A stretch of DNA of 64,000 nt from Thiomicrorhabdus xiamenensis. Lineage in GTDB: Bacteria > Pseudomonadota > Gammaproteobacteria > Thiomicrospirales > Thiomicrospiraceae. The first letter of the stretch is position 1, and each line of letters starts with the position of its first letter. The translations under genes and the position numbers were made by a program. A model generated the notes under the pieces. That model did no database searches. It worked only from the letters and a program-made list of their open reading frames with translations, and had not been told where the DNA came from. Of the stretch, positions 1 to 64,000 are shown piece after piece. Where the stretch lies: NCBI RefSeq assembly GCF_013282625.1, contig NZ_CP054020.1:744001-808000 (forward strand), written 5' to 3'.

Positions 1-1
1 G

Positions 2-259
2 CTTCCGGGGCGCGGCATTAAAGTGTTCAGCAAGCTGGCGGAAAACGAAAAGAGCGAGTTTTATCAGGTGCAATGGGAAGATCTGTTGCAGTCGCTAAAA
101 GAGGAAGTGGAAACCTTGGCTCGACAGATTCAGCAGGGTGATGCGCGTATGCAGTTTGCCAAAGAGACCGATGTTCAGTATGCGCAGGCCTATCTGGCTT
201 TGCGTTTGCCGGAGGTGCGTCAGCAATTGAAGTTGCAGGCAGAGGAGACGAACGAATGA
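2..259 (+). CDS. C-terminal end of a probable RecB-family (PD-(D/E)XK) nuclease, cut by the window edge
   Basis: The reading frame is open from base 2 and stops at 259, so only the last 85 or so residues are visible. A GTG at 23 lies inside this frame and is unlikely to be the real start. The visible part is helical and charged, with a W-x-x-L-L-x-x-L-x-x-E-V-x-x-L-A pattern followed by G-D-A. This resembles the segment near the end of RecB-family nuclease domains in AddB-like proteins. The stop overlaps the start of the next gene in an ATGA, which suggests translational coupling to the helicase-nuclease downstream, as expected of an AddB/AddA-like pair. The family call rests mostly on this context; no catalytic residues lie in the visible part. 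Confidence 0.5.
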   Translation, partial: LPGRGIKVFSKLAENEKSEFYQVQWEDLLQSLKEEVETLARQIQQGDARMQFAKETDVQYAQAYLALRLPEVRQQLKLQAEETNE

Positions 260-3200
260 GTTTAGATGCCTCTGTTTACCCGAACCCGCAGCAGCTATTC
301 GGCTTGGAACTGGACAGCCAGTTGGCGGATGCGCAGCCTCGCTTGCAGGCGATTGACCCGTTTCACTCTTTTATTGTGCAGGCTCCGGCCGGTTCGGGAA
401 AAACCTCGCTGCTGACTCAGCGCTATCTGGGACTCTTGTCGCAGGTCAAAGCGCCGGAACAGATTATCGCCATGACCTTTACCAAAAAGGCAGCGGCGGA
501 AATGCGCGAGCGGATTATGAAAGCGCTGGTTTTCGGTTCCCGTCCGCTTGCATCGGATGCTTCTCTGGTGGATCGCAATACCTGGAAGCTAGCGCAGAAA
601 GCGCTGCAGCGCGATGCCGAAATGGATTGGCAATTGCTGAATAACCCGAATCGTCTGCGCATTAAGACCATTGACGGTTTTAACAGTTTTCTGGTCGGAC
701 AGATGCCGCTATTGTCGAAGATGGGCGCGCAACTGAATCTCAGCGATAAACCGCATCAGGCCTATCTGGAAGCGGTGCGCCAGGTGTTGCAGGAAGAGAG
801 TCTAGCTCCTCTGGTCGAACAGCTGCTCGATCTGGTTAACGGGCGTTATTCCCGTGCGCAGAATCTGCTCAGCGATATGCTCGCCAAGCGCGATCAGTGG
901 ATGGACTATCTCTCCTATGCCAATTCGGATGCGCGCCACGCTCTGGAGCAGTCACTACAGGAGATTGTTTCCAGCGAACTGCGTCAGCACCGCAAAAGTT
1001 TGAGCAAGGTGAATGAGCTGTTAAGAGAAGTCTGCGACATTGCCGACTATGCTCAGCATAACGATCAGCCGGATCTGTCCAGAATCGCCGGAGCCTGGCC
1101 GTTTGCCGAAGAAGATACCGACTCCTGGCGGATTCTCGCTTCCTGGGTTTTGACCAAAGACGGCAAGAAACTGCGCGGCCGCCTGACCAAAAACGAAGGT
1201 TTCCCGGCCGGAAAGGGCGAAGCCAAAGAGCGTAAGGATCAGATGGCGCAGGTTCTGCAGGGCATTGCCGATGCTGATGACCGTCAGGGCACGCTGGTAT
1301 CCGCACTGGCCTCCTTAAAAGATCTGCCCGACCCGCGCTACAGCGATGACCAGTGGTTGAAACTGCAAAGCCTGATGCAGCTGCTTAAGGTGTGCGCGGC
1401 CTATCTTAAGGTGGTTTTCCAGAGTCGTTCCGAAGCGGACTTTATCGAGATCGCGCAGGCAGCTTCGCAGGCACTGGGGGAAAAAGAAGAGCCGACCGAT
1501 CTGGCGCTGCAGCTTGATTATCAGATTCAGCATCTGCTGATTGACGAATTTCAGGATACCAGTTCGAAGCAGTTTGAACTGGTTAATAAACTGGTTGCCG
1601 GCTGGCAGCCGGACGATGCGCGCACCCTGTTTATCGTCGGTGATCCGATGCAGTCGATCTACCGCTTCCGTGAAGCGGAGGTCGCCAACTTCCTCAAGGC
1701 GTGGCAAGGAACTTTCGGGCCGGTAACGCTGCAACCGTTGAATCTGACGGTTAACTTCCGTTCGCAGAAGCAGGTGGTGGAGTGGGTTAACCATACCTTT
1801 AAACAGGTGCTGCCGAAAGAGGACGATATGGCCAAGGGGGCGGTCAAGTTCAGCCATGCACTGACCCCGCGCGAGGATACCGAGCCAGCGGTCTTTAACC
1901 ATTGGGAATTTCACGGCGACGGTGATCAAAGCCGCCGCATTGTCGATTTTATTGTGAGCCGTCTGAACGAACAGCGTCAGCAGGAGCGCAATCACAACGA
2001 AGCGCTCTACAGTCGCAAAATTGCCGTGCTCGGGCGTTCGCGTTCGCATCTGCTGGCCATTGCCAGCGAACTGAAAAAGTCGGCGATCCCTTTCCGGGCA
2101 GTGGAACTGGAAACCTTGCAGGAGCGTCAGGAAGTGCAGGATTGTCTGGCATTAAGCCGGGCACTGCTGCATCTGGGCGACCGTGCCGCCTGGATCGCGC
2201 TCTTGCGCTCGCCGCTGGTCGGTTTGAACCTGTATGATCTGCACGCTCTGATTGCTTCCAAGCCTTATAAGACGGTTGCGTTCTGTATCGAACAGGCCCT
2301 GCACGGCGATGGCCTGATTGATTTGGGCGCGTTGAGTTTTGAGGGGCAGCAGCGTATTCAAAAGGCGTGGCCGGTATTGCAGACAGCGATTGCCCAGCTG
2401 GGGATTTATCCGTTTTCAAAACTGCTCAAAGAGTGCTGGCTGATGCTGGATGGCGCTTTGAGTGTGGAAAGTCCGGTGGCGTTGCAGAATGTCGCCGCCT
2501 ATTTTGATGTTCTCGGCGAGTTTGATCACGAAGCACTGGATCTGGAACGTCTCGAAGAGCTGGTGGAAACGCTTTTCGCCAGCGCCGATGCCTCCGAGCC
2601 GAGTCAGCAGATAGAGTTGATGACCATGCACAAATCCAAGGGGTTGGAGTTCGATACCGTCATTCTGCCGGGGCTGGCGAAGAAGGCGCGCAACGACGAT
2701 CCGGAACTGGTGTCCTGGTTCCAGTTTATGGATTCTGCCGGGCAGGAACATCTGGTGCTCGCGCCGATCGACCAGAAAGGACAGGATAAATCCTATCTGA
2801 GTAGACTGTTAAATCAGTTCGAATCACAGAAACAGGGCTTTGAGTTGGGGCGCTTGCTGTATGTCGCTTGTACGCGCGCCAAGGCGCAGCTGCATCTGTT
2901 TGCGGAGCTTAAAATTGATGAAAAGACCGACGAAGAGAGTTACAGTGCACCGAAAGGCTCGATGCTCGAGGCGCTGTGGCCGGCTTTGGGCCGATCGGTA
3001 CAGGAGGCGATTCGCGTACGTCTGACTCAGGCGTTGCCCGACAGTGAGGAAACCAGCGAGCAAGAGGAAGCCATTCTGGTGTCTCGTTTGCCGCTTAATA
3101 GCGCTGGGCTGTTTGATTATTTGGCTCATTTGCCTGAGCCGACTTTACCAACTTCGGAAGCGAAAGAGAAAACGCACAAGCCGGTCGATAAGACTCCGGC

Positions 3201-3789
3201 GGATGAGAATCTGGAACCGGATTACTGGCAGGGCGCCAATCTGGTCAGCAAGGCGTCCGGGAATCTGGTTCACAACGTTCTTGAACAGTGGGCGCGGATC
3301 GGCATAGAAACGGTTGCCGATAATTTCCTGCAGGCCCAGCAGGCGTTTTACCTGCGCTGGCTGCAACAGCAGGGATTAAACGCTTCTCAGGTGGACAAGG
3401 CGTGGGATAAGGTGCAACGCTGTCTGCATAACGCTTATCAGAATCCGCAGGTGCGCTGGGCGCTGTCGCGCAGTCAGCCGCAGGCGATGAGCGAGTATGA
3501 GTTGCAGTCGATCAATGCCCAGGGCGAAATTGAGCTGCATATTATCGACCGTACACTGGTCGATCAAGACGGTGTGCGCTGGATTATCGATTACAAGACC
3601 AGCGCCTGCGATGATTGTGATCAGCCGCAGAAACGTAACGCCTTTATTCAGCAGCAGAGCGAATACTACCGTTCGCAGCTGAATCGTTACGCAGAACTTT
3701 TCTCGGCTCAAGAATCCAGACCGCAAAAGCTTGTACTCTATCTGGCAGAGATAGATGCTTGGGTGGAAGTCGATCAACGAACGATTTAA
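256..3789 (+). CDS. UvrD/Rep-type helicase-nuclease, AddA/RecB-like
   Basis: A 1177-residue DNA helicase with a C-terminal nuclease, expected to process double-strand breaks for recombination in the cytoplasm. Visible SF1 motifs in order: Walker A GSGKT at 46-50, motif Ia (TFTKKAAAEM), the Walker B segment IDEFQDTS, motif III GDPMQSIYRFR, motif V (MTMHKSKGLEFD) and motif VI (YVACTRAK). Near the end, the sequence W-I-I-D-Y-K-T carries the D-x-K core of a PD-(D/E)XK nuclease. The ATG overlaps the upstream stop by four bases. The size and fused nuclease fit AddA or RecB rather than plain UvrD. Without the whole partner gene I cannot tell AddAB from a RecBC-like pair, so no gene symbol is given. 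Confidence 0.88.
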   Translation: MSLDASVYPNPQQLFGLELDSQLADAQPRLQAIDPFHSFIVQAPAGSGKTSLLTQRYLGLLSQVKAPEQIIAMTFTKKAAAEMRERIMKALVFGSRPLASDASLVDRNTWKLAQKALQRDAEMDWQLLNNPNRLRIKTIDGFNSFLVGQMPLLSKMGAQLNLSDKPHQAYLEAVRQVLQEESLAPLVEQLLDLVNGRYSRAQNLLSDMLAKRDQWMDYLSYANSDARHALEQSLQEIVSSELRQHRKSLSKVNELLREVCDIADYAQHNDQPDLSRIAGAWPFAEEDTDSWRILASWVLTKDGKKLRGRLTKNEGFPAGKGEAKERKDQMAQVLQGIADADDRQGTLVSALASLKDLPDPRYSDDQWLKLQSLMQLLKVCAAYLKVVFQSRSEADFIEIAQAASQALGEKEEPTDLALQLDYQIQHLLIDEFQDTSSKQFELVNKLVAGWQPDDARTLFIVGDPMQSIYRFREAEVANFLKAWQGTFGPVTLQPLNLTVNFRSQKQVVEWVNHTFKQVLPKEDDMAKGAVKFSHALTPREDTEPAVFNHWEFHGDGDQSRRIVDFIVSRLNEQRQQERNHNEALYSRKIAVLGRSRSHLLAIASELKKSAIPFRAVELETLQERQEVQDCLALSRALLHLGDRAAWIALLRSPLVGLNLYDLHALIASKPYKTVAFCIEQALHGDGLIDLGALSFEGQQRIQKAWPVLQTAIAQLGIYPFSKLLKECWLMLDGALSVESPVALQNVAAYFDVLGEFDHEALDLERLEELVETLFASADASEPSQQIELMTMHKSKGLEFDTVILPGLAKKARNDDPELVSWFQFMDSAGQEHLVLAPIDQKGQDKSYLSRLLNQFESQKQGFELGRLLYVACTRAKAQLHLFAELKIDEKTDEESYSAPKGSMLEALWPALGRSVQEAIRVRLTQALPDSEETSEQEEAILVSRLPLNSAGLFDYLAHLPEPTLPTSEAKEKTHKPVDKTPADENLEPDYWQGANLVSKASGNLVHNVLEQWARIGIETVADNFLQAQQAFYLRWLQQQGLNASQVDKAWDKVQRCLHNAYQNPQVRWALSRSQPQAMSEYELQSINAQGEIELHIIDRTLVDQDGVRWIIDYKTSACDDCDQPQKRNAFIQQQSEYYRSQLNRYAELFSAQESRPQKLVLYLAEIDAWVEVDQRTI

Positions 3790-3838
3790 ACTGCCACCTT
3801 TCAAGGCGCCTTCTCAGGCAAGGTAAAGGAGAGAGCAG

Positions 3839-4528
3839 ATGGAAAAAACACAGCAGCAGATACTCCGTCATCACGGCGGAGATGGTGAACATGCCAGAGA
3901 AATGATCACCCAAAGTTACGAGCGGCGGCATGATTGCGAATTCTGGGAATTCTGGAATCAACAGATGGCTGGCGCAATCCAGCCGGATGATGTTCTGCTC
4001 GATCTGGGTGCCGGTATCGGTCAGTTCGTCAATGATCTGGCGTTGCGCTATCCGCAGAACCGCGCCATCGGTATCGAAGCGGCCGAATATATGCTGGTCG
4101 CAGGGTTGAAACTGCCGGAAAACGGTCGCCTGTTGCGCGGCGATCTGTTAGCGCCGCAAAACTGGGTCGACCAGGGACGCGCCGCGGCGGTCATGGCGAA
4201 TATGCTTCTGCATGAATTGCCGCAGCCGGTGACACTGATCAAAGCGGTCTATCATTGGCTGAAGCCGGGAGGACGCTGGTGCATTATCGATTTGGTTCGC
4301 CAGCCGCTGCAGGAGTATCTGGATTATAAGTTCCCCGATAAACGTCTGTGGGACGATGCGGTCGAGAAGGAAGAGATCGAAGATGTCTTCGAACATTTTC
4401 TGGAACACAACCGTTATCATGCCGAAGACTTGATCTATATGCTCGAACAGGCCGGTTTTGAATTGGTCGAACAGACGCCTATGGGGCGAATGACCCGGCT
4501 GGTTGTCGAAAAACCGCTTCACTCTTAA
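3839..4528 (+). CDS. class I SAM-dependent methyltransferase
   Basis: A 229-residue protein with the Rossmann-fold SAM-binding motif I LDLGAGIGQF near residue 60, an acidic residue at the end of strand 2 (GIEAAE), and a post-motif segment LKPGGRWCIIDLV typical of small-molecule or unassigned class I methyltransferases. The substrate cannot be read from the sequence. An AAGGAG ribosome-binding site lies about 8 bases before the ATG. The gene follows the helicase-nuclease by 49 bp on the same strand and is closed by an intrinsic terminator at 4584-4628, so it may be the last gene of that operon. No signal peptide or membrane segment is present. Confidence 0.8.
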   Translation: MEKTQQQILRHHGGDGEHAREMITQSYERRHDCEFWEFWNQQMAGAIQPDDVLLDLGAGIGQFVNDLALRYPQNRAIGIEAAEYMLVAGLKLPENGRLLRGDLLAPQNWVDQGRAAAVMANMLLHELPQPVTLIKAVYHWLKPGGRWCIIDLVRQPLQEYLDYKFPDKRLWDDAVEKEEIEDVFEHFLEHNRYHAEDLIYMLEQAGFELVEQTPMGRMTRLVVEKPLHS

Positions 4529-4583
4529 CTCCTGTCTTAAGCGATTTCGGCGCGCCAAGGTTTTACTTTTTACCTTTGAATCA

Positions 4584-4628
4584 ACGCTTTTTCGATCTCT
4601 CTTAAGCGAGATCAAAAAAGCGTTTTTC
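4584..4628 (+). terminator. intrinsic terminator after the methyltransferase gene
   Basis: A long hairpin pairs 4584-4599 with 4608-4623 (the core is GATCTC against GAGATC, extended by CGCTTTTT against AAAAAGCG, with small mismatches). A T-run at 4623-4627 follows. It separates the helicase/methyltransferase group from ppsA. Confidence 0.75.
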
Positions 4629-4720
4629 TTACCGAAAAAACACTTTCTTCTTTGCGCGAAGTGCGTAACCTGTAAGCTTCTTTAACAGATTTCTGCAGCG
4701 CGTGAGCCAGGAGTGTTTTT

Positions 4721-7195
4721 ATGGCCGATGTTACCCCTAAATTTCAATTTATACGTTTTTTCGATGAACTGCGTATCGAGGATATTCCTTTAGTCGGAGG
4801 GAAGAACGCTTCTCTTGGCGAGATGTATCAGGAGCTGGTTCCGAAAGGGGTGCCGGTGCCGAACGGTTTTGCGATTACCGCCGAAGCTTACCGTTATGTC
4901 ATCGAACACAATGATCTGTGGCCGAAACTGCATGAATATCTGGATGCTTTGAACCCGGAGGATCCACGTGATCTGCAGATGCGCGGAGCTCTGGTGCGGG
5001 ATGCAATTTACGGTGCGCAGATTCCGGACGATCTGTTTCATGAAATGGTCGAAGCCTATAATGCTCTGGTTGATGAGTACGGTTCAGAAGTTTCGTTTGC
5101 CGTGCGCAGTTCGGCGACCGCCGAAGATCTGCCGACCGCCAGTTTTGCCGGTCAGCAGGATACCTATCTGAATATCAGCGGACTTTCCTCTTTTATCGAT
5201 GCCTGTAAGCGCTGTTTCGCCAGCCTGTTTACCGATCGCGCGATTCACTACCGGATCGATCAGGGCTTCGATCACTTCGAAGTGGCGCTGTCGATCGGGG
5301 TACAGCTGATGGTGCGTTCGGATCTGGCTTCGTCCGGGGTCATGTTTACAATCGACACCGAGACCGGTTTTAAGGATGTAATGCTGATCACCGGTGCTTA
5401 CGGTCTTGGCGAAAACGTCGTTCAGGGGGTTGTCGATCCGGACGAGTTTTATGTGCATAAGCCGACTTTCGATCAGGGATACCGCAAGGTTCTGAAACGC
5501 CATCTCGGCGCGAAGAAGATCAAAATGGTCTATTCCTCCGATTCCAATCAGCGCAATCCAGTGCGCAATGTTCCGACCAGCAATTTCGAGCGTCAGAAAT
5601 TCTGTATCAGCGATAAGGAAGTTCTGCAGTTGGCCGGTTATGCGGGCATTATCGAGAAACACTACAGTGCCAAGGCCGGTAAGTTGCGTCCGATGGATAT
5701 CGAGTGGGCCAAAGACGGTCAGACCGGTGAGCTGTTTATCGTTCAGGCGCGCCCGGAAACCGTCGCTTCGCAGAAACGTCAGCAGGTGCTGGAGCAATAC
5801 AAAATCTGTGATGAGGCCGATTTGATGGCACCGATTGTCACCGGCCGTTCGGTCGGAGCCAAAATCGCATTCGGTCGCGCTCGCGTGATTGAATCAATCG
5901 AACACCTGAATGAATTTCAGCCCGGCGAAGTGCTGGTCTCCGATATCACTACGCCGGACTGGGAGCCGGTGATGAAAATCGCCTCGGCTCTGGTTACCAA
6001 TCGCGGCGGGCGCACCTGCCATGCGGCGATTATCGCCCGTGAGCTGGGAATACCGGCGGTGGTTGGTACGGAATCGGGTACCGAGAAGATCAAAACCGGT
6101 GAAATGGTCACCATCTCCTGTGCGCAGGGCGATCTCGGACGAGTCTATGGCGGGCAGTTGCGCTATGAAGTTGAAGAGACGGATCTGAGCAGTCTGGAAG
6201 AGCCCGAGACGGAAGTGATGTTGAATGTCGGTAATCCGGAGATCGCCTTTCAGGTGAACACGATTCCAAACGCCGGGGTCGGTTTGGCGCGTATGGAGTT
6301 CATTATCAATAACGAGATTAAAGTGCATCCATTGGCACTGCTGCAACCGGACAAGGTTACTTCCTCGAAGGTCGCGGGCAAGATCGATAAGCTCACCGAG
6401 GGCTATGCCAACGGTTCGGAATATTTTGTACGCAAACTTTCCGAAGGGATCGGAACGCTGGCAGCCGGTTTCTATCCGAAGCCGGTTGTCTTGCGCCTGT
6501 CGGATTTCAAATCGAACGAATACGCCAATCTGATCGGCGGCAAGTTCTTTGAGGAGCGCGAAGAGAATCCGATGATCGGTTTCCGCGGCGCTTCACGCTA
6601 TAACGATGAAGAGTTTGCTCCGGCTTTTGCTCTGGAATGTCAGGCGATTAAACAGGTTCGCGAACAGATGGGAATGGATAATGTCATTGTTATGGTACCG
6701 TTCTGCCGTCGTGTTGAGGAGGCCAAGGCGGTGATCGATAATCTGTCCGCTAACGGCTTGGTACGCGGCCAGAACGGCCTTAAGGTCTATATGATGTGTG
6801 AGATTCCGAACAATGTATTGATGATTGACGAATTTTCCGAATATTTCGATGGCTTCTCGATCGGGACTAACGATCTGACTCAGCTGGTACTCGGAGTTGA
6901 CCGGGATTCCGGCAAGGTCGCCTACGACTATGATGAGCGCGACCCGGGGGTCAAAAAAATGGTGCGCTGGGCGGTCGAAGGCGCCAAGCGCAACGGCAAA
7001 CATATCAGTCTGTGCGGTCAGGCTCCGTCGGATTTCCCGGATTTTGCCGAGTTTCTGGTTGAATTGGGGATTGATGCAATGAGTCTGAATCCGGATTCGG
7101 TGCTGAAAACGCTGCCGTTGATTCTTAAGGCGGAGAGTAAAGGGGGTGGGGCCAAGGCACGCAAACTTTCACCGAGCGAGATGGTGATTCCTTAG
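4721..7195 (+). CDS. ppsA: phosphoenolpyruvate synthase
   Basis: An 824-residue enzyme converting pyruvate, ATP and water to phosphoenolpyruvate, AMP and phosphate for gluconeogenesis. The N-terminal ATP-grasp part begins with LVGGKNASLGEM and contains the VRSSATAEDLP segment. The swivelling phosphohistidine domain has GGRTCHAAIIARELG, with the phosphorylated histidine at residue 434. The C-terminal PEP/pyruvate-binding barrel has GFRGASRY, the MVPFCR segment and the SLCGQAPSD motif. The length is close to the E. coli enzyme (792 residues). The gene is monocistronic: a terminator precedes it and yraN converges from the other side. The kinase-phosphatase regulator ppsR, often next to ppsA in gammaproteobacteria, is not adjacent here. 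Confidence 0.95.
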   Translation: MADVTPKFQFIRFFDELRIEDIPLVGGKNASLGEMYQELVPKGVPVPNGFAITAEAYRYVIEHNDLWPKLHEYLDALNPEDPRDLQMRGALVRDAIYGAQIPDDLFHEMVEAYNALVDEYGSEVSFAVRSSATAEDLPTASFAGQQDTYLNISGLSSFIDACKRCFASLFTDRAIHYRIDQGFDHFEVALSIGVQLMVRSDLASSGVMFTIDTETGFKDVMLITGAYGLGENVVQGVVDPDEFYVHKPTFDQGYRKVLKRHLGAKKIKMVYSSDSNQRNPVRNVPTSNFERQKFCISDKEVLQLAGYAGIIEKHYSAKAGKLRPMDIEWAKDGQTGELFIVQARPETVASQKRQQVLEQYKICDEADLMAPIVTGRSVGAKIAFGRARVIESIEHLNEFQPGEVLVSDITTPDWEPVMKIASALVTNRGGRTCHAAIIARELGIPAVVGTESGTEKIKTGEMVTISCAQGDLGRVYGGQLRYEVEETDLSSLEEPETEVMLNVGNPEIAFQVNTIPNAGVGLARMEFIINNEIKVHPLALLQPDKVTSSKVAGKIDKLTEGYANGSEYFVRKLSEGIGTLAAGFYPKPVVLRLSDFKSNEYANLIGGKFFEEREENPMIGFRGASRYNDEEFAPAFALECQAIKQVREQMGMDNVIVMVPFCRRVEEAKAVIDNLSANGLVRGQNGLKVYMMCEIPNNVLMIDEFSEYFDGFSIGTNDLTQLVLGVDRDSGKVAYDYDERDPGVKKMVRWAVEGAKRNGKHISLCGQAPSDFPDFAEFLVELGIDAMSLNPDSVLKTLPLILKAESKGGGAKARKLSPSEMVIP

Positions 7196-7222
7196 CAGGT
7201 GCTTTGCAGCTTTTCAAAAGGG

Positions 7223-7624
7223 CTAAAAAGCGTTTTTAATCCATTCAGGGGCGTCATCGGCGGTGTAGCTGATGACGTCAAAGCGGCAGTCGCAGGTTTG
7301 GTATTGCGGGTGTTTTTGCAGAAAGACTTCCGCGCAGCGACGGATGCGTGTCTGCTGGCCGGAGGTGATGAATTCCAGCGGGTGACCGAAGTCGCAGTTC
7401 TTGCGGTATTTCACTTCGAAAAAGATCAACGTCCGGCGGTCTTTTTCGATTCCGATCAGATCGATTTCACCTTTTTTAAAACGGTCGCAGCGAAAATTCC
7501 GTTCCAGGATATTGATATCCTGAGCCTGAAGCCAGTGTTCGGCCTGCTGCTCTTTTTGCTGTCCGATCAGCTTGCTCACAAGATTCGGTAGTTTCGGGAG
7601 TCTGCGGCGGTGCGAATTGCTCAC
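7223..7624 (-). CDS. yraN: YraN/UPF0102 family nuclease-like protein
   Basis: A 133-residue protein of the YraN (UPF0102) family, which has a restriction-endonuclease-like fold. The conserved core is visible: an early Q-x-x-A-E-x-W-L segment, ILERNFRC, then GEIDLIG and FFEVKYR, which supply the E-x-D and E-x-K acidic and lysine positions of the fold. The cellular role is not established. It starts 20 bp after the end of lpoA on the same strand, so the two are probably cotranscribed. The lpoA-yraN neighbourhood opposite rsmI is the usual gammaproteobacterial arrangement and supports both calls. Confidence 0.88.
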   Translation of the reverse strand: MSNSHRRRLPKLPNLVSKLIGQQKEQQAEHWLQAQDINILERNFRCDRFKKGEIDLIGIEKDRRTLIFFEVKYRKNCDFGHPLEFITSGQQTRIRRCAEVFLQKHPQYQTCDCRFDVISYTADDAPEWIKNAF

Positions 7625-7644
7625 GTGGTTCTCCCGTTCCGTCT

Positions 7645-9339
7645 TTAAGGCGATACGCCTTCCATGTCGCCGGATTTCAATTCATCTTGAAGACGTTGCT
7701 GGAGCGCATCTTCGGCGTCGGATTCCGTCTCCATCTTCTCTTCAAGAGTCAGTTGCGGTGTAATATGCGGCAGGCGATATGGGGTGAGTTGTCCCTTGTC
7801 GTCGAATTTAGCCCATACCAGTGTCTGCTGAACCTGATTGTCTACGATCCGCAAATAACCGGTTTTGGTATTGCTCAGGCAGGCGCCTTTTTTAAGCTTG
7901 GGAAGGTTGGCCGCAACTTGCAGGCTGTCCCAGCCGAACGCTTCGAAAGTTCCCTGAAGATCTTCCGGGTTCAGGGTCACCGGTTGTGTTAAAAGTTCCA
8001 CTTCTTTCAGGTCGTGGTTGTTCTTAAGAGCCTTGAGATTCTGCTGATTCAACTCTGTCGCGGTATAGACAGGGGTCTCCAGCAGATAGAGTCCTTTCTG
8101 CGGGTTAATGACCGCCAGACGGTTGGCACTGTCAAAAACGACGATGGCATTCAGATCCTCGCGCACGCGCGGATAGAATTCGAGCTTTTCGCCGACTGTC
8201 CATCTCAAAGTGTTCTTGCGCTCGATACTGTTGCTGGCGTTGACTAGCTGATCGAACGCTTTGCGCAATTCCGGTTTCTGCTCGGAATAGGAAACCTGAA
8301 CCAGAGACTGTTGCGGCGGCTGGTTCCAGACACTGGCCAGCAGCGCGGCATTAAGCGCGTTTTCTTTCTCGTCGCTGTTGAGGATGCCGAGCATACGGTA
8401 TTGCTGTTGGGCAAAACCTTCGGCCAGCTGCTGAATCTTGTCGCTGGATTTCAGGCTGAACTGGGTGAAAGAGGTGATTCCGTCAATGGTATTAAGCGCA
8501 ACGATATTGCGATCATCGAATCCCTGCAACTGTTCGACGGCGTTTTTGCGCAGAGGTCCGATAATCACATCGGCACCTTCCTGTTTGGCCTGAAAGTACA
8601 GACTGCTGACCTGAGTGATATCGGTACTGTCATAGAAGTTCAGACGTAATTTTCGGTTCAGATTCTCGTTCCGGTAATAAGCTTTGAGAATACCGTTCTG
8701 GATCTGCTCGGCAACCGGCTTGAATTTACTCTGCATCGGTAAAAAGACGGCGATATTGCGAACTTCTTCTTCAGGCGGAAGCTGGCTTAATAGTTTGGGA
8801 AGCAGGTGCGAACGATAGATGGCATCGGTTTCGAACAGCTGCAGATCGGAAAGTGCGTGTTCGAAAGGGAGACCTTGCAAACGGAAAACCTGAATCAGGT
8901 GCGACCAGGCGTTGATCCGAGGATCGCTGTTGTCGTCAAGCTGCTGCAAGGTCATGTCGTCCAGCGGCAGCAGGGCTTGCCAGGCCTGATCTTCGATTTC
9001 CGCCTGTCTGGCCGGGGGCGATTCCTGCCACAGGTCGTAGCTGAATTGCAGGTACGCTGGCCAGTCGCGATTTTCAAACGCCTTTTGACGTTCCAGTTCC
9101 GGGTCGATGGAAACCAGCAGTTCAGGTGGTTTGACTGCGCTGATTTCCACTTTCGGCTGTTCCGGTTTAACCGCTTCGGGAGCGGTTTTCTCCGCCTGAG
9201 GTTGCGGGCTCGAGCAGCCATGCAACAGGCTGGCCGAGGTTAAGGCTACCGCCAGAGATTTTAAAGCGGTTTTCGATTGAGCCCTGCCGGCGGGCAAAAA
9301 GGAAAAGGGTAAAACACGGGACAGAAAGTAAAACGACAT
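7645..9339 (-). CDS. lpoA: LpoA family lipoprotein activator of penicillin-binding protein 1A
   Basis: An outer-membrane lipoprotein that, in the family, reaches through the periplasm to stimulate PBP1A. A hydrophobic signal segment ends in a lipobox LLHGC, so the mature protein starts at that cysteine and is followed by an E/P/K-rich linker. The C-terminal half has the periplasmic-binding-protein-like LppC fold (NIAVFLPMQSKFKPVAEQI, then GADVIIGPLRKNAVEQL). A TTG lies in frame at 9345, but the ATG at 9339 is taken. A later in-frame TTG would give a shorter, more typical n-region, so the exact start is open. It is divergent from rsmI, with a TATAAT on the minus strand at 9373-9378. Confidence 0.88.
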   Translation of the reverse strand: MSFYFLSRVLPFSFLPAGRAQSKTALKSLAVALTSASLLHGCSSPQPQAEKTAPEAVKPEQPKVEISAVKPPELLVSIDPELERQKAFENRDWPAYLQFSYDLWQESPPARQAEIEDQAWQALLPLDDMTLQQLDDNSDPRINAWSHLIQVFRLQGLPFEHALSDLQLFETDAIYRSHLLPKLLSQLPPEEEVRNIAVFLPMQSKFKPVAEQIQNGILKAYYRNENLNRKLRLNFYDSTDITQVSSLYFQAKQEGADVIIGPLRKNAVEQLQGFDDRNIVALNTIDGITSFTQFSLKSSDKIQQLAEGFAQQQYRMLGILNSDEKENALNAALLASVWNQPPQQSLVQVSYSEQKPELRKAFDQLVNASNSIERKNTLRWTVGEKLEFYPRVREDLNAIVVFDSANRLAVINPQKGLYLLETPVYTATELNQQNLKALKNNHDLKEVELLTQPVTLNPEDLQGTFEAFGWDSLQVAANLPKLKKGACLSNTKTGYLRIVDNQVQQTLVWAKFDDKGQLTPYRLPHITPQLTLEEKMETESDAEDALQQRLQDELKSGDMEGVSP

Positions 9340-9372
9340 ATGCAAGCGAAAAATTTAGTTAGAATAGCCAAA

Positions 9373-9378
9373 ATTATA
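9373..9378 (-). promoter_or_regulatory. candidate -10 element for lpoA-yraN
   Basis: On the minus strand these bases read TATAAT, a perfect sigma-70 -10 hexamer about 34 bp before the lpoA ATG. I see no convincing -35 box at the right distance, so this is a partial promoter call. Confidence 0.4.
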
Positions 9379-9487
9379 AGCGATTTATCGGTTAGGCACA
9401 GGGCATTATCGCAGCGATTGCGCACTTGTATTCGCTAATGAAACTGTTCGCAGTGTCTATCGACAATTAAAACAGCAGGTTATTATT

Positions 9488-10360
9488 TTGCTATTGAGTT
9501 CAAACGAGTTACAGCCGGGAAGCGGCACGCTTTATGTGGTCGCGACCCCGATCGGAAATTTACAGGATATCACGCACAGGGCTTTAGACGTGCTGGCGGC
9601 CGTTGATTGGGTGGCGGCCGAAGATACCCGACATACCAGACCCTTGTTACAGAACTTTGCGATTAACCAGAATTTAATCAGTCTGCATGAACATAACGAG
9701 AGCGAACGCAGCGAACAGCTGTTGCAGCGACTTCTGGCCGGAGAAAACGGCGCTCTGGTTTCGGATGCAGGAACTCCTTTGATTAACGATCCGGGGTATG
9801 TACTGGTTAAACGATTGCGTCAGGCCGGTGTTGCCGTGGTACCGGTTCCGGGGGCCAGTGCTGTGATTACTGCTTTGTCTGCGGCCGGTTTGCCGACAGA
9901 CCGCTTCACCTATGAAGGTTTCCTGCCTGCTAAATCTTCCAAGCGTCTCCAGCAGCTGACCTTATTGGTTGAAGAGCCTCGAACGCTGGTATTTTATGAA
10001 TCGCCACACAGGCTACTGGATTCTTTGGCGGATATGGCGCAGGTCTTCGGCGAGGCACGTCAGATCGTGGTCGCCCGGGAATTGAGTAAACAGTTCGAAC
10101 AGTTTGTTTCCGGTGAGTTTCATGAAGTCGTCGAGTATTTTTCTGCCAACCGCGACAAGGTGCGCGGCGAGTTTGTTTTGATGGTTCAGGGCTTCGAGCA
10201 GACTTCACAGTCGTCGCAACAGAGTGATTACGACCCTTTGATCAAAACGCTAATGAAGCAAAAGCTGCCGGTTAAGCAGATTTCAGAAATCGTCGCCGAC
10301 TATTTTTCGGTGAAAAAGAAAGCGGTCTATCAGCGGGTGCTTGAGTTGAAGGATGCGTGA
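9488..10360 (+). CDS. rsmI: 16S rRNA (cytidine1402-2'-O)-methyltransferase
   Basis: A 290-residue tetrapyrrole-methylase-fold enzyme that 2'-O-methylates C1402 in the decoding centre of 16S rRNA. Diagnostic segments are GTLYVVATPIGNLQDIT at the N-terminus, AEDTRHTRPLL, the glycine-rich SDAGTPLINDPGY loop and VPVPGASAVITAL. The only candidate starts are TTG codons at 9488 and 9494; 9488 is taken because an AGG sits about nine bases ahead of it. The protein ends three bases before the convergent receiver-domain gene. The lpoA/rsmI/rnpB/mraZ neighbourhood is classical, here lengthened by three inserted genes before rnpB. Confidence 0.92.
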   Translation: MLLSSNELQPGSGTLYVVATPIGNLQDITHRALDVLAAVDWVAAEDTRHTRPLLQNFAINQNLISLHEHNESERSEQLLQRLLAGENGALVSDAGTPLINDPGYVLVKRLRQAGVAVVPVPGASAVITALSAAGLPTDRFTYEGFLPAKSSKRLQQLTLLVEEPRTLVFYESPHRLLDSLADMAQVFGEARQIVVARELSKQFEQFVSGEFHEVVEYFSANRDKVRGEFVLMVQGFEQTSQSSQQSDYDPLIKTLMKQKLPVKQISEIVADYFSVKKKAVYQRVLELKDA

Positions 10361-10363
10361 TTT

Positions 10364-10738
10364 TTAAGCTTCTTGCTCTTCGATAACCTTGTGGATGATC
10401 TTTAGGATGCCGTGCGGTGAAAAGGGTTTTTTCATCCATGCATTGACGCCGAGTTGTTTGGCTTCGGCTTTATGTTCCGGCATGGCTTCGGCGCTGAGCA
10501 TAATGACCGGAGTCGAAGCGTTAACCGTTTCTTGCAGGTGGGAAACAAGCTGCAAACCATTCTCTTCCCGGCTTAGCATATAGTCGGCAATGATCAGATC
10601 GAATACTTCCTTATCGACGATTTCTTGTGCGTCATGCAGGTTTTTCGTGACTTGAACCTGATGGCCGTCACTCTGCAGAGTCAGCTTCAGGAGTGAGCAG
10701 ATTACGTCCGAATCATCGACGACTAAAATACGATACAT
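10364..10738 (-). CDS. single-domain CheY-like response regulator
   Basis: A 124-residue stand-alone receiver domain without an output domain. The acidic pair D8-D9, the phospho-acceptor D52 (IIADYML), the switch serine S82 and K104 in WMKKPF complete the active site, so it should be phosphorylatable. There is no partner kinase nearby and the partner is unknown; the two chemoreceptors in this window are more than 18 kb away. A perfect TATAAT on the minus strand at 10767-10772 lies about 30 bp before the ATG. The stop lies three bases from the rsmI stop, so convergent transcripts must overlap. Confidence 0.85.
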   Translation of the reverse strand: MYRILVVDDSDVICSLLKLTLQSDGHQVQVTKNLHDAQEIVDKEVFDLIIADYMLSREENGLQLVSHLQETVNASTPVIMLSAEAMPEHKAEAKQLGVNAWMKKPFSPHGILKIIHKVIEEQEA

Positions 10739-10766
10739 GCGTTTACCTTTGCCTTAATTCTCCTAC

Positions 10767-10772
10767 ATTATA
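10767..10772 (-). promoter_or_regulatory. candidate -10 element for the response regulator
   Basis: Reads TATAAT on the minus strand, about 28 bp upstream of the ATG at 10738. No clear -35 is visible. Confidence 0.4.
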
Positions 10773-10849
10773 AGGGGATTAAGGATGTTGTTAGCGGCTT
10801 TGAACACGAAATTTGAACAAGGTTGATTTTAAATAAAATTTCTGCCGTT

Positions 10850-11677
10850 TTACCGCTTCAGGGTTTTAATGACATAGATGTCATAACGGGTGTTAGGGCT
10901 TTGTACCGCGGTGGTCGGAAGAGTGTCGTGAGCGATGGGTTCAGCGCCTTTCGGGCGTTTTACCACTACACGGTAACTGGCTTTACTCAGTGCGGCATCC
11001 AGCAGATCCGAACTATCCATATCCGGGCCGAGCAGTTGTTGCAAAGCGGCCATCTCTTTTTTAGTCGCCGCTTTCTTTTTCTTTTCCGGGTACATAGGGT
11101 CAAGATAGATGGTTTCCAGTTGCTGTTCGCTGTGGCGGATAATCTCGGCGCTATCACCGTTAGTCAGTTTTAGACGCTCGATAATTTCGCGAGTCTCGGG
11201 CTCAAGGTCGTCGGCATTCTGTGCCCGTTCAAGGGCATCCTGCAAAAGCGCATGCACAATCGGGCTGCGTTCATTCATCCAGACATTGAAGCCGAGACTG
11301 GCGAGAACAAAACTGTCCCCGCCCATGCCGGCAGTGGCATCGAAAACATCAGGCAGGCGTTCTTCAAGTGACCCCATGGCTCGAACCAGGGGCTGGCCTT
11401 TTCCACCGCCAAACTGGCGACGGTGCGCTTTTTTGCCGCCGAGAAAGTCAATGCTGATTGCACCGGTGTTAGGCGGGATCAGGGTAAGCTGCGGCATTAC
11501 GGATTTTTTCGGCGTTTGCCAACTGAGAAGTGCGTCCTTTTCCGGATCGTAGAAATGTTCTGCGGAAGCTTCGCTCAAGAGAGGGAGGCCAAGTCGGGTG
11601 TGCAGGGTACTGGCGCTATCGCTGCAATGACGGTCGTCTATCCAGGTCTGCATCGGTTCGGTGGTCGGTTTAGTCAA
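10850..11677 (-). CDS. rsmJ: 16S rRNA (guanine1516-N2)-methyltransferase
   Basis: A 275-residue RsmJ (YhiQ) family enzyme that methylates N2 of G1516 in 16S rRNA. Recognised from the SAM-binding segment FDATAGMGGDSFVLASLG, the YLDPMYPEKKKKAA catalytic-type segment (a variant of D-P-M-Y-P with a basic tail) and a C-terminal VVKRPKGAEPI. Length matches the family (about 250). It is divergent from dacB and is a monocistronic minus-strand gene sitting in what is normally the rsmI-rnpB interval. Confidence 0.9.
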   Translation of the reverse strand: MTKPTTEPMQTWIDDRHCSDSASTLHTRLGLPLLSEASAEHFYDPEKDALLSWQTPKKSVMPQLTLIPPNTGAISIDFLGGKKAHRRQFGGGKGQPLVRAMGSLEERLPDVFDATAGMGGDSFVLASLGFNVWMNERSPIVHALLQDALERAQNADDLEPETREIIERLKLTNGDSAEIIRHSEQQLETIYLDPMYPEKKKKAATKKEMAALQQLLGPDMDSSDLLDAALSKASYRVVVKRPKGAEPIAHDTLPTTAVQSPNTRYDIYVIKTLKR

Positions 11678-11810
11678 TCGTCGCTCTCTTCAAGTAGGCA
11701 CTAAGTCAGCATTGGGCGCTTAAAAGGATTATGATAAAAGAAATTTTCCTTTCCGCCAAAAACCTTCGTTGCCGAGGGGCGGGAAATTTAGTTAAGCCGA
11801 TGGGTTTTGA

Positions 11811-13121
11811 ATGAGATCGATATTGCGCATTTTCAGACAGGCTGCCGTAAGCAGTGCTCTGCTTTTAAGTCTTGCGGCCTGTGCTTCGACAGATCAGCTG
11901 CATTTTTCCGGTAAAGAGTACGCATTATATAAAACACTTAATCCGGCGGCACTTCTGATCGCTACACCTGACGGCGAACCGCTTTTTGCCGATCATGCCG
12001 ATCAGCCGCTGATTCCGGCATCGACCACCAAATTGATCACCGCGCTTCTGGCTTTGCGTCATTGGGGGGAAGACTACCGTTTTTATACCGATTTTTCCGT
12101 GCGTCTGTCGCCGGGTGATGCGGCGCCGGTTTTGCAGATCAGCGCCTACGGCGATCCTTTTCTGGTTTCCGAAGAAATGGCCTTGTTGGCCGGAAATCTG
12201 GCGACACGCCTGAGAGCGCAAGGTATCAAGCGACTCTCACAGATACAGCTGGTGAATCAGTGGTTCGAAACGGATATCCGTCTACCGGGCACCGGAGAGA
12301 GTTTGAATCCGTATGATGCGGTGAACGGTGCCTTTGCGGTCAATTTCAATAGCATCAAATTGCGAAAAGATGCCGGAGGTTGGTCTTCCGCGGAAGAGCA
12401 GACGCCTATGACGGCAACTTCCAAACGTATTGCCGAGCAATCGGGATTGACGCTTAAAGTCGGACAGAGTGAAAGGATTAATATCGGTAAGGACGACATG
12501 CTTAACCGGCAGTATGCAGCGGAAATCCTGATCGCTTTTTTGCAACGGGAGGGCGTTGAAGTCGAGCATGCAGAATTACAGAGCACTCCGCTTTCCGGGC
12601 ACGACGGCGCGCCGGAAATACTCCGTTACCGGCACTATAACAGCCGCACGTTGGCGGAGGTTATCCGTCCGATGATGAAGTATTCAACTAATTTCATCGC
12701 CAATCAGATCGCATTGAACCTCAGCGCAGACCTCTATGGGGCGCCAGCTTCGGCAGCCAAACTGCAGAAGCTGTATGCCGAGCAGTTACCGTCAATTTTC
12801 GGTTGGAAGCGTAATGATGTCCATTTTCTGGATGGCGCGGGCCTCTCCCGAGATAACAGTATCAGTGCGCTTCAGCTGATGGCGGTTTTGCAGGCATTTG
12901 AACCATGGCGCCATCTGCTGCCGGAAGTCGAAGAGGGGGTGTATGCCAAGTCCGGCTCATTGATCGGTGTCAGTACTCTGGCGGGTTATCTGCATCATCA
13001 TCAGCAATGGCTTCCTTTTGTCTTCCTTAGTAATCAGCGGGTGCCGTATCATTTTCGTAATCGCCTGGCCAAATCGCTTAAGGCGCAACTGCCACGCGAA
13101 TTCATTCTGAGTCAGCAATAG
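11811..13121 (+). CDS. dacB: D-Ala-D-Ala carboxypeptidase/endopeptidase (PBP4 type, S13), lipoprotein form
   Basis: A 436-residue S13 penicillin-binding protein that trims pentapeptides and cuts cross-links in periplasmic peptidoglycan. The active-site motifs are S71-T-T-K74, S292-T-N294 and K380-S-G, in the correct order and spacing. The N-terminus is a signal segment ending in the lipobox LAAC, so Cys24 should be acylated. This predicts a membrane-anchored PBP4, whereas the E. coli enzyme is periplasmic and loosely associated. It is shorter than E. coli DacB (477), mostly in the inserted domains between the first two motifs. Its presence beside the dcw region fits a cell-wall role. Confidence 0.88.
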   Translation: MRSILRIFRQAAVSSALLLSLAACASTDQLHFSGKEYALYKTLNPAALLIATPDGEPLFADHADQPLIPASTTKLITALLALRHWGEDYRFYTDFSVRLSPGDAAPVLQISAYGDPFLVSEEMALLAGNLATRLRAQGIKRLSQIQLVNQWFETDIRLPGTGESLNPYDAVNGAFAVNFNSIKLRKDAGGWSSAEEQTPMTATSKRIAEQSGLTLKVGQSERINIGKDDMLNRQYAAEILIAFLQREGVEVEHAELQSTPLSGHDGAPEILRYRHYNSRTLAEVIRPMMKYSTNFIANQIALNLSADLYGAPASAAKLQKLYAEQLPSIFGWKRNDVHFLDGAGLSRDNSISALQLMAVLQAFEPWRHLLPEVEEGVYAKSGSLIGVSTLAGYLHHHQQWLPFVFLSNQRVPYHFRNRLAKSLKAQLPREFILSQQ

Positions 13122-13199
13122 CCGTGATTCGGGTTGAAAGAAGGCTTTGCGGTCGAGCAGGTTGAATTTATTTAAGTCGTTTTTTGTCGGCGAATAAGG

Positions 13200-13205
13200 T
13201 AAGAT
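13200..13205 (+). promoter_or_regulatory. candidate -10 element for rnpB
   Basis: TAAGAT matches four of six TATAAT positions and lies seven bases before the predicted first base of the RNase P RNA, the expected distance. No good -35 box is visible. Confidence 0.35.
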
Positions 13206-13212
13206 GCGCGCC

Positions 13213-13590
<378 letters not shown>

Positions 13591-14189
13591 TTTTTTTCTT
13601 CTTATGATTCTTCTTTTTTATTCCCGGTCAGAGTCTTTTTCGTTCTCTTTTCCCGGCCGCTTTCCTTTATCAGTAATCGTCAACTTTTGAGTTTTAATCG
13701 CCACTTTTTTCCAGAAATCATCTTTTTAGGGAAAATTCCCCACCGTTCTGTCTGCTGCTCCAATTTTGTTCATCGATTTAGCCATAAAGAGGGTGTTTTC
13801 AGGTTTTTTTCCGGTTTTCCCCGCCATTCTCTATCGGCTTGTATTTTTGTCTTATTTAAACTTGAAAATTGTATCAAAAATTAAATTGTTAACTCCTGAA
13901 AAAAAATAAAAAAAAGTTGAAAAAAAACGTAGGTTTTTCTACTTACCACTATATCTTGTTCTTATTTTTTTTAAAGGAACTATATAGGCTGTTTTTCCCC
14001 TTGGAAAAACAGGGTATTTACAGCTTGGTATAAGAGGCGTTATTTGTAAGGTTTGTCTAAGGTTGTTTTTTGAATTTATTCATAAGTTAATGAAAAGGAA
14101 GAGGAATTTTTTATTTAAGTCCTGTTGTAAGGGTGATTATTGCTCTCTAAGTTGTTGTCATATAAAAGAATTTTAGAGTAGGCACTATG
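13591..14189 (+). other. AT-rich, T-rich intergenic stretch between rnpB and the mra promoter
   Basis: About 600 bp with no gene I can support. It is visibly richer in A and T than its neighbours and full of T- and A-runs on the plus strand. Two short open frames overlap it (13463-13690, mostly inside rnpB, and 13687-13884), but they have no ribosome-binding site or recognisable protein features and are rejected. The one clear structural element is the perfect hairpin at 13989-14012. Confidence 0.6.
13989..14012. repeat. perfect 10-bp inverted repeat in the rnpB-mraZ gap
   Basis: CTGTTTTTCC and GGAAAAACAG pair perfectly around a four-base loop (CCTT). No T-run follows, so it is not a standard terminator. 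It lies 178 bp upstream of the mra -35 box and could be a protein site or an RNA structure; its function is unknown. Confidence 0.6.
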
Positions 14190-14218
14190 TTGACACTGAT
14201 GAGGCGGATGAATATAGT
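14190..14218 (+). promoter_or_regulatory. main mra (dcw) promoter
   Basis: A perfect -35 TTGACA at 14190-14195, a 17-bp spacer and a -10 TATAGT at 14213-14218. This is by far the best sigma-70 promoter seen in the window. It should start transcription near 14225, giving a leader of only about 37 bases before mraZ. It would drive mraZ-rsmH-ftsZ and onward. Confidence 0.85.
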
Positions 14219-14229
14219 TAGTTACGAAT

Positions 14230-14256
14230 GTGGGGTAAAGTGGTGAAAAGTGGTGA
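14230..14256 (+). promoter_or_regulatory. three MraZ boxes with 10-bp period
   Basis: Three direct repeats GTGGGG, GTGGTG and GTGGTG begin at 14230, 14240 and 14250, each separated by a four-base A/T spacer. MraZ proteins are known to bind arrays of TGGGN-like repeats with this period upstream of their own gene. The boxes lie just downstream of the predicted transcription start, so MraZ bound here would block the initiating polymerase. The third box also supplies the GGTGA that serves as the mraZ Shine-Dalgarno sequence. Confidence 0.8.
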
Positions 14257-14261
14257 ATTAG

Positions 14262-14717
14262 GTGTTTTTTCGCGGAAATTACAATTTGAGCGTTGATGCC
14301 AAAGGGCGGATCGCAATTCCGAAAAAATTCCGTGAATACTTGGTGGAAGAACACAAGTCGACCCTAATTATTGCCCTAGACCTGAATGCAAAGTGTCTGG
14401 CGTTCTATCCATATCAGGAATGGCGTGCGGTTGAAGACAAAATTATGGCACTGCCGAACTCGTCCAAATCCGTACGCGCGTTACAGAGAATCTTCGTCGG
14501 TCGCGCGGTTGAGCAGGTCATGGATGGTCAGGGCCGTATTCTGGTTACTAAAGAACAGCTTGGTTATGCGGAAATCGCTAAGGAATCGACACTGGTCGGT
14601 CAGGGCAAGAAGTTCGAACTTTGGGATAGAGCAGCATGGGATGCAACCTGTGATGACATTCTGGAAGAGATTGATCTGGAAGAAATGTCCGAACTGCTTG
14701 GCGACCTGAGTTTTTAA
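14262..14717 (+). CDS. mraZ: transcriptional regulator MraZ
   Basis: A 151-residue DNA-binding protein with two tandem SpoVT/AbrB-like MraZ domains, the autoregulator of the dcw cluster. The N-terminal FFRGNYNLSVDAKGRIAIPKK and the second-copy VMDGQGRILVTKEQL are the paired D-x-(K/Q)-GR motifs of the family. The GTG at 14262 is forced as the start: the preceding in-frame codon is TAG, and the family's N-terminus begins at this point. Translation relies on a GGTGA embedded in the third MraZ box. The gene is the first of the dcw operon and is followed by rsmH after 33 bp. Confidence 0.95.
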   Translation: MFFRGNYNLSVDAKGRIAIPKKFREYLVEEHKSTLIIALDLNAKCLAFYPYQEWRAVEDKIMALPNSSKSVRALQRIFVGRAVEQVMDGQGRILVTKEQLGYAEIAKESTLVGQGKKFELWDRAAWDATCDDILEEIDLEEMSELLGDLSF

Positions 14718-14750
14718 TAAATGCTGATTTAAAAAGAAGCGACCCATTTC

Positions 14751-15689
14751 ATGACTGAAAATTTTAACCAGCATTTTTCCGTTCTTTTACAAGAATCCAT
14801 TGATGCGCTCAATATTAAGCCGGACGGTATCTATTTCGATTGTACCTTCGGGCGAGGTGGCCATTCCCGGGCGATTCTGGATCGTCTGGGAGAGAACGGT
14901 AAGCTGTATGCGATCGATCAGGATCCACAGGCGGTTGCCTATGCCCACGAGCATTTTCAGGATCCGCGGTTTGAAATTATTCATGGCAGTTTCGAACACT
15001 TGGACTCTTACTGCCGGCAGCGCGATCTGCTGGGCAAGGTTGATGGCGTTTTGATGGACCTGGGTGTGTCCTCGCCGCAACTTGACGATGCGCAGCGCGG
15101 TTTCAGTTTTATGCGTGAAGGACCTCTGGATATGCGAATGAATCCGCAGGAAGGGGTTAGCGCAAAAGAGTGGTTGCAAGAGGTCGACGAGAAAACGCTT
15201 AAGCTGGTCTTGCAGAATTACGGTGAAGAACGTTTCTCCGGACGGGTTGCCAGAGTGATTAAAGAGGCGGCCGATGCCGGTGAGTTGAATACCACCAAAG
15301 ATTTGGCCGAAGTCGTTGAGCGGGTTTTACCGAAAAAAGAAAAAAACAAGCATCCTGCGACGCGAACTTTTCAGGCAATCCGCATCGCCGTGAATCGTGA
15401 ATTGGATGTATTGAAAAATGTATTACAGGGCTCTCTGGAAGTTCTCGCTCCAGAAGGCCGGCTGGCCGTGATCAGTTTCCATTCTTTGGAAGATCGGATC
15501 GCCAAGGTGTTTATTCGCGACCAGTCAAAAATTCGGGATCTTTTCCCGGACTCACCGGTGCAAATAGAGGTAATTGAACCGGTGTTAAAAAGAATCGGCA
15601 AGCCGATTTTTCCCAGCAAGGATGAGTGTGAGTTAAATGCCCGGTCGCGCAGCGCGGTTTTAAGAATCGCGGAAAAGCTCGCACAGTAA
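14751..15689 (+). CDS. rsmH: 16S rRNA (cytosine1402-N4)-methyltransferase
   Basis: A 312-residue enzyme (formerly MraW) that N4-methylates C1402 of 16S rRNA, the same nucleotide that RsmI modifies on the ribose. The signature segments are HFSVLLQESIDAL, DCTFGRGGHSRAIL (SAM binding), DGVLMDLGVSSPQLDDAQRGFSF, and near the end VISFHSLEDRIAKVF and RSAVLRIAEK. Length is normal. It is the second gene of the dcw operon. The next gene would normally be ftsL, but here it is ftsZ. Confidence 0.97.
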   Translation: MTENFNQHFSVLLQESIDALNIKPDGIYFDCTFGRGGHSRAILDRLGENGKLYAIDQDPQAVAYAHEHFQDPRFEIIHGSFEHLDSYCRQRDLLGKVDGVLMDLGVSSPQLDDAQRGFSFMREGPLDMRMNPQEGVSAKEWLQEVDEKTLKLVLQNYGEERFSGRVARVIKEAADAGELNTTKDLAEVVERVLPKKEKNKHPATRTFQAIRIAVNRELDVLKNVLQGSLEVLAPEGRLAVISFHSLEDRIAKVFIRDQSKIRDLFPDSPVQIEVIEPVLKRIGKPIFPSKDECELNARSRSAVLRIAEKLAQ

Positions 15690-15745
15690 AAGTAATTGGA
15701 TTACAAAACGCAGTAAAAAGTTTCAGAAAGACAGAGGATAGAGAC

Positions 15746-17146
15746 ATGAAATTCATTTCAGAAGATGCAGCAAGCGATATTCGCGAAGCCGGCATGCCGG
15801 TAATCAAGGTCATAGGTCTTGGTGGCGGTGGCGGTAATGCCGTTAACTTTATGATGGAAAATACCATCGAAGGTGTCGACTTTATTGTCGCCAATACCGA
15901 TGCGCAAGCTTTGGCGCACTCCCGTGTTGAGAACCGTATTCAGCTGGGAGAGAAAGGTTTGGGTGCCGGTGCAGATCCGGAGAAAGGTCGTATGGCTACC
16001 AGAGATTCGATGGAGGCCATTAAAGGCGAAATCGAAGGTGCGGATATGTTGTTCCTGGCCGCCGGTATGGGTGGCGGAACCGGTACCGGTTCTGCTCCGG
16101 TAGTGGCGCAGCTTGCACGTGAAATGGGGATTCTGGTTGTCGGTGTTGTCAGCAAGCCTTTCTCTTACGAGCGTCGCGGTGCGGCAGCTCAGGCGGGTAT
16201 CGATGAACTGACCCAGCATGTCGATTCTCTGATTACAATTCCGAACGATAAGTTGCAGGAAATCGTTGGTGATGATTTTACGCTAAGCAACGCTTTCAAC
16301 TACGCTAACGAAATTCTGTTGAGCGCGGTCCAGGGGATCACTGAGTTGGTTACGCGTCCGGGTCTGATTAACGTTGACTTTGAAGATTTGCGTACCGTTA
16401 TGTCCGAGCGCGGCATGGCGTTGATGGGTGTCGGTTATGCGACCGGTGACGATCGTGCCATCAAAGCAACGAAAAAAGCGATTGCCCACCCTCTGCTTGA
16501 CGATATCGAAGTGTCTGGTGCAAAAGGGATTCTGATCAATGTGACCAGCGGGCCAAATCTTACAATTAGTGAATTCAATGCGGTTGGTGACGTAATCGAT
16601 CAGGTTGCGGCTCCGGATGCTAAAGTCATTATCGGTAACTCTCTGGATGAGAGCATGAATGATGAAATCCGTGTTACGGTTGTTGCAACAGGTCTTTCAC
16701 GTCGTGAAGATACCGCTCCTCAGCCGCAGCAGATGCGTAATATGGGACTTAACAGCGCGGTGAATCAGATGCAGCAGTCTGCACAGCATTCAACTCAAGC
16801 GACTCAGGAACAAGCGGCGCCTGCTCAGCCGTCTCACCAGCAGCCGAATTACACCATGCATCAGAGTTCATCTGAAATGAACTACTCCGTACAACCACAA
16901 CAGGCTCCGCAGGCTGTTCAACAACCGGTTCAGGAAGCTGCGCCAGTTGCTCAGCCGGTTCAGATGTCTGCCGACAGCTATAATACTCAGGCCAGTACGG
17001 CTCAACCTCAGAGTGGCGCCATGACTATGCAGGACGTTGAAACTCAGGCGGCTGCACAAACAACAATGGCCAGTCTGGTAAATGATAAATACGGTAAACG
17101 TGATCTGTTGGACATTCCGGCTTTCCTACGCCGCCAAAAAGATTAA
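15746..17146 (+). CDS. ftsZ: cell division protein FtsZ, in an unusual position between rsmH and ftsL
   Basis: The 466-residue tubulin-like GTPase that forms the Z-ring. GTP-binding motifs are intact: KVIGLGGGGGNAV near the N-terminus, the tubulin signature GGGTGTG at 109-115, PNDKL and the NVDFEDLRTVMSERG T7 region. The globular part ends near residue 320. It is followed by a linker of about 125 residues, very rich in Q, A, P and S, much longer than the roughly 50 residues in E. coli. The C-terminal peptide DIPAFLRRQ, which binds FtsA and ZipA, is intact. An AGAGGA ribosome-binding site precedes the ATG. Elsewhere ftsZ follows ftsA; here it lies 56 bp after rsmH and is followed by a hairpin. 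Codon usage looks like that of the neighbours. Confidence 0.97.
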   Translation: MKFISEDAASDIREAGMPVIKVIGLGGGGGNAVNFMMENTIEGVDFIVANTDAQALAHSRVENRIQLGEKGLGAGADPEKGRMATRDSMEAIKGEIEGADMLFLAAGMGGGTGTGSAPVVAQLAREMGILVVGVVSKPFSYERRGAAAQAGIDELTQHVDSLITIPNDKLQEIVGDDFTLSNAFNYANEILLSAVQGITELVTRPGLINVDFEDLRTVMSERGMALMGVGYATGDDRAIKATKKAIAHPLLDDIEVSGAKGILINVTSGPNLTISEFNAVGDVIDQVAAPDAKVIIGNSLDESMNDEIRVTVVATGLSRREDTAPQPQQMRNMGLNSAVNQMQQSAQHSTQATQEQAAPAQPSHQQPNYTMHQSSSEMNYSVQPQQAPQAVQQPVQEAAPVAQPVQMSADSYNTQASTAQPQSGAMTMQDVETQAAAQTTMASLVNDKYGKRDLLDIPAFLRRQKD

Positions 17147-17165
17147 AAAACTGCTGTAAATCCCG

Positions 17166-17197
17166 CCCGGTCAAGTTCCTCTGTCTGCTTGGCCGGG
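17166..17197 (+). other. hairpin between ftsZ and ftsL
   Basis: CCCGGTCAAG at 17166-17175 pairs over ten positions (one G-T) with CTTGGCCGGG at 17188-17197, with a 12-base loop and a short TCTTT after it. It could be a weak terminator, an attenuator or an mRNA processing or stability element that sets the ftsZ/ftsL ratio. It may also be the remains of a terminator that once closed ftsZ. Confidence 0.6.
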
Positions 17198-17212
17198 TCT
17201 TTAGGAGGATTG

Positions 17213-17542
17213 ATGTCTCAATCGTCGAAGCCCGCAAACTTGAGTTATTCAAAGTCTGGTGGGCTTTTTTTATTGATTTTTTTAGTCCTGTTTTTGCTTG
17301 CTTTGCTGTTCGGCAATATCTATTTGTCGCATCAGATCAGAGGCATTCAAAAAGAGTATTACAAAAATGTCGACCAACTGGTGGCGGCACGGCACGAGTG
17401 GGGGGAGTTAATGCTGGAAAAAATGCACCTGACTTCACCGGCCAATGTCGAGCGCATCGCCAAAGAAGAGCTCAAGATGGTCAGTAGCCAGAAGCAAAAG
17501 CAGACGGTCTATATTGTCGATAAGGAAATGGATAGTGAATAG
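17213..17542 (+). CDS. ftsL: cell division protein FtsL
   Basis: A 109-residue bitopic membrane protein of the divisome FtsQLB complex. It has a short basic/polar cytoplasmic N-terminus, one strong transmembrane helix (about residues 14-36, rich in L, F and I) and a periplasmic coiled coil that ends with the family's L-T-S-P-A-N-V-E-R-I-A pattern. The ATG at 17213 is chosen over an earlier in-frame start because AGGAGG sits six bases ahead of it. The stop overlaps the ftsI start by eight bases. The family is poorly conserved in sequence, so position before ftsI is important support. Confidence 0.88.
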   Translation: MSQSSKPANLSYSKSGGLFLLIFLVLFLLALLFGNIYLSHQIRGIQKEYYKNVDQLVAARHEWGELMLEKMHLTSPANVERIAKEELKMVSSQKQKQTVYIVDKEMDSE

Positions 17543-19541
17543 ATTTCTAAACCGGGAAATTGTGATCTTTTTTCTTATCGTGATGATGATGTCGGCTCTG
17601 GTTGCCAAAGCTTTCATTACCCAAATCGTTAAAGCGGACGAATATCAGGAGAAAGCCGACGACCGGCATATCCGCAGTTATAACGTCCCTGGTGTCCGCG
17701 GTCAGATTTACGACCGAAATGGCAACTTGCTGGCAATGAGTACGCCGATGGTTGCGGTGGAGTTGGATCCGAAACAGATCGTTAAGAATGAAGCCAATTA
17801 TCACGAGTTTTTACAGCTTATCGAGCTGAAAAACAACCAGCTTCTGCAGCGGGCGCGCGAGAACCGTGATCGTAACCTCAGTTTTATCCGCTATATCAAA
17901 ACCCCTGAGCTTAAAGAGAAGATCGAACAGCTTGCTTTACCCGGTGTCCATATCAAAAAAACCGAGCATAGTTATGTCTCCGAGTATCAAGGTCAGCAGC
18001 GACAGGTTTCGGTAAAAAAAGAGTACCACTCACTGTGGATCAACGAGAAAGAACTGGATCGCATTATCTATACCTTTGACCGTCTGGCAAAGGTTTTAGG
18101 CATTTCTGCCAGCGAGTTGCGCAAGCGCGCCTATGCCAATCAGAAACGCCGTCATATGTATGTCAAACGTAGTCTGACGCCGGACTTTAGAGACAAGGTC
18201 GAAGCGCTTCGTCTGCCGCATGTCTATGTCAGTACCGAATACAAACGCTATTACCCGAACGGCGAAAGCATGGCAAATCTTCTCGGCTACACGAATGTCG
18301 ACGGTAAGGGAATCGAAGGGATTGAGCTGGCGTACAACAAACATCTAAGCGGTCGCAGCGGCAAAAAAATTGTCGTTAAGGACGTTAAAGGTAATGTTAT
18401 CAATCTGCTGAAAACCAAAAAGCAGGAGCAGGACGGTAATCCTCTGGTGTTGAGTATTGACCAGAATATCCAGTATTTGACCTATAAAGCGTTGAAACAG
18501 GTGATGTACAAGCATCAGCCGAAGAGCGCCAGTGCGGTGGTTTTGGATGCCAAAACCGGCGAAGTTCTGGCCATGGCCAGTCTGCCGAGTTTCAATGTAA
18601 ATGATACCGCACAGCGCCGAGGGCCGGGTATTCGCAATCGCGTCGTCGCCGACGTGCTGGAGCCCGGCTCGACTATGAAGCCGTTTGTTATTGCCAAAGC
18701 GCTTGACGAAGGGGTGGTTGACCTGCAATCGAAGATTGATACCGGCCGTGGTTTTATGCGCGTTCAGGGCAAGCTGATTAAAGATACCTCACGCCACGGC
18801 GTACTGACGCCGGAAGAAATTATTCAGAAATCCAGTAACGTCGGAACCGCCAAGATCGCTTTCCGCATGCCGGCGGAAGTTCAGTACGACCTGTTCAAGC
18901 AGCTTGGATTCAAAGAGGGAACGCATACTTACCTGCCGGGCGAGACGGCGGGGCGTCTTAAAGATGTTTCGCGTTGGAGCGAGATCGATCAGGCGACAAC
19001 TTCGTACGGTTACGGTTTGAGCGTTAACCTGCTGACACTGGCGCGCGCCTATACGGTTTTCGCCAACCAAGGGCGTATGCTCGACGCGCATCTGTTCAAA
19101 ATGGGCGAAAACGAGGTGCCCGCCTCGACACCGATATTCAGTCCGCAGGCAAGCCAGAAAGTTCTCGATATGATGAACAAGGTGGTTGCACCCGGCGGTA
19201 CAGCTCCGCTGGCCATGATTCCGGGGTATCAGGTTGCCGGTAAAACAGGAACGTCGCATAAAGTATCCCGTCAGGGTGGCTATGAAGATAACACCTATCT
19301 TTCGCTTTTTGCCGGAATGGTTCCGGCTTCCGATCCGGATATGGTAATGGTTGTTGCGGTTAACGAGCCTTCGCGCGGTAAGTATTACGGTGGTCTGGTA
19401 GCGGCTCCGGTCTTCAAGGAAGTTATGCAGAATGCTTTGCGTTTGCGTAAGGTGAAACCGGACTGGCAGGAGCTGCCGAATCTGCCTTTGCCGGCTTCTG
19501 ATCCGCGCTTTGCCGGTCAGATAGCCCGAGGGGGAATGTAG
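17535..19541 (+). CDS. ftsI: peptidoglycan transpeptidase FtsI (PBP3) with a duplicated N-terminal module
   Basis: The septal class B penicillin-binding protein. The GTG at 17535 is preferred because AAGGA lies eight bases upstream; this overlaps ftsL by eight bases. The first transmembrane helix spans about residues 8-28 and the transpeptidase motifs are S379-T-M-K382, S433-S-N435 and K570-T-G. The protein has 668 residues against 588 in E. coli. The excess is explained by two similar modules before the catalytic domain: residues about 73-151 and 166-242. Each has a (L/W)-x-x-x-K-(E/Q)-(L/I) entry, a K/R-rich middle and a TP-x(10)-L-x-LP-x-V core. The second copy continues into the canonical YYPNGE...NLLGYTNVDGKGIEGIE. 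The duplicated domain faces FtsW and FtsL in the divisome. Confidence 0.95.
   Translation: MNRFLNREIVIFFLIVMMMSALVAKAFITQIVKADEYQEKADDRHIRSYNVPGVRGQIYDRNGNLLAMSTPMVAVELDPKQIVKNEANYHEFLQLIELKNNQLLQRARENRDRNLSFIRYIKTPELKEKIEQLALPGVHIKKTEHSYVSEYQGQQRQVSVKKEYHSLWINEKELDRIIYTFDRLAKVLGISASELRKRAYANQKRRHMYVKRSLTPDFRDKVEALRLPHVYVSTEYKRYYPNGESMANLLGYTNVDGKGIEGIELAYNKHLSGRSGKKIVVKDVKGNVINLLKTKKQEQDGNPLVLSIDQNIQYLTYKALKQVMYKHQPKSASAVVLDAKTGEVLAMASLPSFNVNDTAQRRGPGIRNRVVADVLEPGSTMKPFVIAKALDEGVVDLQSKIDTGRGFMRVQGKLIKDTSRHGVLTPEEIIQKSSNVGTAKIAFRMPAEVQYDLFKQLGFKEGTHTYLPGETAGRLKDVSRWSEIDQATTSYGYGLSVNLLTLARAYTVFANQGRMLDAHLFKMGENEVPASTPIFSPQASQKVLDMMNKVVAPGGTAPLAMIPGYQVAGKTGTSHKVSRQGGYEDNTYLSLFAGMVPASDPDMVMVVAVNEPSRGKYYGGLVAAPVFKEVMQNALRLRKVKPDWQELPNLPLPASDPRFAGQIARGGM
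17751..18260 (+). repeat. diverged tandem duplication inside ftsI
   Basis: The coding segments 17751-17987 and about 18024-18260 encode similar modules of about 79 residues. In the best 36-residue block I count about 10 identities, with many conservative changes: IKTPELKEKIEQLALPGV against SLTPDFRDKVEALRLPHV. The repeat is visible at protein level only; the DNA copies have diverged, so the event is old. Confidence 0.7.
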
Positions 19542-21193
19542 TGAAGTCGCTCGACGAATTGAGTGCCTATCTCCAGCAGAAAATGCGGCTGGAGCAGTTT
19601 ATTCATTCTCACGAGGATGCATCGCAGACGGAACAGTTGCCGGAACTGAGTTCCCTGACCAACGATTCCCGTCAGGTTGGCAAGGGAACGGTGTTTGTCG
19701 CTTTGCAGGGGCAACGCAGTCACGGACTGGATTACTTGTCTCAGGTTGTCGAAAAAGGGGCGGCCGTAGTTCTGGCTGACCGCTTGCCGTCGGAATCCGA
19801 GCGCGATCTGTGCGCGCAGTTGCAGGTAGACTTTATCTATTGCGACGACTTGGTGCATGAACTGGCCGGATTGGCGGACTGGTTTTATGACTCGCCGAGT
19901 TCCAGACTGAAAGTAATCGGAGTTACCGGCACTAACGGCAAAACATCGACGGCATTTTATTGTGCGCAGATGTTGCAGAGTCTGGATGTCAAAGTCGGTC
20001 TGATCGGTACTCTTGGATACGGTGTTTTCGGACAGTTGCATAAAGGGGTGAATACCACTCCCGATGTGTTGCAAGTACATCGCCTGCTGGCGCAGTTTGT
20101 TGCTCAGGGTGTGAGCTATGTGGTGATGGAAGTCAGCTCGCATGCGATTGAGCTTGGCCGGATTGCTAAAGTGCAGTTTGCGACTCTGGCATTGACGCAG
20201 GTCAGCAGTGATCATCTCGATTTTCACGGTTCTCAGGAAGCGTATGAAGCGGCTAAAGTAAAACTGTTTCATGACTTTCCGGCTGAGCACAAAATATTGA
20301 ATCTGAATGATGCGGTTGGGCAATCTCTGGTTAACCGCTGTCATCCGTACTGCATCAGACAGCACGATTGCGTTTTCTGGGGCTATCAGCTTAAACATGC
20401 TGAGCTGGAGGATGAGGTGCAGCCGAAAGAATGGCTTAATCTGTGCGTCAATCTCGGTATTAATTTGCAGCTCTCTCCTCAAGGAATGACGTTTACATTG
20501 TTGCATGCACAACGCAAGCTGCCGATGCATGTTCCTTTGCTTGGCGCTTTCAATGCCGAAAACCTGCTCTGCGCGCTCAGTTGCGTAATGGCCAACGGTT
20601 TTGAACCGGATGAAGTCGTCGAAGCGGCCAGAACTGTCGAATCTGTGGAAGGCCGGATGCAGATCGTTCACCAGCGTCCAACGGTTGTGGTTGATTTTGC
20701 GCATACTCATGATGCACTGGAAAAGCTGCTTGAATCGGTTCGTCAGCATCAACAGGCGGCGAGTGATGCTCAGAAAGATCCGTTTTATATTGATAAAGGC
20801 ATCCATGAAGGACAGGTTTGGGTGGTGTTCGGTTGCGGCGGAGATCGTGACCAAAAAAAGCGTCCGTTAATGGGGGCGGTTGCCGAACGCTGGGCAGATA
20901 AGGTAATCGTGACATCGGATAACCCGCGCAACGAGGAGCCGGAAAAGATTATCGAGCAGATTCTGCAGGGAATGCAATCGCCGCAACAAGTCGATGTGAT
21001 CGTCGATCGAAAACAGGCTATCGAGGAGGCTTTACTGCAGGCAACTCGAGAGCACAGGGATAATAATTTGGTCGTCATCGCCGGAAAAGGGCATGAGGAT
21101 TATCAGGAAATAGCCGGCAAACGCTATCCGTTTCACGATGGAAGTGTGGTTAAGGAGTGGTTTGCCGACAAATCATTGACCAATAAGGTGTAA
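19541..21193 (+). CDS. murE: UDP-MurNAc-tripeptide ligase (meso-diaminopimelate adding)
   Basis: A 550-residue cytoplasmic ATP-dependent ligase adding the third residue to UDP-MurNAc-L-Ala-D-Glu. The Mur-ligase P-loop GTNGKT is at 130-135. D460-N-P-R463 followed by NEEP is the meso-diaminopimelate-specific motif, which predicts Gram-negative-type peptidoglycan. It is longer than E. coli MurE (495), with an additional segment around residues 400-425 (rich in Q, D and K) before VVFGCGGDRDQKKRP. The GTG start shares one base with the ftsI stop and has a GAGGGGG ribosome-binding site, so the two are tightly coupled. Confidence 0.95.
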   Translation: MKSLDELSAYLQQKMRLEQFIHSHEDASQTEQLPELSSLTNDSRQVGKGTVFVALQGQRSHGLDYLSQVVEKGAAVVLADRLPSESERDLCAQLQVDFIYCDDLVHELAGLADWFYDSPSSRLKVIGVTGTNGKTSTAFYCAQMLQSLDVKVGLIGTLGYGVFGQLHKGVNTTPDVLQVHRLLAQFVAQGVSYVVMEVSSHAIELGRIAKVQFATLALTQVSSDHLDFHGSQEAYEAAKVKLFHDFPAEHKILNLNDAVGQSLVNRCHPYCIRQHDCVFWGYQLKHAELEDEVQPKEWLNLCVNLGINLQLSPQGMTFTLLHAQRKLPMHVPLLGAFNAENLLCALSCVMANGFEPDEVVEAARTVESVEGRMQIVHQRPTVVVDFAHTHDALEKLLESVRQHQQAASDAQKDPFYIDKGIHEGQVWVVFGCGGDRDQKKRPLMGAVAERWADKVIVTSDNPRNEEPEKIIEQILQGMQSPQQVDVIVDRKQAIEEALLQATREHRDNNLVVIAGKGHEDYQEIAGKRYPFHDGSVVKEWFADKSLTNKV

Positions 21194-21202
21194 GGGTAAA
21201 TT

Positions 21203-22705
21203 TTGCAACAGGATTTTTTTTGGACTGACGCACAGTTACAGAGTGCGGTCGAAGGAAAAAGGCTGAACCCGCAAGCCGGAACCAGAAGTTTTAGCGAAGT
21301 GGTTACCGATTCGCGAGAGGTGACACAGCAAAGTCTGTTTATCGCTATCTGCGGAGAGCGTTTTGATGCCCATGAATTTCTGCAGCAAGTGGTGGAGGCT
21401 CAGGCCGCGGTGATTCTGATTTCGCAGGAGGAGGCTTGGCAAACGCTGACCGAAGAACTTTCCGATGATCAGCAGCCGGCAGTCATTTTGGTTGCCGACA
21501 CGCGTCTGGCGCTTGCTGCCTTCGCTCGCTGGCACCGCCAGCAGATGCCTTTGAAAAAACTGATTGCGATTACCGGAAGCAACGGCAAGACCAGTAATAA
21601 AACCCTGCTTGCGGAAATCTTCTCTAAAGCGGGCAGAACGCTGGCGACACAAGGCAATCTCAATAATGATTTCGGGGTTCCGCGGACGCTGTTGCAGATC
21701 CGCCCGCAGGATGAATATGCCATTATCGAAATGGGCGCGAATCATCCGGGAGAGATTCGTTACCTGACGGAAATTGCCAAGCCGGATATGACGTTGATTA
21801 CCAATGCGGCGGGTGCGCATCTTGAAGGATTCGGCAGTTTACAAGGGGTTATCGACACCAAAGGCGAAATTGTCGAAGGACTGGATCCGCACGATGGGGT
21901 GGCGATTTTCAATCATGATTCGGCGGGGATCGAGGATTGGCTGAAAAAATGTTCCGCACTCGGAATAGGCAAGGTCGGGCTGTTTGCCAAAGAGTCTCAG
22001 GAAACCGTAACACTGCCGAATGTCACTTTCGGGGAGGTCGAGACACTTAACCACGGAATCGAATTCGTTCTAACCGCCGAACTTGCTGATGGCAGTCGTT
22101 TTTCGGATAGAGTTCGTATGCCGGTTCTTGGCGAACACCATGCGGCTAACGCCGCTGCATGTACTCTGCTTGCACTGTGGGCGGGCGTGGCATGGGATGC
22201 GATTAAAGCCGCGATTGAGACATACGGCGGCGTGCCGGGGCGTTTGCAAAAAACACAAATTCGTTGCGGTTATTTGCTGGATGACAGTTATAATGCCAAC
22301 CCGGAATCGATCAAGGCTGGATTAAGCGCTTTGATGACGCTTCCAGGCTGCCATATCGCCTGTATCGGGGCGATGGGTGAGCTGGGCGATTATAGCGTTC
22401 AAGCGCATCATGAAGTGGCAGAATATGCGGCCCATATCGGTCTTGACGCTTTATTGGTTTATGGCGAGGCCGCACAGGATATGCCGCGGGTTTTTGCCGC
22501 CAATACGCATGCATCGCCGCGCATCCCGAATATATTCAGTGCCGCTTTTCTGGAGCACGACAGCCTGAACAGGAGCCTCAACGAACTGGTGAACAAATGG
22601 TTTGTCGAGGACGAAGTGTGCCCGCAAATCAACATTCTTGTTAAGGGATCGCGCAGTTCCCAAATGGAAACGATCGCCAACGCCGTACAGCAAAGCTGGG
22701 GTTAA
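21203..22705 (+). CDS. murF: UDP-MurNAc-tripeptide:D-Ala-D-Ala ligase
   Basis: A 500-residue Mur ligase that adds the D-Ala-D-Ala dipeptide, completing the pentapeptide. The ATP-binding GSNGKT is at 125-130, followed by NLNNDFGVPRTLL and IIEMGANHPGEI, which are MurF-specific. DDSYNANPESIKAGL marks the C-terminal domain. The start is a TTG at 21203, supported by a TAAGGG six bases upstream and only nine bases from the murE stop. A second, much shorter intergenic hairpin follows before mraY. Confidence 0.95.
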   Translation: MQQDFFWTDAQLQSAVEGKRLNPQAGTRSFSEVVTDSREVTQQSLFIAICGERFDAHEFLQQVVEAQAAVILISQEEAWQTLTEELSDDQQPAVILVADTRLALAAFARWHRQQMPLKKLIAITGSNGKTSNKTLLAEIFSKAGRTLATQGNLNNDFGVPRTLLQIRPQDEYAIIEMGANHPGEIRYLTEIAKPDMTLITNAAGAHLEGFGSLQGVIDTKGEIVEGLDPHDGVAIFNHDSAGIEDWLKKCSALGIGKVGLFAKESQETVTLPNVTFGEVETLNHGIEFVLTAELADGSRFSDRVRMPVLGEHHAANAAACTLLALWAGVAWDAIKAAIETYGGVPGRLQKTQIRCGYLLDDSYNANPESIKAGLSALMTLPGCHIACIGAMGELGDYSVQAHHEVAEYAAHIGLDALLVYGEAAQDMPRVFAANTHASPRIPNIFSAAFLEHDSLNRSLNELVNKWFVEDEVCPQINILVKGSRSSQMETIANAVQQSWG

Positions 22706-22715
22706 GAATTCAGGT

Positions 22716-22738
22716 CTTCCCGGAGACGAAACGGGAAG
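22716..22738 (+). other. hairpin between murF and mraY
   Basis: CTTCCCG at 22716-22722 pairs perfectly with CGGGAAG at 22732-22738 around a nine-base loop. There is no T-run, so it is more likely an mRNA stability or processing element than a terminator. Confidence 0.5.
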
Positions 22739-22772
22739 GCGAAAGATATCAATATATTAAAAGAGTTTTCGA

Positions 22773-23855
22773 ATGCTAGTTTATCTGACCGAATATCTGC
22801 AACAGTATATTTCCGGTTTTGCCGTATTCAGCTACATCACGATGCGCACTATTATGAGTGTGCTGACCGCGTTGCTGTTGTCATTCATTATCGGCCCGGG
22901 AATGATTCGCTGGTTGACACGCCTTAAGGTTGGTCAGGCGATTCGCAGTGACGGCCCACAGACCCATCTGGTCAAAAAAGGGACGCCGACCATGGGGGGA
23001 ACCATGATTCTGTTTTCGGTCGCGGTTTCTGTCATTTTGTGGGGCGATCTGACCAACCATTACCTGCTGATTGTGACTTTGACCATGCTGGCGTTCGGCG
23101 TGATCGGCTTTATCGACGACTATAAGAAAGTCGTGTACCGCGATCCCAAAGGAATGAGCGCCAAGCACAAATATCTTCTACAGTCGTTGATCGGCTTTAT
23201 TGCCGCTTATGCGTTGTTTGCAATGGCTACGGTACCGGCCGAAACTGATCTGCTGATTCCGTATATGAAAGACACCGTAATCCATTTGGGTGCCTGGACG
23301 ATTCTGCTCAGTTACTTTGTGATTGTCGGGACTTCGAATGCGGTGAATCTGACCGACGGACTGGATGGTTTGGCAATTATGCCGACGGTGATGATTTCGG
23401 GCGCTTTAGGCGTATTCGCTTATCTGTCCGGCAACGCAGTCTTTTCCAACTATCTGAATATTCCTTACATTCCCGGGGTCAGTGAAATCACGATTTTTGC
23501 GGCTGCGTTGGTCGGTGCCGGACTTGGTTTTCTCTGGTATAACGCCCATCCGGCGCAGGTATTTATGGGGGATGTAGGCTCATTGTCAATCGGCGCGGCG
23601 CTGGGCGTTATGGCGATCGCAGTCAAGCAGGAACTGGTGCTGGTTATTATGGGTGGAGTGTTTGTCGCCGAAACTCTGTCGGTGATTTTACAGGTTGGTT
23701 CCTACAAGTTGCGCGGAAAACGAATTTTCCTGATGGCGCCGCTGCACCATCATTTTGAGCAGAAAGGGTGGCACGAGTCGACCGTCATTGTCCGTTTCTG
23801 GATTGTCACGATTATTCTGGTGCTGGTCGGTTTAGCCTCACTGAAAATTCGATAA
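22773..23855 (+). CDS. mraY: phospho-MurNAc-pentapeptide transferase
   Basis: A 360-residue integral membrane enzyme that transfers phospho-MurNAc-pentapeptide to undecaprenyl phosphate, giving lipid I. About ten hydrophobic segments are visible. Family motifs are GTPTMGG after residue 70, IDDYKKV with its catalytic aspartates near 115, [13 protein letters not shown], the cytoplasmic [14 protein letters not shown] loop and the late [15 protein letters not shown]. Length matches E. coli MraY (360) exactly. It follows murF after 67 bp and precedes murD by 14 bp. Confidence 0.97.
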
Positions 23856-23869
23856 AGGGATAGCATTAG

Positions 23870-25246
23870 ATGATTTTAGTCGCCGGTTTAGGGGTTACAG
23901 GTCAGTCGGTATTACGCTTTTTGCAGGTGCAGAAAGAAGCCTGCTGTGCTTTTGATACGCGCGTTGATTTCGACTGCTCGGCGCTTCAGGAACAGTTTCC
24001 CGAAGTCTCCTTCGCGACCGGAGAGCTGCCAGCAAAATGGCGTGCGCAGATTAAAACACTGGTATTGAGTCCGGGGATTGCCGTACGCGAGCCTTGGGTG
24101 CAGGAACTGGTTGCCAATGGCGTGGAAGTCATCGGTGATATCGAACTTTTCGCACGGGCTGTCGGTGTTCCGGTGGTCGCCATTACCGGGTCGAACGGTA
24201 AAAGTACGGTAACGACTCTGATCGGCGAAGTGTTGCGAACGGCCGGTTTCGAAGTTGCTGTGGCGGGCAATATTGGACTGCCAGCCTTGGATGCTTTGCT
24301 TGACGATGTCGAATACGAAATTTACGTTCTGGAGCTGTCGAGTTTTCAACTGGAAACGACTTATTCCCTGCACTGTATTTCTGCGACGGTTCTGAATATC
24401 AGTGAAGATCATATGGACCGCTATGATGATCTTGCCGCTTATGTGCATGCCAAATACAAAATCTTTTCCGATACCGAGCTGGCGGTCTTACCGACGGATT
24501 TGAAAGACCTGACTTCAATAAAAGACCGAATTGTGCGTTTTGGACCGGGTGTCCCGCAGAGCAATCGCGATTACGGAATTATTGAGATGGATAATCAAAG
24601 ATTTCTTGCCAAAGGAGAGGAACCTTTGATCAATACCGCGGAAATGTTGTTGAAGGGTAAGCACCATCAGCTGAATGCTTTGGCGATGATGGCGTTATGC
24701 GAACCTTTCCAGATTTCCAAGCAGGTCTTCTCGCAGGTGCTGACGAATTTTGCCGGTCTGCCGCATCGCACTCAGCTGGTTGCCGAAGTCAACGGTGTGC
24801 AGTGGATCAACGATTCCAAAGGAACCAATGTCGGTGCAACCCTGACGGCGCTGGAAACTTTCGGCGCCGAGATCGACGGGCGTATTATTCTGCTGGCCGG
24901 AGGTGTCAGCAAAGATGCGGATTTTTCACCACTGACGGAAGCGGTGCAAGAGTTCTGTTCGGCGGTTATTCTCTTCGGACGCGATCGCGGCATTATCGAG
25001 CAGGCGCTTTTACAGAACGGTTTTGATCAGATTAAGCAGGTTGAAACGCTGGCGGATGCGGTTTCGCTCGCTGCCGGCCTGGTCGAAAGTGGCGATTGCG
25101 TTCTGTTTTCACCGGCCTGCGCCAGTTTTGACCAGTTTTCGAATTATGTCGAAAGGGGTGAGGTCTTCAAGCGTATTGTCAAAGAGCAGTTTGCCATGAG
25201 CAGTGTTCCTCCTTCGGCAGCTGTCGAGAACGCTCAGAATCTATAG
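23870..25246 (+). CDS. murD: UDP-MurNAc-L-Ala:D-Glu ligase
   Basis: A 458-residue cytoplasmic Mur ligase adding D-glutamate. It opens with a Rossmann-like MILVAGLGVTGQSVLRF that binds the UDP group. The P-loop ITGSNGKSTVTTL is near residues 104-116. LSSFQLETT, LNISEDHMDRY, the FAGLPHRTQLV loop and INDSKGTNVGAT are MurD hallmarks, and the C-terminal domain has LLAGGVSKDADF and LFSPACASFDQF. Length is typical. It sits between mraY and ftsW as in most dcw clusters. Confidence 0.96.
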   Translation: MILVAGLGVTGQSVLRFLQVQKEACCAFDTRVDFDCSALQEQFPEVSFATGELPAKWRAQIKTLVLSPGIAVREPWVQELVANGVEVIGDIELFARAVGVPVVAITGSNGKSTVTTLIGEVLRTAGFEVAVAGNIGLPALDALLDDVEYEIYVLELSSFQLETTYSLHCISATVLNISEDHMDRYDDLAAYVHAKYKIFSDTELAVLPTDLKDLTSIKDRIVRFGPGVPQSNRDYGIIEMDNQRFLAKGEEPLINTAEMLLKGKHHQLNALAMMALCEPFQISKQVFSQVLTNFAGLPHRTQLVAEVNGVQWINDSKGTNVGATLTALETFGAEIDGRIILLAGGVSKDADFSPLTEAVQEFCSAVILFGRDRGIIEQALLQNGFDQIKQVETLADAVSLAAGLVESGDCVLFSPACASFDQFSNYVERGEVFKRIVKEQFAMSSVPPSAAVENAQNL

Positions 25247-25277
25247 TCCGATTAGTTTGATATGGAGGCGTATGGCC

Positions 25278-26528
25278 ATGCAGAGAGCACAAAGCAATCA
25301 GCCTAAAATTGACCTGACGCTGGTCGGACTGCTGGGAACGGTGGTCTTTATCGGGTTGGTTATGCTGTTTTCCGCATCGATCGCCTACGCCGAAGAACGC
25401 TATGCGAACGAATTTTTCTTTGTCATTCGCCAAACCATCGCTTTGGGACTGGGGTTGGTGGCGGCCTATGTTGTCTATCAGATTCCGCTCTCGACCTGGA
25501 TACACCGACGGGGCGGGTTGCTTCTGCTCAGTCTGCTGCTGTTGGTGGCGGTACTGATCGTCGGGATGGAGATTAACGGCTCCAAGCGCTGGCTGCCGCT
25601 GGGAGTGTTTAATTTTCAGCCCTCGGAGTTGATGAAGTTTTCGGTCATTGTCTTTATGGCCGCTTATCTGACTTTGCACAAGAGCGAAGTTTCCGAAAGT
25701 TTTACTGCGGTTCTGCGACTGGCGCTGCCTTTCGGATTTATGGCGCTGTTACTGATTCTGGAACCGGATTTCGGGAGCGTCATGGTCATCACCATGATTA
25801 TTGTCGGCATGCTGCTGATATCGGGCGCGCCTTATCGTTTCTTTGTCTATACCATTATTCCGATGATCGGGATACTGGCGGCACTGCTACTTCTTGAGCC
25901 TTACCGAATTGCGCGATTGACCTCGTTTTTCGATCCCTGGCAGGATCCTTACGGGACCGGTTACCAGTTGATTCAGGCGATACTGGCGCAAGGTTCCGGT
26001 GGCTGGACCGGTGTCGGTCTTGGCAATAGTGTGCAGAAAATGCTCTATCTGCCGGATGCGCATACCGACTTTATTTTCTCGATTTTTGCCGAGGAATTCG
26101 GTTTTCTCGGCGTTCTGGGGTTGGTGGTACTTTATCTGGCGGTGATCTATCGCCTGTTCCGTATCGCCTATCAGGCCAAACAGGCAAATTATAATTTCGG
26201 TGCCTTGTATGTGTATGGCGTCAGTTTCTGGTTTGTTCTGCAGGTCGGGATTAATATGGGCGCTAATCTTGGGGTGATCCCGACCAAAGGTTTGACGCTA
26301 CCGCTGTTCAGTTACGGCGGCAGTAGTATGATTCTGTTTTTGATCGCGTTTGCGCTGGTGTTGAAAGTCGAGCATGTCTCGCGTTTCTATCCGGATCCGA
26401 AAAACAGCGACGACTACGACCTGAAAACCGATCAGGAATTTGCCGCTGAAGATGAAGAAAAGAAAGCCGAAAAGGCGGTCAAGAAAACACGCAAAGTGCG
26501 CAGAGAGCCGAAAACACGAGCTGCTTAA
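25278..26528 (+). CDS. ftsW: lipid II polymerase FtsW (SEDS family)
   Basis: The septal SEDS glycosyltransferase, partner of FtsI, with about ten membrane segments. Family landmarks are MLFSASIAYAEERY, the NGSKRWLPLGVFNFQPSELMKF segment, a DFGSVMVI loop and GVIPTKGLTLPLFSYGGSSM near the C-terminus. The start is set at the ATG at 25278, nine bases after GGAGG. An ATG at 25272 is also in frame but only three bases from GGAGG, and an upstream in-frame start at 25203 would overlap murD. A basic, charged tail of about 45 residues (E/K/R) extends into the cytoplasm. A terminator-like hairpin follows. Confidence 0.94.
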   Translation: MQRAQSNQPKIDLTLVGLLGTVVFIGLVMLFSASIAYAEERYANEFFFVIRQTIALGLGLVAAYVVYQIPLSTWIHRRGGLLLLSLLLLVAVLIVGMEINGSKRWLPLGVFNFQPSELMKFSVIVFMAAYLTLHKSEVSESFTAVLRLALPFGFMALLLILEPDFGSVMVITMIIVGMLLISGAPYRFFVYTIIPMIGILAALLLLEPYRIARLTSFFDPWQDPYGTGYQLIQAILAQGSGGWTGVGLGNSVQKMLYLPDAHTDFIFSIFAEEFGFLGVLGLVVLYLAVIYRLFRIAYQAKQANYNFGALYVYGVSFWFVLQVGINMGANLGVIPTKGLTLPLFSYGGSSMILFLIAFALVLKVEHVSRFYPDPKNSDDYDLKTDQEFAAEDEEKKAEKAVKKTRKVRREPKTRAA

Positions 26529-26547
26529 ATGCCGTTTTTAACCGCAC

Positions 26548-26577
26548 AAGCCAAGCCTGTAAGCGCTTGGCTTTTTT
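26548..26577 (+). terminator. intrinsic terminator inside the dcw cluster, between ftsW and murG
   Basis: AAGCCAAGC (26548-26556) and GCTTGGCTT (26565-26573) form a perfect nine-base stem with an eight-base loop, followed by T-residues to 26577. It should end or attenuate transcription arriving from the mra promoter before murG. Confidence 0.75.
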
Positions 26578-26630
26578 GTGTGCGATCTGTTTAAATTGAG
26601 CCATTTCAAAGAGTATTCAAGAAGCGAGCG

Positions 26631-27722
26631 ATGAGTTCAGAAAAGAGTAAAAAAGTGATGGTGATGGCCGGTGGAACCGGCGGGCATGTTTTTCCCGGCA
26701 TTGCCATTGCGCATGAATTGCAGAAGCATGAGGTGCAGGTCCACTGGTTAGGAACTGCTGGAGGTATGGAGAAGAACTGGGTCGAGAATGCGGAAATTCC
26801 GTTTTCACAGATTCAGATCCGCGGGCTGCGCGGCAACGGGCTTCTCGGGTGGATTAAAGCGCCTTTGAATGTGTGGAAGGCGTATCGGCAGGCAAAAAAA
26901 ATCATGCAGCAGCAGCAGCCGGATCTGGTTCTGGGGATGGGCGGTTTCGTCTGCGGTCCCGGCGGGCTGGCGGCAAAAAGTCTGAAAATACCGTTGGTTC
27001 TGCATGAGCAGAATGCGATTCCCGGATTGACCAATCGTTTGCTGGCTAAGTTGGCCGATCTGGTCATGCTGGCGTTTCCGGTGGCTAAGGACAGTCCAAA
27101 ACAGTTTTCCGCCAAGGCGAATTGTAAACTCTTCGGGAACCCGGTTCGAGAAGGCCTGGAACAGATTGAAACTCTGAAAGCTGATGAACCTTGCCGGTTG
27201 CTGGTATTAGGCGGCAGTCGCGGCGCTCAGGCGCTGAACCTGACGGTGCCTCAGGCTCTGGCCAAATTGCCTGAATCGGAGCGACCTGAGGTCCTGCATC
27301 AGACCGGAGAGAAAACCCTCGCCGAAGCGAAAAGAGCTTACCAGGAAGCCGGCGTGGATGCGCAGATAGTGCCTTTTATCGACGATATGCAGCAGGCGTA
27401 TCGCAATGCGACCATGCTGGTGTGCCGTTCCGGCGCACTGACCGTCAGCGAATTGATGGCCGTTGCCCGTCCGGCGATTATGGTGCCTTATCCGCATGCC
27501 GTAGATGATCATCAGACGGCGAATGCTCAAGCGCTGGTGAATCTCGGCGGTGGCCAGATCATTTCTCAGAGTGAGTTGACTGCCGACACTCTGCTGGCGG
27601 CTTTACAGCCTTGGTGCGCAGATGGCAATAAACGCGCGGTCGCTTCGGTAAGAATTCGTAAAGAGGCCTCGCAACAGGCGCGCGAACAGATCACCGCCGA
27701 GTTGTTACAGCGATTGAAATAG
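26631..27722 (+). CDS. murG: undecaprenyl-PP-MurNAc-pentapeptide GlcNAc transferase
   Basis: A 363-residue peripheral membrane GT28 glycosyltransferase that converts lipid I to lipid II. The first glycine-rich loop is VMAGGTGGHVFPGIA; GMGGFVCGPGG and HEQNAIPGLTNRLLA follow in the N-domain. The C-domain has LVLGGSRGAQALN, VCRSGALTVSELMA and the PYPHAVDDHQTANA donor-binding segment. The second half of the cluster (murC onward) does not follow; instead an SDR gene begins 16 bp later and may be cotranscribed. Confidence 0.96.
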   Translation: MSSEKSKKVMVMAGGTGGHVFPGIAIAHELQKHEVQVHWLGTAGGMEKNWVENAEIPFSQIQIRGLRGNGLLGWIKAPLNVWKAYRQAKKIMQQQQPDLVLGMGGFVCGPGGLAAKSLKIPLVLHEQNAIPGLTNRLLAKLADLVMLAFPVAKDSPKQFSAKANCKLFGNPVREGLEQIETLKADEPCRLLVLGGSRGAQALNLTVPQALAKLPESERPEVLHQTGEKTLAEAKRAYQEAGVDAQIVPFIDDMQQAYRNATMLVCRSGALTVSELMAVARPAIMVPYPHAVDDHQTANAQALVNLGGGQIISQSELTADTLLAALQPWCADGNKRAVASVRIRKEASQQAREQITAELLQRLK

Positions 27723-27738
27723 AGTGTACGGAGGAGTT

Positions 27739-28518
27739 ATGAAAGGATTAGCGGGTAAACGTGTTTTGATTACCGGTGCCTCAAGCGGGATTGGCGCCGG
27801 AATGGCCAGAGTATTGGCCGGGTACGGCTGCAAGCTGGTTTTGCATTACTGTCATAACCAATCCGGAATCGAGAATACGCTGGCGGACGTCGAAGCGTTC
27901 GGCGCCGAGGCCGACGTATTTCGTTGCGATTTCACCCGTCTCGATACGTTGGAAGCTTTTTTTGAACAGGCATGGGATCGATTCGACGGGCTGGACGCGC
28001 TGGTAAATAATGCCGGGATTGTTTCCAAGGTGACGGCGCTTAAAGACCCCAAAGGCGAGCAGTTCAATCAGACGTTGGCGGTTAATCTGCAGGCCCCTTA
28101 TCAGTTGAGTTGTTGTTTTGCGCAAAAGTGCATCGCGGCGAAACAGCCGGGTCGAATCGTTAATAACTCCAGTATCCACGGCCAGCAGACCTGTGAATGG
28201 TTTTCCGCCTATGCGGCTTCCAAGGCTGCATTGGACGCTGTGTCTAAAGTTCAGGCGGTCGAGTGGGGGCAGTACGGTATCAACGTCAATGTTTTGGCAC
28301 CGGGGGTAGTGCCGGTGGAGAGAACCGATCGAATCCTCTCTCAGGAAGAGATGAAGCAAAAATGGACGGGTGCAATGCCGGTTGGCCGCTATGGAACCAC
28401 GCAAGAAATGGGAGAGGCGACGGCGTATCTTTTATCCGATTTGACTTCCTGGATGAGCGGCTCGGTTCTGACTTTGGACGGCGGTCTGATTGCCAGAGGC
28501 AATTATCCCCAGCGCTAA
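27739..28518 (+). CDS. short-chain dehydrogenase/reductase
   Basis: A 259-residue SDR oxidoreductase with the cofactor motif TGASSGIG at 12-19, NNAG in the middle, a catalytic serine in NNSSIHG and the Y-A-A-S-K active-site motif (AYAASKAALD). The C-terminal WMSGSVLTLDGG is common to FabG-like members. The substrate cannot be told from sequence. The ATG at 27739 follows a GGAGGA; an in-frame start 15 bases earlier is less likely. Only 16 bp separate it from murG, and a terminator at 28550 closes it, so it may be an extra last gene of a murG transcript. It is the first non-dcw gene in the interval between murG and murC. Confidence 0.85.
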   Translation: MKGLAGKRVLITGASSGIGAGMARVLAGYGCKLVLHYCHNQSGIENTLADVEAFGAEADVFRCDFTRLDTLEAFFEQAWDRFDGLDALVNNAGIVSKVTALKDPKGEQFNQTLAVNLQAPYQLSCCFAQKCIAAKQPGRIVNNSSIHGQQTCEWFSAYAASKAALDAVSKVQAVEWGQYGINVNVLAPGVVPVERTDRILSQEEMKQKWTGAMPVGRYGTTQEMGEATAYLLSDLTSWMSGSVLTLDGGLIARGNYPQR

Positions 28519-28549
28519 ATAAAGTAATTGGTTTTAATATTATTTTCAG

Positions 28550-28575
28550 ACGCCGCTATACAGCGGCGTTTTTTT
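28550..28575 (+). terminator. intrinsic terminator after the SDR gene
   Basis: ACGCCGCT (28550-28557) and AGCGGCGT (28562-28569) form a perfect eight-base stem with a four-base loop, followed by seven T residues. It ends the murG-SDR transcript. Confidence 0.85.
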
Positions 28576-28720
28576 ATTTTGCGCGAACCCCTTATGAATA
28601 GAGGGTTTAAGGCATAAGTAGCTTTTTATGTAAGTCCGGGTTTAGTAAGTTTTTTAAAATTGGTCTATATTTTGCATTCAGTCATGTTAATGATGATTTT
28701 AAAAGTTAAGAGCGGCAAAA

Positions 28721-30769
28721 ATGGATAAGTTACTTAAGAAATTAAGTCTTAAACAGAAAATGAAATTCGGTTTTGGTGTGATTTGGGCGGCACTGGCAAT
28801 TATTACCATCCAGGCCGTCATAAATCTGTCAATGGTTCGTTCCAATGTCAATGAGCTGGTGACCAAAATCCAGCCACTTGAGAGCGCCTCGCAGGAGCTT
28901 GCAATTCAGCTTGAGCATAATATGACGCTGTTGAATGCTTATATCCTCAGCGGGAATTTGCAAGAGCTCCAGCAGTATCTTGATCAGAGCGACCATGCCG
29001 AGAAAAAACTGTCCAAGTTGACCGAGCAGCTTGAAGGCAACGCCTATTCACCGGAATTCATGGAGCAGGCGGAAATCATTAAGCAGGAACTGGACAAATT
29101 GCCACCTCTGGTTCTGCGTATTCAGCAGTTGCAGAGTTCACCGAATCAGAAATATCCGGCTTTTACCTATGCTCAGGAAAACGTCCTGCCATTGAGTCGT
29201 CAGATTCTGCAATCCCTGTTATTGATGCGCTATTCGGAAATGGAAGCGATCAGTGCGCAGCGACAGCAGAGCTTGCAGATTGTTCTGGAGATGGAAGCCG
29301 CCTGGTTGAATGTGGTCAGCAATCTGCGCGGTTATTTGGCATTTCGAAGTGATGAAATGGCGCAGCAGACCGAACAGTATCTGAACCGATTTCAATCCCA
29401 GTTGGAAAATCTTAAGGCTTATTCGCAAAAGCAGGATCTTATTCCGGGCGCGCAATTGACGCTTGAAGAAGAGATTGCTCTGGAGCAAATCGAACAGGCG
29501 TATGAAGATTACCGCAATAACTATATGACCCTCAAAATGATTCATCAGGGTGATCAATGGCGTCAGGATCTGGTTCTGATGGAACAGCAGATTCAGCCTA
29601 TTTACAGTAACTTGTATGCCAGTTTCGAACGGATTCAGTTTTTGGCGCAGCAGCAGACCCGGGATTCCGGACAGGATGTCGCAATTGGAAGCCTGTGGAA
29701 TATCTTTTTCCTGTTGCTGTTTTCGATTACTGGGCAGCTTATCGGGATGCTGATCTCCAGACGCGTGACTAAGGCGGTTGTTGAACCGGTCGAGCAGATC
29801 TCGAATGCGATGGGTGAAATTGCTCGCGGTTCGGGGGATCTGACCCAGAGACTACCGATTCAGAGCAGTGACGAGATCGGGGCTCTGGCGAAACATTTCA
29901 ATCAGTTTATCAGTCGAATTCAAGTGTTGCTTGGTGAAATCAGCACCACTGTCAGTCAGCTGGAAAACTCGTCCGAGCACCTGCAGCAGATTACCGTTTC
30001 CATGAAAGAGGGGGTCGAGCAGCAGGCTAAGGCGACTTCCGGTTTGAATCAATCCATGTTGGAGATGACTCAGCAGGCGCAAAGCGTTGAGGATCATTCG
30101 AGCAACACTACCCGAGCCACCCAGCAGGCGACTCAACGAGTATTGGAAGGCGGCGAGACCGTTGTCGAGAGCGTACAGGAAATGGAGAGTCTGAGTTCGA
30201 CCATGCAACAGATGATCGATTCGGTGACTCAGTTGCGCAAAGACGGTCAGTCAATCGGTTCGGTGGTGAATGTTATCCAGGAAATCGCCGAGCAGACCAA
30301 TCTTCTGGCATTGAACGCAGCAATTGAGGCCGCGCGTGCCGGGGAACACGGGCGCGGCTTTGCCGTGGTTGCGGATCAGGTACGCTCGCTGGCCAAACGA
30401 ACTCAGGATTCGACCAGCCAGATCGAAGAGATTGTCGACAAGATTCTTAAGGCGACTGAATCCACGGTGATTGTCGTCGGGCAGGGGCAGGATGCCGTGA
30501 AAAACAGTATGCAGACGGTTACCGAGTCGAAAAACACGCTGCAACCGGTAACGCTTCTGATGCAGGATATCAGTCAAATGTCCGATCAGATGCTGAATGC
30601 AGCGCATTCCCAGACGCAACTGGCGCAGCAGATCAATAACAATATTCATGAAATTCATCAAGTAACCGAGCGAGCTCTGCAAGGTGCCAATATGACACGA
30701 CAATCGGGACAGGATCTGCAACAGCTCTCGCAGCGTCTTGAAGTGATCGTGGGACAGTTCAAGTTTTAA
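28721..30769 (+). CDS. methyl-accepting chemotaxis protein
   Basis: A 682-residue chemoreceptor. Transmembrane helices lie near residues 16-36 and 325-348, enclosing a periplasmic, mostly helical ligand-binding region of about 285 residues with many Q and E residues. A HAMP domain follows (about 350-400), then the long cytoplasmic coiled coil. The conserved hairpin tip is [34 protein letters not shown] at about 520-552. The ligand is not predictable. There is no C-terminal CheR-docking pentapeptide. It is monocistronic, between two terminated units. No che or fla genes occur in the window. Confidence 0.92.
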
Positions 30770-30816
30770 CCGTGGAGCCGAGGTCAAATAAAGTTCACGA
30801 TTCGTCAAACGTGTTT

Positions 30817-30825
30817 TGGTATGAT
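30817..30825 (+). promoter_or_regulatory. extended -10 promoter for lgt
   Basis: TGGTATGAT fits the extended -10 pattern TG-n-TATAAT with one mismatch. It lies about 30 bp before the lgt ATG. A clear -35 box is missing, as is common with extended -10 promoters. Confidence 0.5.
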
Positions 30826-30855
30826 TCCACTGAATTTTTAAAACTGAGATGATCT

Positions 30856-31647
30856 ATGTGGGCATATCCTGAAATTGACCCGGTCGCACTGTCGCTCGGC
30901 CCTCTGCAAATTCACTGGTACGGTCTGATGTACCTGCTGGCTTTTGCCGGCGGCTGGGCGCTTGGTGTTTATCGCGCCAAGAGCCGTCCGCCGTGGAACG
31001 GTGAAATGGTCGGCGACCTGTTGTTTTACGTCGCTTTAGGGGTGATCCTCGGCGGGCGTCTCGGTTATGTTCTGTTTTATGATCTTTCCCATTATCTGGC
31101 GAATCCGCTCGACATTGTGCAAACCTGGAATGGCGGCATGTCATTCCACGGCGGTCTTATTGGGGTGTCGATTGCCCTGATCCTGTTTGCCCGCAAAACC
31201 CAGCAGTCGATTTTTGCAGTCGGTGATTTTGTCGCACCGCTGGTGCCGATCGGGCTGTTGACCGGAAGAATCGGCAACTTCATTAATGGTGAGCTGTGGG
31301 GCAAAACCACCGAGTCTTCGCTCGGTATGGCCGTTTACGACCCGCAGTTGCAGATGACAGTAGTGAAATATCCGACTCAGCTTCTGGAAGCATTGCTGGA
31401 AGGGGTGGTGTTGCTTATTATTCTGCTTTGGTATGCACGTAAACCGCGTCCTGCCGGAAGCGTCACCGGCTTGTTCCTTCTCGGATACGGGGTGTTCCGT
31501 TTCATCGTTGAATTCTGGCGTATGCCGGATGTCCAGTTGGGGTATCTGTTGTGGGGCTGGGTCACGATGGGGCAGATTCTCTCCACGCCAATGATCCTTA
31601 TCGGTCTTGGATTGATGTGGTATAGCCATAATCGCGCTAAGACATAA
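30856..31647 (+). CDS. lgt: prolipoprotein diacylglyceryl transferase
   Basis: A 263-residue inner-membrane enzyme that attaches diacylglycerol to the lipobox cysteine of prolipoproteins; its substrates here would include LpoA, DacB and the efflux outer-membrane protein. Seven or so membrane segments are visible. Signature segments are IHWYGLMYLLAF, GGRLGYVLFYD, GMSFHGGLIG with the catalytic-region histidine, and GRIGNFINGELWG. lgt-thyA-folA is a common gammaproteobacterial grouping. A perfect seven-base inverted repeat (31641-31658) covers the stop codon. Confidence 0.96.
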   Translation: MWAYPEIDPVALSLGPLQIHWYGLMYLLAFAGGWALGVYRAKSRPPWNGEMVGDLLFYVALGVILGGRLGYVLFYDLSHYLANPLDIVQTWNGGMSFHGGLIGVSIALILFARKTQQSIFAVGDFVAPLVPIGLLTGRIGNFINGELWGKTTESSLGMAVYDPQLQMTVVKYPTQLLEALLEGVVLLIILLWYARKPRPAGSVTGLFLLGYGVFRFIVEFWRMPDVQLGYLLWGWVTMGQILSTPMILIGLGLMWYSHNRAKT

Positions 31648-31658
31648 AATCTTATGTC
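31641..31658. repeat. inverted repeat across the lgt stop
   Basis: GACATAA (31641-31647) and TTATGTC (31652-31658) are perfect complements around AATC. It lies where a -35 box for the thyA promoter would be expected, so it could be a regulator site or a weak mRNA 3' structure. Confidence 0.4.
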
Positions 31659-31666
31659 AATTCCCT

Positions 31667-31672
31667 TATAAT
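31667..31672 (+). promoter_or_regulatory. candidate -10 element for thyA-folA
   Basis: A perfect TATAAT about 34 bp before the thyA ATG. No consensus -35 is visible; the position it would occupy is taken by the inverted repeat at 31641-31658. Confidence 0.5.
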
Positions 31673-31705
31673 GCTTGCCATGATTTTCGGATTTAGGGAA
31701 GTGTT

Positions 31706-32539
31706 ATGAGAGCCTATCTTGATTTACTGCAGCATATATTGGACAACGGAACCGACAAAGGGGACCGTACTGGTACCGGAACCCGTTCGGTTTTCGGCTA
31801 TCAGATGCGTTTTGATCTGCAAGAGGGTTTTCCGCTCCTAACCACCAAGAAACTGCATCTGCGCTCGATTATTCACGAGTTGCTGTGGTTCCTGTCCGGC
31901 GATACCAATATCAAATACCTGAAAGATAACGGGGTGCGGATCTGGGACGAATGGGCGACCGAAGAGGGGGATCTCGGCCCGCTTTACGGTAAGCAGTGGG
32001 TCGCCTGGGAGAAGCCGAACGGCGAAACTATCAACCAGATTGCTGAAGTGATCGAAACGCTGAAAAACAACCCGAACAGCCGGCGCATGATCGTCAGCGC
32101 CTGGAATCCTGCCGATTTGCCGGATGAGTCGATCAGCCCTCAGGAAAACGTTAAGCAGGGCCGTATGGCGCTGGCCACCTGTCACGCTTTCTTCCAGTTC
32201 TATGTGGCAAACAACCGTCTTTCCTGCCAGCTGTATCAGCGCAGTGCCGACACCTTTTTGGGCGTGCCGTTCAACATCGCTTCCTATTCGTTGCTGGTGC
32301 ATATGATTGCTCAGCAGACGGGCTATGAAGTCGGCGATTTTATCTGGACCGGCGGTGATGTGCATCTGTATAACAACACTATCGAACAGGCAAAAATTCA
32401 GTTGCAGAGAGAGCCTTTGCCGTTGCCGAAATTAAAGATCGGTCGTAAGCCGGAGTCGATTTTCGATTACCGCTTTGAAGATTTCGAAATTGTCGACTAT
32501 CAGTCGCATCCGCATATCAAAGCCGAGGTTTCGGTATGA
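31706..32539 (+). CDS. thyA: thymidylate synthase
   Basis: A 277-residue enzyme that methylates dUMP to dTMP using methylene-tetrahydrofolate. [13 protein letters not shown] binds phosphate, WDEWA and GPLYGKQW are conserved, and the catalytic C159 sits in [31 protein letters not shown] and DVHLYNNT complete the active site. It carries about 13 additional residues just before the catalytic motif (around 141-153) compared with the 264-residue E. coli enzyme. It overlaps folA by four bases (ATGA), coupling dTMP synthesis with regeneration of its folate by-product. Confidence 0.97.
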
Positions 32540-33051
32540 ACGAAGAGCAAATGAAACTCTCGATGATTGTCGCCATGAGTAAAAACCGCGTGATCGGACG
32601 GGATAATGATATGCCATGGCATCTGCCAGACGACTTACAGTGGTTTAAGAAAAATACTCTGGGCAAGCCGGTGATTATGGGGCGCAAGACGTTCGAGTCT
32701 TTGGGATGCCGCCCTTTACCCAAACGTGCCAATCTGGTGATCAGCCGTCAGACCGACTTGGATTATGCGGCTCCGGTTTATGCTTCCGTTGAGGCGGCTC
32801 TGCAAGACATTAAACTTGATCATCCCGATGAGGTGGTGATTATGGGCGGCGGGCAACTGTATGCCCAGATGCTGCCAAAGGTAGACCGTCTCTATCTGAC
32901 GTTGATTGACGCCGAACTTGATGGTGACACCCACTTTCCGGATTGGACGCAAGCGGGGCAGTGGTTTGAGGTTTATCGCGAACACCATCCGGCCGACGAA
33001 CGGCATGAGTACGCGTTCGATTACGTCATTCTTGAAAAGGCGGACACTTAA
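32536..33051 (+). CDS. folA: dihydrofolate reductase
   Basis: A 171-residue enzyme reducing dihydrofolate to tetrahydrofolate with NADPH. Visible conserved parts: [25 protein letters not shown], with the active-site W and acidic [11 protein letters not shown] and [14 protein letters not shown]. The ATG overlaps the thyA stop, so translation is coupled. A further in-frame ATG five codons in (MKLSMIVAM) would shorten it slightly. A terminator at 33094 closes the unit. Confidence 0.96.
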
Positions 33052-33093
33052 CCTTTTATAAAATTCGAAGATGGATTGAGTCATTTTTAATCG

Positions 33094-33134
33094 AGGCGGC
33101 AAACGGCGAAAGTCGATGAAATGCCGCCTTTTTT
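33094..33134 (+). terminator. intrinsic terminator after folA
   Basis: AGGCGGCA (33094-33101) pairs perfectly with TGCCGCCT (33122-33129) around a 20-base loop, followed by a T-run to 33134. It closes lgt-thyA-folA. Confidence 0.8.
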
Positions 33135-33328
33135 ATTTCCCCCGCCGCTTTTCATAACGCTTTCTTTAGCCCCGGTTTTTTCCCAGATTTATCTCCTGAT
33201 TTTTCCCCCGATTTTTACTTATGCGGCGATATAGATGATTAGTGCTGATGGGTGTTAATTATCCAGAAAACCACTGTTAGAATGGGGAAACTATAAAAAA
33301 TAATAATATCCAAGCTGAGGAGTGTTTA

Positions 33329-35809
33329 GTGTCCATTAAATTGAAAATGGCGGGGGCGATTATTGCCGCTTTGTCATTGTTATTTATCAGTAATCTCGCT
33401 ACGCAGTTTCTTATAGCGCAAACCAATCAGGCGATCGATCGCATCGTCAACGAAAACGACAAAAAAGTCGCTCTAATCAATAGTTTGAAGCACAGCGCCG
33501 ATGAACGCGAATTGATTCTTCTGGATATGGTATTGATTGAGGAAGAAGACGAGGGTTACGAGCAAAAAATGGACGGCTTTAAAAAAGGCTTGGAACGCAC
33601 CGCCAAAGAAATTTTTGATATTTTCGAGGCTTTGAATGCCTCTAATCTGCAGCCCAAGGAAGAAGACATCTATCAGCGTTTGCGGACCAATGTCTCAGGA
33701 GCCAATCTGGTCTATGCCAGTTTCAATACCGCGATCAGTGAAGGCTTCCGTGAAGAGGCGATCGATATTCTGCATAACGAATTCCGTCCTAAATATAAAG
33801 ATTTTGCCTCAATCGTCAGCGAATTCCTAGAATACGAAAACCAGCTGAATGCGACGGCCGTTACCGAGTTGAAACAGCAACAGAGCGACAGCAGTTTTTA
33901 TCTGTGGACAGGATTGATTATCAGTATGCTGATGTTTGCCGTAGTCGGGGGGATTGTGGCGCGAAGCCTTCTGATTCCGATTAACGGTATGCGCAATACG
34001 CTGTTGTCCGTTGCCGAAAACGGTGATCTTAAACAGCGTGTAGAGATCAAGGGCAAAGACGAACTGGCCGAGACCGGGCAGGCTTTGAACAAGCTGCTGG
34101 AAACGGTTCAGCAATCAACGGACAGCGTCAATAAAGTACTGGTCGATATGGCGGCCGGAGATTGTTCCGGTCGAGTGGAAGGGGATCTGCGCGGCGACTT
34201 TGCTTCAATGAAAGAGCAGGTCAACCGCGGTGTCGAACAGATGTCGGCGGTGGTTCGGCTGCTGCAGACTACCGCGCACAATTTTCGCGAAGGCGTTTTG
34301 GAAACTGCCGACCATCGCTCGGTCAATCTTTCGGGCGCTTTTTTGGATGTGGTTACCGATCTGGATGCTTCGGCGCAGTTGATCCGCCAGACGGTCGATT
34401 CGATTTCGGACACGCTAGGGGATCTGGCGCGCGGGAACTTCTCGGTGCGCAATACCAAAGAAGTGGTGGGAGACTTTGTTCCCTTGCAGAGCAGCCTTAA
34501 CCGCACTCTGAACGATCTGGAAAACTTTGTTAATGAAGTCTCGCAGGTTCAGGCAAAAATCAGCGAAGGCGATCTGACGCAGTTGGTGGAAGGTGTATAT
34601 CAGGGCAAGATGGCGTTGCTCAAGGATTCACTGAACAGCTCTGTGCGTAATACCGCCAGTATGGTAGCCAAGGTCGGTGCCGTGACCGAATCGGTTGTTC
34701 AGGGCGTCAGCAATATGGCGGCTGGGAATGCGGATATTTCCGACCGGGTGCGCGATCAAGCGCAAGCACTGGTCAGCGCTTCGAGTTCCATGGAACAGAT
34801 GACGCAGAGCGTGCGTCAGAATGCCGACAGTGCCCAGCAGGCCAATCAGGTCACGATTCAGGCGCGCGATAAGCTGACTAACGGTCTGCAATCGATGCAG
34901 CAAGCGCTTAAGTCGACCGAAACGATGGCGGAAGCGAATCAGAAAATCAGTGACATTATCACGATGATCGACAGCATCGCCTTCCAGACTAATCTGTTAG
35001 CCTTGAACGCGGCTGTCGAAGCGGCGCGCGCCGGTGAGCACGGACGCGGTTTTGCGGTGGTTGCCGGAGAAGTTCGCAATCTGGCTGCAAAATCGGCAGA
35101 AGCAGCCGGAGAGATTAAAAAGCTGATTGAGAATTCGGTGGCGATTTCCGAGCAGAGTAGTAATTATGTCGCGCAAACCAGTGATGCGCTGCAGGTGATT
35201 AATCATTCCATCGGCGAAATGGCCGAGATGATCGAAGATATTTCAACGGCCAGTTCCGAGCAGACGCAAGGTATTGAACAGGTTAACCAGTCGGTATCAA
35301 GCATGGATCAGAGTACGCAGCGTAACGCTTCGTTGATCGAACAGGCTGCCGAGGAAAGCCAGAAAGTGCTTGATAATGCGCATTCTCTGCAGCAGCAGGT
35401 ATTGATGTTTAAGGTCGACTCTCAGGTACAGGCGCGAATGCTGAAAATCGCCGACTCCCGCAATGGTGAGCAATTCGAAAAAATGGTCGAAGCGCATCTG
35501 GCCTGGAAAGCGAAAATCCGCGCCTTTGTTGACGGAGAGAATATCGGCGTGAGTTACGACGCGGCGACCGACCATACGGCCTGTGTTCTCGGGAAGTGGT
35601 ATTACGGTGAAGGGCAGGCGCTAATGCATCTGCCTTTGATGAAAGATCTCGGAGAAGAGCATATGCAGATGCACCAGGCGATTAAACGCGTAATGGATGC
35701 CAAGTCGATCGAAGATTATGAAACTGTCGATCAAGGGTTGGCCGACGTGGATCGCCAGAGCGAAAAAGTGGTTAATCTGCTTTACCAGTTAATGGATCAA
35801 GCAGATTAA
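33329..35809 (+). CDS. methyl-accepting chemotaxis protein with C-terminal CZB zinc-binding domain
   Basis: An 826-residue chemoreceptor. Transmembrane helices are at about 7-30 and 190-212, around a periplasmic four-helix-bundle-like domain. A HAMP domain (about 213-265) is followed by further HAMP-like repeats, seen as the recurring (A/S)-x-G-(D/N)-(C/F/L) patterns near 272, 365 and 410. The signalling hairpin ([21 protein letters not shown]) is near 552-572. The C-terminus is a CZB domain with H723, C752, H778 and H782. These match the 3His/1Cys spacing that binds zinc in the diguanylate cyclase DgcZ. The GTG start has a GAGGAG-like site about eight bases ahead. The gene stops nine bases from znuB, so a zinc-sensing role is likely. 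Confidence 0.92.
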
Positions 35810-35818
35810 AGATTAAGA

Positions 35819-36607
35819 TTACTGTTTCTTAAACAGCAGCAGCCCGAAAATCAGGGTTGCCATCATTACGATTGCCGGGCCGGTTGGCAGGTCATACCAA
35901 TAGGATCCGGCAATTCCTGTCAATACCGATAGCACGCCCAATATCAGACTCCAACCGAGCATCTGCTCAGGGGTGTGGGATAAGCGCCGTGCCGCTGCCG
36001 CCGGGATGATCAGCAGAGAGGTGACCAGCAGGACGCCGACCATTTTCATTGACAGCGCAATCATAAATGCCAGTAGCAGAATAAACTGTAACTGCACCTT
36101 TTTTACCTCTGTCCCCTCGACCTGCGCCAGTTCGCTATTAAGCGTGATGTTGAGCATATCCCGCCAGTGCTTCCAGTAAAACAGCGCGATCAGCACGCCG
36201 GTTACCGCGATCAGTATCAGGTCGTTTTGGTTCAGGCTCAGGATATCCCCGAACAGATAGCCCATAAGGTCAATCTGCACCGAGTCCTGCAGGCTGATCA
36301 GAATCAGCCCCAGCGCCAGAGAACTGTGCGCGAGGATGCCCAGTAAAGTGTCGGACGAAAGCTGCTGCGTATGGCTCAGGGTGAAGATTCCCCAGGCGAT
36401 CAGCAGCGAGACGACAATGATCGTGCCGCTCAGATTGGTTTGCATGAGTAGCGCCAGGCTGACGCCGAGAAGGGCTGAGTGTGCCAGAGTTGCGCCGAAA
36501 TACGACTGTCTCTGCCAGACGACAAAAACACCGAGCGGCGCGGAAATCAGCGCCAGCCCAATGCCGCCGATTAACGCCGTTGCCAGAAAAGGTGAAAACT
36601 CGAACAT
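35819..36607 (-). CDS. znuB: zinc ABC transporter permease ZnuB
   Basis: A 262-residue inner-membrane permease of the ABC-3 metal family, with seven to eight hydrophobic segments. It starts with ATALIGGIGLALISAPLGVFVVW and has the family's YFGATLAHSALLGV and NLNS/VEG-type cytoplasmic loop. It follows znuC by 21 bp on the minus strand and forms the membrane channel for ZnuA-delivered zinc. It converges on the CZB chemoreceptor gene with nine bases between the stops. Confidence 0.92.
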   Translation of the reverse strand: MFEFSPFLATALIGGIGLALISAPLGVFVVWQRQSYFGATLAHSALLGVSLALLMQTNLSGTIIVVSLLIAWGIFTLSHTQQLSSDTLLGILAHSSLALGLILISLQDSVQIDLMGYLFGDILSLNQNDLILIAVTGVLIALFYWKHWRDMLNITLNSELAQVEGTEVKKVQLQFILLLAFMIALSMKMVGVLLVTSLLIIPAAAARRLSHTPEQMLGWSLILGVLSVLTGIAGSYWYDLPTGPAIVMMATLIFGLLLFKKQ

Positions 36608-36628
36608 AGGGTACCTGTTTCCTTTATT

Positions 36629-37483
36629 TTATTTGCTATCGCTTTTTTGATCCGGGTGGTGCAGGTGTATATGACCGTCGCCGTGAGAGTGTCCGCAAAC
36701 ATGCGGGTTGTGGTGGTGTTCATACACCGCGATTGCCGGGTCATGTTCGCCGAACAGCGTGATGAAGTCTTCGGATTGGCTGACTTCCTGCGGATGTCCG
36801 GAGCAGCAGATATGCCGGTTAAGGCACAGCACCTGATCGGTATGTTTCATTACGATATGCAGGTCGTGGCTGACCATTAAAATGCCGTACTGGTATTTAT
36901 TGCGGATCTGATTGATGTATTGGTAGATTTCCGATTGCCCCTGAATATCAACCCCTTGTACAGGTTCATCAAGAACCAATAGCTGCGGTCGGGTACAGAG
37001 CGCTCTGGCCAGCAGAACCCGCTGCATTTCGCCGCCGGATATTTTCTGGATCGGTTTGTTTAATAAAGCCTGCAGGTTCAGGTCTTCGAGAATCTGTTGG
37101 CTGGAGATTGTGGTATCATCCGCATCCGGTTTTAAATTTGCCTGTTTTCCAAGTGCCAAAAATCTTTCCACTGTCATCGGCAGGGTTGGATCGATCTGGA
37201 TCTTCTGAGGCATAAAACCGATGCGAAGATTCGGGCGGCGCCAGACCTCTCCGGAGGACGGTTTCAGTAAGCCTAACAGGATTTTCAGAAGCGTCGACTT
37301 ACCGGCACCGTTCGGACCGATAAGGGTGATGATTTCACCGCGATGCAGTGTCAGAGAGATGTCTTGAAGGACGTCCTGGTCACCGAAGCTGTGACACAAA
37401 TTGATGGCTTCGATGAGTTGCGTATTCTGTGAGGGTGACTTTTCGGGTTCAGCCGGCTCGCGTAAAGAATTTGCCTTATGCAT
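36629..37483 (-). CDS. znuC: zinc ABC transporter ATP-binding protein ZnuC
   Basis: A 284-residue ABC ATPase. Walker A is GPNGAGKST, the signature is ISGGEMQRVLLARAL and Walker B is LLVLDEPVQGVD, followed by the H-loop (VSHDLHIV). The last 30 or so residues are very rich in histidine, with H-x-H and H-H pairs, a zinc-binding tail common to ZnuC proteins. Divergent from znuA across a 236 bp region, where a Zur operator would be expected. I could not find a convincing Zur palindrome there. Confidence 0.94.
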   Translation of the reverse strand: MHKANSLREPAEPEKSPSQNTQLIEAINLCHSFGDQDVLQDISLTLHRGEIITLIGPNGAGKSTLLKILLGLLKPSSGEVWRRPNLRIGFMPQKIQIDPTLPMTVERFLALGKQANLKPDADDTTISSQQILEDLNLQALLNKPIQKISGGEMQRVLLARALCTRPQLLVLDEPVQGVDIQGQSEIYQYINQIRNKYQYGILMVSHDLHIVMKHTDQVLCLNRHICCSGHPQEVSQSEDFITLFGEHDPAIAVYEHHHNPHVCGHSHGDGHIHLHHPDQKSDSK

Positions 37484-37719
37484 TTGGGGTTTTGCTACCT
37501 TTTGCTAAACTGGAAGATTAATGAGTTGAACCGGTATTATCATAAACCGCTCTGGACTCTGGTTTGTGAAAGAGTAAGACATTATGTGGCATCAGAGAAG
37601 CATTTAAGGTGCTTTTTAGCTAATTTTGCTTGATCGCCGTTAAAAAACTCAAAGTAAGCCCGTAAGGGACGTGATGTGGTGCTCGGTTTTGCACTCTGCT
37701 TTTAAGGAATTTACAAAAA

Positions 37720-38700
37720 ATGAGATTTGCCCGATTTTTTCAACTGCCTGTGCTTGTGACGGTTTCCTTCTTCGTCGTTCCCGTTCAGGCTTTACAAGTG
37801 ACTGTAACGATCCCGCCTTTGGCCGGGATGATTGCGCCTCTGCTGGATGAAGACGACAATATTGAGGTTTTGCTCAAGCCTGGCGTCAGTCCGCACGGTT
37901 TTCAGCTTAAACCGTCACATCTGCGCATTCTGTCGCAGAGCGATTTGCTGATCACTGCCGGCAGTCCGGTTGATGCTTGGGTAAATAAATATGCGCAACG
38001 AGTTGAAGCCAATAAAATCCGTCTGGCGGATTTGACCAATGTCGAAAAGCTGCCTGTTCGCAAGGGCGGCCTCTGGGAAAGAAAACCGGGCAAAGCGGTT
38101 GTCGAAGACGAGCATGACGATCACGATCACCATGATCATCACGGGCACGATGAATTAAATTATGACGGGCATATCTGGATGTCGATGAACAATGCCCGTC
38201 AGGCGGTTCGTGCGGCTTCCGAGTGGCTGCAAAAGCAGCAGCCACAGAAAGCGTCCGCTTATCGTCAGCGCGAAGCGGACTGGCTGGCGAAGTTGGATCA
38301 GCAGGATCAAATGAATCGTCAACGTCTGCAAACCGTGCAGGATAAAGCGTTTTTTGTTCTGCATGATGCTTTTCAGTATTTTGAACATCATTACCAGCTT
38401 AAGGGCGTTGGTTCGGTGCGTCTTAATCCGGAGATTCCGCCAAGTTTGAAGCGACTCGCGGAGTTACGGGAAAAGATTCAACACAATCAGGTCAAATGTG
38501 TTTTTCAGGAACCGCAGTTTCCTTCAAAGCAGATGCAGCGTCTGACCGAAGGGACCGACACTAAAATCGGTTCTCTGGATCCGATGGGAACCAGTTATCT
38601 TTTAGCCGAGAAAGGCACAGGACCGCAGAAAAATTATCTGCTGTATGACCGTTTCAGTGCTTATCTGACCGACTCGTTCATGCAGTGTCTGGCGGATTAA
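37720..38700 (+). CDS. znuA: periplasmic zinc-binding protein ZnuA
   Basis: A 326-residue high-affinity zinc receptor of the A-I cluster. A signal peptide ends near VQA (residues 22-24). The metal-site region begins with VTIPPLAGMI, and the first histidine of the site lies in GVSPHGFQLKPS. An acidic, histidine-rich loop (EDEHDDHDHHDHHGHDE) lies between residues 130 and 147, as is typical of ZnuA. Further ligand regions are GHIWMSM and FVLHDAFQYFEHHY. It is divergent from znuCB and followed after 17 bp by a COG0523-like gene, probably in one operon. Confidence 0.94.
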   Translation: MRFARFFQLPVLVTVSFFVVPVQALQVTVTIPPLAGMIAPLLDEDDNIEVLLKPGVSPHGFQLKPSHLRILSQSDLLITAGSPVDAWVNKYAQRVEANKIRLADLTNVEKLPVRKGGLWERKPGKAVVEDEHDDHDHHDHHGHDELNYDGHIWMSMNNARQAVRAASEWLQKQQPQKASAYRQREADWLAKLDQQDQMNRQRLQTVQDKAFFVLHDAFQYFEHHYQLKGVGSVRLNPEIPPSLKRLAELREKIQHNQVKCVFQEPQFPSKQMQRLTEGTDTKIGSLDPMGTSYLLAEKGTGPQKNYLLYDRFSAYLTDSFMQCLAD

Positions 38701-38717
38701 GCGCAAAGGAATATCGC

Positions 38718-39428
38718 ATGCAAGCTCGGGTGTTGCTCTATGGGTTGCCGGGGAGCGGCAAGCATCGTCTTGCCGAACAATGGCGTAAATCATCGGGTCA
38801 GGCTATAGATGTCCTCGATGTTCAGGCTTTGGACAAAGTCTATTGCGAAGAATCCCGGCACAAATGCCTGGTGATTGATAGCCGTTCGTTTTGGCAGATG
38901 CCGAGGGACCTGTGGCTGGAAGAGATTTTGCAACAGCTGATTACGGCTGCGGATTCAATCGTGCTGAATTTTTTGGAAGCATCGGAATTATCGGTTCAGA
39001 TGGCGTGGAAAAACTGGTTACGTGACAACGCCGCGGATACGCCGGTGTTAATGAGTCTGCAACAGGCCGTGCCGCAGGGATTGAGCGCCCTGTTAGAACG
39101 GACTCCGCAAAAGCGTCCGCTGCCGCAGAATCGGTTTGCCGATCTGCAGAGCTTCGAGTTCAGATTGAATCGGGTCAGTTTGGAGCATCTGCTGATGGTC
39201 TTGGATAATGCAAAAACTGCACTTGGAATGAAATTGATCCGGGTTCAGGGCGTATTGGAGACTTTAGAATATGACAACCGCGTCGCGCTCGAAGGGGCGG
39301 CGTACCGCTGGGATACCTTTGCTGCGGACGAACGGGAAATTGCCTTGCGGGACAAGCAGTTACGTCTGCAGGGCTTCGACCTCGATAAGGCGTGGTTGCA
39401 ACAAATGCTGCAAGCATGCAATCAATGA
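38718..39428 (+). CDS. degenerate COG0523/CobW-like protein in the zinc locus
   Basis: A 236-residue protein, starting at an ATG with AAAGGA seven bases ahead. The N-terminal P-loop GLPGSGKH (9-16) has histidine where GTPases need S or T. The segment that should carry N-K-x-D reads N84-F-L-E87. No C-x-C-C metal motif is present, and the length is well under the usual 320-400. The last 65 residues look like the CobW C-terminal domain: MKLIRVQGVLE, an ALEGAAYRW strand, and RLQGFDLDKAWLQQML, equivalent to the family's F-I-G-x-x-L-D. I infer a COG0523 relative that has probably lost GTPase activity. Its position directly after znuA, where COG0523 zinc metallochaperones often occur, supports this. 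The sequence similarity is weak. Confidence 0.6.
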   Translation: MQARVLLYGLPGSGKHRLAEQWRKSSGQAIDVLDVQALDKVYCEESRHKCLVIDSRSFWQMPRDLWLEEILQQLITAADSIVLNFLEASELSVQMAWKNWLRDNAADTPVLMSLQQAVPQGLSALLERTPQKRPLPQNRFADLQSFEFRLNRVSLEHLLMVLDNAKTALGMKLIRVQGVLETLEYDNRVALEGAAYRWDTFAADEREIALRDKQLRLQGFDLDKAWLQQMLQACNQ

Positions 39429-39579
39429 TACAATTAACTGTATGAATTTTAATAAAAAATAACCCTTTTATTCGCAGGGTTGAGATCGTTTTTTCATACC
39501 GGAAAAAGGCGCTCAAAATGGACTTTGCGGTAATAACCCACTAAAATGCTCCGAAATTAAAATATTAGGCGTTAGTAAT

Positions 39580-41091
<1,512 letters not shown>

Positions 41092-41205
41092 CGATCTGAA
41101 AAGACCAAAAAGATCCGCAGGATCAAGATAACCTTATTCAGCCGCAACGGCGTCTAACGGCGCTGAGCGGACAAGCTAATTTAAAAATTTTGAAGTGAAA
41201 ATATC

Positions 41206-41964
41206 ATGCTACTAAAAGTTGAAAATCTACAAGCGGAAATCGAAGAAAAGCAGATTTTGAAAGGCTTGAACCTTGAAGTGAAGCCAGGTGAAGTGCATGC
41301 CATTATGGGGCCTAACGGTGCCGGTAAAAGTACGCTGGCAAGTGTTCTGGCCGGACGTGAAGATTATGAAGTGACCGGCGGTGAAGTCGAATTCGACGGT
41401 GAAGATCTGTTGGATCTTGACCCGGAAGAACGTGCGCGCAAAGGCCTGTTTCTGGCTTTCCAGTATCCGGTTGAAATTCCGGGCGTCAGTAACAAACTGT
41501 TTATGCAGACTGCGGTTAATGCGATGCGCGAAGAACGCGGTCTGGCCGCTTTGGATATGTTCGACTTCGACGAATACGCCAAAGAGAAAATCGAATTGCT
41601 GGATATGCGTGCCGACCTGTTGGAACGTTCGGTAAATGTGGGCTTCTCCGGTGGTGAGAAAAAACGTAACGATATTTTCCAGATGGCTCTGTTGGAGCCG
41701 AAACTGTGCATTATGGATGAAACCGATTCCGGTCTGGATATCGATGCTTTGCGTCAGGTTGCCAACGGGGTTAATGCATTGCGTTCCGACGAGCGCAGCT
41801 TCATTGTCGTGACCCACTATCAGCGCCTTCTGGACTACATCAAGCCGGATCATGTTCATGTTTTGTATGATGGTCGAATCATCAAGTCCGGTGGTTTTGA
41901 ACTGGCGCTGGAGCTGGAAGAAAACGGCTACGACGAGATTGTTCAGCAGTATAAAAACGCGTAA
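41206..41964 (+). CDS. sufC: Fe-S assembly ATPase SufC
   Basis: A 252-residue ABC-type ATPase that powers the SufBCD scaffold. Walker A GPNGAGKST, the family-specific signature FSGGEKKRNDIFQ, Walker B CIMDETDSGLDIDAL and the switch region VVTHYQRLLDYI are all present. It follows sufB after 114 bp, an unusually wide gap for this operon that contains a small GATCC-GCA-GGATC hairpin. Unlike transport ATPases, it has no membrane partner. Confidence 0.97.
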   Translation: MLLKVENLQAEIEEKQILKGLNLEVKPGEVHAIMGPNGAGKSTLASVLAGREDYEVTGGEVEFDGEDLLDLDPEERARKGLFLAFQYPVEIPGVSNKLFMQTAVNAMREERGLAALDMFDFDEYAKEKIELLDMRADLLERSVNVGFSGGEKKRNDIFQMALLEPKLCIMDETDSGLDIDALRQVANGVNALRSDERSFIVVTHYQRLLDYIKPDHVHVLYDGRIIKSGGFELALELEENGYDEIVQQYKNA

Positions 41965-41982
41965 TCGAGAGGGGATTAAGCA

Positions 41983-43305
41983 ATGGCGAAAAAACTCTCT
42001 CCGGTCGCGCAGCAGGCGCGCGATTTTTATTTGCAGCAAGCACAGGCCAAAAGTGCCGCGGAAAATGGTTTTTTAAAGCAGATTCGTGACAATGCTCAGG
42101 CTAAGTTTTCGGCAGAGGCATTTCCGACTGCGAAAGATGAAGATTGGAAATATACCAAGCTGACCGGTTTTATTCAGCATCATTTTTCGACAGCGGGAAC
42201 TTCCGAAGCGGTTGCGGACAAGGTTCAAAGTTATATGCCGGGCTTCCCGGTCATTAAGCTGGTTTTCGTTGACGGTTGGTTCAGCGAATCTTTGTCGGAT
42301 GATCTTTCCGAGCTACCGAAAGGAATCAGTTTGGAATCCTTTTCCGATACGCTGAGCATGAACAGCGCGCTGGATCAGTTGTTTGCCGACGAAGAGCGAA
42401 TTCTGTCGGAGCCTTTCGGCTGTATGAACTCCATGTTGATGAACGATGGTTTCAGTCTGCAGTTGGCGGACAATACCACTTTGGAGTTGCCGTTGTTTAT
42501 TCTGCACCTGCAAACCAAGGCTGAGCACTTGAGTGCGGTTCGCAATCGAATCGATGTCGGCCAGAATGCCGAAGTCACTTTGGTTGAGCGCTATGTATCC
42601 CTGCATTCGGAAGGTGCCGGGTGCAACAACATCGTTACCGAGATCAATGTTGCCAAGCATGCGCGCGTCAAGCAGGTCATTCTGCAACAACAGAATGGCG
42701 AAAGTTATTACTTTAATAACCAGTTCATTACTCAGGCTCAGGAAAGTCATTTCAATACGTTCTTCGCCTCTACCGGCTGCGTTGTCAGTCGCCACCAGAA
42801 CCATCTTTATATGGACGGCGAGCGAATTGAAAACAGTCAAAACAGCGCCTGTATTGCCAGCGGAAAACAGACGGTCGATTCACGTACCTATACCGAGCAC
42901 AATCAGGAATGGGGCTTCAGCCGTCAGCTGCACAAGTATGTTCTGGACGACGATGCGGTCGGTGTTTTCGACGGCATGATCCGTGTCGATCAGCAGGCGC
43001 AGAAGACTGACGGTCAGATGGATAACAAAAACCTTCTTCTTTCCGATAAGGCAAAAATGGATGCCAAGCCGAAGTTGGAGATTTATGCGGATGATGTTCA
43101 GTGTTCGCACGGTTCGGCAACGGGTCAGATCGACAAAAATCAGATTTTCTATCTGAAAGCCCGTGGTATCGATAAGGCGAATGCGATGCGCATGATCACC
43201 AAGGCGTTTCTGTTGGAACCAGCCGAAGAGATTGCCGATGAGCAGATCCGTCACTGGGTGATGAGTGAGCTGGAAACAGCGTTGGAAAAAACGCATCTGG
43301 CCTAA
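41983..43305 (+). CDS. sufD: Fe-S assembly protein SufD
   Basis: A 440-residue beta-helix partner of SufB in the SufBC2D complex, thought to help with iron entry. The N-terminal part is helical and A/Q-rich, with DEDWKYTKL as the family landmark. The middle part is repetitive beta-helix, and the C-terminal DVQCSHGSATGQIDKNQIFYLKARGI carries the conserved histidine region. It sits 18 bp after sufC and ends 33 bp before sufS. Confidence 0.95.
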   Translation: MAKKLSPVAQQARDFYLQQAQAKSAAENGFLKQIRDNAQAKFSAEAFPTAKDEDWKYTKLTGFIQHHFSTAGTSEAVADKVQSYMPGFPVIKLVFVDGWFSESLSDDLSELPKGISLESFSDTLSMNSALDQLFADEERILSEPFGCMNSMLMNDGFSLQLADNTTLELPLFILHLQTKAEHLSAVRNRIDVGQNAEVTLVERYVSLHSEGAGCNNIVTEINVAKHARVKQVILQQQNGESYYFNNQFITQAQESHFNTFFASTGCVVSRHQNHLYMDGERIENSQNSACIASGKQTVDSRTYTEHNQEWGFSRQLHKYVLDDDAVGVFDGMIRVDQQAQKTDGQMDNKNLLLSDKAKMDAKPKLEIYADDVQCSHGSATGQIDKNQIFYLKARGIDKANAMRMITKAFLLEPAEEIADEQIRHWVMSELETALEKTHLA

Positions 43306-43338
43306 GTGCGCCATCGAGTCGAATTTAAGAGGTTTTTA

Positions 43339-44559
43339 ATGAAAGCAAAGTTTGCTGAAATTCGCGAACAGTTTCCGATTCTGCGGCAGGAAGAGAATGG
43401 GCAATCACTGGTTTATCTGGACAATGGCGCCACTTCGCAAAAGCCGGAACGGGTTATCAAAGCGGTAGACGATTACTATCGCTGGCAGAATGCCAATGTA
43501 CACCGCGGTGTGTATGGCTTGAGCGAACGTGCCACGGAGCTGTATGAAGGCGCTCGTGAAACGGCACGCCAATTCCTGAATGCAAAATCGACGCGCGAAA
43601 TCGTTTTCGTTCGCGGTGTCACCGAAGCGATCAATCTGGTTGCGCAATCCTGGGCGCGTGCCAATCTGAAAGCCGGTGATGAGGTTATTATCACCGAAAT
43701 GGAACACCACTCGAATATTGTTCCATGGCAGCTGTTACGCGACCAGATCGGTATCCGCCTGTCGGTGCTGCGCATCAATCAGAAGGGGGAAGTCTGCCTG
43801 AATGCGTTGAAAGGCATGGTTTCGGAAAAAACCAAACTGCTGGCCGTGACTCAGATGTCGAACGCTTTGGGAACCATTAACCCGGTGAAGGAAATGGCGG
43901 AAATCGCCCGTTCGGTTGGCGCGAAAGTTCTGGTCGACGGCGCTCAGGCGACACCGCATATGCAGGTTGATGTACAGGATATCGATTGTGACTTTTACGC
44001 GCTGTCCGGCCATAAAATGTATGGCCCGACCGGCATCGGCGTGTTGTATGCCAAGGAAGCTCTTCTGGAAGCCATGCCGCCTTATCAGGGTGGTGGGGAT
44101 ATGATCTACTCGGTCACCTTCGATAAGACCGAATACAATGTGTTGCCTTATAAGTTCGAGGCCGGCACGCCACATATTGAAGGGGCGATCGGTCTGGGCG
44201 AGGCGATGAAGTTTCTGCAGGATATCGGCCTGGATGAGATTGCGGCCTATGAAGCCGAGTTGTTGACCTATGCGACCGAGCGTCTCAAAGAGATCGATGG
44301 CTTGAAGGTGATCGGCGAAGCGGACAATAAAGGCGGCGTAGTCTCTTTTGTGATTGACGGTGTTCATCCGCACGATATGGCGACGCTGATGGATCAGGAT
44401 GGGATTGCCGTGCGCGCCAGCCACCATTGCGCCATGCCGGTGATGCAGCACTTTAATGTTCCAGCGACGATCCGCGCCTCTTTCGGTGTTTACAATAACT
44501 TTGCGGACATTGACCGCTTGATCGATTCACTGAATGAAGCCAAGGATATGCTGCTGTAA
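43339..44559 (+). CDS. sufS: cysteine desulfurase SufS
   Basis: A 406-residue PLP enzyme of the class-II NifS/SufS type, moving sulfur from cysteine to the Suf scaffold. The N-terminal YLDNGATSQKP, the MEHHSNIVPW histidine region, DGAQATPHMQVDV, and the PLP lysine in ALSGHKMYGPTG are typical. The active-site cysteine lies in RASHHCAMPVMQHF. The ATG at 43339 is chosen because of AAGAGG six bases upstream; an earlier in-frame start lacks support. Neither SufE nor SufU follows, so the sulfur acceptor must be encoded elsewhere. A strong terminator closes the operon. Confidence 0.96.
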   Translation: MKAKFAEIREQFPILRQEENGQSLVYLDNGATSQKPERVIKAVDDYYRWQNANVHRGVYGLSERATELYEGARETARQFLNAKSTREIVFVRGVTEAINLVAQSWARANLKAGDEVIITEMEHHSNIVPWQLLRDQIGIRLSVLRINQKGEVCLNALKGMVSEKTKLLAVTQMSNALGTINPVKEMAEIARSVGAKVLVDGAQATPHMQVDVQDIDCDFYALSGHKMYGPTGIGVLYAKEALLEAMPPYQGGGDMIYSVTFDKTEYNVLPYKFEAGTPHIEGAIGLGEAMKFLQDIGLDEIAAYEAELLTYATERLKEIDGLKVIGEADNKGGVVSFVIDGVHPHDMATLMDQDGIAVRASHHCAMPVMQHFNVPATIRASFGVYNNFADIDRLIDSLNEAKDMLL

Positions 44560-44595
44560 AGCCAATGTCAGCTACAAGTACCGCTAACAGTGATA

Positions 44596-44629
44596 AAACC
44601 TCTGTCGAAATTTTTCGCAGAGGTTTTTT
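44596..44629 (+). terminator. intrinsic terminator after sufS
   Basis: AAACCTCTG pairs with CAGAGGTTT, with an inner CG/CG extension after a one-base bulge, followed by six Ts. It closes the suf operon. Confidence 0.85.
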
Positions 44630-44657
44630 GCTTTTAGGGATTGGAGGAAAGGGATTT

Positions 44658-44666
44658 TGCTAGAAT
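44658..44666 (+). promoter_or_regulatory. extended -10 promoter for the orphan gene at 44706
   Basis: TGCTAGAAT is an extended -10 element 39 bp before the ATG. The same nine bases occur upstream of secA at 56464-56472. No matching -35 box is seen. Confidence 0.45.
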
Positions 44667-44705
44667 GGTTTGAAATACATTTAACCCAAACAATGCAGGT
44701 GCTTG

Positions 44706-45074
44706 ATGACAACTGAATCTAAACAGGAGAATCCCCCGCTGGAGTGGATTTTTCTGGAACTGGAACCGCTGCCGCATATTTCGGGTCGCGAAACACTCCA
44801 GCTCTGGTGGAATCCGGAGCGCAAAGAGTTACTCGGCGAGGGCGTGGAGACGATTCTTACGATGATTGATCAGGCGCTGCAGAAAGGCTCGATCGGTGGC
44901 GGAAATTCGCAATACGAAATCACCGATCCGCTTGCCAAGCCCACTGAGCTGGCCGTCATATTGGCGCAATTTTATTGGGTCATTCCGCAACCGGTTTCTG
45001 AGCCGGGCGAGATCGCCGGAAATGAAAGTCCGGATGCTCCGGAAACCGATAACTCCGCTACGACTCTGCAATAA
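44706..45074 (+). CDS. conserved-looking hypothetical protein, function unknown
   Basis: A 122-residue soluble, acidic protein that I do not recognise. It has no signal peptide or membrane helix. The first 90 residues look like a compact domain (LEWIFLELEPLPHISGRETLQLWWNPERKELLG pattern with several W residues) and the last 30 are a disordered E/P/S/T-rich tail. A weak AGGT precedes the ATG, and there is an extended -10 promoter in front. It stands alone between the suf terminator and the efflux operon, so context gives no function. Confidence 0.65.
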   Translation: MTTESKQENPPLEWIFLELEPLPHISGRETLQLWWNPERKELLGEGVETILTMIDQALQKGSIGGGNSQYEITDPLAKPTELAVILAQFYWVIPQPVSEPGEIAGNESPDAPETDNSATTLQ

Positions 45075-45109
45075 CTATCGTTTTTCCTCTAGGGACATTT
45101 GCATTGCTC

Positions 45110-45171
45110 GTGTCGGCGGCTTATGTCTGTGCTTTGTGTCTGTCCGTATCGGTTCATTGACCTGCCGACAC
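45110..45171. repeat. long-range inverted repeat downstream of the orphan gene
   Basis: GTGTCGGC (45110-45117) and GCCGACAC (45164-45171) are perfect complements, extended by a C-G pair on the outside. They enclose 46 bases. A T-rich stretch follows, so this could be a terminator with a large loop, but that shape is atypical. Confidence 0.35.
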
Positions 45172-45361
45172 GCTTTTCCTTATTTTTTCCTTATTTCCTG
45201 AAACACTGTTGAGCGGCGGTGTTTTATAGTATCTCTAAGCGGCGCCATCTGGCGCTTCGGCTTGGCCGGAAACGTTTCTTAACCCTCTATGACGCCCACA
45301 AAAAATAAGTGTGTTGGACAGGCATTCATAATCGAACCGGTTCACAGAAAGGAGATAAAGC

Positions 45362-46870
45362 ATGAAACTCCCCTTAATAAGCGGCGCACTGGCCGTTTGT
45401 TTCTTATCCGCCTGTACCGCGCCGCAGGTTCGGGAAGTGCCGCGGGAAAAGGCGCCTGAACAGTGGCAGGCAAATAAAGAGGAGTCTGAGGTTTCGCGCA
45501 GTTTTTACCAGGGTGAAAGCGCCGACGTGAACGAGCGTCCGCCGTGGTGGCAAACATTGCAGGAACCGTTGCTGAACCGTCTGATTGAAGAAGCGATCCA
45601 AGCTAATCCGGATGTGCTTTCGGCACAGTCGGCCATTCGCCAGGCTCGCGCCTACCGTAAGCAAGCCAATGCGACGCTGTTTCCGACAGTGACTGCCAGC
45701 GGTGCTTACAGTGCCAGCCGTAATCATGATACAAATGTTACTACGGACGCCTATTCGACCGTTATTGATGCCTCGTGGGAAGCGGATGTTTTTGGTGCGA
45801 ATCGTAGCGCTCTTTCAGCGGCGGATTCCGAATTGTCGGCGGCGCAGGCAGACTTTGCCGATACGCTGGTTTCCTTGAGTGCCGAAGTGGCCAACTATTA
45901 TGTTTCCTTACGCAGTACTCAGGCGCAGTTGGCGATTACCGAAGAATCTTTGTCAAGTTGGCGGGAAACCTTGCAGATGACGATCTGGCAAGCGGAAGCA
46001 GGGCAGGTATCGCAGTTCGATGTTGAGCAAGCACGACGTAGTTATCAGCAGACGATAGCGACGCTTCCACCGCTGCGTCAAAGTATCTTGGAGTCGCAGC
46101 ATCAGCTGGCCGTTCTACTGGGACGACAGCCGGGGGAGCTTCCGACAGCCTTAAACGATATTTCCGATTTGCCGACAATCCCCGACTCAATCTTTCTGCC
46201 GTTGCCGTCCGAAGTGTTGCGCCAAAGACCGGATGTCAGAGCGGCCGAGCAGCGAGTGCTTGCCGCTATGGCACAAACCGACGTAGCCAAAGCCAACCTC
46301 CTGCCGAGTTTTGCGCTTGGCGGCCGTTTAGGTTGGGGGGCGAGCAATTTGAGTGATCTGTTTAATATTGGATCACTGGTGTCGTCCTTGTCGGCCAGTG
46401 TTGCGCAAACCTTGTTTGACGGCGAGTTGCGTCAGGGACAGCTTGATGCACAGCAGGAGGCTGAAGCGCAGGCGGTTCTGCAATACCGCAAGACGGTATT
46501 GAGCGCTTTGCAGGAGACCGAAAATGCATTGGCCAATTTGCAGCACAGCCGAGAAACCTTTCTGGCGCTGGAGTCTGCACTGCAAATTTCTCAGGAAGAG
46601 GAGAAGTTGGCATTGATACAGTACCAGGCCGGGGAACTCGACTTTTCCGATGTCATGGAGGCACAAAGAACCCGATTGTCGTTACGTAAGCAAAGTGTCG
46701 AGGCGCGTGCATCCGAGTTGGCCCAGGTGATTACTTTGTCCAAAGCGGTCGCAGGACACTGGGCAATGCAGCAAGCCACAGAAGCGGGCGATAACAAGAA
46801 CATAACAGAAAATAATGCCGCTCCAGTAGATAAGACGGCAGAAGTGGAAGAGGTAAGCCATGCAAAATGA
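45362..46870 (+). CDS. TolC/NodT-type outer-membrane efflux lipoprotein
   Basis: A 502-residue outer-membrane factor with a lipobox LSAC, so Cys18 should be acylated. Two outer-membrane efflux repeats are visible: the first with ANPDVLSAQSAIRQARA and LFPTVTASGAYS, the second with RQRPDVRAAEQRVLAAMAQTDVAKANLLPSFALGG. The NodT-type WWQTLQEPLLNRLIEEA opening is present. A consensus AAAGGAGAT ribosome-binding site precedes the ATG. It overlaps the next gene by 11 bases, making it the exit duct of a tripartite pump with the following three genes. A 10-bp perfect palindrome GAACCGGTTC at 45334-45343 sits about 18 bp before the start and might be an operator. Confidence 0.9.
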   Translation: MKLPLISGALAVCFLSACTAPQVREVPREKAPEQWQANKEESEVSRSFYQGESADVNERPPWWQTLQEPLLNRLIEEAIQANPDVLSAQSAIRQARAYRKQANATLFPTVTASGAYSASRNHDTNVTTDAYSTVIDASWEADVFGANRSALSAADSELSAAQADFADTLVSLSAEVANYYVSLRSTQAQLAITEESLSSWRETLQMTIWQAEAGQVSQFDVEQARRSYQQTIATLPPLRQSILESQHQLAVLLGRQPGELPTALNDISDLPTIPDSIFLPLPSEVLRQRPDVRAAEQRVLAAMAQTDVAKANLLPSFALGGRLGWGASNLSDLFNIGSLVSSLSASVAQTLFDGELRQGQLDAQQEAEAQAVLQYRKTVLSALQETENALANLQHSRETFLALESALQISQEEEKLALIQYQAGELDFSDVMEAQRTRLSLRKQSVEARASELAQVITLSKAVAGHWAMQQATEAGDNKNITENNAAPVDKTAEVEEVSHAK

Positions 46871-48161
46871 TAGTCAAGCCAGTAACGACATGGAACGTTT
46901 GCAGCAGGAGTTGCAGTTGGATCGTCAAACCAAGTCGAAAAAATGGCGTTGGGCGTTTACGGTTTTATTTGCAGTAGCGGTTGTCTATGGCTTTTGGCTC
47001 TATGTCCAGAGCACGCCGGCGAGCGGTCAACCGATATACGAGCTGGGGAAAGTCTCCAAGGGAGATATTCGAGTCACGGTTTCGGCAACTGGAACCTTAC
47101 AGCCGACCAACGAGGTCGAAGTGGGCAGTGAATTATCCGGGAAGATCGATGAAGTTCTGGTCGATTATAACGACCGGGTAGAGGTAGGACAGCTGCTGGC
47201 GAAATTGAATACCGATAAACTCGAGGCACAGGTATTGCAGTCGAAAGCGTCTCTGAAAGTGGCCGAAGCCGGTGTCCTTGAAGCCGAAGCGACGCTTCAA
47301 GAGGCGGAAGCTCAATACCTGCGTCTGCAAAACATTCGTAAAATGAGTGCCGGTAAACTGCCGTCGCAGGCCGATTTACTGGCTGCTCAGGCCAGTATGC
47401 AACGCGCTCAGGCAGCAAAGCAAACCGCTGTCGCTCAGGTGGAGCAGGCGAAGGCCAGTCTTGAACAGTATCTGACGGATATCAAAAAATCCGCAATCGT
47501 GTCGCCGATCAATGGAATTGTGCTGATCCGTTCGATAGAGGTCGGTCAGACGGTAGCGGCGTCCATGACCGCACCGGTACTGTTTACCCTGGCCGAAGAT
47601 TTAACCAAGATGGAATTGCAGGTGGATGTGGACGAGGCGGATGTCGGTCTGGTTGAAGCCGGGCAGAGAGCGAGTTTTACCGTGGATGCTTACCCGAATC
47701 AGAAATTTCCGGCAACAATCAAACAGGTGCGCTTCGGTTCCGAGAGCACCGACGGCGTAGTGACCTATACGACTTTGCTTGAAGTCGATAATCCGGATTT
47801 GAAATTGCGCCCGGGCATGACGGCGACGTCGGACATCCTGGTTAAGGAACGTTTGAACACCTTGATGATTCCGATCGCCGCGACCCGGTTTACGCCGGAG
47901 TTGCTGGGTGACGGTCAGGAAGTTCAGGATAAAAGTGTGCTGGATTCCTTAATGCCGCGTCCACGCAGTGGCAGCAATATGACGGTGAAAAAAGAGTCGG
48001 TTCCGCAAGGTTATCAGCGGGTATGGCGCCTGAATCAAGGGTTGCCTGAAGCACTGTTGGTTAAGACCGGCGAAAGCAGCGGGCGAATGGTCGAGGTGCT
48101 GGAAGGCGAACTTGCGGAAGGGGGTGAGCTGATTGTCGGTGTCGAGGTGCCTTTGCAATGA
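46860..48161 (+). CDS. MacA-like periplasmic adaptor (HlyD/RND-MFP family)
   Basis: A 433-residue membrane-fusion protein. One N-terminal transmembrane helix (about 30-49) anchors it. It continues with the lipoyl half-motif (VSATGTLQPTNEVEVGSELSGKIDEVLVDYNDRV), an A/Q/E-rich alpha-helical hairpin that docks with the outer-membrane duct (about 120-200), the second lipoyl half (ISPINGIVLIRSIEVGQTV-like) and a beta-barrel (LKLRPGMTATSDI). It overlaps both neighbours, by 11 and 4 bases. The substrate is unknown; MacAB-type pumps move macrolides, peptides and siderophores. Confidence 0.9.
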   Translation: MQNDSQASNDMERLQQELQLDRQTKSKKWRWAFTVLFAVAVVYGFWLYVQSTPASGQPIYELGKVSKGDIRVTVSATGTLQPTNEVEVGSELSGKIDEVLVDYNDRVEVGQLLAKLNTDKLEAQVLQSKASLKVAEAGVLEAEATLQEAEAQYLRLQNIRKMSAGKLPSQADLLAAQASMQRAQAAKQTAVAQVEQAKASLEQYLTDIKKSAIVSPINGIVLIRSIEVGQTVAASMTAPVLFTLAEDLTKMELQVDVDEADVGLVEAGQRASFTVDAYPNQKFPATIKQVRFGSESTDGVVTYTTLLEVDNPDLKLRPGMTATSDILVKERLNTLMIPIAATRFTPELLGDGQEVQDKSVLDSLMPRPRSGSNMTVKKESVPQGYQRVWRLNQGLPEALLVKTGESSGRMVEVLEGELAEGGELIVGVEVPLQ

Positions 48162-48868
48162 ACTCTCAGCAAGCACCTCTGATCGAATTCAACGAGGTTG
48201 TTAAAGCCTACGGAAAGGGCGGATCGGAGTTTCTGGCTCTTAAAGGGGTCGATTTTCAGATTTATCAGGGCGAGTTTGTCGCCATTATGGGGCCGAGCGG
48301 TTCGGGCAAATCGACGGTAATGAATGTTCTTGGGTGTCTGGATACGCCGACATCGGGACAATATCTGTTTCACGGTATTCATGTGGAAACGTTGAACCGC
48401 GACCAGCGTGCGCTTTTGAGACGCAATTATCTCGGTTTCGTGTTTCAGGGGTTTAACCTTCTGGCCCGTACCTCGGCGCTGGAAAATGTCGAGCTGCCTT
48501 TGGTTTATCGCGGTTTAAAACGCAGTGAAAGACATGCGGCGGCGCGTAAAGCGTTGGAACTGGTCGGATTGCAAGGTTGGGAAGATCACGCGCCGGGAGA
48601 GCTTTCGGGCGGTCAGCAACAGAGGGTGGCGATTGCCCGGGCACTGGTGACCAATCCTAAAGTTCTGCTGGCCGACGAACCGACCGGGAATCTGGATACG
48701 GCGCGCAGTGAAGAGATTATGGCGTTGCTCAGTCGGCTCAATTCCGATCTGGGGATTACCGTTCTGATGGTAACGCATGAGCCGGAGATGGCAGCCTACG
48801 CCAATCGCTTGATTCACTTCGTTGACGGCAAGGTCGAACGCGATCAATATCAGGAGGCGAAGCAATGA
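48158..48868 (+). CDS. MacB-type ABC transporter ATP-binding protein
   Basis: A 236-residue ABC ATPase of the LolD/MacB group. Walker A GPSGSGKST is at 45-53, the Q-loop is in YLGFVFQGFNLL, the signature is LSGGQQQRVAIARAL and Walker B is VLLADEPTGNLD, followed by VTHEPEMAAYA. In E. coli MacB this domain is fused to the permease; here they are two genes overlapping by four bases. It overlaps the adaptor gene by four bases as well. Confidence 0.93.
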   Translation: MNSQQAPLIEFNEVVKAYGKGGSEFLALKGVDFQIYQGEFVAIMGPSGSGKSTVMNVLGCLDTPTSGQYLFHGIHVETLNRDQRALLRRNYLGFVFQGFNLLARTSALENVELPLVYRGLKRSERHAAARKALELVGLQGWEDHAPGELSGGQQQRVAIARALVTNPKVLLADEPTGNLDTARSEEIMALLSRLNSDLGITVLMVTHEPEMAAYANRLIHFVDGKVERDQYQEAKQ

Positions 48869-50070
48869 TCTGGAATGCATTTCTGCTGGCCGTGCGAGAG
48901 ATTCGACGCAACCTTATGCGCTCTATTTTGACCATGCTGGGGATCATTATCGGGGTCGCGGCGGTCATTACCATGGTGACTCTGGGGAATGGTGCAACCG
49001 CTCAGGTGGCGGCGGAAATCTCCGGCCTCGGCAGTAATCTGCTGATGGTTCGTCCCGGTCAGCGTATGGGGCCGGGACAGCGTTCGGGCGGGAAAAGTTT
49101 CACTCTCGAGGATGCCGACGCCATTCGTCAGCAGGTTGCATCGATTGTTGCCGTGGCGCCGACGGCTAACGCATCCGTTACCGCTGTTTACGGCAATGAA
49201 AACTGGTCCAGTTCCGTTGTCGGCAGTAATAACGATTACTTTATTACCGGGAACTGGGAACTGGCTGCGGGGCGCAAATTTTCCGACAACGAGCTCAAGT
49301 CCGGCAAAAACCGTTGCGTGATCGGGAATACCATTGCCAAAGAGCTGTTCAGCGGAGAAGATGTTTTGGGTAAAAAGCTGCGTTTGGGCAGTTTTTCCTG
49401 TGAGGTGATCGGTCTGTTGAAAGCCAAGGGACAGTCGATGATGGGCAGCGATCAGGACGATACGATTATTATGCCGATCAAAACGGTGCAGCGTCGCTTG
49501 ACCGGTAATCAGGATGTCAGCATGATCCGTATTTCGGTAAAACCTAATATCGATACGGATGTGGTGAACCGTGCGATTACGATGCTGTTGCGTGATCGGC
49601 GTCACTTAAGCGATAACGAAAAGAACGACTTTTCGGTTATGGATACCCGCGAGATAACCAATACCCTGACAGGAACCACCAAGGTGATGACAATGTTGTT
49701 GGGGGCCGTGGCGGCCGTCAGCCTGATTGTCGGCGGCATCGGGATTATGAATATCATGCTGGTTTCAGTGACCGAGCGAACTCGGGAGATCGGCATACGT
49801 ATGGCGATCGGAGCTTTGGAAAAAGAGGTTCTGTTGCAGTTCCTGGTTGAGGCGGTCGTACTGTCGTCTCTGGGCGGGATTATCGGAATTCTGCTCGCCT
49901 TGCTGGCGTCTTCTGTCGGTAGCGCATTGATGGGGATTCCCTTTATGCTCGATTACAGCATTATCGCTTTGGCGTTTGTCTTTTCGGCGATGGTGGGCGT
50001 GCTGTTCGGTTATTTTCCGGCGCGGAATGCGGCGCGCCTTAATCCGATTGACGCTTTGCGGCATGAGTAG
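48865..50070 (+). CDS. MacB-type ABC transporter permease
   Basis: A 401-residue FtsX/MacB family permease with the standard layout: an N-terminal amphipathic and transmembrane region (LAVREIRRNLMRSILTMLGIIIGVAAVI), a large periplasmic MacB-core domain of about 210 residues, then three C-terminal membrane helices (VMTMLLGAVAAVSLIVGGIGIMNIMLVSVTERTREIGIRMAIGA onward). The C-terminal P-A-R-N-A-A-R-L-N-P-I-D-A-L-R-x-E is a strong family mark. It works by mechanotransmission rather than by a channel. It is the last gene of the efflux operon, and murC starts 145 bp later. Confidence 0.93.
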   Translation: MIWNAFLLAVREIRRNLMRSILTMLGIIIGVAAVITMVTLGNGATAQVAAEISGLGSNLLMVRPGQRMGPGQRSGGKSFTLEDADAIRQQVASIVAVAPTANASVTAVYGNENWSSSVVGSNNDYFITGNWELAAGRKFSDNELKSGKNRCVIGNTIAKELFSGEDVLGKKLRLGSFSCEVIGLLKAKGQSMMGSDQDDTIIMPIKTVQRRLTGNQDVSMIRISVKPNIDTDVVNRAITMLLRDRRHLSDNEKNDFSVMDTREITNTLTGTTKVMTMLLGAVAAVSLIVGGIGIMNIMLVSVTERTREIGIRMAIGALEKEVLLQFLVEAVVLSSLGGIIGILLALLASSVGSALMGIPFMLDYSIIALAFVFSAMVGVLFGYFPARNAARLNPIDALRHE

Positions 50071-50215
50071 GCGTTTGCCGGATTCTGCAACAAGAAGACC
50101 GAAAAGGCTAAAAGCGCAAATAAACGCATATAAAGTAGAGGGAAAATCTCAAATTCCGCTGCGGAGCATTGTATGATATGCGCAGATAGTGTTTTGGAAA
50201 TAGATCTTTTCGGGA

Positions 50216-51604
50216 ATGAAAGAACAAGTTAAACAGATTCATTTTGTCGGAATCGGCGGCGTCGGCATGGCCGGCATTGCCGAAGTTTGTCTGAATTTAG
50301 GCTATACCGTCAGCGGTTCCGATATTCGTAAGAATGCGACAGTCGAGCATCTTATCTCTTTAGGCGCCCTGATTCAGATCGGGCACAATGCCGAACATGT
50401 AAAGCATTCTGATGTGGTTGTCGTTTCGACGGCAATTGGCAAAGATAATCCCGAGGTCGAATGGGCCCGTGAAGCGCGTATTCCGGTGATCCCGCGTGCC
50501 GAAATGCTGGCGGAGTTGATGCGTGTGCGTTTCGGGATTGCGATCGCCGGAACTCACGGGAAAACCACGACCACCAGTCTGACCGCCGCGGTATTGACGC
50601 AGGGCGGCATCGATCCGACGTATGTAATTGGCGGAAAGCTTAATCAGATCGGTTCCAATGCCCGCCTCGGTGCCAGCCAGTATCTGGTTGCCGAAGCGGA
50701 CGAATCCGACGCTTCTTTCCTGCATCTGACGCCGATGCTTTCGGTGATTACCAATATCGATCAGGACCATATGGAAACCTATCAGGGTGATTACCGGAAT
50801 CTGGAAAACACCTTTATCGAGTTCATCCAGCGTCTGCCGTTCTACGGCAAGGTTATTGTCTGTCTGGACGACGATAATATCCGCGAAATCCTACCGAAAA
50901 TCAGTCGTAAATTCCTTAGTTACGGGTTCAGCGAAGACGCCGATGTCCGTGCGGTGAATGTCCGTGCGGACGGTATGACTATGCGCTTTGACGTCAAACT
51001 TCCGGAGCAGGACGCACTGCTTCCGGTGTGCTTGAATATTCCAGGTGAACATAATGTTCTGAATGCCTTGGCCGCAATATGCGTCGCGCTTGAACTGGAT
51101 GTGGATGTTTCCTCGATCCAGAAGGCATTGCAGGAGTTTGCCGGCGTGGGGCGTCGCTTTGAAGTCTATCCGCATAGAGTGATCGGTGGCCACAAGGTCA
51201 CACTGGTTGATGACTACGGACATCATCCGACGGAATTGAAGGCGACGTTGCAGACTGCGCGTAACGCTTTTGAAGATAAACGTCTGGTTTTGCTCTTCCA
51301 GCCGCACCGCTACAGCCGCACACGCGATCTGTTCGATGATTTTGTACAGGCATTGCTGATGGCCGATCTGGTTATTTTGAGCGAGGTTTATCCGGCCGGC
51401 GAAAAACCGCTGGCAAACTTCGATTCCAAAGCGCTTCTGCAGGCATTGCGTACTCGTGGCGGGCATGGAATCTATGCCGAAAGTCTTGAAGAACTTGATA
51501 CGCTCTGCTCGGAAGTGCTAACCGACGATGACCTGTTGCTGGTGATGGGTGCCGGTGATATCGGTCAATTGGCGAAAAAATGGGCGGATAACGTTCAGGA
51601 TTAG
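50216..51604 (+). CDS. murC: UDP-MurNAc:L-alanine ligase
   Basis: A 462-residue cytoplasmic ligase that adds the first amino acid to UDP-MurNAc. The N-terminal VGIGGVGMAGIAEV binds UDP, the P-loop is AGTHGKTTTTSL near residues 111-122, and LVAEADESDASFLHL, NIDQDHMETY, GVGRRFEVY, DDYGHHPTELKATL and FQPHRYSRTRDL are MurC-specific. It resumes the dcw order (murC-ddl-ftsQ-ftsA) about 22.5 kb after murG. A TATGAT at 50172-50177 could be its own -10 box, needed because it is cut off from the mra promoter. Confidence 0.96.
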   Translation: MKEQVKQIHFVGIGGVGMAGIAEVCLNLGYTVSGSDIRKNATVEHLISLGALIQIGHNAEHVKHSDVVVVSTAIGKDNPEVEWAREARIPVIPRAEMLAELMRVRFGIAIAGTHGKTTTTSLTAAVLTQGGIDPTYVIGGKLNQIGSNARLGASQYLVAEADESDASFLHLTPMLSVITNIDQDHMETYQGDYRNLENTFIEFIQRLPFYGKVIVCLDDDNIREILPKISRKFLSYGFSEDADVRAVNVRADGMTMRFDVKLPEQDALLPVCLNIPGEHNVLNALAAICVALELDVDVSSIQKALQEFAGVGRRFEVYPHRVIGGHKVTLVDDYGHHPTELKATLQTARNAFEDKRLVLLFQPHRYSRTRDLFDDFVQALLMADLVILSEVYPAGEKPLANFDSKALLQALRTRGGHGIYAESLEELDTLCSEVLTDDDLLLVMGAGDIGQLAKKWADNVQD

Positions 51605-51653
51605 AGTGTTTTCAGCGAAGCCGTCGTGATAAGAATCAAACAAGGGATTGAGA

Positions 51654-52571
51654 GTGCTATTCGAGTTAAGTGAACAAAGTAAAGTTGCCGTCTTAATGGG
51701 CGGCGTCGCGGCGGAAAGAGAAATCTCGCTGCGCAGTGGTCAGGCGGTAACCGAAGCCTTGCAGGCGCAGGGCATTGACGCGACGGGGATTGACGTTTCC
51801 AACCTGTCGCAACTGCAGCAAGTTTCCGAAGAGTATGATGTTGCTTTTATCGCTTTACATGGGCGCTGGGGTGAGGACGGAACCGTTCAGGCCATTCTCG
51901 AAGATTTGCAAATGCCGTTTACCGGAAGCCGAATGGCAGCTTCTGCGATTGCCATGGATAAATTACGCACCAAATGGATGTGGCGCGGTGCGGATCTGCC
52001 GACACCGAACTTTGTCTGGGTAAACGAGCATAGACCGTTGAATACAGAAAATTTTCCGTTGCAGTTCCCGGTGATCGTCAAGCCGGTTCATGAGGGATCG
52101 AGTATCGGAATGCAGAAAGTAGACTCAATGCCGCAATTGCAGGCGGCGGTCGATGAAGCGCAGAAATTCGATCAAGAGGTGCTGATCGAACAATGGATTA
52201 CCGGTCGCGAATTTACCTGTGCGGTTCTTGACGGCGAAGCTTTGCCGTTAATCGAGTTAAAGACCAATAATGTCTTTTACGATTACGAAGCCAAATATCA
52301 GTCCAACGATACGCAATATCTTTGTCCGGCGGACCTGGATTCCGGATTGACGGAATCGATTCAGAAAATCGTTCTTCAGGCATTTGCCGTTGTCGGCTCC
52401 GATACTTGGGGGCGAGTCGACCTGATGCTGGATGAAAATAACCAGCCGTGGCTGATCGAATTGAACTCCGTGCCGGGAATGACTGATCACAGTCTGGTGC
52501 CGATGGCGGCGAAAGCGCAGGGGATCGATTTCCAGCAGTTGGTCAAACGTATTCTGCAGCGAGCGAAATAG
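51654..52571 (+). CDS. ddl: D-alanine-D-alanine ligase
   Basis: A 305-residue ATP-grasp enzyme that makes the dipeptide used by MurF. The GTG at 51654 is preferred over the TTG at 51648, because CAAGGG is then seven bases upstream and the length matches E. coli DdlB (306). Visible: VLMGGVAAEREISLRSG, HGRWGEDGTVQ, PFTGSRMAASAIAMDK, VKPVHEGSSIGMQKV, and the Mg/ATP site GRVDLMLDENNQPWLIELNSVPGMT. It sits between murC and ftsQ as in other gammaproteobacteria. Whether the genome has a second ddl is unknown. Confidence 0.95.
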   Translation: MLFELSEQSKVAVLMGGVAAEREISLRSGQAVTEALQAQGIDATGIDVSNLSQLQQVSEEYDVAFIALHGRWGEDGTVQAILEDLQMPFTGSRMAASAIAMDKLRTKWMWRGADLPTPNFVWVNEHRPLNTENFPLQFPVIVKPVHEGSSIGMQKVDSMPQLQAAVDEAQKFDQEVLIEQWITGREFTCAVLDGEALPLIELKTNNVFYDYEAKYQSNDTQYLCPADLDSGLTESIQKIVLQAFAVVGSDTWGRVDLMLDENNQPWLIELNSVPGMTDHSLVPMAAKAQGIDFQQLVKRILQRAK

Positions 52572-52600
52572 CTTAGCGTTTGAAAAGGGTGTCCGCTTTT

Positions 52601-53365
52601 ATGATTCCAGAACAAGCCGAAGTCGAGCAGGAAAGCCCCAATAAACTGGGCGCGGAGCCGTCCAAGTTGCCCAAGGTGGCTTTCTGGCTTTTGATTACGG
52701 CACTGGCACTGGTCTTCAGTGCCTGGCTGATGCTGCCGAATAAAGGCGGAGATCACTGGTTTTCCAAAGGCATCAGTTCGTATCATGTTCAATCACAGTT
52801 AAATGAAGTCCGGCCGGAAGATATCGACCGGGTTTTAAAAAGTTATCTCGGCGTCTCTTTCTGGGACGTACCGATCGACGAGATTCAGGGGCGTCTGACA
52901 CAGCTTGACTGGGTGGTTAAAGCCGAAGTCAGCCGGGTTTGGCCGGATAAGCTGGATGTCCAGGTCTTTGAGCAGAAACCGGTTGCCCGTTGGGGCGAGA
53001 GCGGTTTGATCAATCATCAGGGGCAGGTGTTTTTTCCTTATAGTATCGAAGGCTATCGGGATCTGGTGGTCCTTGACGGCAGTCTGGATTCCAGCCAGTT
53101 GGTATTGCAGCGCTGGGTCGAAATTAACGAACTGTTTCAGAAACAGAATATTGCTCTGGTCGGTCTGGCGTACAAGCCGGGTAAAATCTGGCAGATCTAT
53201 CTGGCAAGCGGTCAGAGTGTGATACTGGAAGACGAGCAGTGGCAGAGAAAACTGCGTCTCTTTTTTCAGGCCTATAAGCAATTATCGCAAGACCTGATAA
53301 AATCCGCAGAGACCTTTGATTTACGCTATAGTAATGGTTTTGTGGTCGGTAAGAAAACGCCGTAA
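52601..53365 (+). CDS. ftsQ: cell division protein FtsQ
   Basis: A 254-residue bitopic divisome protein: a short acidic cytoplasmic tail, one membrane helix (about 28-46), a POTRA domain beginning near ISSYHVQSQLNEVRPEDIDRVLKSYLGVSFWDVPID, and the beta domain (LDWVVKAEVSRVWPDKLDVQVFEQKPVARWG). These are standard FtsQ segments. The ATG at 52601 is taken; TTG and GTG starts at 52580 and 52589 are also in frame. It ends 76 bp before ftsA. Confidence 0.92.
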   Translation: MIPEQAEVEQESPNKLGAEPSKLPKVAFWLLITALALVFSAWLMLPNKGGDHWFSKGISSYHVQSQLNEVRPEDIDRVLKSYLGVSFWDVPIDEIQGRLTQLDWVVKAEVSRVWPDKLDVQVFEQKPVARWGESGLINHQGQVFFPYSIEGYRDLVVLDGSLDSSQLVLQRWVEINELFQKQNIALVGLAYKPGKIWQIYLASGQSVILEDEQWQRKLRLFFQAYKQLSQDLIKSAETFDLRYSNGFVVGKKTP

Positions 53366-53441
53366 CCATGGCGAAATAACAAAAGAAATATAAACATTAG
53401 AAAGATAGACCTTAAGCTTAAAGCAGGGTGGAGTGGCACGG

Positions 53442-54713
53442 ATGGCGAACATGCAAAGTAGTCCAAATATTATTGTCGGTTTAGATATCGGAACCTCAAA
53501 AATCAAGGCGGTAATCGGGGAACTCTCCCCAAGCCAGATTGAAGTTCGCGGATACAGTATTGTGCCGACCAAAGGACTGCGTAACGGTGTGGTGATTAAT
53601 ATCGAGGAAACCAAACGCTCGATCAAAACCGCGATTGAAGAAGCCGAAGGCGTTGCCGGATGTGAGGTGGATTCCGCTTATATCGGGATTACCGGCGGCC
53701 ATATCAAAAGCATCAATTCGCACGGTGTCGTGACCATCAATAACGAAGTTTCGCCGGAAGATGTTCAGAGAGTAACCGATCAGGCGCATGCCGGTAAATA
53801 TTCGCCGTCCGAAGAGCGCATGCTGCATGTTCTGCCTCAGGAATTTACGCTGGATATGCAGGAAGGGATTCTCGAACCGGTCGGTATGGCCGGTAAGCGC
53901 CTTGAGGTCAAAACGCATATTATTACTGCCAGCCAGAGCGCGGTGCGCAATATCGAAAAATGCGTCCATTCCGCCGGACTGCACGACAGTACTCCCGTGC
54001 TGGCGCAGTTGGCGGCCAGTGAAGCGGTTCTCAGTGAAGACGAAAAAGAGCTGGGCGTCTGCGTCGTCGATATCGGTGGCGGAACGACCGATATTACGGT
54101 TTATCGCAATGGCTCCATGCAATATACGGCAGTTCTGCCGATTGCCGGTAACTATGTCACTAACGATGTCGCCATCGCTTTCAATACCCCGACCGACTCG
54201 GCAGAAAAAATCAAAGTCCAGTACGGCTGCGCCATGCCGAGCCTGATTAAGGAAGATTTCAAGTTCGACGTTCAGCGCGTCGGCGAACGCGAGCCTTTCG
54301 CGTTGAGTCAGCGTCTGTTGTCCGAAGTGATTCGTCCGCGTATGGAAGAAATTTACGAAAGTGTCGAAGCGCGTCTTAAGCAAGACGGCTTTTCCAAGGA
54401 GATGTTCGGTGCGGGAATCGTGATTACCGGCGGTTCGTCGATGATCTTTGGCAGTGTGCCTTTGGCGGAAGAGATTTTTGATATGCCGGTGCGCATCGGT
54501 TTGCCGAAAAGCGATTATCTGAGCGGCGGGCTGGTCAACGAAATCAACCACTCCGAACTTTCGACGGCAATCGGTCTGTTGCTGTATGCGCAACAGAATT
54601 TCGATTTGGATCATCCAGGCTACGAGTTCACGGTTGAAGATCACGAAAGTTTTCTGGAAAGAACAACCGACCGGTTCCGCCGTTTCAAAAACTGGTTATC
54701 TTCCAGTTTCTAA
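53442..54713 (+). CDS. ftsA: cell division protein FtsA
   Basis: A 423-residue actin-like ATPase that anchors FtsZ to the membrane. The phosphate-1 loop IVGLDIGTSKIKAVIGE, phosphate-2 VCVVDIGGGTTDITVY and adenosine motif VITGGSSMIFGSVPLAEEIF are present. The C-terminal amphipathic membrane-targeting helix is FRRFKNWLSSSF. The ATG at 53442, eight bases after GGTGGAG, fits better than the GTG at 53433. In nearly all gammaproteobacteria ftsZ follows directly; here the next gene is lpxC after 357 bp. Confidence 0.95.
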   Translation: MANMQSSPNIIVGLDIGTSKIKAVIGELSPSQIEVRGYSIVPTKGLRNGVVINIEETKRSIKTAIEEAEGVAGCEVDSAYIGITGGHIKSINSHGVVTINNEVSPEDVQRVTDQAHAGKYSPSEERMLHVLPQEFTLDMQEGILEPVGMAGKRLEVKTHIITASQSAVRNIEKCVHSAGLHDSTPVLAQLAASEAVLSEDEKELGVCVVDIGGGTTDITVYRNGSMQYTAVLPIAGNYVTNDVAIAFNTPTDSAEKIKVQYGCAMPSLIKEDFKFDVQRVGEREPFALSQRLLSEVIRPRMEEIYESVEARLKQDGFSKEMFGAGIVITGGSSMIFGSVPLAEEIFDMPVRIGLPKSDYLSGGLVNEINHSELSTAIGLLLYAQQNFDLDHPGYEFTVEDHESFLERTTDRFRRFKNWLSSSF

Positions 54714-55070
54714 TCCGGTTTCAATTTCTCAAATCGTCAAATTGAAAAGCGGCTGTAACCCTCCTGTCATTCTTTGACGAATTATGCGGCTTTTCCAGAT
54801 AGTTTTATTAACGATTTCTCAATCGCCTCTGCTTTATGCTTTAGCAGAGGTCAACTTATGATAATATTCCTCTTTGCTTAAATATAAGCCTGCCTGACAA
54901 CAAGCAGATTTTGATAATTACCAATATACCAAGCAGGATTAAACTTCGGATGAGCGCAGAAGCGTTCTTATGTATTCTGTCCCAGAAGTAAAGCGTTGTT
55001 GAATAAAAACGCTTGGGCGGAAGGTTTAATCAAGCGCAGTTTGACTGCGCCTAAAAATGAATAAACGAGT
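54714..55070 (+). other. 357 bp gap between ftsA and lpxC, where ftsZ is normally found
   Basis: No gene or recognisable ftsZ remnant in any frame. It holds three hairpin-forming repeats: CCTCTGCT with AGCAGAGG (54826-54850), AAGCGTT with AACGCTT (near 54992-55014), and GCGCAGT-TTG-ACTGCGC (55034-55050), the last only 20 bases before the lpxC start. A TATGAT at 54856-54861 could be an lpxC -10 box, but no good -35 box is seen. Confidence 0.6.
55034..55050 (+). promoter_or_regulatory. hairpin just upstream of the lpxC start
   Basis: A perfect seven-base stem (GCGCAGT/ACTGCGC) with a three-base loop, ending 20 bases before the TTG start and upstream of the weak GAG ribosome-binding site. It could affect translation initiation; no regulator is implied by the sequence. 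Confidence 0.4.
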
Positions 55071-55982
55071 TTGACATTGAATCAAAGAACCTTAGTAAAT
55101 TCGATTAAGGCGAAGGGCATCGGGCTACATACTGGACACGAGTCGGTCATGACTTTGCGCCCTGCGCCGGTGGATACCGGAATCGTTTTCCGCAGAATCG
55201 ATGTGGATCCGGTCGTGGAGTTCAAAGTGTCACCGCAGATTGTCGGTGAAACCACTTTGTGTACAACGATCGTCAATGAACAATTGAAAATCGCTACGAT
55301 AGAACATCTGATGTCCGCACTGGCCGGCGTCGGTATCGACAACGTCTATATTGATATCAGTTCGGACGAAGTTCCGATTATGGACGGCAGTTCGTCGCAT
55401 TTTGTTTTCCTTTTACAGGCCGCCGGCATTCAGCTACAGGACGCACCTAAACGTTTTGTACGTATTCTCAAGCCGGTTCGGGTCGAAAACGATCAGGGCG
55501 GTTGGGCGGAATTCGTTCCTTATGACGGTTACCGCCTGAACTTCTCGATCGCTTTTTCGCATCCGGCATTTGAAAATACCGCGGAAAAAATGACGCTGGA
55601 ATTTTCAGCAACAGCCTATTTCAAAGAAGTGTCGCGTGCGCGAACTTTCGGATTCATGAAAGATATGGATATGCTGCGCGCCAAGAATCTTGGCTTGGGT
55701 GCAAGCCTGAAAAATGCAATCGGTCTTGGCGATGAAGGCGTTGTCAACGCCGAAGGTCTGCGCGACAAGGATGAATTTGTCCGCCATAAGATTCTGGATG
55801 CGGTCGGTGATCTGTATATGCTTGGTCATCCGGTGATCGGCGAGTTCAACGCGCACAAATCGGGGCATGCTCTGAATAACCAGTTGATTCGTGCCTTGCT
55901 TGAACAGCCGGATGCGTTTGAACTGGTCGAGTATGAAGGCTCGAATCCTCCGGTCAGCTACTCTTCCAGTCTGGTCGTTTAA
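55071..55982 (+). CDS. lpxC: UDP-3-O-acyl-N-acetylglucosamine deacetylase
   Basis: A 303-residue zinc enzyme, the first committed step of lipid A synthesis. Zinc ligands are H79 (ATIEHLMSAL), H239 and D243 (VRHKILDAVGD), and HKSGHALNN carries the catalytic histidine. The start must be a TTG: a TAA codon lies three codons before the TTG at 55071, and the only other early start is a TTG at 55077. The family N-terminus (NQRTLVNSIKAKGIGLHTG) confirms the reading. A weak start and a nearby hairpin suggest controlled, low expression. A bidirectional terminator follows. Confidence 0.96.
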   Translation: MTLNQRTLVNSIKAKGIGLHTGHESVMTLRPAPVDTGIVFRRIDVDPVVEFKVSPQIVGETTLCTTIVNEQLKIATIEHLMSALAGVGIDNVYIDISSDEVPIMDGSSSHFVFLLQAAGIQLQDAPKRFVRILKPVRVENDQGGWAEFVPYDGYRLNFSIAFSHPAFENTAEKMTLEFSATAYFKEVSRARTFGFMKDMDMLRAKNLGLGASLKNAIGLGDEGVVNAEGLRDKDEFVRHKILDAVGDLYMLGHPVIGEFNAHKSGHALNNQLIRALLEQPDAFELVEYEGSNPPVSYSSSLVV

Positions 55983-55992
55983 GCTTTAAGAC

Positions 55993-56025
55993 AAAACCCC
56001 GGTAGTCACTGATTATCGGGGTTTT
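55993..56025. terminator. bidirectional terminator between lpxC and dciA
   Basis: AAAACCCCG (55993-56001) pairs with CGGGGTTTT (56017-56025), with A-residues before and T-residues after, so it can work in both directions. It overlaps the dciA stop codon on the minus strand. Confidence 0.8.
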
Positions 56026-56443
56026 TTGCTCTTTGGCTGAGCTTCAACAGCGCCTCGCTCAGTTCGGGGGACTCCACTTCCTGACTCAATTGACGCATTC
56101 TCTGGGCATCCATCTCGCTCGGATGGCTGCTCACATTTCTTTTCTTTGGCGGCTTTTCCTGCTGCGGCAAGATGCTGACTTTGACCCGGTTTAACTCCAG
56201 ATGCGGAAAATCCTGCTGGAAACTCCCGAGAATCGACGGTTCGTAGAAACGCAGTTGCGTCGCCCAGATGGACGCATCAATCTGCAAAACCAGCGTTCGC
56301 TCTTCGAAGCTGACGCCGACTAAATGGGGCTGAAGTTCTGCAGGCAGATGGTCGCGACCGGTTTCCAGCAGAAGCTGAAAAAACTGGGCGCTTTCCAATA
56401 AGTTTTTTAAATTACCTTGCGCTTGAGTTAGTAAAGGTTTCAC
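56006..56443 (-). CDS. dciA: DciA/DUF721 family protein, probable replicative helicase operator
   Basis: A 145-residue protein of the DUF721 family. DciA loads or helps the replicative helicase DnaB in bacteria that lack the phage-derived DnaC/DnaI. The N-terminal half has the family's KH-like core (LLLETGRDHLPAELQPHLVGVSF..TLVLQIDASIWATQLRFYEPSIL). The C-terminal half is basic, then disordered. Position between lpxC and secA is typical of DUF721 genes in many gammaproteobacteria. This predicts that the genome uses DciA rather than DnaC. It is divergent from secA. Confidence 0.82.
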   Translation of the reverse strand: MKPLLTQAQGNLKNLLESAQFFQLLLETGRDHLPAELQPHLVGVSFEERTLVLQIDASIWATQLRFYEPSILGSFQQDFPHLELNRVKVSILPQQEKPPKKRNVSSHPSEMDAQRMRQLSQEVESPELSEALLKLSQRAKNPDNQ

Positions 56444-56463
56444 TCGGTGCTTATCTTTGATTG

Positions 56464-56472
56464 TGCTAGAAT
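56464..56472 (+). promoter_or_regulatory. extended -10 promoter for secA
   Basis: TGCTAGAAT matches the extended -10 pattern and is identical to the element before the orphan gene at 44706. Transcription from here would give a secA leader of about 165 bases. Confidence 0.45.
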
Positions 56473-56645
56473 ATCCGCTTCATTTTACCGCATAATTTCG
56501 GCAAAATAGATGAGCAAAAAGGTTTATCTGCAGTTTAACGGAATGACAGCTATTGAAAAGTCATCCGTAAGGCATTAGATAAAACGGGAACTCTCTCAGA
56601 ATTCAACTAATTGAAAAGCAAGAAACAATCGGAATTGATTAACCA

Positions 56646-59396
56646 ATGGCGTTTAATATCTTCAAGAAAATCTTTGGTAGCCGCAACGAACGACTGCTGA
56701 AACAGTATCGAAAAATCGTGCAGCAAATTAATGCTTTAGAACCGGGGCTGGAAGCACTCAGTGACGAAAAACTGAAAGCAAAAACCGAAGCGTTCAAAGC
56801 GGCTCTGGAAAACGGAAAAACTCTTGACGATATTCTGCCGGAAGCGTTTGCGGTGGTTCGTGAGGCCGGTAAGCGTGTCTTCGGTATGCGTCATTACGAC
56901 GTGCAGATGGTTGGTGGTATTACCTTGCATCAGGGCAAAATCGCCGAGATGCGCACCGGTGAAGGGAAAACGCTGGTAGCGACTCTGCCGGCCTATTTGA
57001 ATGCTCTGTCCGGAAAAGGGGTTCACATCATCACGGTAAACGATTACCTGGCCAAGCGTGACGCCGAATGGATGGGACAGCTTTTCGGGTTCCTGGGATT
57101 GAGTACCGGTGTTGTTGTATCGGGTCAGAGCCAGCAGGAAAAGCAGATGGCCTATGCAATGGACATCACCTACGGAACCAATAACGAATTCGGTTTCGAT
57201 TATCTGCGTGACAATATGGCGATCTTTGCCGAAGAGCGTGTTATGCGCGATCAGCACTTTGCCGTTATCGATGAAGTGGATTCGATTCTGATCGATGAAG
57301 CGCGTACGCCGCTGATTATTTCCGGTCCGGCCGAGGACAAGGCGGAGTTGTATCAGAAGATCAATCCGCTGGTTGCGCATTTGGAAGAAGGTGAAGAAGA
57401 CCCTGAGACTAAAGAGACAACCGGAGACTTTATTATCGACGCCAAATCGCGTCAGGTTTTCCTGACCGATGATGGACATGCCAAGGTTGAACAGATGCTG
57501 GTTGACGTCGAGCTTCTTGGAGAAGAAGACTCTCTGTACGATGCCACCAATATCGGCCTGATGATTCACATCAATGCCGCTTTGCGCGCACACCTGTTAT
57601 TCGAGAAAGATCGCGACTATATCGTCGAAGACGGACAGGTGGTGATTATCGATGAATTCACCGGCCGTAAAATGCAGGGACGTCGTTGGAGCGAAGGGCT
57701 GCATCAGGCGATGGAAGCCAAAGAAGGGGTCAAAATCCAGCAGGAGAGCCAGACCTTCGCTTCGATTACTTTCCAGAACCTGTTCCGACAGTATGCAAAA
57801 CTTTCCGGTATGACCGGTACCGCCGATACCGAAGCGGGCGAATTCCTGTCGACCTACAATCTTGAAGTTGTCGTCATTCCGCCGAACAAGACGCCGCAGC
57901 GTCAGGATCTTTCGGATCTGGTATTCCTGGATATGGACGGCAAGTTCGCTGCGATCGTCGAAGACATTCGCGAAACGACCAAAACCGGTCAGCCGATTCT
58001 GGTGGGGACGGCGTCGATTGAGATGTCGGAACTGCTTTCGCGTTTGTTGACGCAGGAGAAAATCAAACACAGCGTTTTGAATGCTAAACACCACGAACAA
58101 GAAGCGAGCATTATTGCCGATGCCGGTCGTCCGGGTGCGGTAACCATCGCAACCAATATGGCCGGTCGTGGTACCGATATCGTATTGGGTGGTAACCTTG
58201 AGATGGAACTTGAAGAGCTAGGTGAAAATGCCAGCGAAGAGAAGATTGCTCAAGTTAAAGCCGAATGGCAGGAACGCCACAATAAAGTATTGGAACTTGG
58301 CGGTCTGAAAGTTATCGGTTCCGAACGCCATGAATCGCGTCGTATCGATAACCAGCTGCGCGGTCGTTCAGGTCGTCAGGGGGATGTCGGTGTTACCCGT
58401 TTCTATCTGTCTCTGGATGATGATCTGATGCGCCGTTTTGCTTCCGATCGTGTTAAAGGCATGATGAAACGCCTTGGTATGACGTCAAATGAAGCGATCG
58501 AGCATAAAATGGTCACGAAATCGATTGAACGTGCTCAGAAGCAGGTTGAACGTATGCATCAGGACGAACGTGCCAACCTGTTGAAGTTCGATGATATCGC
58601 CAACGAACAGCGTAAAGTGGTGTACACCCAGCGTAACGAACTGATGTCGGCGGATGCCGAAGAGGTGACCGATGTTCTGGATGGGCTTCGTGAGCAGGTC
58701 GTCGAACAGATCGTCGCAACCTACGTTCCTCCTGGCTCTCTGCACGAACAGTGGGATATTCCGAATCTGGAAAAAGCGCTACATGAAGAATTGGGTACGG
58801 AATTGCCTATCGAACAGTGGCTTGAAGAAGACAAGAATCTGTATGAAGAGACGCTGATCGAAAAAATCGTTACCGAGCTTAAAGAGCGTTATCAGGATAA
58901 GATGGCGGTGGTCGACGAGAATACCCGTCATCATTTCGAGAAAGAAGTTTTGCTGCGTACCATCGATAAGCAGTGGCGCGCGCATCTGGCGGAGATGGAT
59001 TATCTGCGTCGCGGTATTCACCTGCGAGGCTATGCGCAGAAAGATCCTTTCCAGGAGTACCGTCGCGAGTCGGGCGAGCTTTTCAAAGGCTTCCTGTATG
59101 AAGTGACTTTGGAAACCGTCAAGATTCTTTCTCTGGTTCAGATCGGCGGCCAGCAGGATGTTGCCGAGTACGAAGAGCAGGCGCATCAGCCGGAACATCT
59201 GGAAGCGACGCATCCAGCCGCAGCCGGTATTGCCGATGCTATGAACAACGCGATGGAACAGGAAACGGCCGAAGCGTCCGAAGACGACAACGGCGAAAGC
59301 ACTTTCCGTCGCGATACGCCGAAGGTTGGCCGCAACGATCCTTGTCCTTGTGGCTCGGGCAAAAAATATAAACAGTGCTGCGGAAAATTAAGCTAA
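56646..59396 (+). CDS. secA: preprotein translocase ATPase SecA
   Basis: A 916-residue motor that drives unfolded preproteins through SecYEG. The N-terminal [19 protein letters not shown] binds membrane, Walker A is [10 protein letters not shown] (GEGKT at 105-109), [21 protein letters not shown] is the DEAD-like Walker B region, and [17 protein letters not shown] and [12 protein letters not shown] are in the second motor domain. The C-terminal [15 protein letters not shown] binds zinc and SecB. The leader contains a 22-codon open frame (56510-56578) without a clear ribosome-binding site, but no SecM-sized regulator. A terminator at 59422 closes the gene. Confidence 0.98.
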
Positions 59397-59421
59397 GATA
59401 CGCTTAAACCGCAATAAACAG

Positions 59422-59463
59422 CCCACTGACGAGTCTTCGCAGATTTCTCTCAGTGGGTTTTTT
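59422..59463 (+). terminator. intrinsic terminator after secA
   Basis: CCCACTGA (59422-59429) and TCAGTGGG (59450-59457) form a perfect eight-base stem enclosing 20 bases with an internal GAG/CTC pairing; six Ts follow. Confidence 0.85.
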
Positions 59464-59531
59464 AATTGGTCATTCGCAACGGGCGCATTACACGTCGCGC
59501 CTTAAAACGATTTCAAGTTGAAGGAATTATC

Positions 59532-60746
59532 ATGAGTTCTCAACAGGTATTGAACATTCATCCGGTCGCCGGCGTTTATCTGGGTACGACCGCCGCTAAA
59601 ATCAAGAAAAACGGTAAGTCGGATCTGGTGGTTATCGAACTGTGCAAAGGCGCGCTTACGGCGGCGACCTTTACCCAGAACGCTTTCTGCGCGGCTCCGG
59701 TAACGGTCGCCAAAGAAAACCTTGCCAAGCATGCACCGCGCGCTTTGGTCATTAATGCCGGTAATGCCAACGCCGGAACCGGAGAGCAGGGGATGAATGA
59801 TGCAGTGGAAACCTGTGCACTGGTGGCCAAGGAACTGGGGTGCTCGCCTGAAGAAGTACTGCCGTTTTCGACCGGTGTCATCGGTGAAAACCTACCGATG
59901 GAAAAGTTTGCGGCGGGGATTCCGGATGCGATGGCGAATTTGAGCATTGATGGCTGGAAAGAGGCCGGTCATGCGATTATGACCACCGATTTGGTGTCTA
60001 AAATGGTCAGCCGCGTGATCGATATTAATGGCGCCAGTGTGACCCTGACCGGGATGGCGAAAGGTTCGGGCATGATTCACCCGAATATGGCAACCATGCT
60101 GGGCTTTGTCGCGACGGATGCGAAAATATCGCAGGAATGTCTGCAGAAAGCGCTGACCGATGCAGTCAATGTCAGCTTTAACCGTATTACCGTCGATGGC
60201 GATACTTCGACCAATGACGCCTGTACCCTGAGCGCGACGCAGCAGGCGGATATGGAAGAGATCACCGATAGTAATACCCTGAATTATCATGTGTTTGCCG
60301 AAGCGGTTAGCGAAATGATGACCGAACTGGCGCAGATGATTGTCCGCGACGGTGAAGGCGCGACCAAGTTTGTTTCGGTGATTGTCGAAGAAGCCAAAAC
60401 CCAGGAAGAAGCTCTGAAAGTGGCGCATGCGGTCGCTTTGTCTCCGCTGGTCAAAACCGCGCTATTTGCTTCCGATCCGAACTGGGGACGTATCCTGGCG
60501 GCAGTCGGACGTGCCGGGGTTGAAGATCTGGATATTAACGCTTTGGAGATTTATCTGGGTGACGTTTGTATCGTCAGAAACGGCGGACGTGCAGAAGAAT
60601 ATACCGAGGCACAAGGGCAGGCGGTAATGGATAAAACCGATATCGATATCACCATCTGGTTGAATCGTGGTCCGGTGTATGAAACGGTGTGGACCACCGA
60701 CTTCTCATACGACTACGTAAAGATCAATGCCGAGTATCGTTCTTAA
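59532..60746 (+). CDS. argJ: bifunctional glutamate N-acetyltransferase/ornithine acetyltransferase
   Basis: A 404-residue Ntn-type enzyme of the cyclic arginine pathway that moves acetyl groups from acetylornithine to glutamate. It self-cleaves before T188 in the motif GMIHPNMATMLGF, the new N-terminal threonine being the nucleophile. ALVINAGNANAGTGEQG and LVKTALFASDPNWGRILAAVGRAG are conserved. Whether it is mono- or bifunctional cannot be read with certainty, though the sequence type is the bifunctional one. ATG at 59532 with AAGGA six bases ahead. The secA-argJ-mutT order is the usual gammaproteobacterial one, interrupted here by hisC. Confidence 0.95.
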   Translation: MSSQQVLNIHPVAGVYLGTTAAKIKKNGKSDLVVIELCKGALTAATFTQNAFCAAPVTVAKENLAKHAPRALVINAGNANAGTGEQGMNDAVETCALVAKELGCSPEEVLPFSTGVIGENLPMEKFAAGIPDAMANLSIDGWKEAGHAIMTTDLVSKMVSRVIDINGASVTLTGMAKGSGMIHPNMATMLGFVATDAKISQECLQKALTDAVNVSFNRITVDGDTSTNDACTLSATQQADMEEITDSNTLNYHVFAEAVSEMMTELAQMIVRDGEGATKFVSVIVEEAKTQEEALKVAHAVALSPLVKTALFASDPNWGRILAAVGRAGVEDLDINALEIYLGDVCIVRNGGRAEEYTEAQGQAVMDKTDIDITIWLNRGPVYETVWTTDFSYDYVKINAEYRS

Positions 60747-60794
60747 TCTTTTCGCTTTTCATCTTTGTACCGCAATTCAGCGGATTTGATATTT

Positions 60795-60990
60795 TCTTTC
60801 GATCTTTTCTTCCTTTCTTGCTTGTCCAAGAAAGGAAGCGAAAGAAAGACACCCCTGATCCATTCATTAAGAGTGACGAGCACTTAAATTTTGCGCGGCT
60901 TTAACTTGCTCGCTATGCGAGCTTCGAACAGTCACCGCCGCTCATGCAAAATTTTCGTTAAGTCACTCTAAAATTCATTTCAAAGGGGCC
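60795..60990. repeat. nested palindromic intergenic repeat element
   Basis: Two adjacent palindromes. The first is a perfect 12-base stem, CTTCCTTTCTTG (60809-60820) with CAAGAAAGGAAG (60827-60838), flanked by TCTTTCG and CGAAAGA. The second is nested around 60920: CCCCT/AGGGG (60852-60856 and 60984-60988), AGAGTGAC/GTCACTCT (60870 and 60962), AAATTTTGC/GCAAAATTT (60886 and 60946), with GCTCGC-TAT-GCGAGC (60908-60922) at the tip. The three outer pairs share one centre to within a base. This layout is that of a REP- or MITE-like mobile repeat; no coding capacity. Confidence 0.7.
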
Positions 60991-61024
60991 TTGGGCGTTT
61001 GCGGAAGCTCTTGGTGAATAAAGT

Positions 61025-61062
61025 AAAAAAGGGAGAAGGTTTTAAACCTTGCTCCCTTTTTT
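61025..61062. terminator. bidirectional terminator for argJ and hisC
   Basis: AAAAAAGGGAG with AAGGTTT inside pairs with AAACCTT and CTCCCTTTTTT, about 18 base pairs with one bulged G. Flanking A and T runs make it active in both directions. Confidence 0.85.
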
Positions 61063-61086
61063 ATTGCGTAGATCGTTGGAAGAAGA

Positions 61087-62145
61087 TTAACCGATAATCT
61101 CTTTCAGCGCCGCGATCAATGCATCGTTTTCGGCATCGGTACCGATGGTAATACGCAGATACTGGTCGATACGCGGTTTATTGAAGTAGCGCACGATAAT
61201 CTTGCGTTCACGCAGAGCCAGTGCGATCTCTTCGGCATCTTTGTTCGGATGGCTGGCAAAGATAAAGTTCGCCGCCGACGGGATTACTTTAAAGCCCATT
61301 TCGCTCATGGCCGACACCAGCGTTTCACGCGTACTGATAATCTTCTGGCAAGCATCCTGGAAATATTCTTCATCGGCAAAAGAGGCGCTTGCGCCGTACA
61401 GCGCCAGACGGTCGATTGGATAGGAATTAAAGCTGTTTTTAACGCGCTCCAGCGCTTCGATCAGATGCGCCTGTCCGATGGCAAAGCCGACGCGAATTCC
61501 GGCCAGAGAACGCGATTTGGATAGCGTCTGGATAACCAGCAGGTTAGGGTGCTCATTAACCAGAGCGATTGCGCTTTCGCCGCCGAAATCGATATAGGCT
61601 TCATCGACCACAACCACGCGGTTCGGATGCATTTCCAGCAGTTGTTTAATGACATCCAGAGGCAACAGGCGGCCGGTCGGTGCGTTCGGATTCGGGAAAA
61701 TAATCCCGCCGCAATCGCGCTGATAGTCTTCGGCAATGATCTCGAAATCGTCATTCAGCGGAATGGTTTCGTAGTCTATATCGTACAGCCCGCAATACAC
61801 CGGATAAAAACTGTAAGTGATATCCGGATAAAGCAGCGGCGCGTCCTGTTTCAGCAAGCCTTGGAAGCAGTGCGCCAGAACTTCATCGGAGCCGTTACCG
61901 ACAAACACCTGATCGGTCTGCATGCCGTGGTAGTCGGCAATCGCCTGTTTCAGCAGATCGGAATTCGGATCCGGGTACAGACGCAGCTTTTCGTTGGTCT
62001 GCTCGTTAATCGCCGCCAAAACCATCGGAGAAGGAGGGTAAGGGTTCTCGTTGGTATTCAGTTTAATCAGGTTATCGACCTTAGGCTGTTCACCGGGAAC
62101 ATAAGGGGTGAGGCTGTGAACCAGCTGACTCCAGTATTGACTCAT
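61087..62145 (-). CDS. hisC: histidinol-phosphate aminotransferase
   Basis: A 352-residue fold-type I PLP enzyme of histidine biosynthesis, converting imidazole-acetol phosphate and glutamate to histidinol phosphate. [15 protein letters not shown] is the N-terminal mark, [10 protein letters not shown] binds the cofactor phosphate, [10 protein letters not shown] holds the conserved D and Y, and K210 in [17 protein letters not shown] is the PLP lysine. It is apart from any other his gene and divergent from the Nudix-ThiE gene. It may be one of two HisC-type paralogues, since closely related proteins also act on other amino acids. Confidence 0.93.
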
Positions 62146-62241
62146 AAAATTCGGCTTTCGTTATGTTGGAAATGCTGCTTATTTTAGCCGAAAAAAATGC
62201 CTTACAATAGCGCTAGACAAAATGAATGGGATCTTAGTTCA

Positions 62242-63180
62242 ATGCAAAAAACGTTTCTGGATATTGCTGTCGGTGTTCTGCGCTGTGAAAACGAAATCTG
62301 TCTGAGCTTACGGCAGAAGCATCAAAGCCATGCCGACCACTGGGAATTCCCCGGCGGAAAGGTCGAGGCCGGCGAGTCGATTGAACAAGCCTTAAAGCGC
62401 GAATTCATTGAAGAGCTGGGCGTTGAGACCGATAACTGGGAACCGCTAATCGAGATTCCGTGGCACTATGAAAAGGTTTCCGTTCGTTTGCATGTCTATC
62501 AGAGCTACGACTTTGACGGCACACCGCACGGTAAAGAGGGGCAGCTGGTACGCTGGTTCAATCAAACGGAGCTGAAAGCACTGACATTCCCGGAGGCTAA
62601 TCAGGGCATACTGAGCGCTCTGGAACTGGGCGACCGTTATGCGATCAGCGGTAAGTTTTCCGATGTTGAGGATTTTTCGGCCAAACTGGCTAAGGTCCTG
62701 AACGACGGTATTAAATTGATTCAGCTGCGCGCCAAAGGGCTGGACGAAGCAGAAGTCGTCAAGTTGGCGCAGGAGAATATCGACGCGATCCATCAGGCGG
62801 GCGCCAAATTGATGCTCAACGGTACCCCGGAAATGCTGGGGCAAACTCAGGCGGACGGTATTCAACTGGCGTCCAATCAACTGTTTGCTTACGATGCGCG
62901 TCCGATTGCACAAGATAAACTGCTCGGCGCATCGACGCATAATCAGGAAGAGGTCGAACAGGCTCTGAAAATTGGTGCCGATTTTATTTTGCTCTCGCCG
63001 GTGCTGCCGACCGCGACCCATCCGGATATGGAAGCGCTCGGCTGGGATGTATTCAGGGAAATGGTCAAAGCCATTCCGGTGCCGGTCTTTGCTTTGGGCG
63101 GGATGAAAGCAGAGCGGTTAAATCAGGGCAAACAAAACGGTGCCCAAGGTATTGCCGCGATTTCCGAGTTTTGGAATTAA
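62242..63180 (+). CDS. Nudix hydrolase (MutT-like) fused to a ThiE/TenI-like domain
   Basis: A 312-residue fusion. The N-terminal domain (about 1-128) carries a complete Nudix box, GGKVEAGESIEQALKREFIEELGVE, with the REFIEE metal-binding core, so it should be an active 8-oxo-dGTP-type pyrophosphatase. The C-terminal domain (about 135-312) is a TIM barrel of the thiamine-phosphate synthase/TenI family, with LIQLRAKGLDEAEV, LMLNGTPEMLG, LGASTHNQEEVEQAL, FILLSPVLPTATHPD and VFALGGMKAERL. The ATG at 62242 is chosen because the Nudix fold begins there; an in-frame ATG at 62197 would add 15 residues. This fusion is known in gammaproteobacteria at the secA-argJ locus. Confidence 0.9.
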   Translation: MQKTFLDIAVGVLRCENEICLSLRQKHQSHADHWEFPGGKVEAGESIEQALKREFIEELGVETDNWEPLIEIPWHYEKVSVRLHVYQSYDFDGTPHGKEGQLVRWFNQTELKALTFPEANQGILSALELGDRYAISGKFSDVEDFSAKLAKVLNDGIKLIQLRAKGLDEAEVVKLAQENIDAIHQAGAKLMLNGTPEMLGQTQADGIQLASNQLFAYDARPIAQDKLLGASTHNQEEVEQALKIGADFILLSPVLPTATHPDMEALGWDVFREMVKAIPVPVFALGGMKAERLNQGKQNGAQGIAAISEFWN

Positions 63181-63261
63181 GTTATTGGTGTTATTAGCGA
63201 CGCATTTGATTGCAAACGGAAATAGAAAAAATACATTGAACAAAGAACGGAATATGAAAAG

Positions 63262-63564
63262 ATGACAAACGAAAAGCTAGATGAAATTGCAACTGAAGCC
63301 GTTGCCACTTTCCTGAAATTAAATTCAAAAGCGGTTGTAAGTGCAGGCGCTTTTAAAGACAAGCCGGATATGTGCACCATCGACTGTGCGCTTTCACAGA
63401 AACGCATCGTTCTGGGTTTTAATTCACTCGCAACACTGCAGGCGATACATCTTGTGATCGGAAGTTCCGAGACGGGGAATGTTGATGATGAGCAGAAGTT
63501 CGATCCGCAAGAATTCAATTCCGAGATCATTTTAAAATTGATGGAAGAGCATTTTTCTTCTTAA
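63262..63564 (+). CDS. hypothetical protein
   Basis: A 100-residue acidic protein that I do not recognise. It has no signal peptide or membrane helix. The sequence looks like a folded small alpha/beta domain, with two cysteines (C38 and C42) in MCTIDCALSQKRIVLGF. GAAAAG lies directly before the ATG, so the ribosome-binding site is weak. It follows the Nudix-ThiE gene by 81 bp. An antisense frame (63177-63530) is a shadow. Confidence 0.5.
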   Translation: MTNEKLDEIATEAVATFLKLNSKAVVSAGAFKDKPDMCTIDCALSQKRIVLGFNSLATLQAIHLVIGSSETGNVDDEQKFDPQEFNSEIILKLMEEHFSS

Positions 63565-63697
63565 GACTGTCAGCACAACCCCACGTCATTCCCGTGTTCA
63601 CACTCTTGGGTGTTGATCCCCTTGAATACTCGACAGAGGAATCGCTATTTCGCTTTACTCTGACTTCGGTTTTTTGATACCAAGTTTTGATGTTTGT

Positions 63698-63991
63698 TTA
63701 TTTAGATGGGGCGGGGTGATCGACAGGTTTATTGCGATAAGCGATAATCATGGCAACGATAATGAAATCCAGCACCGCAGTGACCAGCAAGCCCAGTATC
63801 GATTGCACTTCAAAATACTTCTCGGTATAAACATACAGCCCAAGATTGGCAAAGCCGAATAACAGCCAGGTCGAAAGGCTGACACCGACCGCCGAGCGAA
63901 CGACCGCAAGGCGGACAAGCTGAATAAAGGTCGCGGTCGGCAGTATCACCGCCGGAATCCAACCGGCTATGTCGGTAACTAATTCATTCAA
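63698..63991 (-). CDS. SemiSWEET/PQ-loop-like small membrane protein, start uncertain
   Basis: A 97-residue protein with three hydrophobic helices (about 10-28, 37-55 and 64-86), the size and layout of a SemiSWEET half-transporter. The first helix has P-x-x-x-x-I-Q-L-x-R, the place of the PQ motif, and the second S-V-G-V-S-L-S-T-W, a common PQ-loop pattern. SemiSWEETs form dimeric sugar transporters, but no substrate can be inferred here. The start at 63991 is a TTG, nine bases from the window end and in an open frame, so the true start may lie outside. Confidence 0.6.
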   Translation of the reverse strand: MNELVTDIAGWIPAVILPTATFIQLVRLAVVRSAVGVSLSTWLLFGFANLGLYVYTEKYFEVQSILGLLVTAVLDFIIVAMIIAYRNKPVDHPAPSK

Positions 63992-64000
63992 ATCCGTAAT

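Follow-up and report, generated by a model that had tools for sequence, protein, structure and literature searches.

Tandem duplication of the head subdomain in FtsI of Thiomicrorhabdus, as read from sequence and profile comparison

Among the division genes carried by a 64,000-nucleotide stretch of the Thiomicrorhabdus xiamenensis genome (contig NZ_CP054020.1, positions 744,001 to 808,000; hereafter the window), ftsI encodes a protein of 668 residues, compared with 588 in E. coli (PMC10390529). An earlier note, made from the letters of the DNA, rightly remarked on this excess of about 80 residues and ascribed it to a second copy of a pedestal module. FtsI is essential, and it is through its pedestal that FtsN and FtsQLB signal activation to FtsW, as described in PMC8078798 and PMC10390529. 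What is the additional segment, how did it arise, and what might it do so close to the switch of the divisome? The segment lies at positions 17751-18260 of the window (FtsI residues 73-242). The features discussed below are these:

17189..17542, + strand: ftsL, 117 aa from a TTG start, PF04999; partner of the FtsI pedestal
17535..19541, + strand: ftsI (PBP3), 668 aa from a proposed GTG start at 17535; PF00905 and PF03717
17727..17747, + strand: neck strand 1, residues 65-71, equivalent to P. aeruginosa P72-P78; present once, 5′ of copy 1
17751..17960, + strand: head copy 1 (extra, diverged), residues 73-142, placed by profile and alignment
17961..18026, + strand: connector, residues 143-164
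18027..18236, + strand: head copy 2 (canonical), residues 165-234, placed by profile and alignment
18240..18257, + strand: neck strand 2, YKRYYP, residues 236-241, equivalent to P. aeruginosa F151-P156; present once, 3′ of copy 2
18531..19430, + strand: FtsI transpeptidase domain, residues 333-632, PF00905

The motifs used to define FtsI (PBP3) are the active-site signatures SxxK, SxN and KTG; in the window protein they fall at S379-K382, S433-N435 and K570-G572, and they are identical in all 19 aligned sequences. Pfam places PF00905 at residues 333-632 (E 1.9e-72) and the PBP dimerisation domain, PF03717, as one match at residues 52-290 (E 7.7e-25). The solved structures nearest to the protein are FtsI/PBP3 chains, and the gene holds its position in the dcw cluster, 3′ of ftsL and 5′ of murE. 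An alternative ATG at 17445 would lengthen the product to 698 residues.

By alignment and by profile comparison, this FtsI bears a true tandem duplication of the head subdomain, and the two consecutive copies described in the earlier note are borne out. Local alignment of residues 71-162 against residues 163-242, as single sequences, gives a score of 78, and the best of 10,000 shuffles reaches 54. Profiles built from 30 sequences of the genus match each other, copy 1 against copy 2, with a probability of 98.4 over 76 gapless columns. When the copy-1 profile is trimmed to residues 80-142, so as to exclude the entry strand that is common by descent to every FtsI, it still matches copy 2 (residues 166-241) with a probability of 97.3 and a score of 56.2 over 60 gapless columns, and it matches 15 single-head relatives with a probability of 98.3 and a score of 70.8 over 62 gapless columns. 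As controls, 18 decoy segments of 76 residues taken from elsewhere in the same proteins score at most 13.4, and 100 column-shuffled copy-2 profiles at most 16.1. Run against the window FtsI, the copy-1 profile recovers both copies (E 1.9e-33 and 5.8e-8); run against the class, it finds matches in 156 of 369 genomes, in frames that are apparently mostly of ordinary FtsI length. In tblastn, one outgroup stretch of DNA matches both copies in five of the six outgroup loci compared. The idea that the copies resemble each other by chance, for which their low single-sequence identity (18% over 76 columns) might be cited, is refuted by the shuffle and decoy controls and by the fact that the copy-1 profile picks out ordinary FtsI heads, and we give it practically no weight.

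By the same profile we reject an insert of another fold, which the earlier note had named as a refuting outcome for residues 73-165: residues 80-142 match the canonical FtsI head, and the fold of copy 1 would probably be that of an FtsI head. A derivation of copy 1 from the elongation enzyme PBP2 is unsupported; the matches of the copy-1 profile in its own genome are two, both in FtsI. A scan of viral contigs for further sequences found no relative. An AlphaFold2 model, built from only 3 sequences, has a mean pLDDT of 32.1 and a pTM of 0.30, values too low for the model to be used.

The extent of the duplication differs from what was first supposed. Its period is 92 residues, not about 79, and is made up of a unit of 70 residues and a connector of 22; the borders of the unit were set by mapping the P. 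aeruginosa head onto the protein by alignment and applying the repeat offset of 92. In the domain description of PMC3025346, the P. aeruginosa PBP3 head comprises residues 80-149 and is set within a beta subdomain of residues 50-79 and 150-221. By that boundary, an internal copy of pedestal sequence is present, as had been claimed, but the unit copied is the head subdomain alone. The boundary matters for the strands P72-P78 and F151-P156, which contact FtsL in the P. aeruginosa complex as presented in PMC7614612, a source that assigns them mainly to the head. Under the limits given in PMC3025346, these FtsL-contacting strands fall just outside the duplicated head, and each is single in the window protein. 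The connector, initially taken for a basic linker of 15 residues, is variable in length within the genus (20-26 residues) and is not basic in relatives; with a mean identity of 35% over residues 142-165, it is the least conserved part of the segment. Its hydrophobic residues alternate at 143/145/147 and at 158/160, a pattern that suggests a beta-hairpin.

A search across the order covered 62 genomes, 32 of Thiomicrorhabdus and 30 from six sister genera. The doubled head is present in 31 of the 32 Thiomicrorhabdus genomes, with full-length matches at 48-100% identity; the other genome, G042, gave no FtsI match. In 30 of the 31 the segment was read directly and spans 167-173 residues, counted from the entry strand up to KRYYP, and the thirty-first FtsI (L008) is 99% identical across its full length. 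In the sister genera, 29 of the 30 genomes have an FtsI match, one of them split across contigs, leaving 28 readable heads from six genera, none of which is doubled. Sixteen of these are of canonical length (79-82 residues). The remaining 12, from two sister genera (g3 and g7), are longer by some 20-35 residues at the point where the head begins, which is also the site of the doubling, and the extra stretch aligned as an insert unlike copy 1; the sequences concerned are L037, L039-L042, L044, L047-L049, L055, L057 and L058.

In a tree of 89 heads built on 76 columns, all copies 1 form one clade (100/100) and all copies 2 another (100/89). Since each copy is a single clade within the genus, the duplication took place before the genus radiated. 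The stem of copy 1 measures 1.66 and that of copy 2 0.39. In this tree copies 1 and 2 are not sister groups; copy 1 joins the single heads of g3 and g7 at 97/74, below the joint threshold. Taken at face value, that join would make copy 1 a head inserted by recombination from another FtsI lineage, not one derived from the neighbouring head. The tree has 76 columns for 89 rows, a midpoint and hence arbitrary root and a very long copy-1 stem, and the program cautions that joins of this kind can be spurious; moreover, copying in place is the simpler event. Considering these features of the tree together with the 97/74 placement, we allow recombination a small chance, and we continue with a tandem duplication of the FtsI head before the genus radiated as the probable origin of copy 1.

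The two copies have had different histories since then. To judge from their residues, copy 2 remained canonical, as the earlier note supposed: it is 36% identical to a single-head consensus sequence, compared with 20% for copy 1, and it keeps R212, P216 and R238 in 30 of 30 genus sequences, as do 15 of 15 single-head relatives. The equivalent positions of copy 1 (120, 124 and 146) have lost these canonical residues in most of the genus: the commonest residue is Q at 120 (24 of 30), K at 124 (10 of 30) and S at 146 (15 of 30), with P retained at 124 in the window FtsI itself. We therefore regard copy 1 as a head by ancestry that has diverged, and not as a canonical head in working order. The pattern once offered as common to both copies, TP-x(10)-L-x-LP-x-V, has to be amended on two counts: the sequence reads TP-x(8)-L-x-LP-x-V, and copy 1 does not have the TP throughout the genus, D standing at position 123 in 25 of 30 sequences and 124 varying as above. 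Copy 1 has invariants of its own in all 30 sequences (D78, Y89, S116, F117, L133 and G137), a core of 70-71 residues in every one of them, and a mean pairwise core identity of 51%, against 47% for copy 2. By these measures copy 1, while diverged, is today conserved no less than copy 2, and its own invariants, core identity and near-fixed length suggest that it changed early and was then held.

One could imagine the roles of the copies exchanged, copy 1 lying against FtsL where the canonical head would sit and copy 2 being displaced from there, since copy 1 retains the original entry (LLAMSTPM..DPK) and follows neck strand 1 in sequence order. We consider this improbable: R212, P216 and neck strand 2 stay with copy 2, which is also much nearer the single heads, both in identity to their consensus and in its shorter stem. 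We accordingly keep to copy 2 as the probable canonical head.

Is a doubled head found elsewhere? A double-head profile finds matches in 349 of 369 genomes of the class and 364 of 398 genomes of the phylum; among the matches listed, alignments beginning at position 1 come solely from Thiomicrorhabdus genomes, and a single genome outside the genus, G624, begins at position 11. A further search matched 183 of 185 genomes and, among the matches listed, all but the window start at 157-193. The copy-1 profile matches twice in each of five genomes: two of the genus itself (adjacent matches in one frame), two with the matches on separate contigs, and G721. In the FtsI of G624 (L092:561-2603, 680 aa) the head is roughly double its normal length and contains an internal repeat. 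When its segments A, B and C are compared, none of 5,000 shuffles is as good as B with C; A with B (192 of 5,000) and A with C (1,663 of 5,000) are not significant. In the 4 of 11 long-head loci whose heads could be read, profile comparison gives B against C a probability of only 70.7 and A against B 8.3. The gammaproteobacterial family of this genome (f166) has the long form in 25 of 61 sampled genomes and the short form in 36. Because it belongs to another family and repeats another part, the long head of f166 looks, from its sequence, like an independent and partial enlargement. The literature searched, mostly by titles, yielded no paper describing an FtsI whose head is duplicated.

The genome encodes FtsL beside ftsI, one FtsQ match, one DivIC/FtsB match and two SPOR proteins, and a known activation set is thus available to copy 1. 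The thought that the extra head substitutes for a lost partner is unsupported, FtsL, FtsQ, DivIC/FtsB and SPOR matches all being present. One of the SPOR proteins (L069:988-1740, 250 aa, just after an argS-like gene) looks FtsN-like by eye, and its FYSELKDLEV stretch is reminiscent of the essential segment of FtsN. In the model described for E. coli, FtsN lies on the FtsI head and its neck, and tighter packing of the head on FtsL is tied to activation (PMC10390529); according to the relevant section of the same paper, the FtsN-head contact is not predicted for P. aeruginosa, and it may not hold in Thiomicrorhabdus either. FtsL packs on the FtsI neck strands in the model of PMC7614612. The duplicated part had also been described as the interface to FtsW and FtsQLB. 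The copies do adjoin the part that meets FtsL; FtsW loop 4, however, is contacted by the anchor part of FtsI and not by the head, as far as PMC10390529 describes it. The genetic study in PMC8078798, in the portion that concerns FtsI, maps both activating and inactivating changes to the pedestal facing FtsW loop 4.

Several features of the surrounding division genes deserve mention in their own right. The sole ftsZ of the genome (one PF00091 match) lies at 15746-17146, between rsmH and ftsL. Nine of nine loci, drawn for comparison from six genera of the order, likewise have ftsZ 3′ of rsmH, and this arrangement is therefore older than the doubling of the head. At 50216-55982, murC, ddl, ftsQ, ftsA and an lpxC-like gene stand together without ftsZ (named by eye, except for ftsQ), and a short-chain dehydrogenase gene (27724-28518) lies directly 3′ of murG, the expected place of murC.

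We suggest, tentatively, that copy 1 is an added and specialised protein-binding head beside the FtsL/FtsN hub, the product of the tandem duplication before the genus radiation, with copy 2 as the canonical head. Copy 2, directly joined to neck strand 2 and keeping the canonical residues, would probably occupy the canonical place beside FtsL. Copy 1, which follows neck strand 1 and precedes the canonical head, would have diverged rapidly at first and later settled into a conserved surface of its own around the invariant Ser-Phe. It would most likely enlarge or re-tune the surface by which FtsQLB and FtsN switch on FtsWI; since it lacks the equivalents of R212 and R238, it need not bind the same partner as the canonical head.

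That a sequence is conserved is not in itself proof of binding, and the extra head could be a structural passenger: a tolerated duplication that became entrenched through constructive neutral evolution and is constrained only for folding. The neck strands that touch FtsL and the transpeptidase domain are intact, the connector varies freely, and 12 of 28 sister-genus sequences carry an unrelated insert of about 30 residues at the site of the doubling, which indicates that insertions are tolerated there. A longer FtsL, such as might fit a second head, is not seen: aligned with 5 outgroup FtsL, the coiled coil has no stretch added or lost, and this unchanged length, which suits a passenger, is a point against an added binding head. 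On the other side stand the core of copy 1, at least as conserved as that of the canonical copy; its six invariant residues, which lie outside the shared entry and differ from those of the canonical head; and its loss in none of the 31 genomes. The passenger explanation is possible and ranks not far behind the added binding surface.

Going further than the binding head that we favour, copy 1 may be a new kind of regulatory module in the divisome, a second and specialised head on which FtsN, FtsQLB or a partner peculiar to the genus could also dock, altering the switching of FtsWI; and the FtsI head may be an evolvable element that has grown on at least two occasions, each in its own way, among the Gammaproteobacteria. 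We put this forward with more reserve. How the head contributes to activation is disputed, and it is not the same in E. coli as in P. aeruginosa, in the account of PMC10390529; a natural lineage with one canonical and one specialised head offers a ready test of that contribution.

The doubled head is a variant of a known protein, fixed in the genus at a sensitive place, and it is best appreciated beside its relatives. P. aeruginosa FtsI/PBP3 (8bh1, 8p1u, 3pbn and related chains) likewise has a single transmembrane segment, a pedestal of anchor, neck and head, and a transpeptidase domain, and it aligns without gaps over the copy 2 head (window residues 166-268 against P. aeruginosa 81-183), but it has one head, as delimited in PMC3025346, and the window FtsI has two. 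The FtsI of the six sister genera shares the ftsL-ftsI-murE neighbourhood and the same head, yet its head is single. The long-head FtsI of f166 resembles the window protein in having a head roughly doubled in size, but there only the helical half is repeated.
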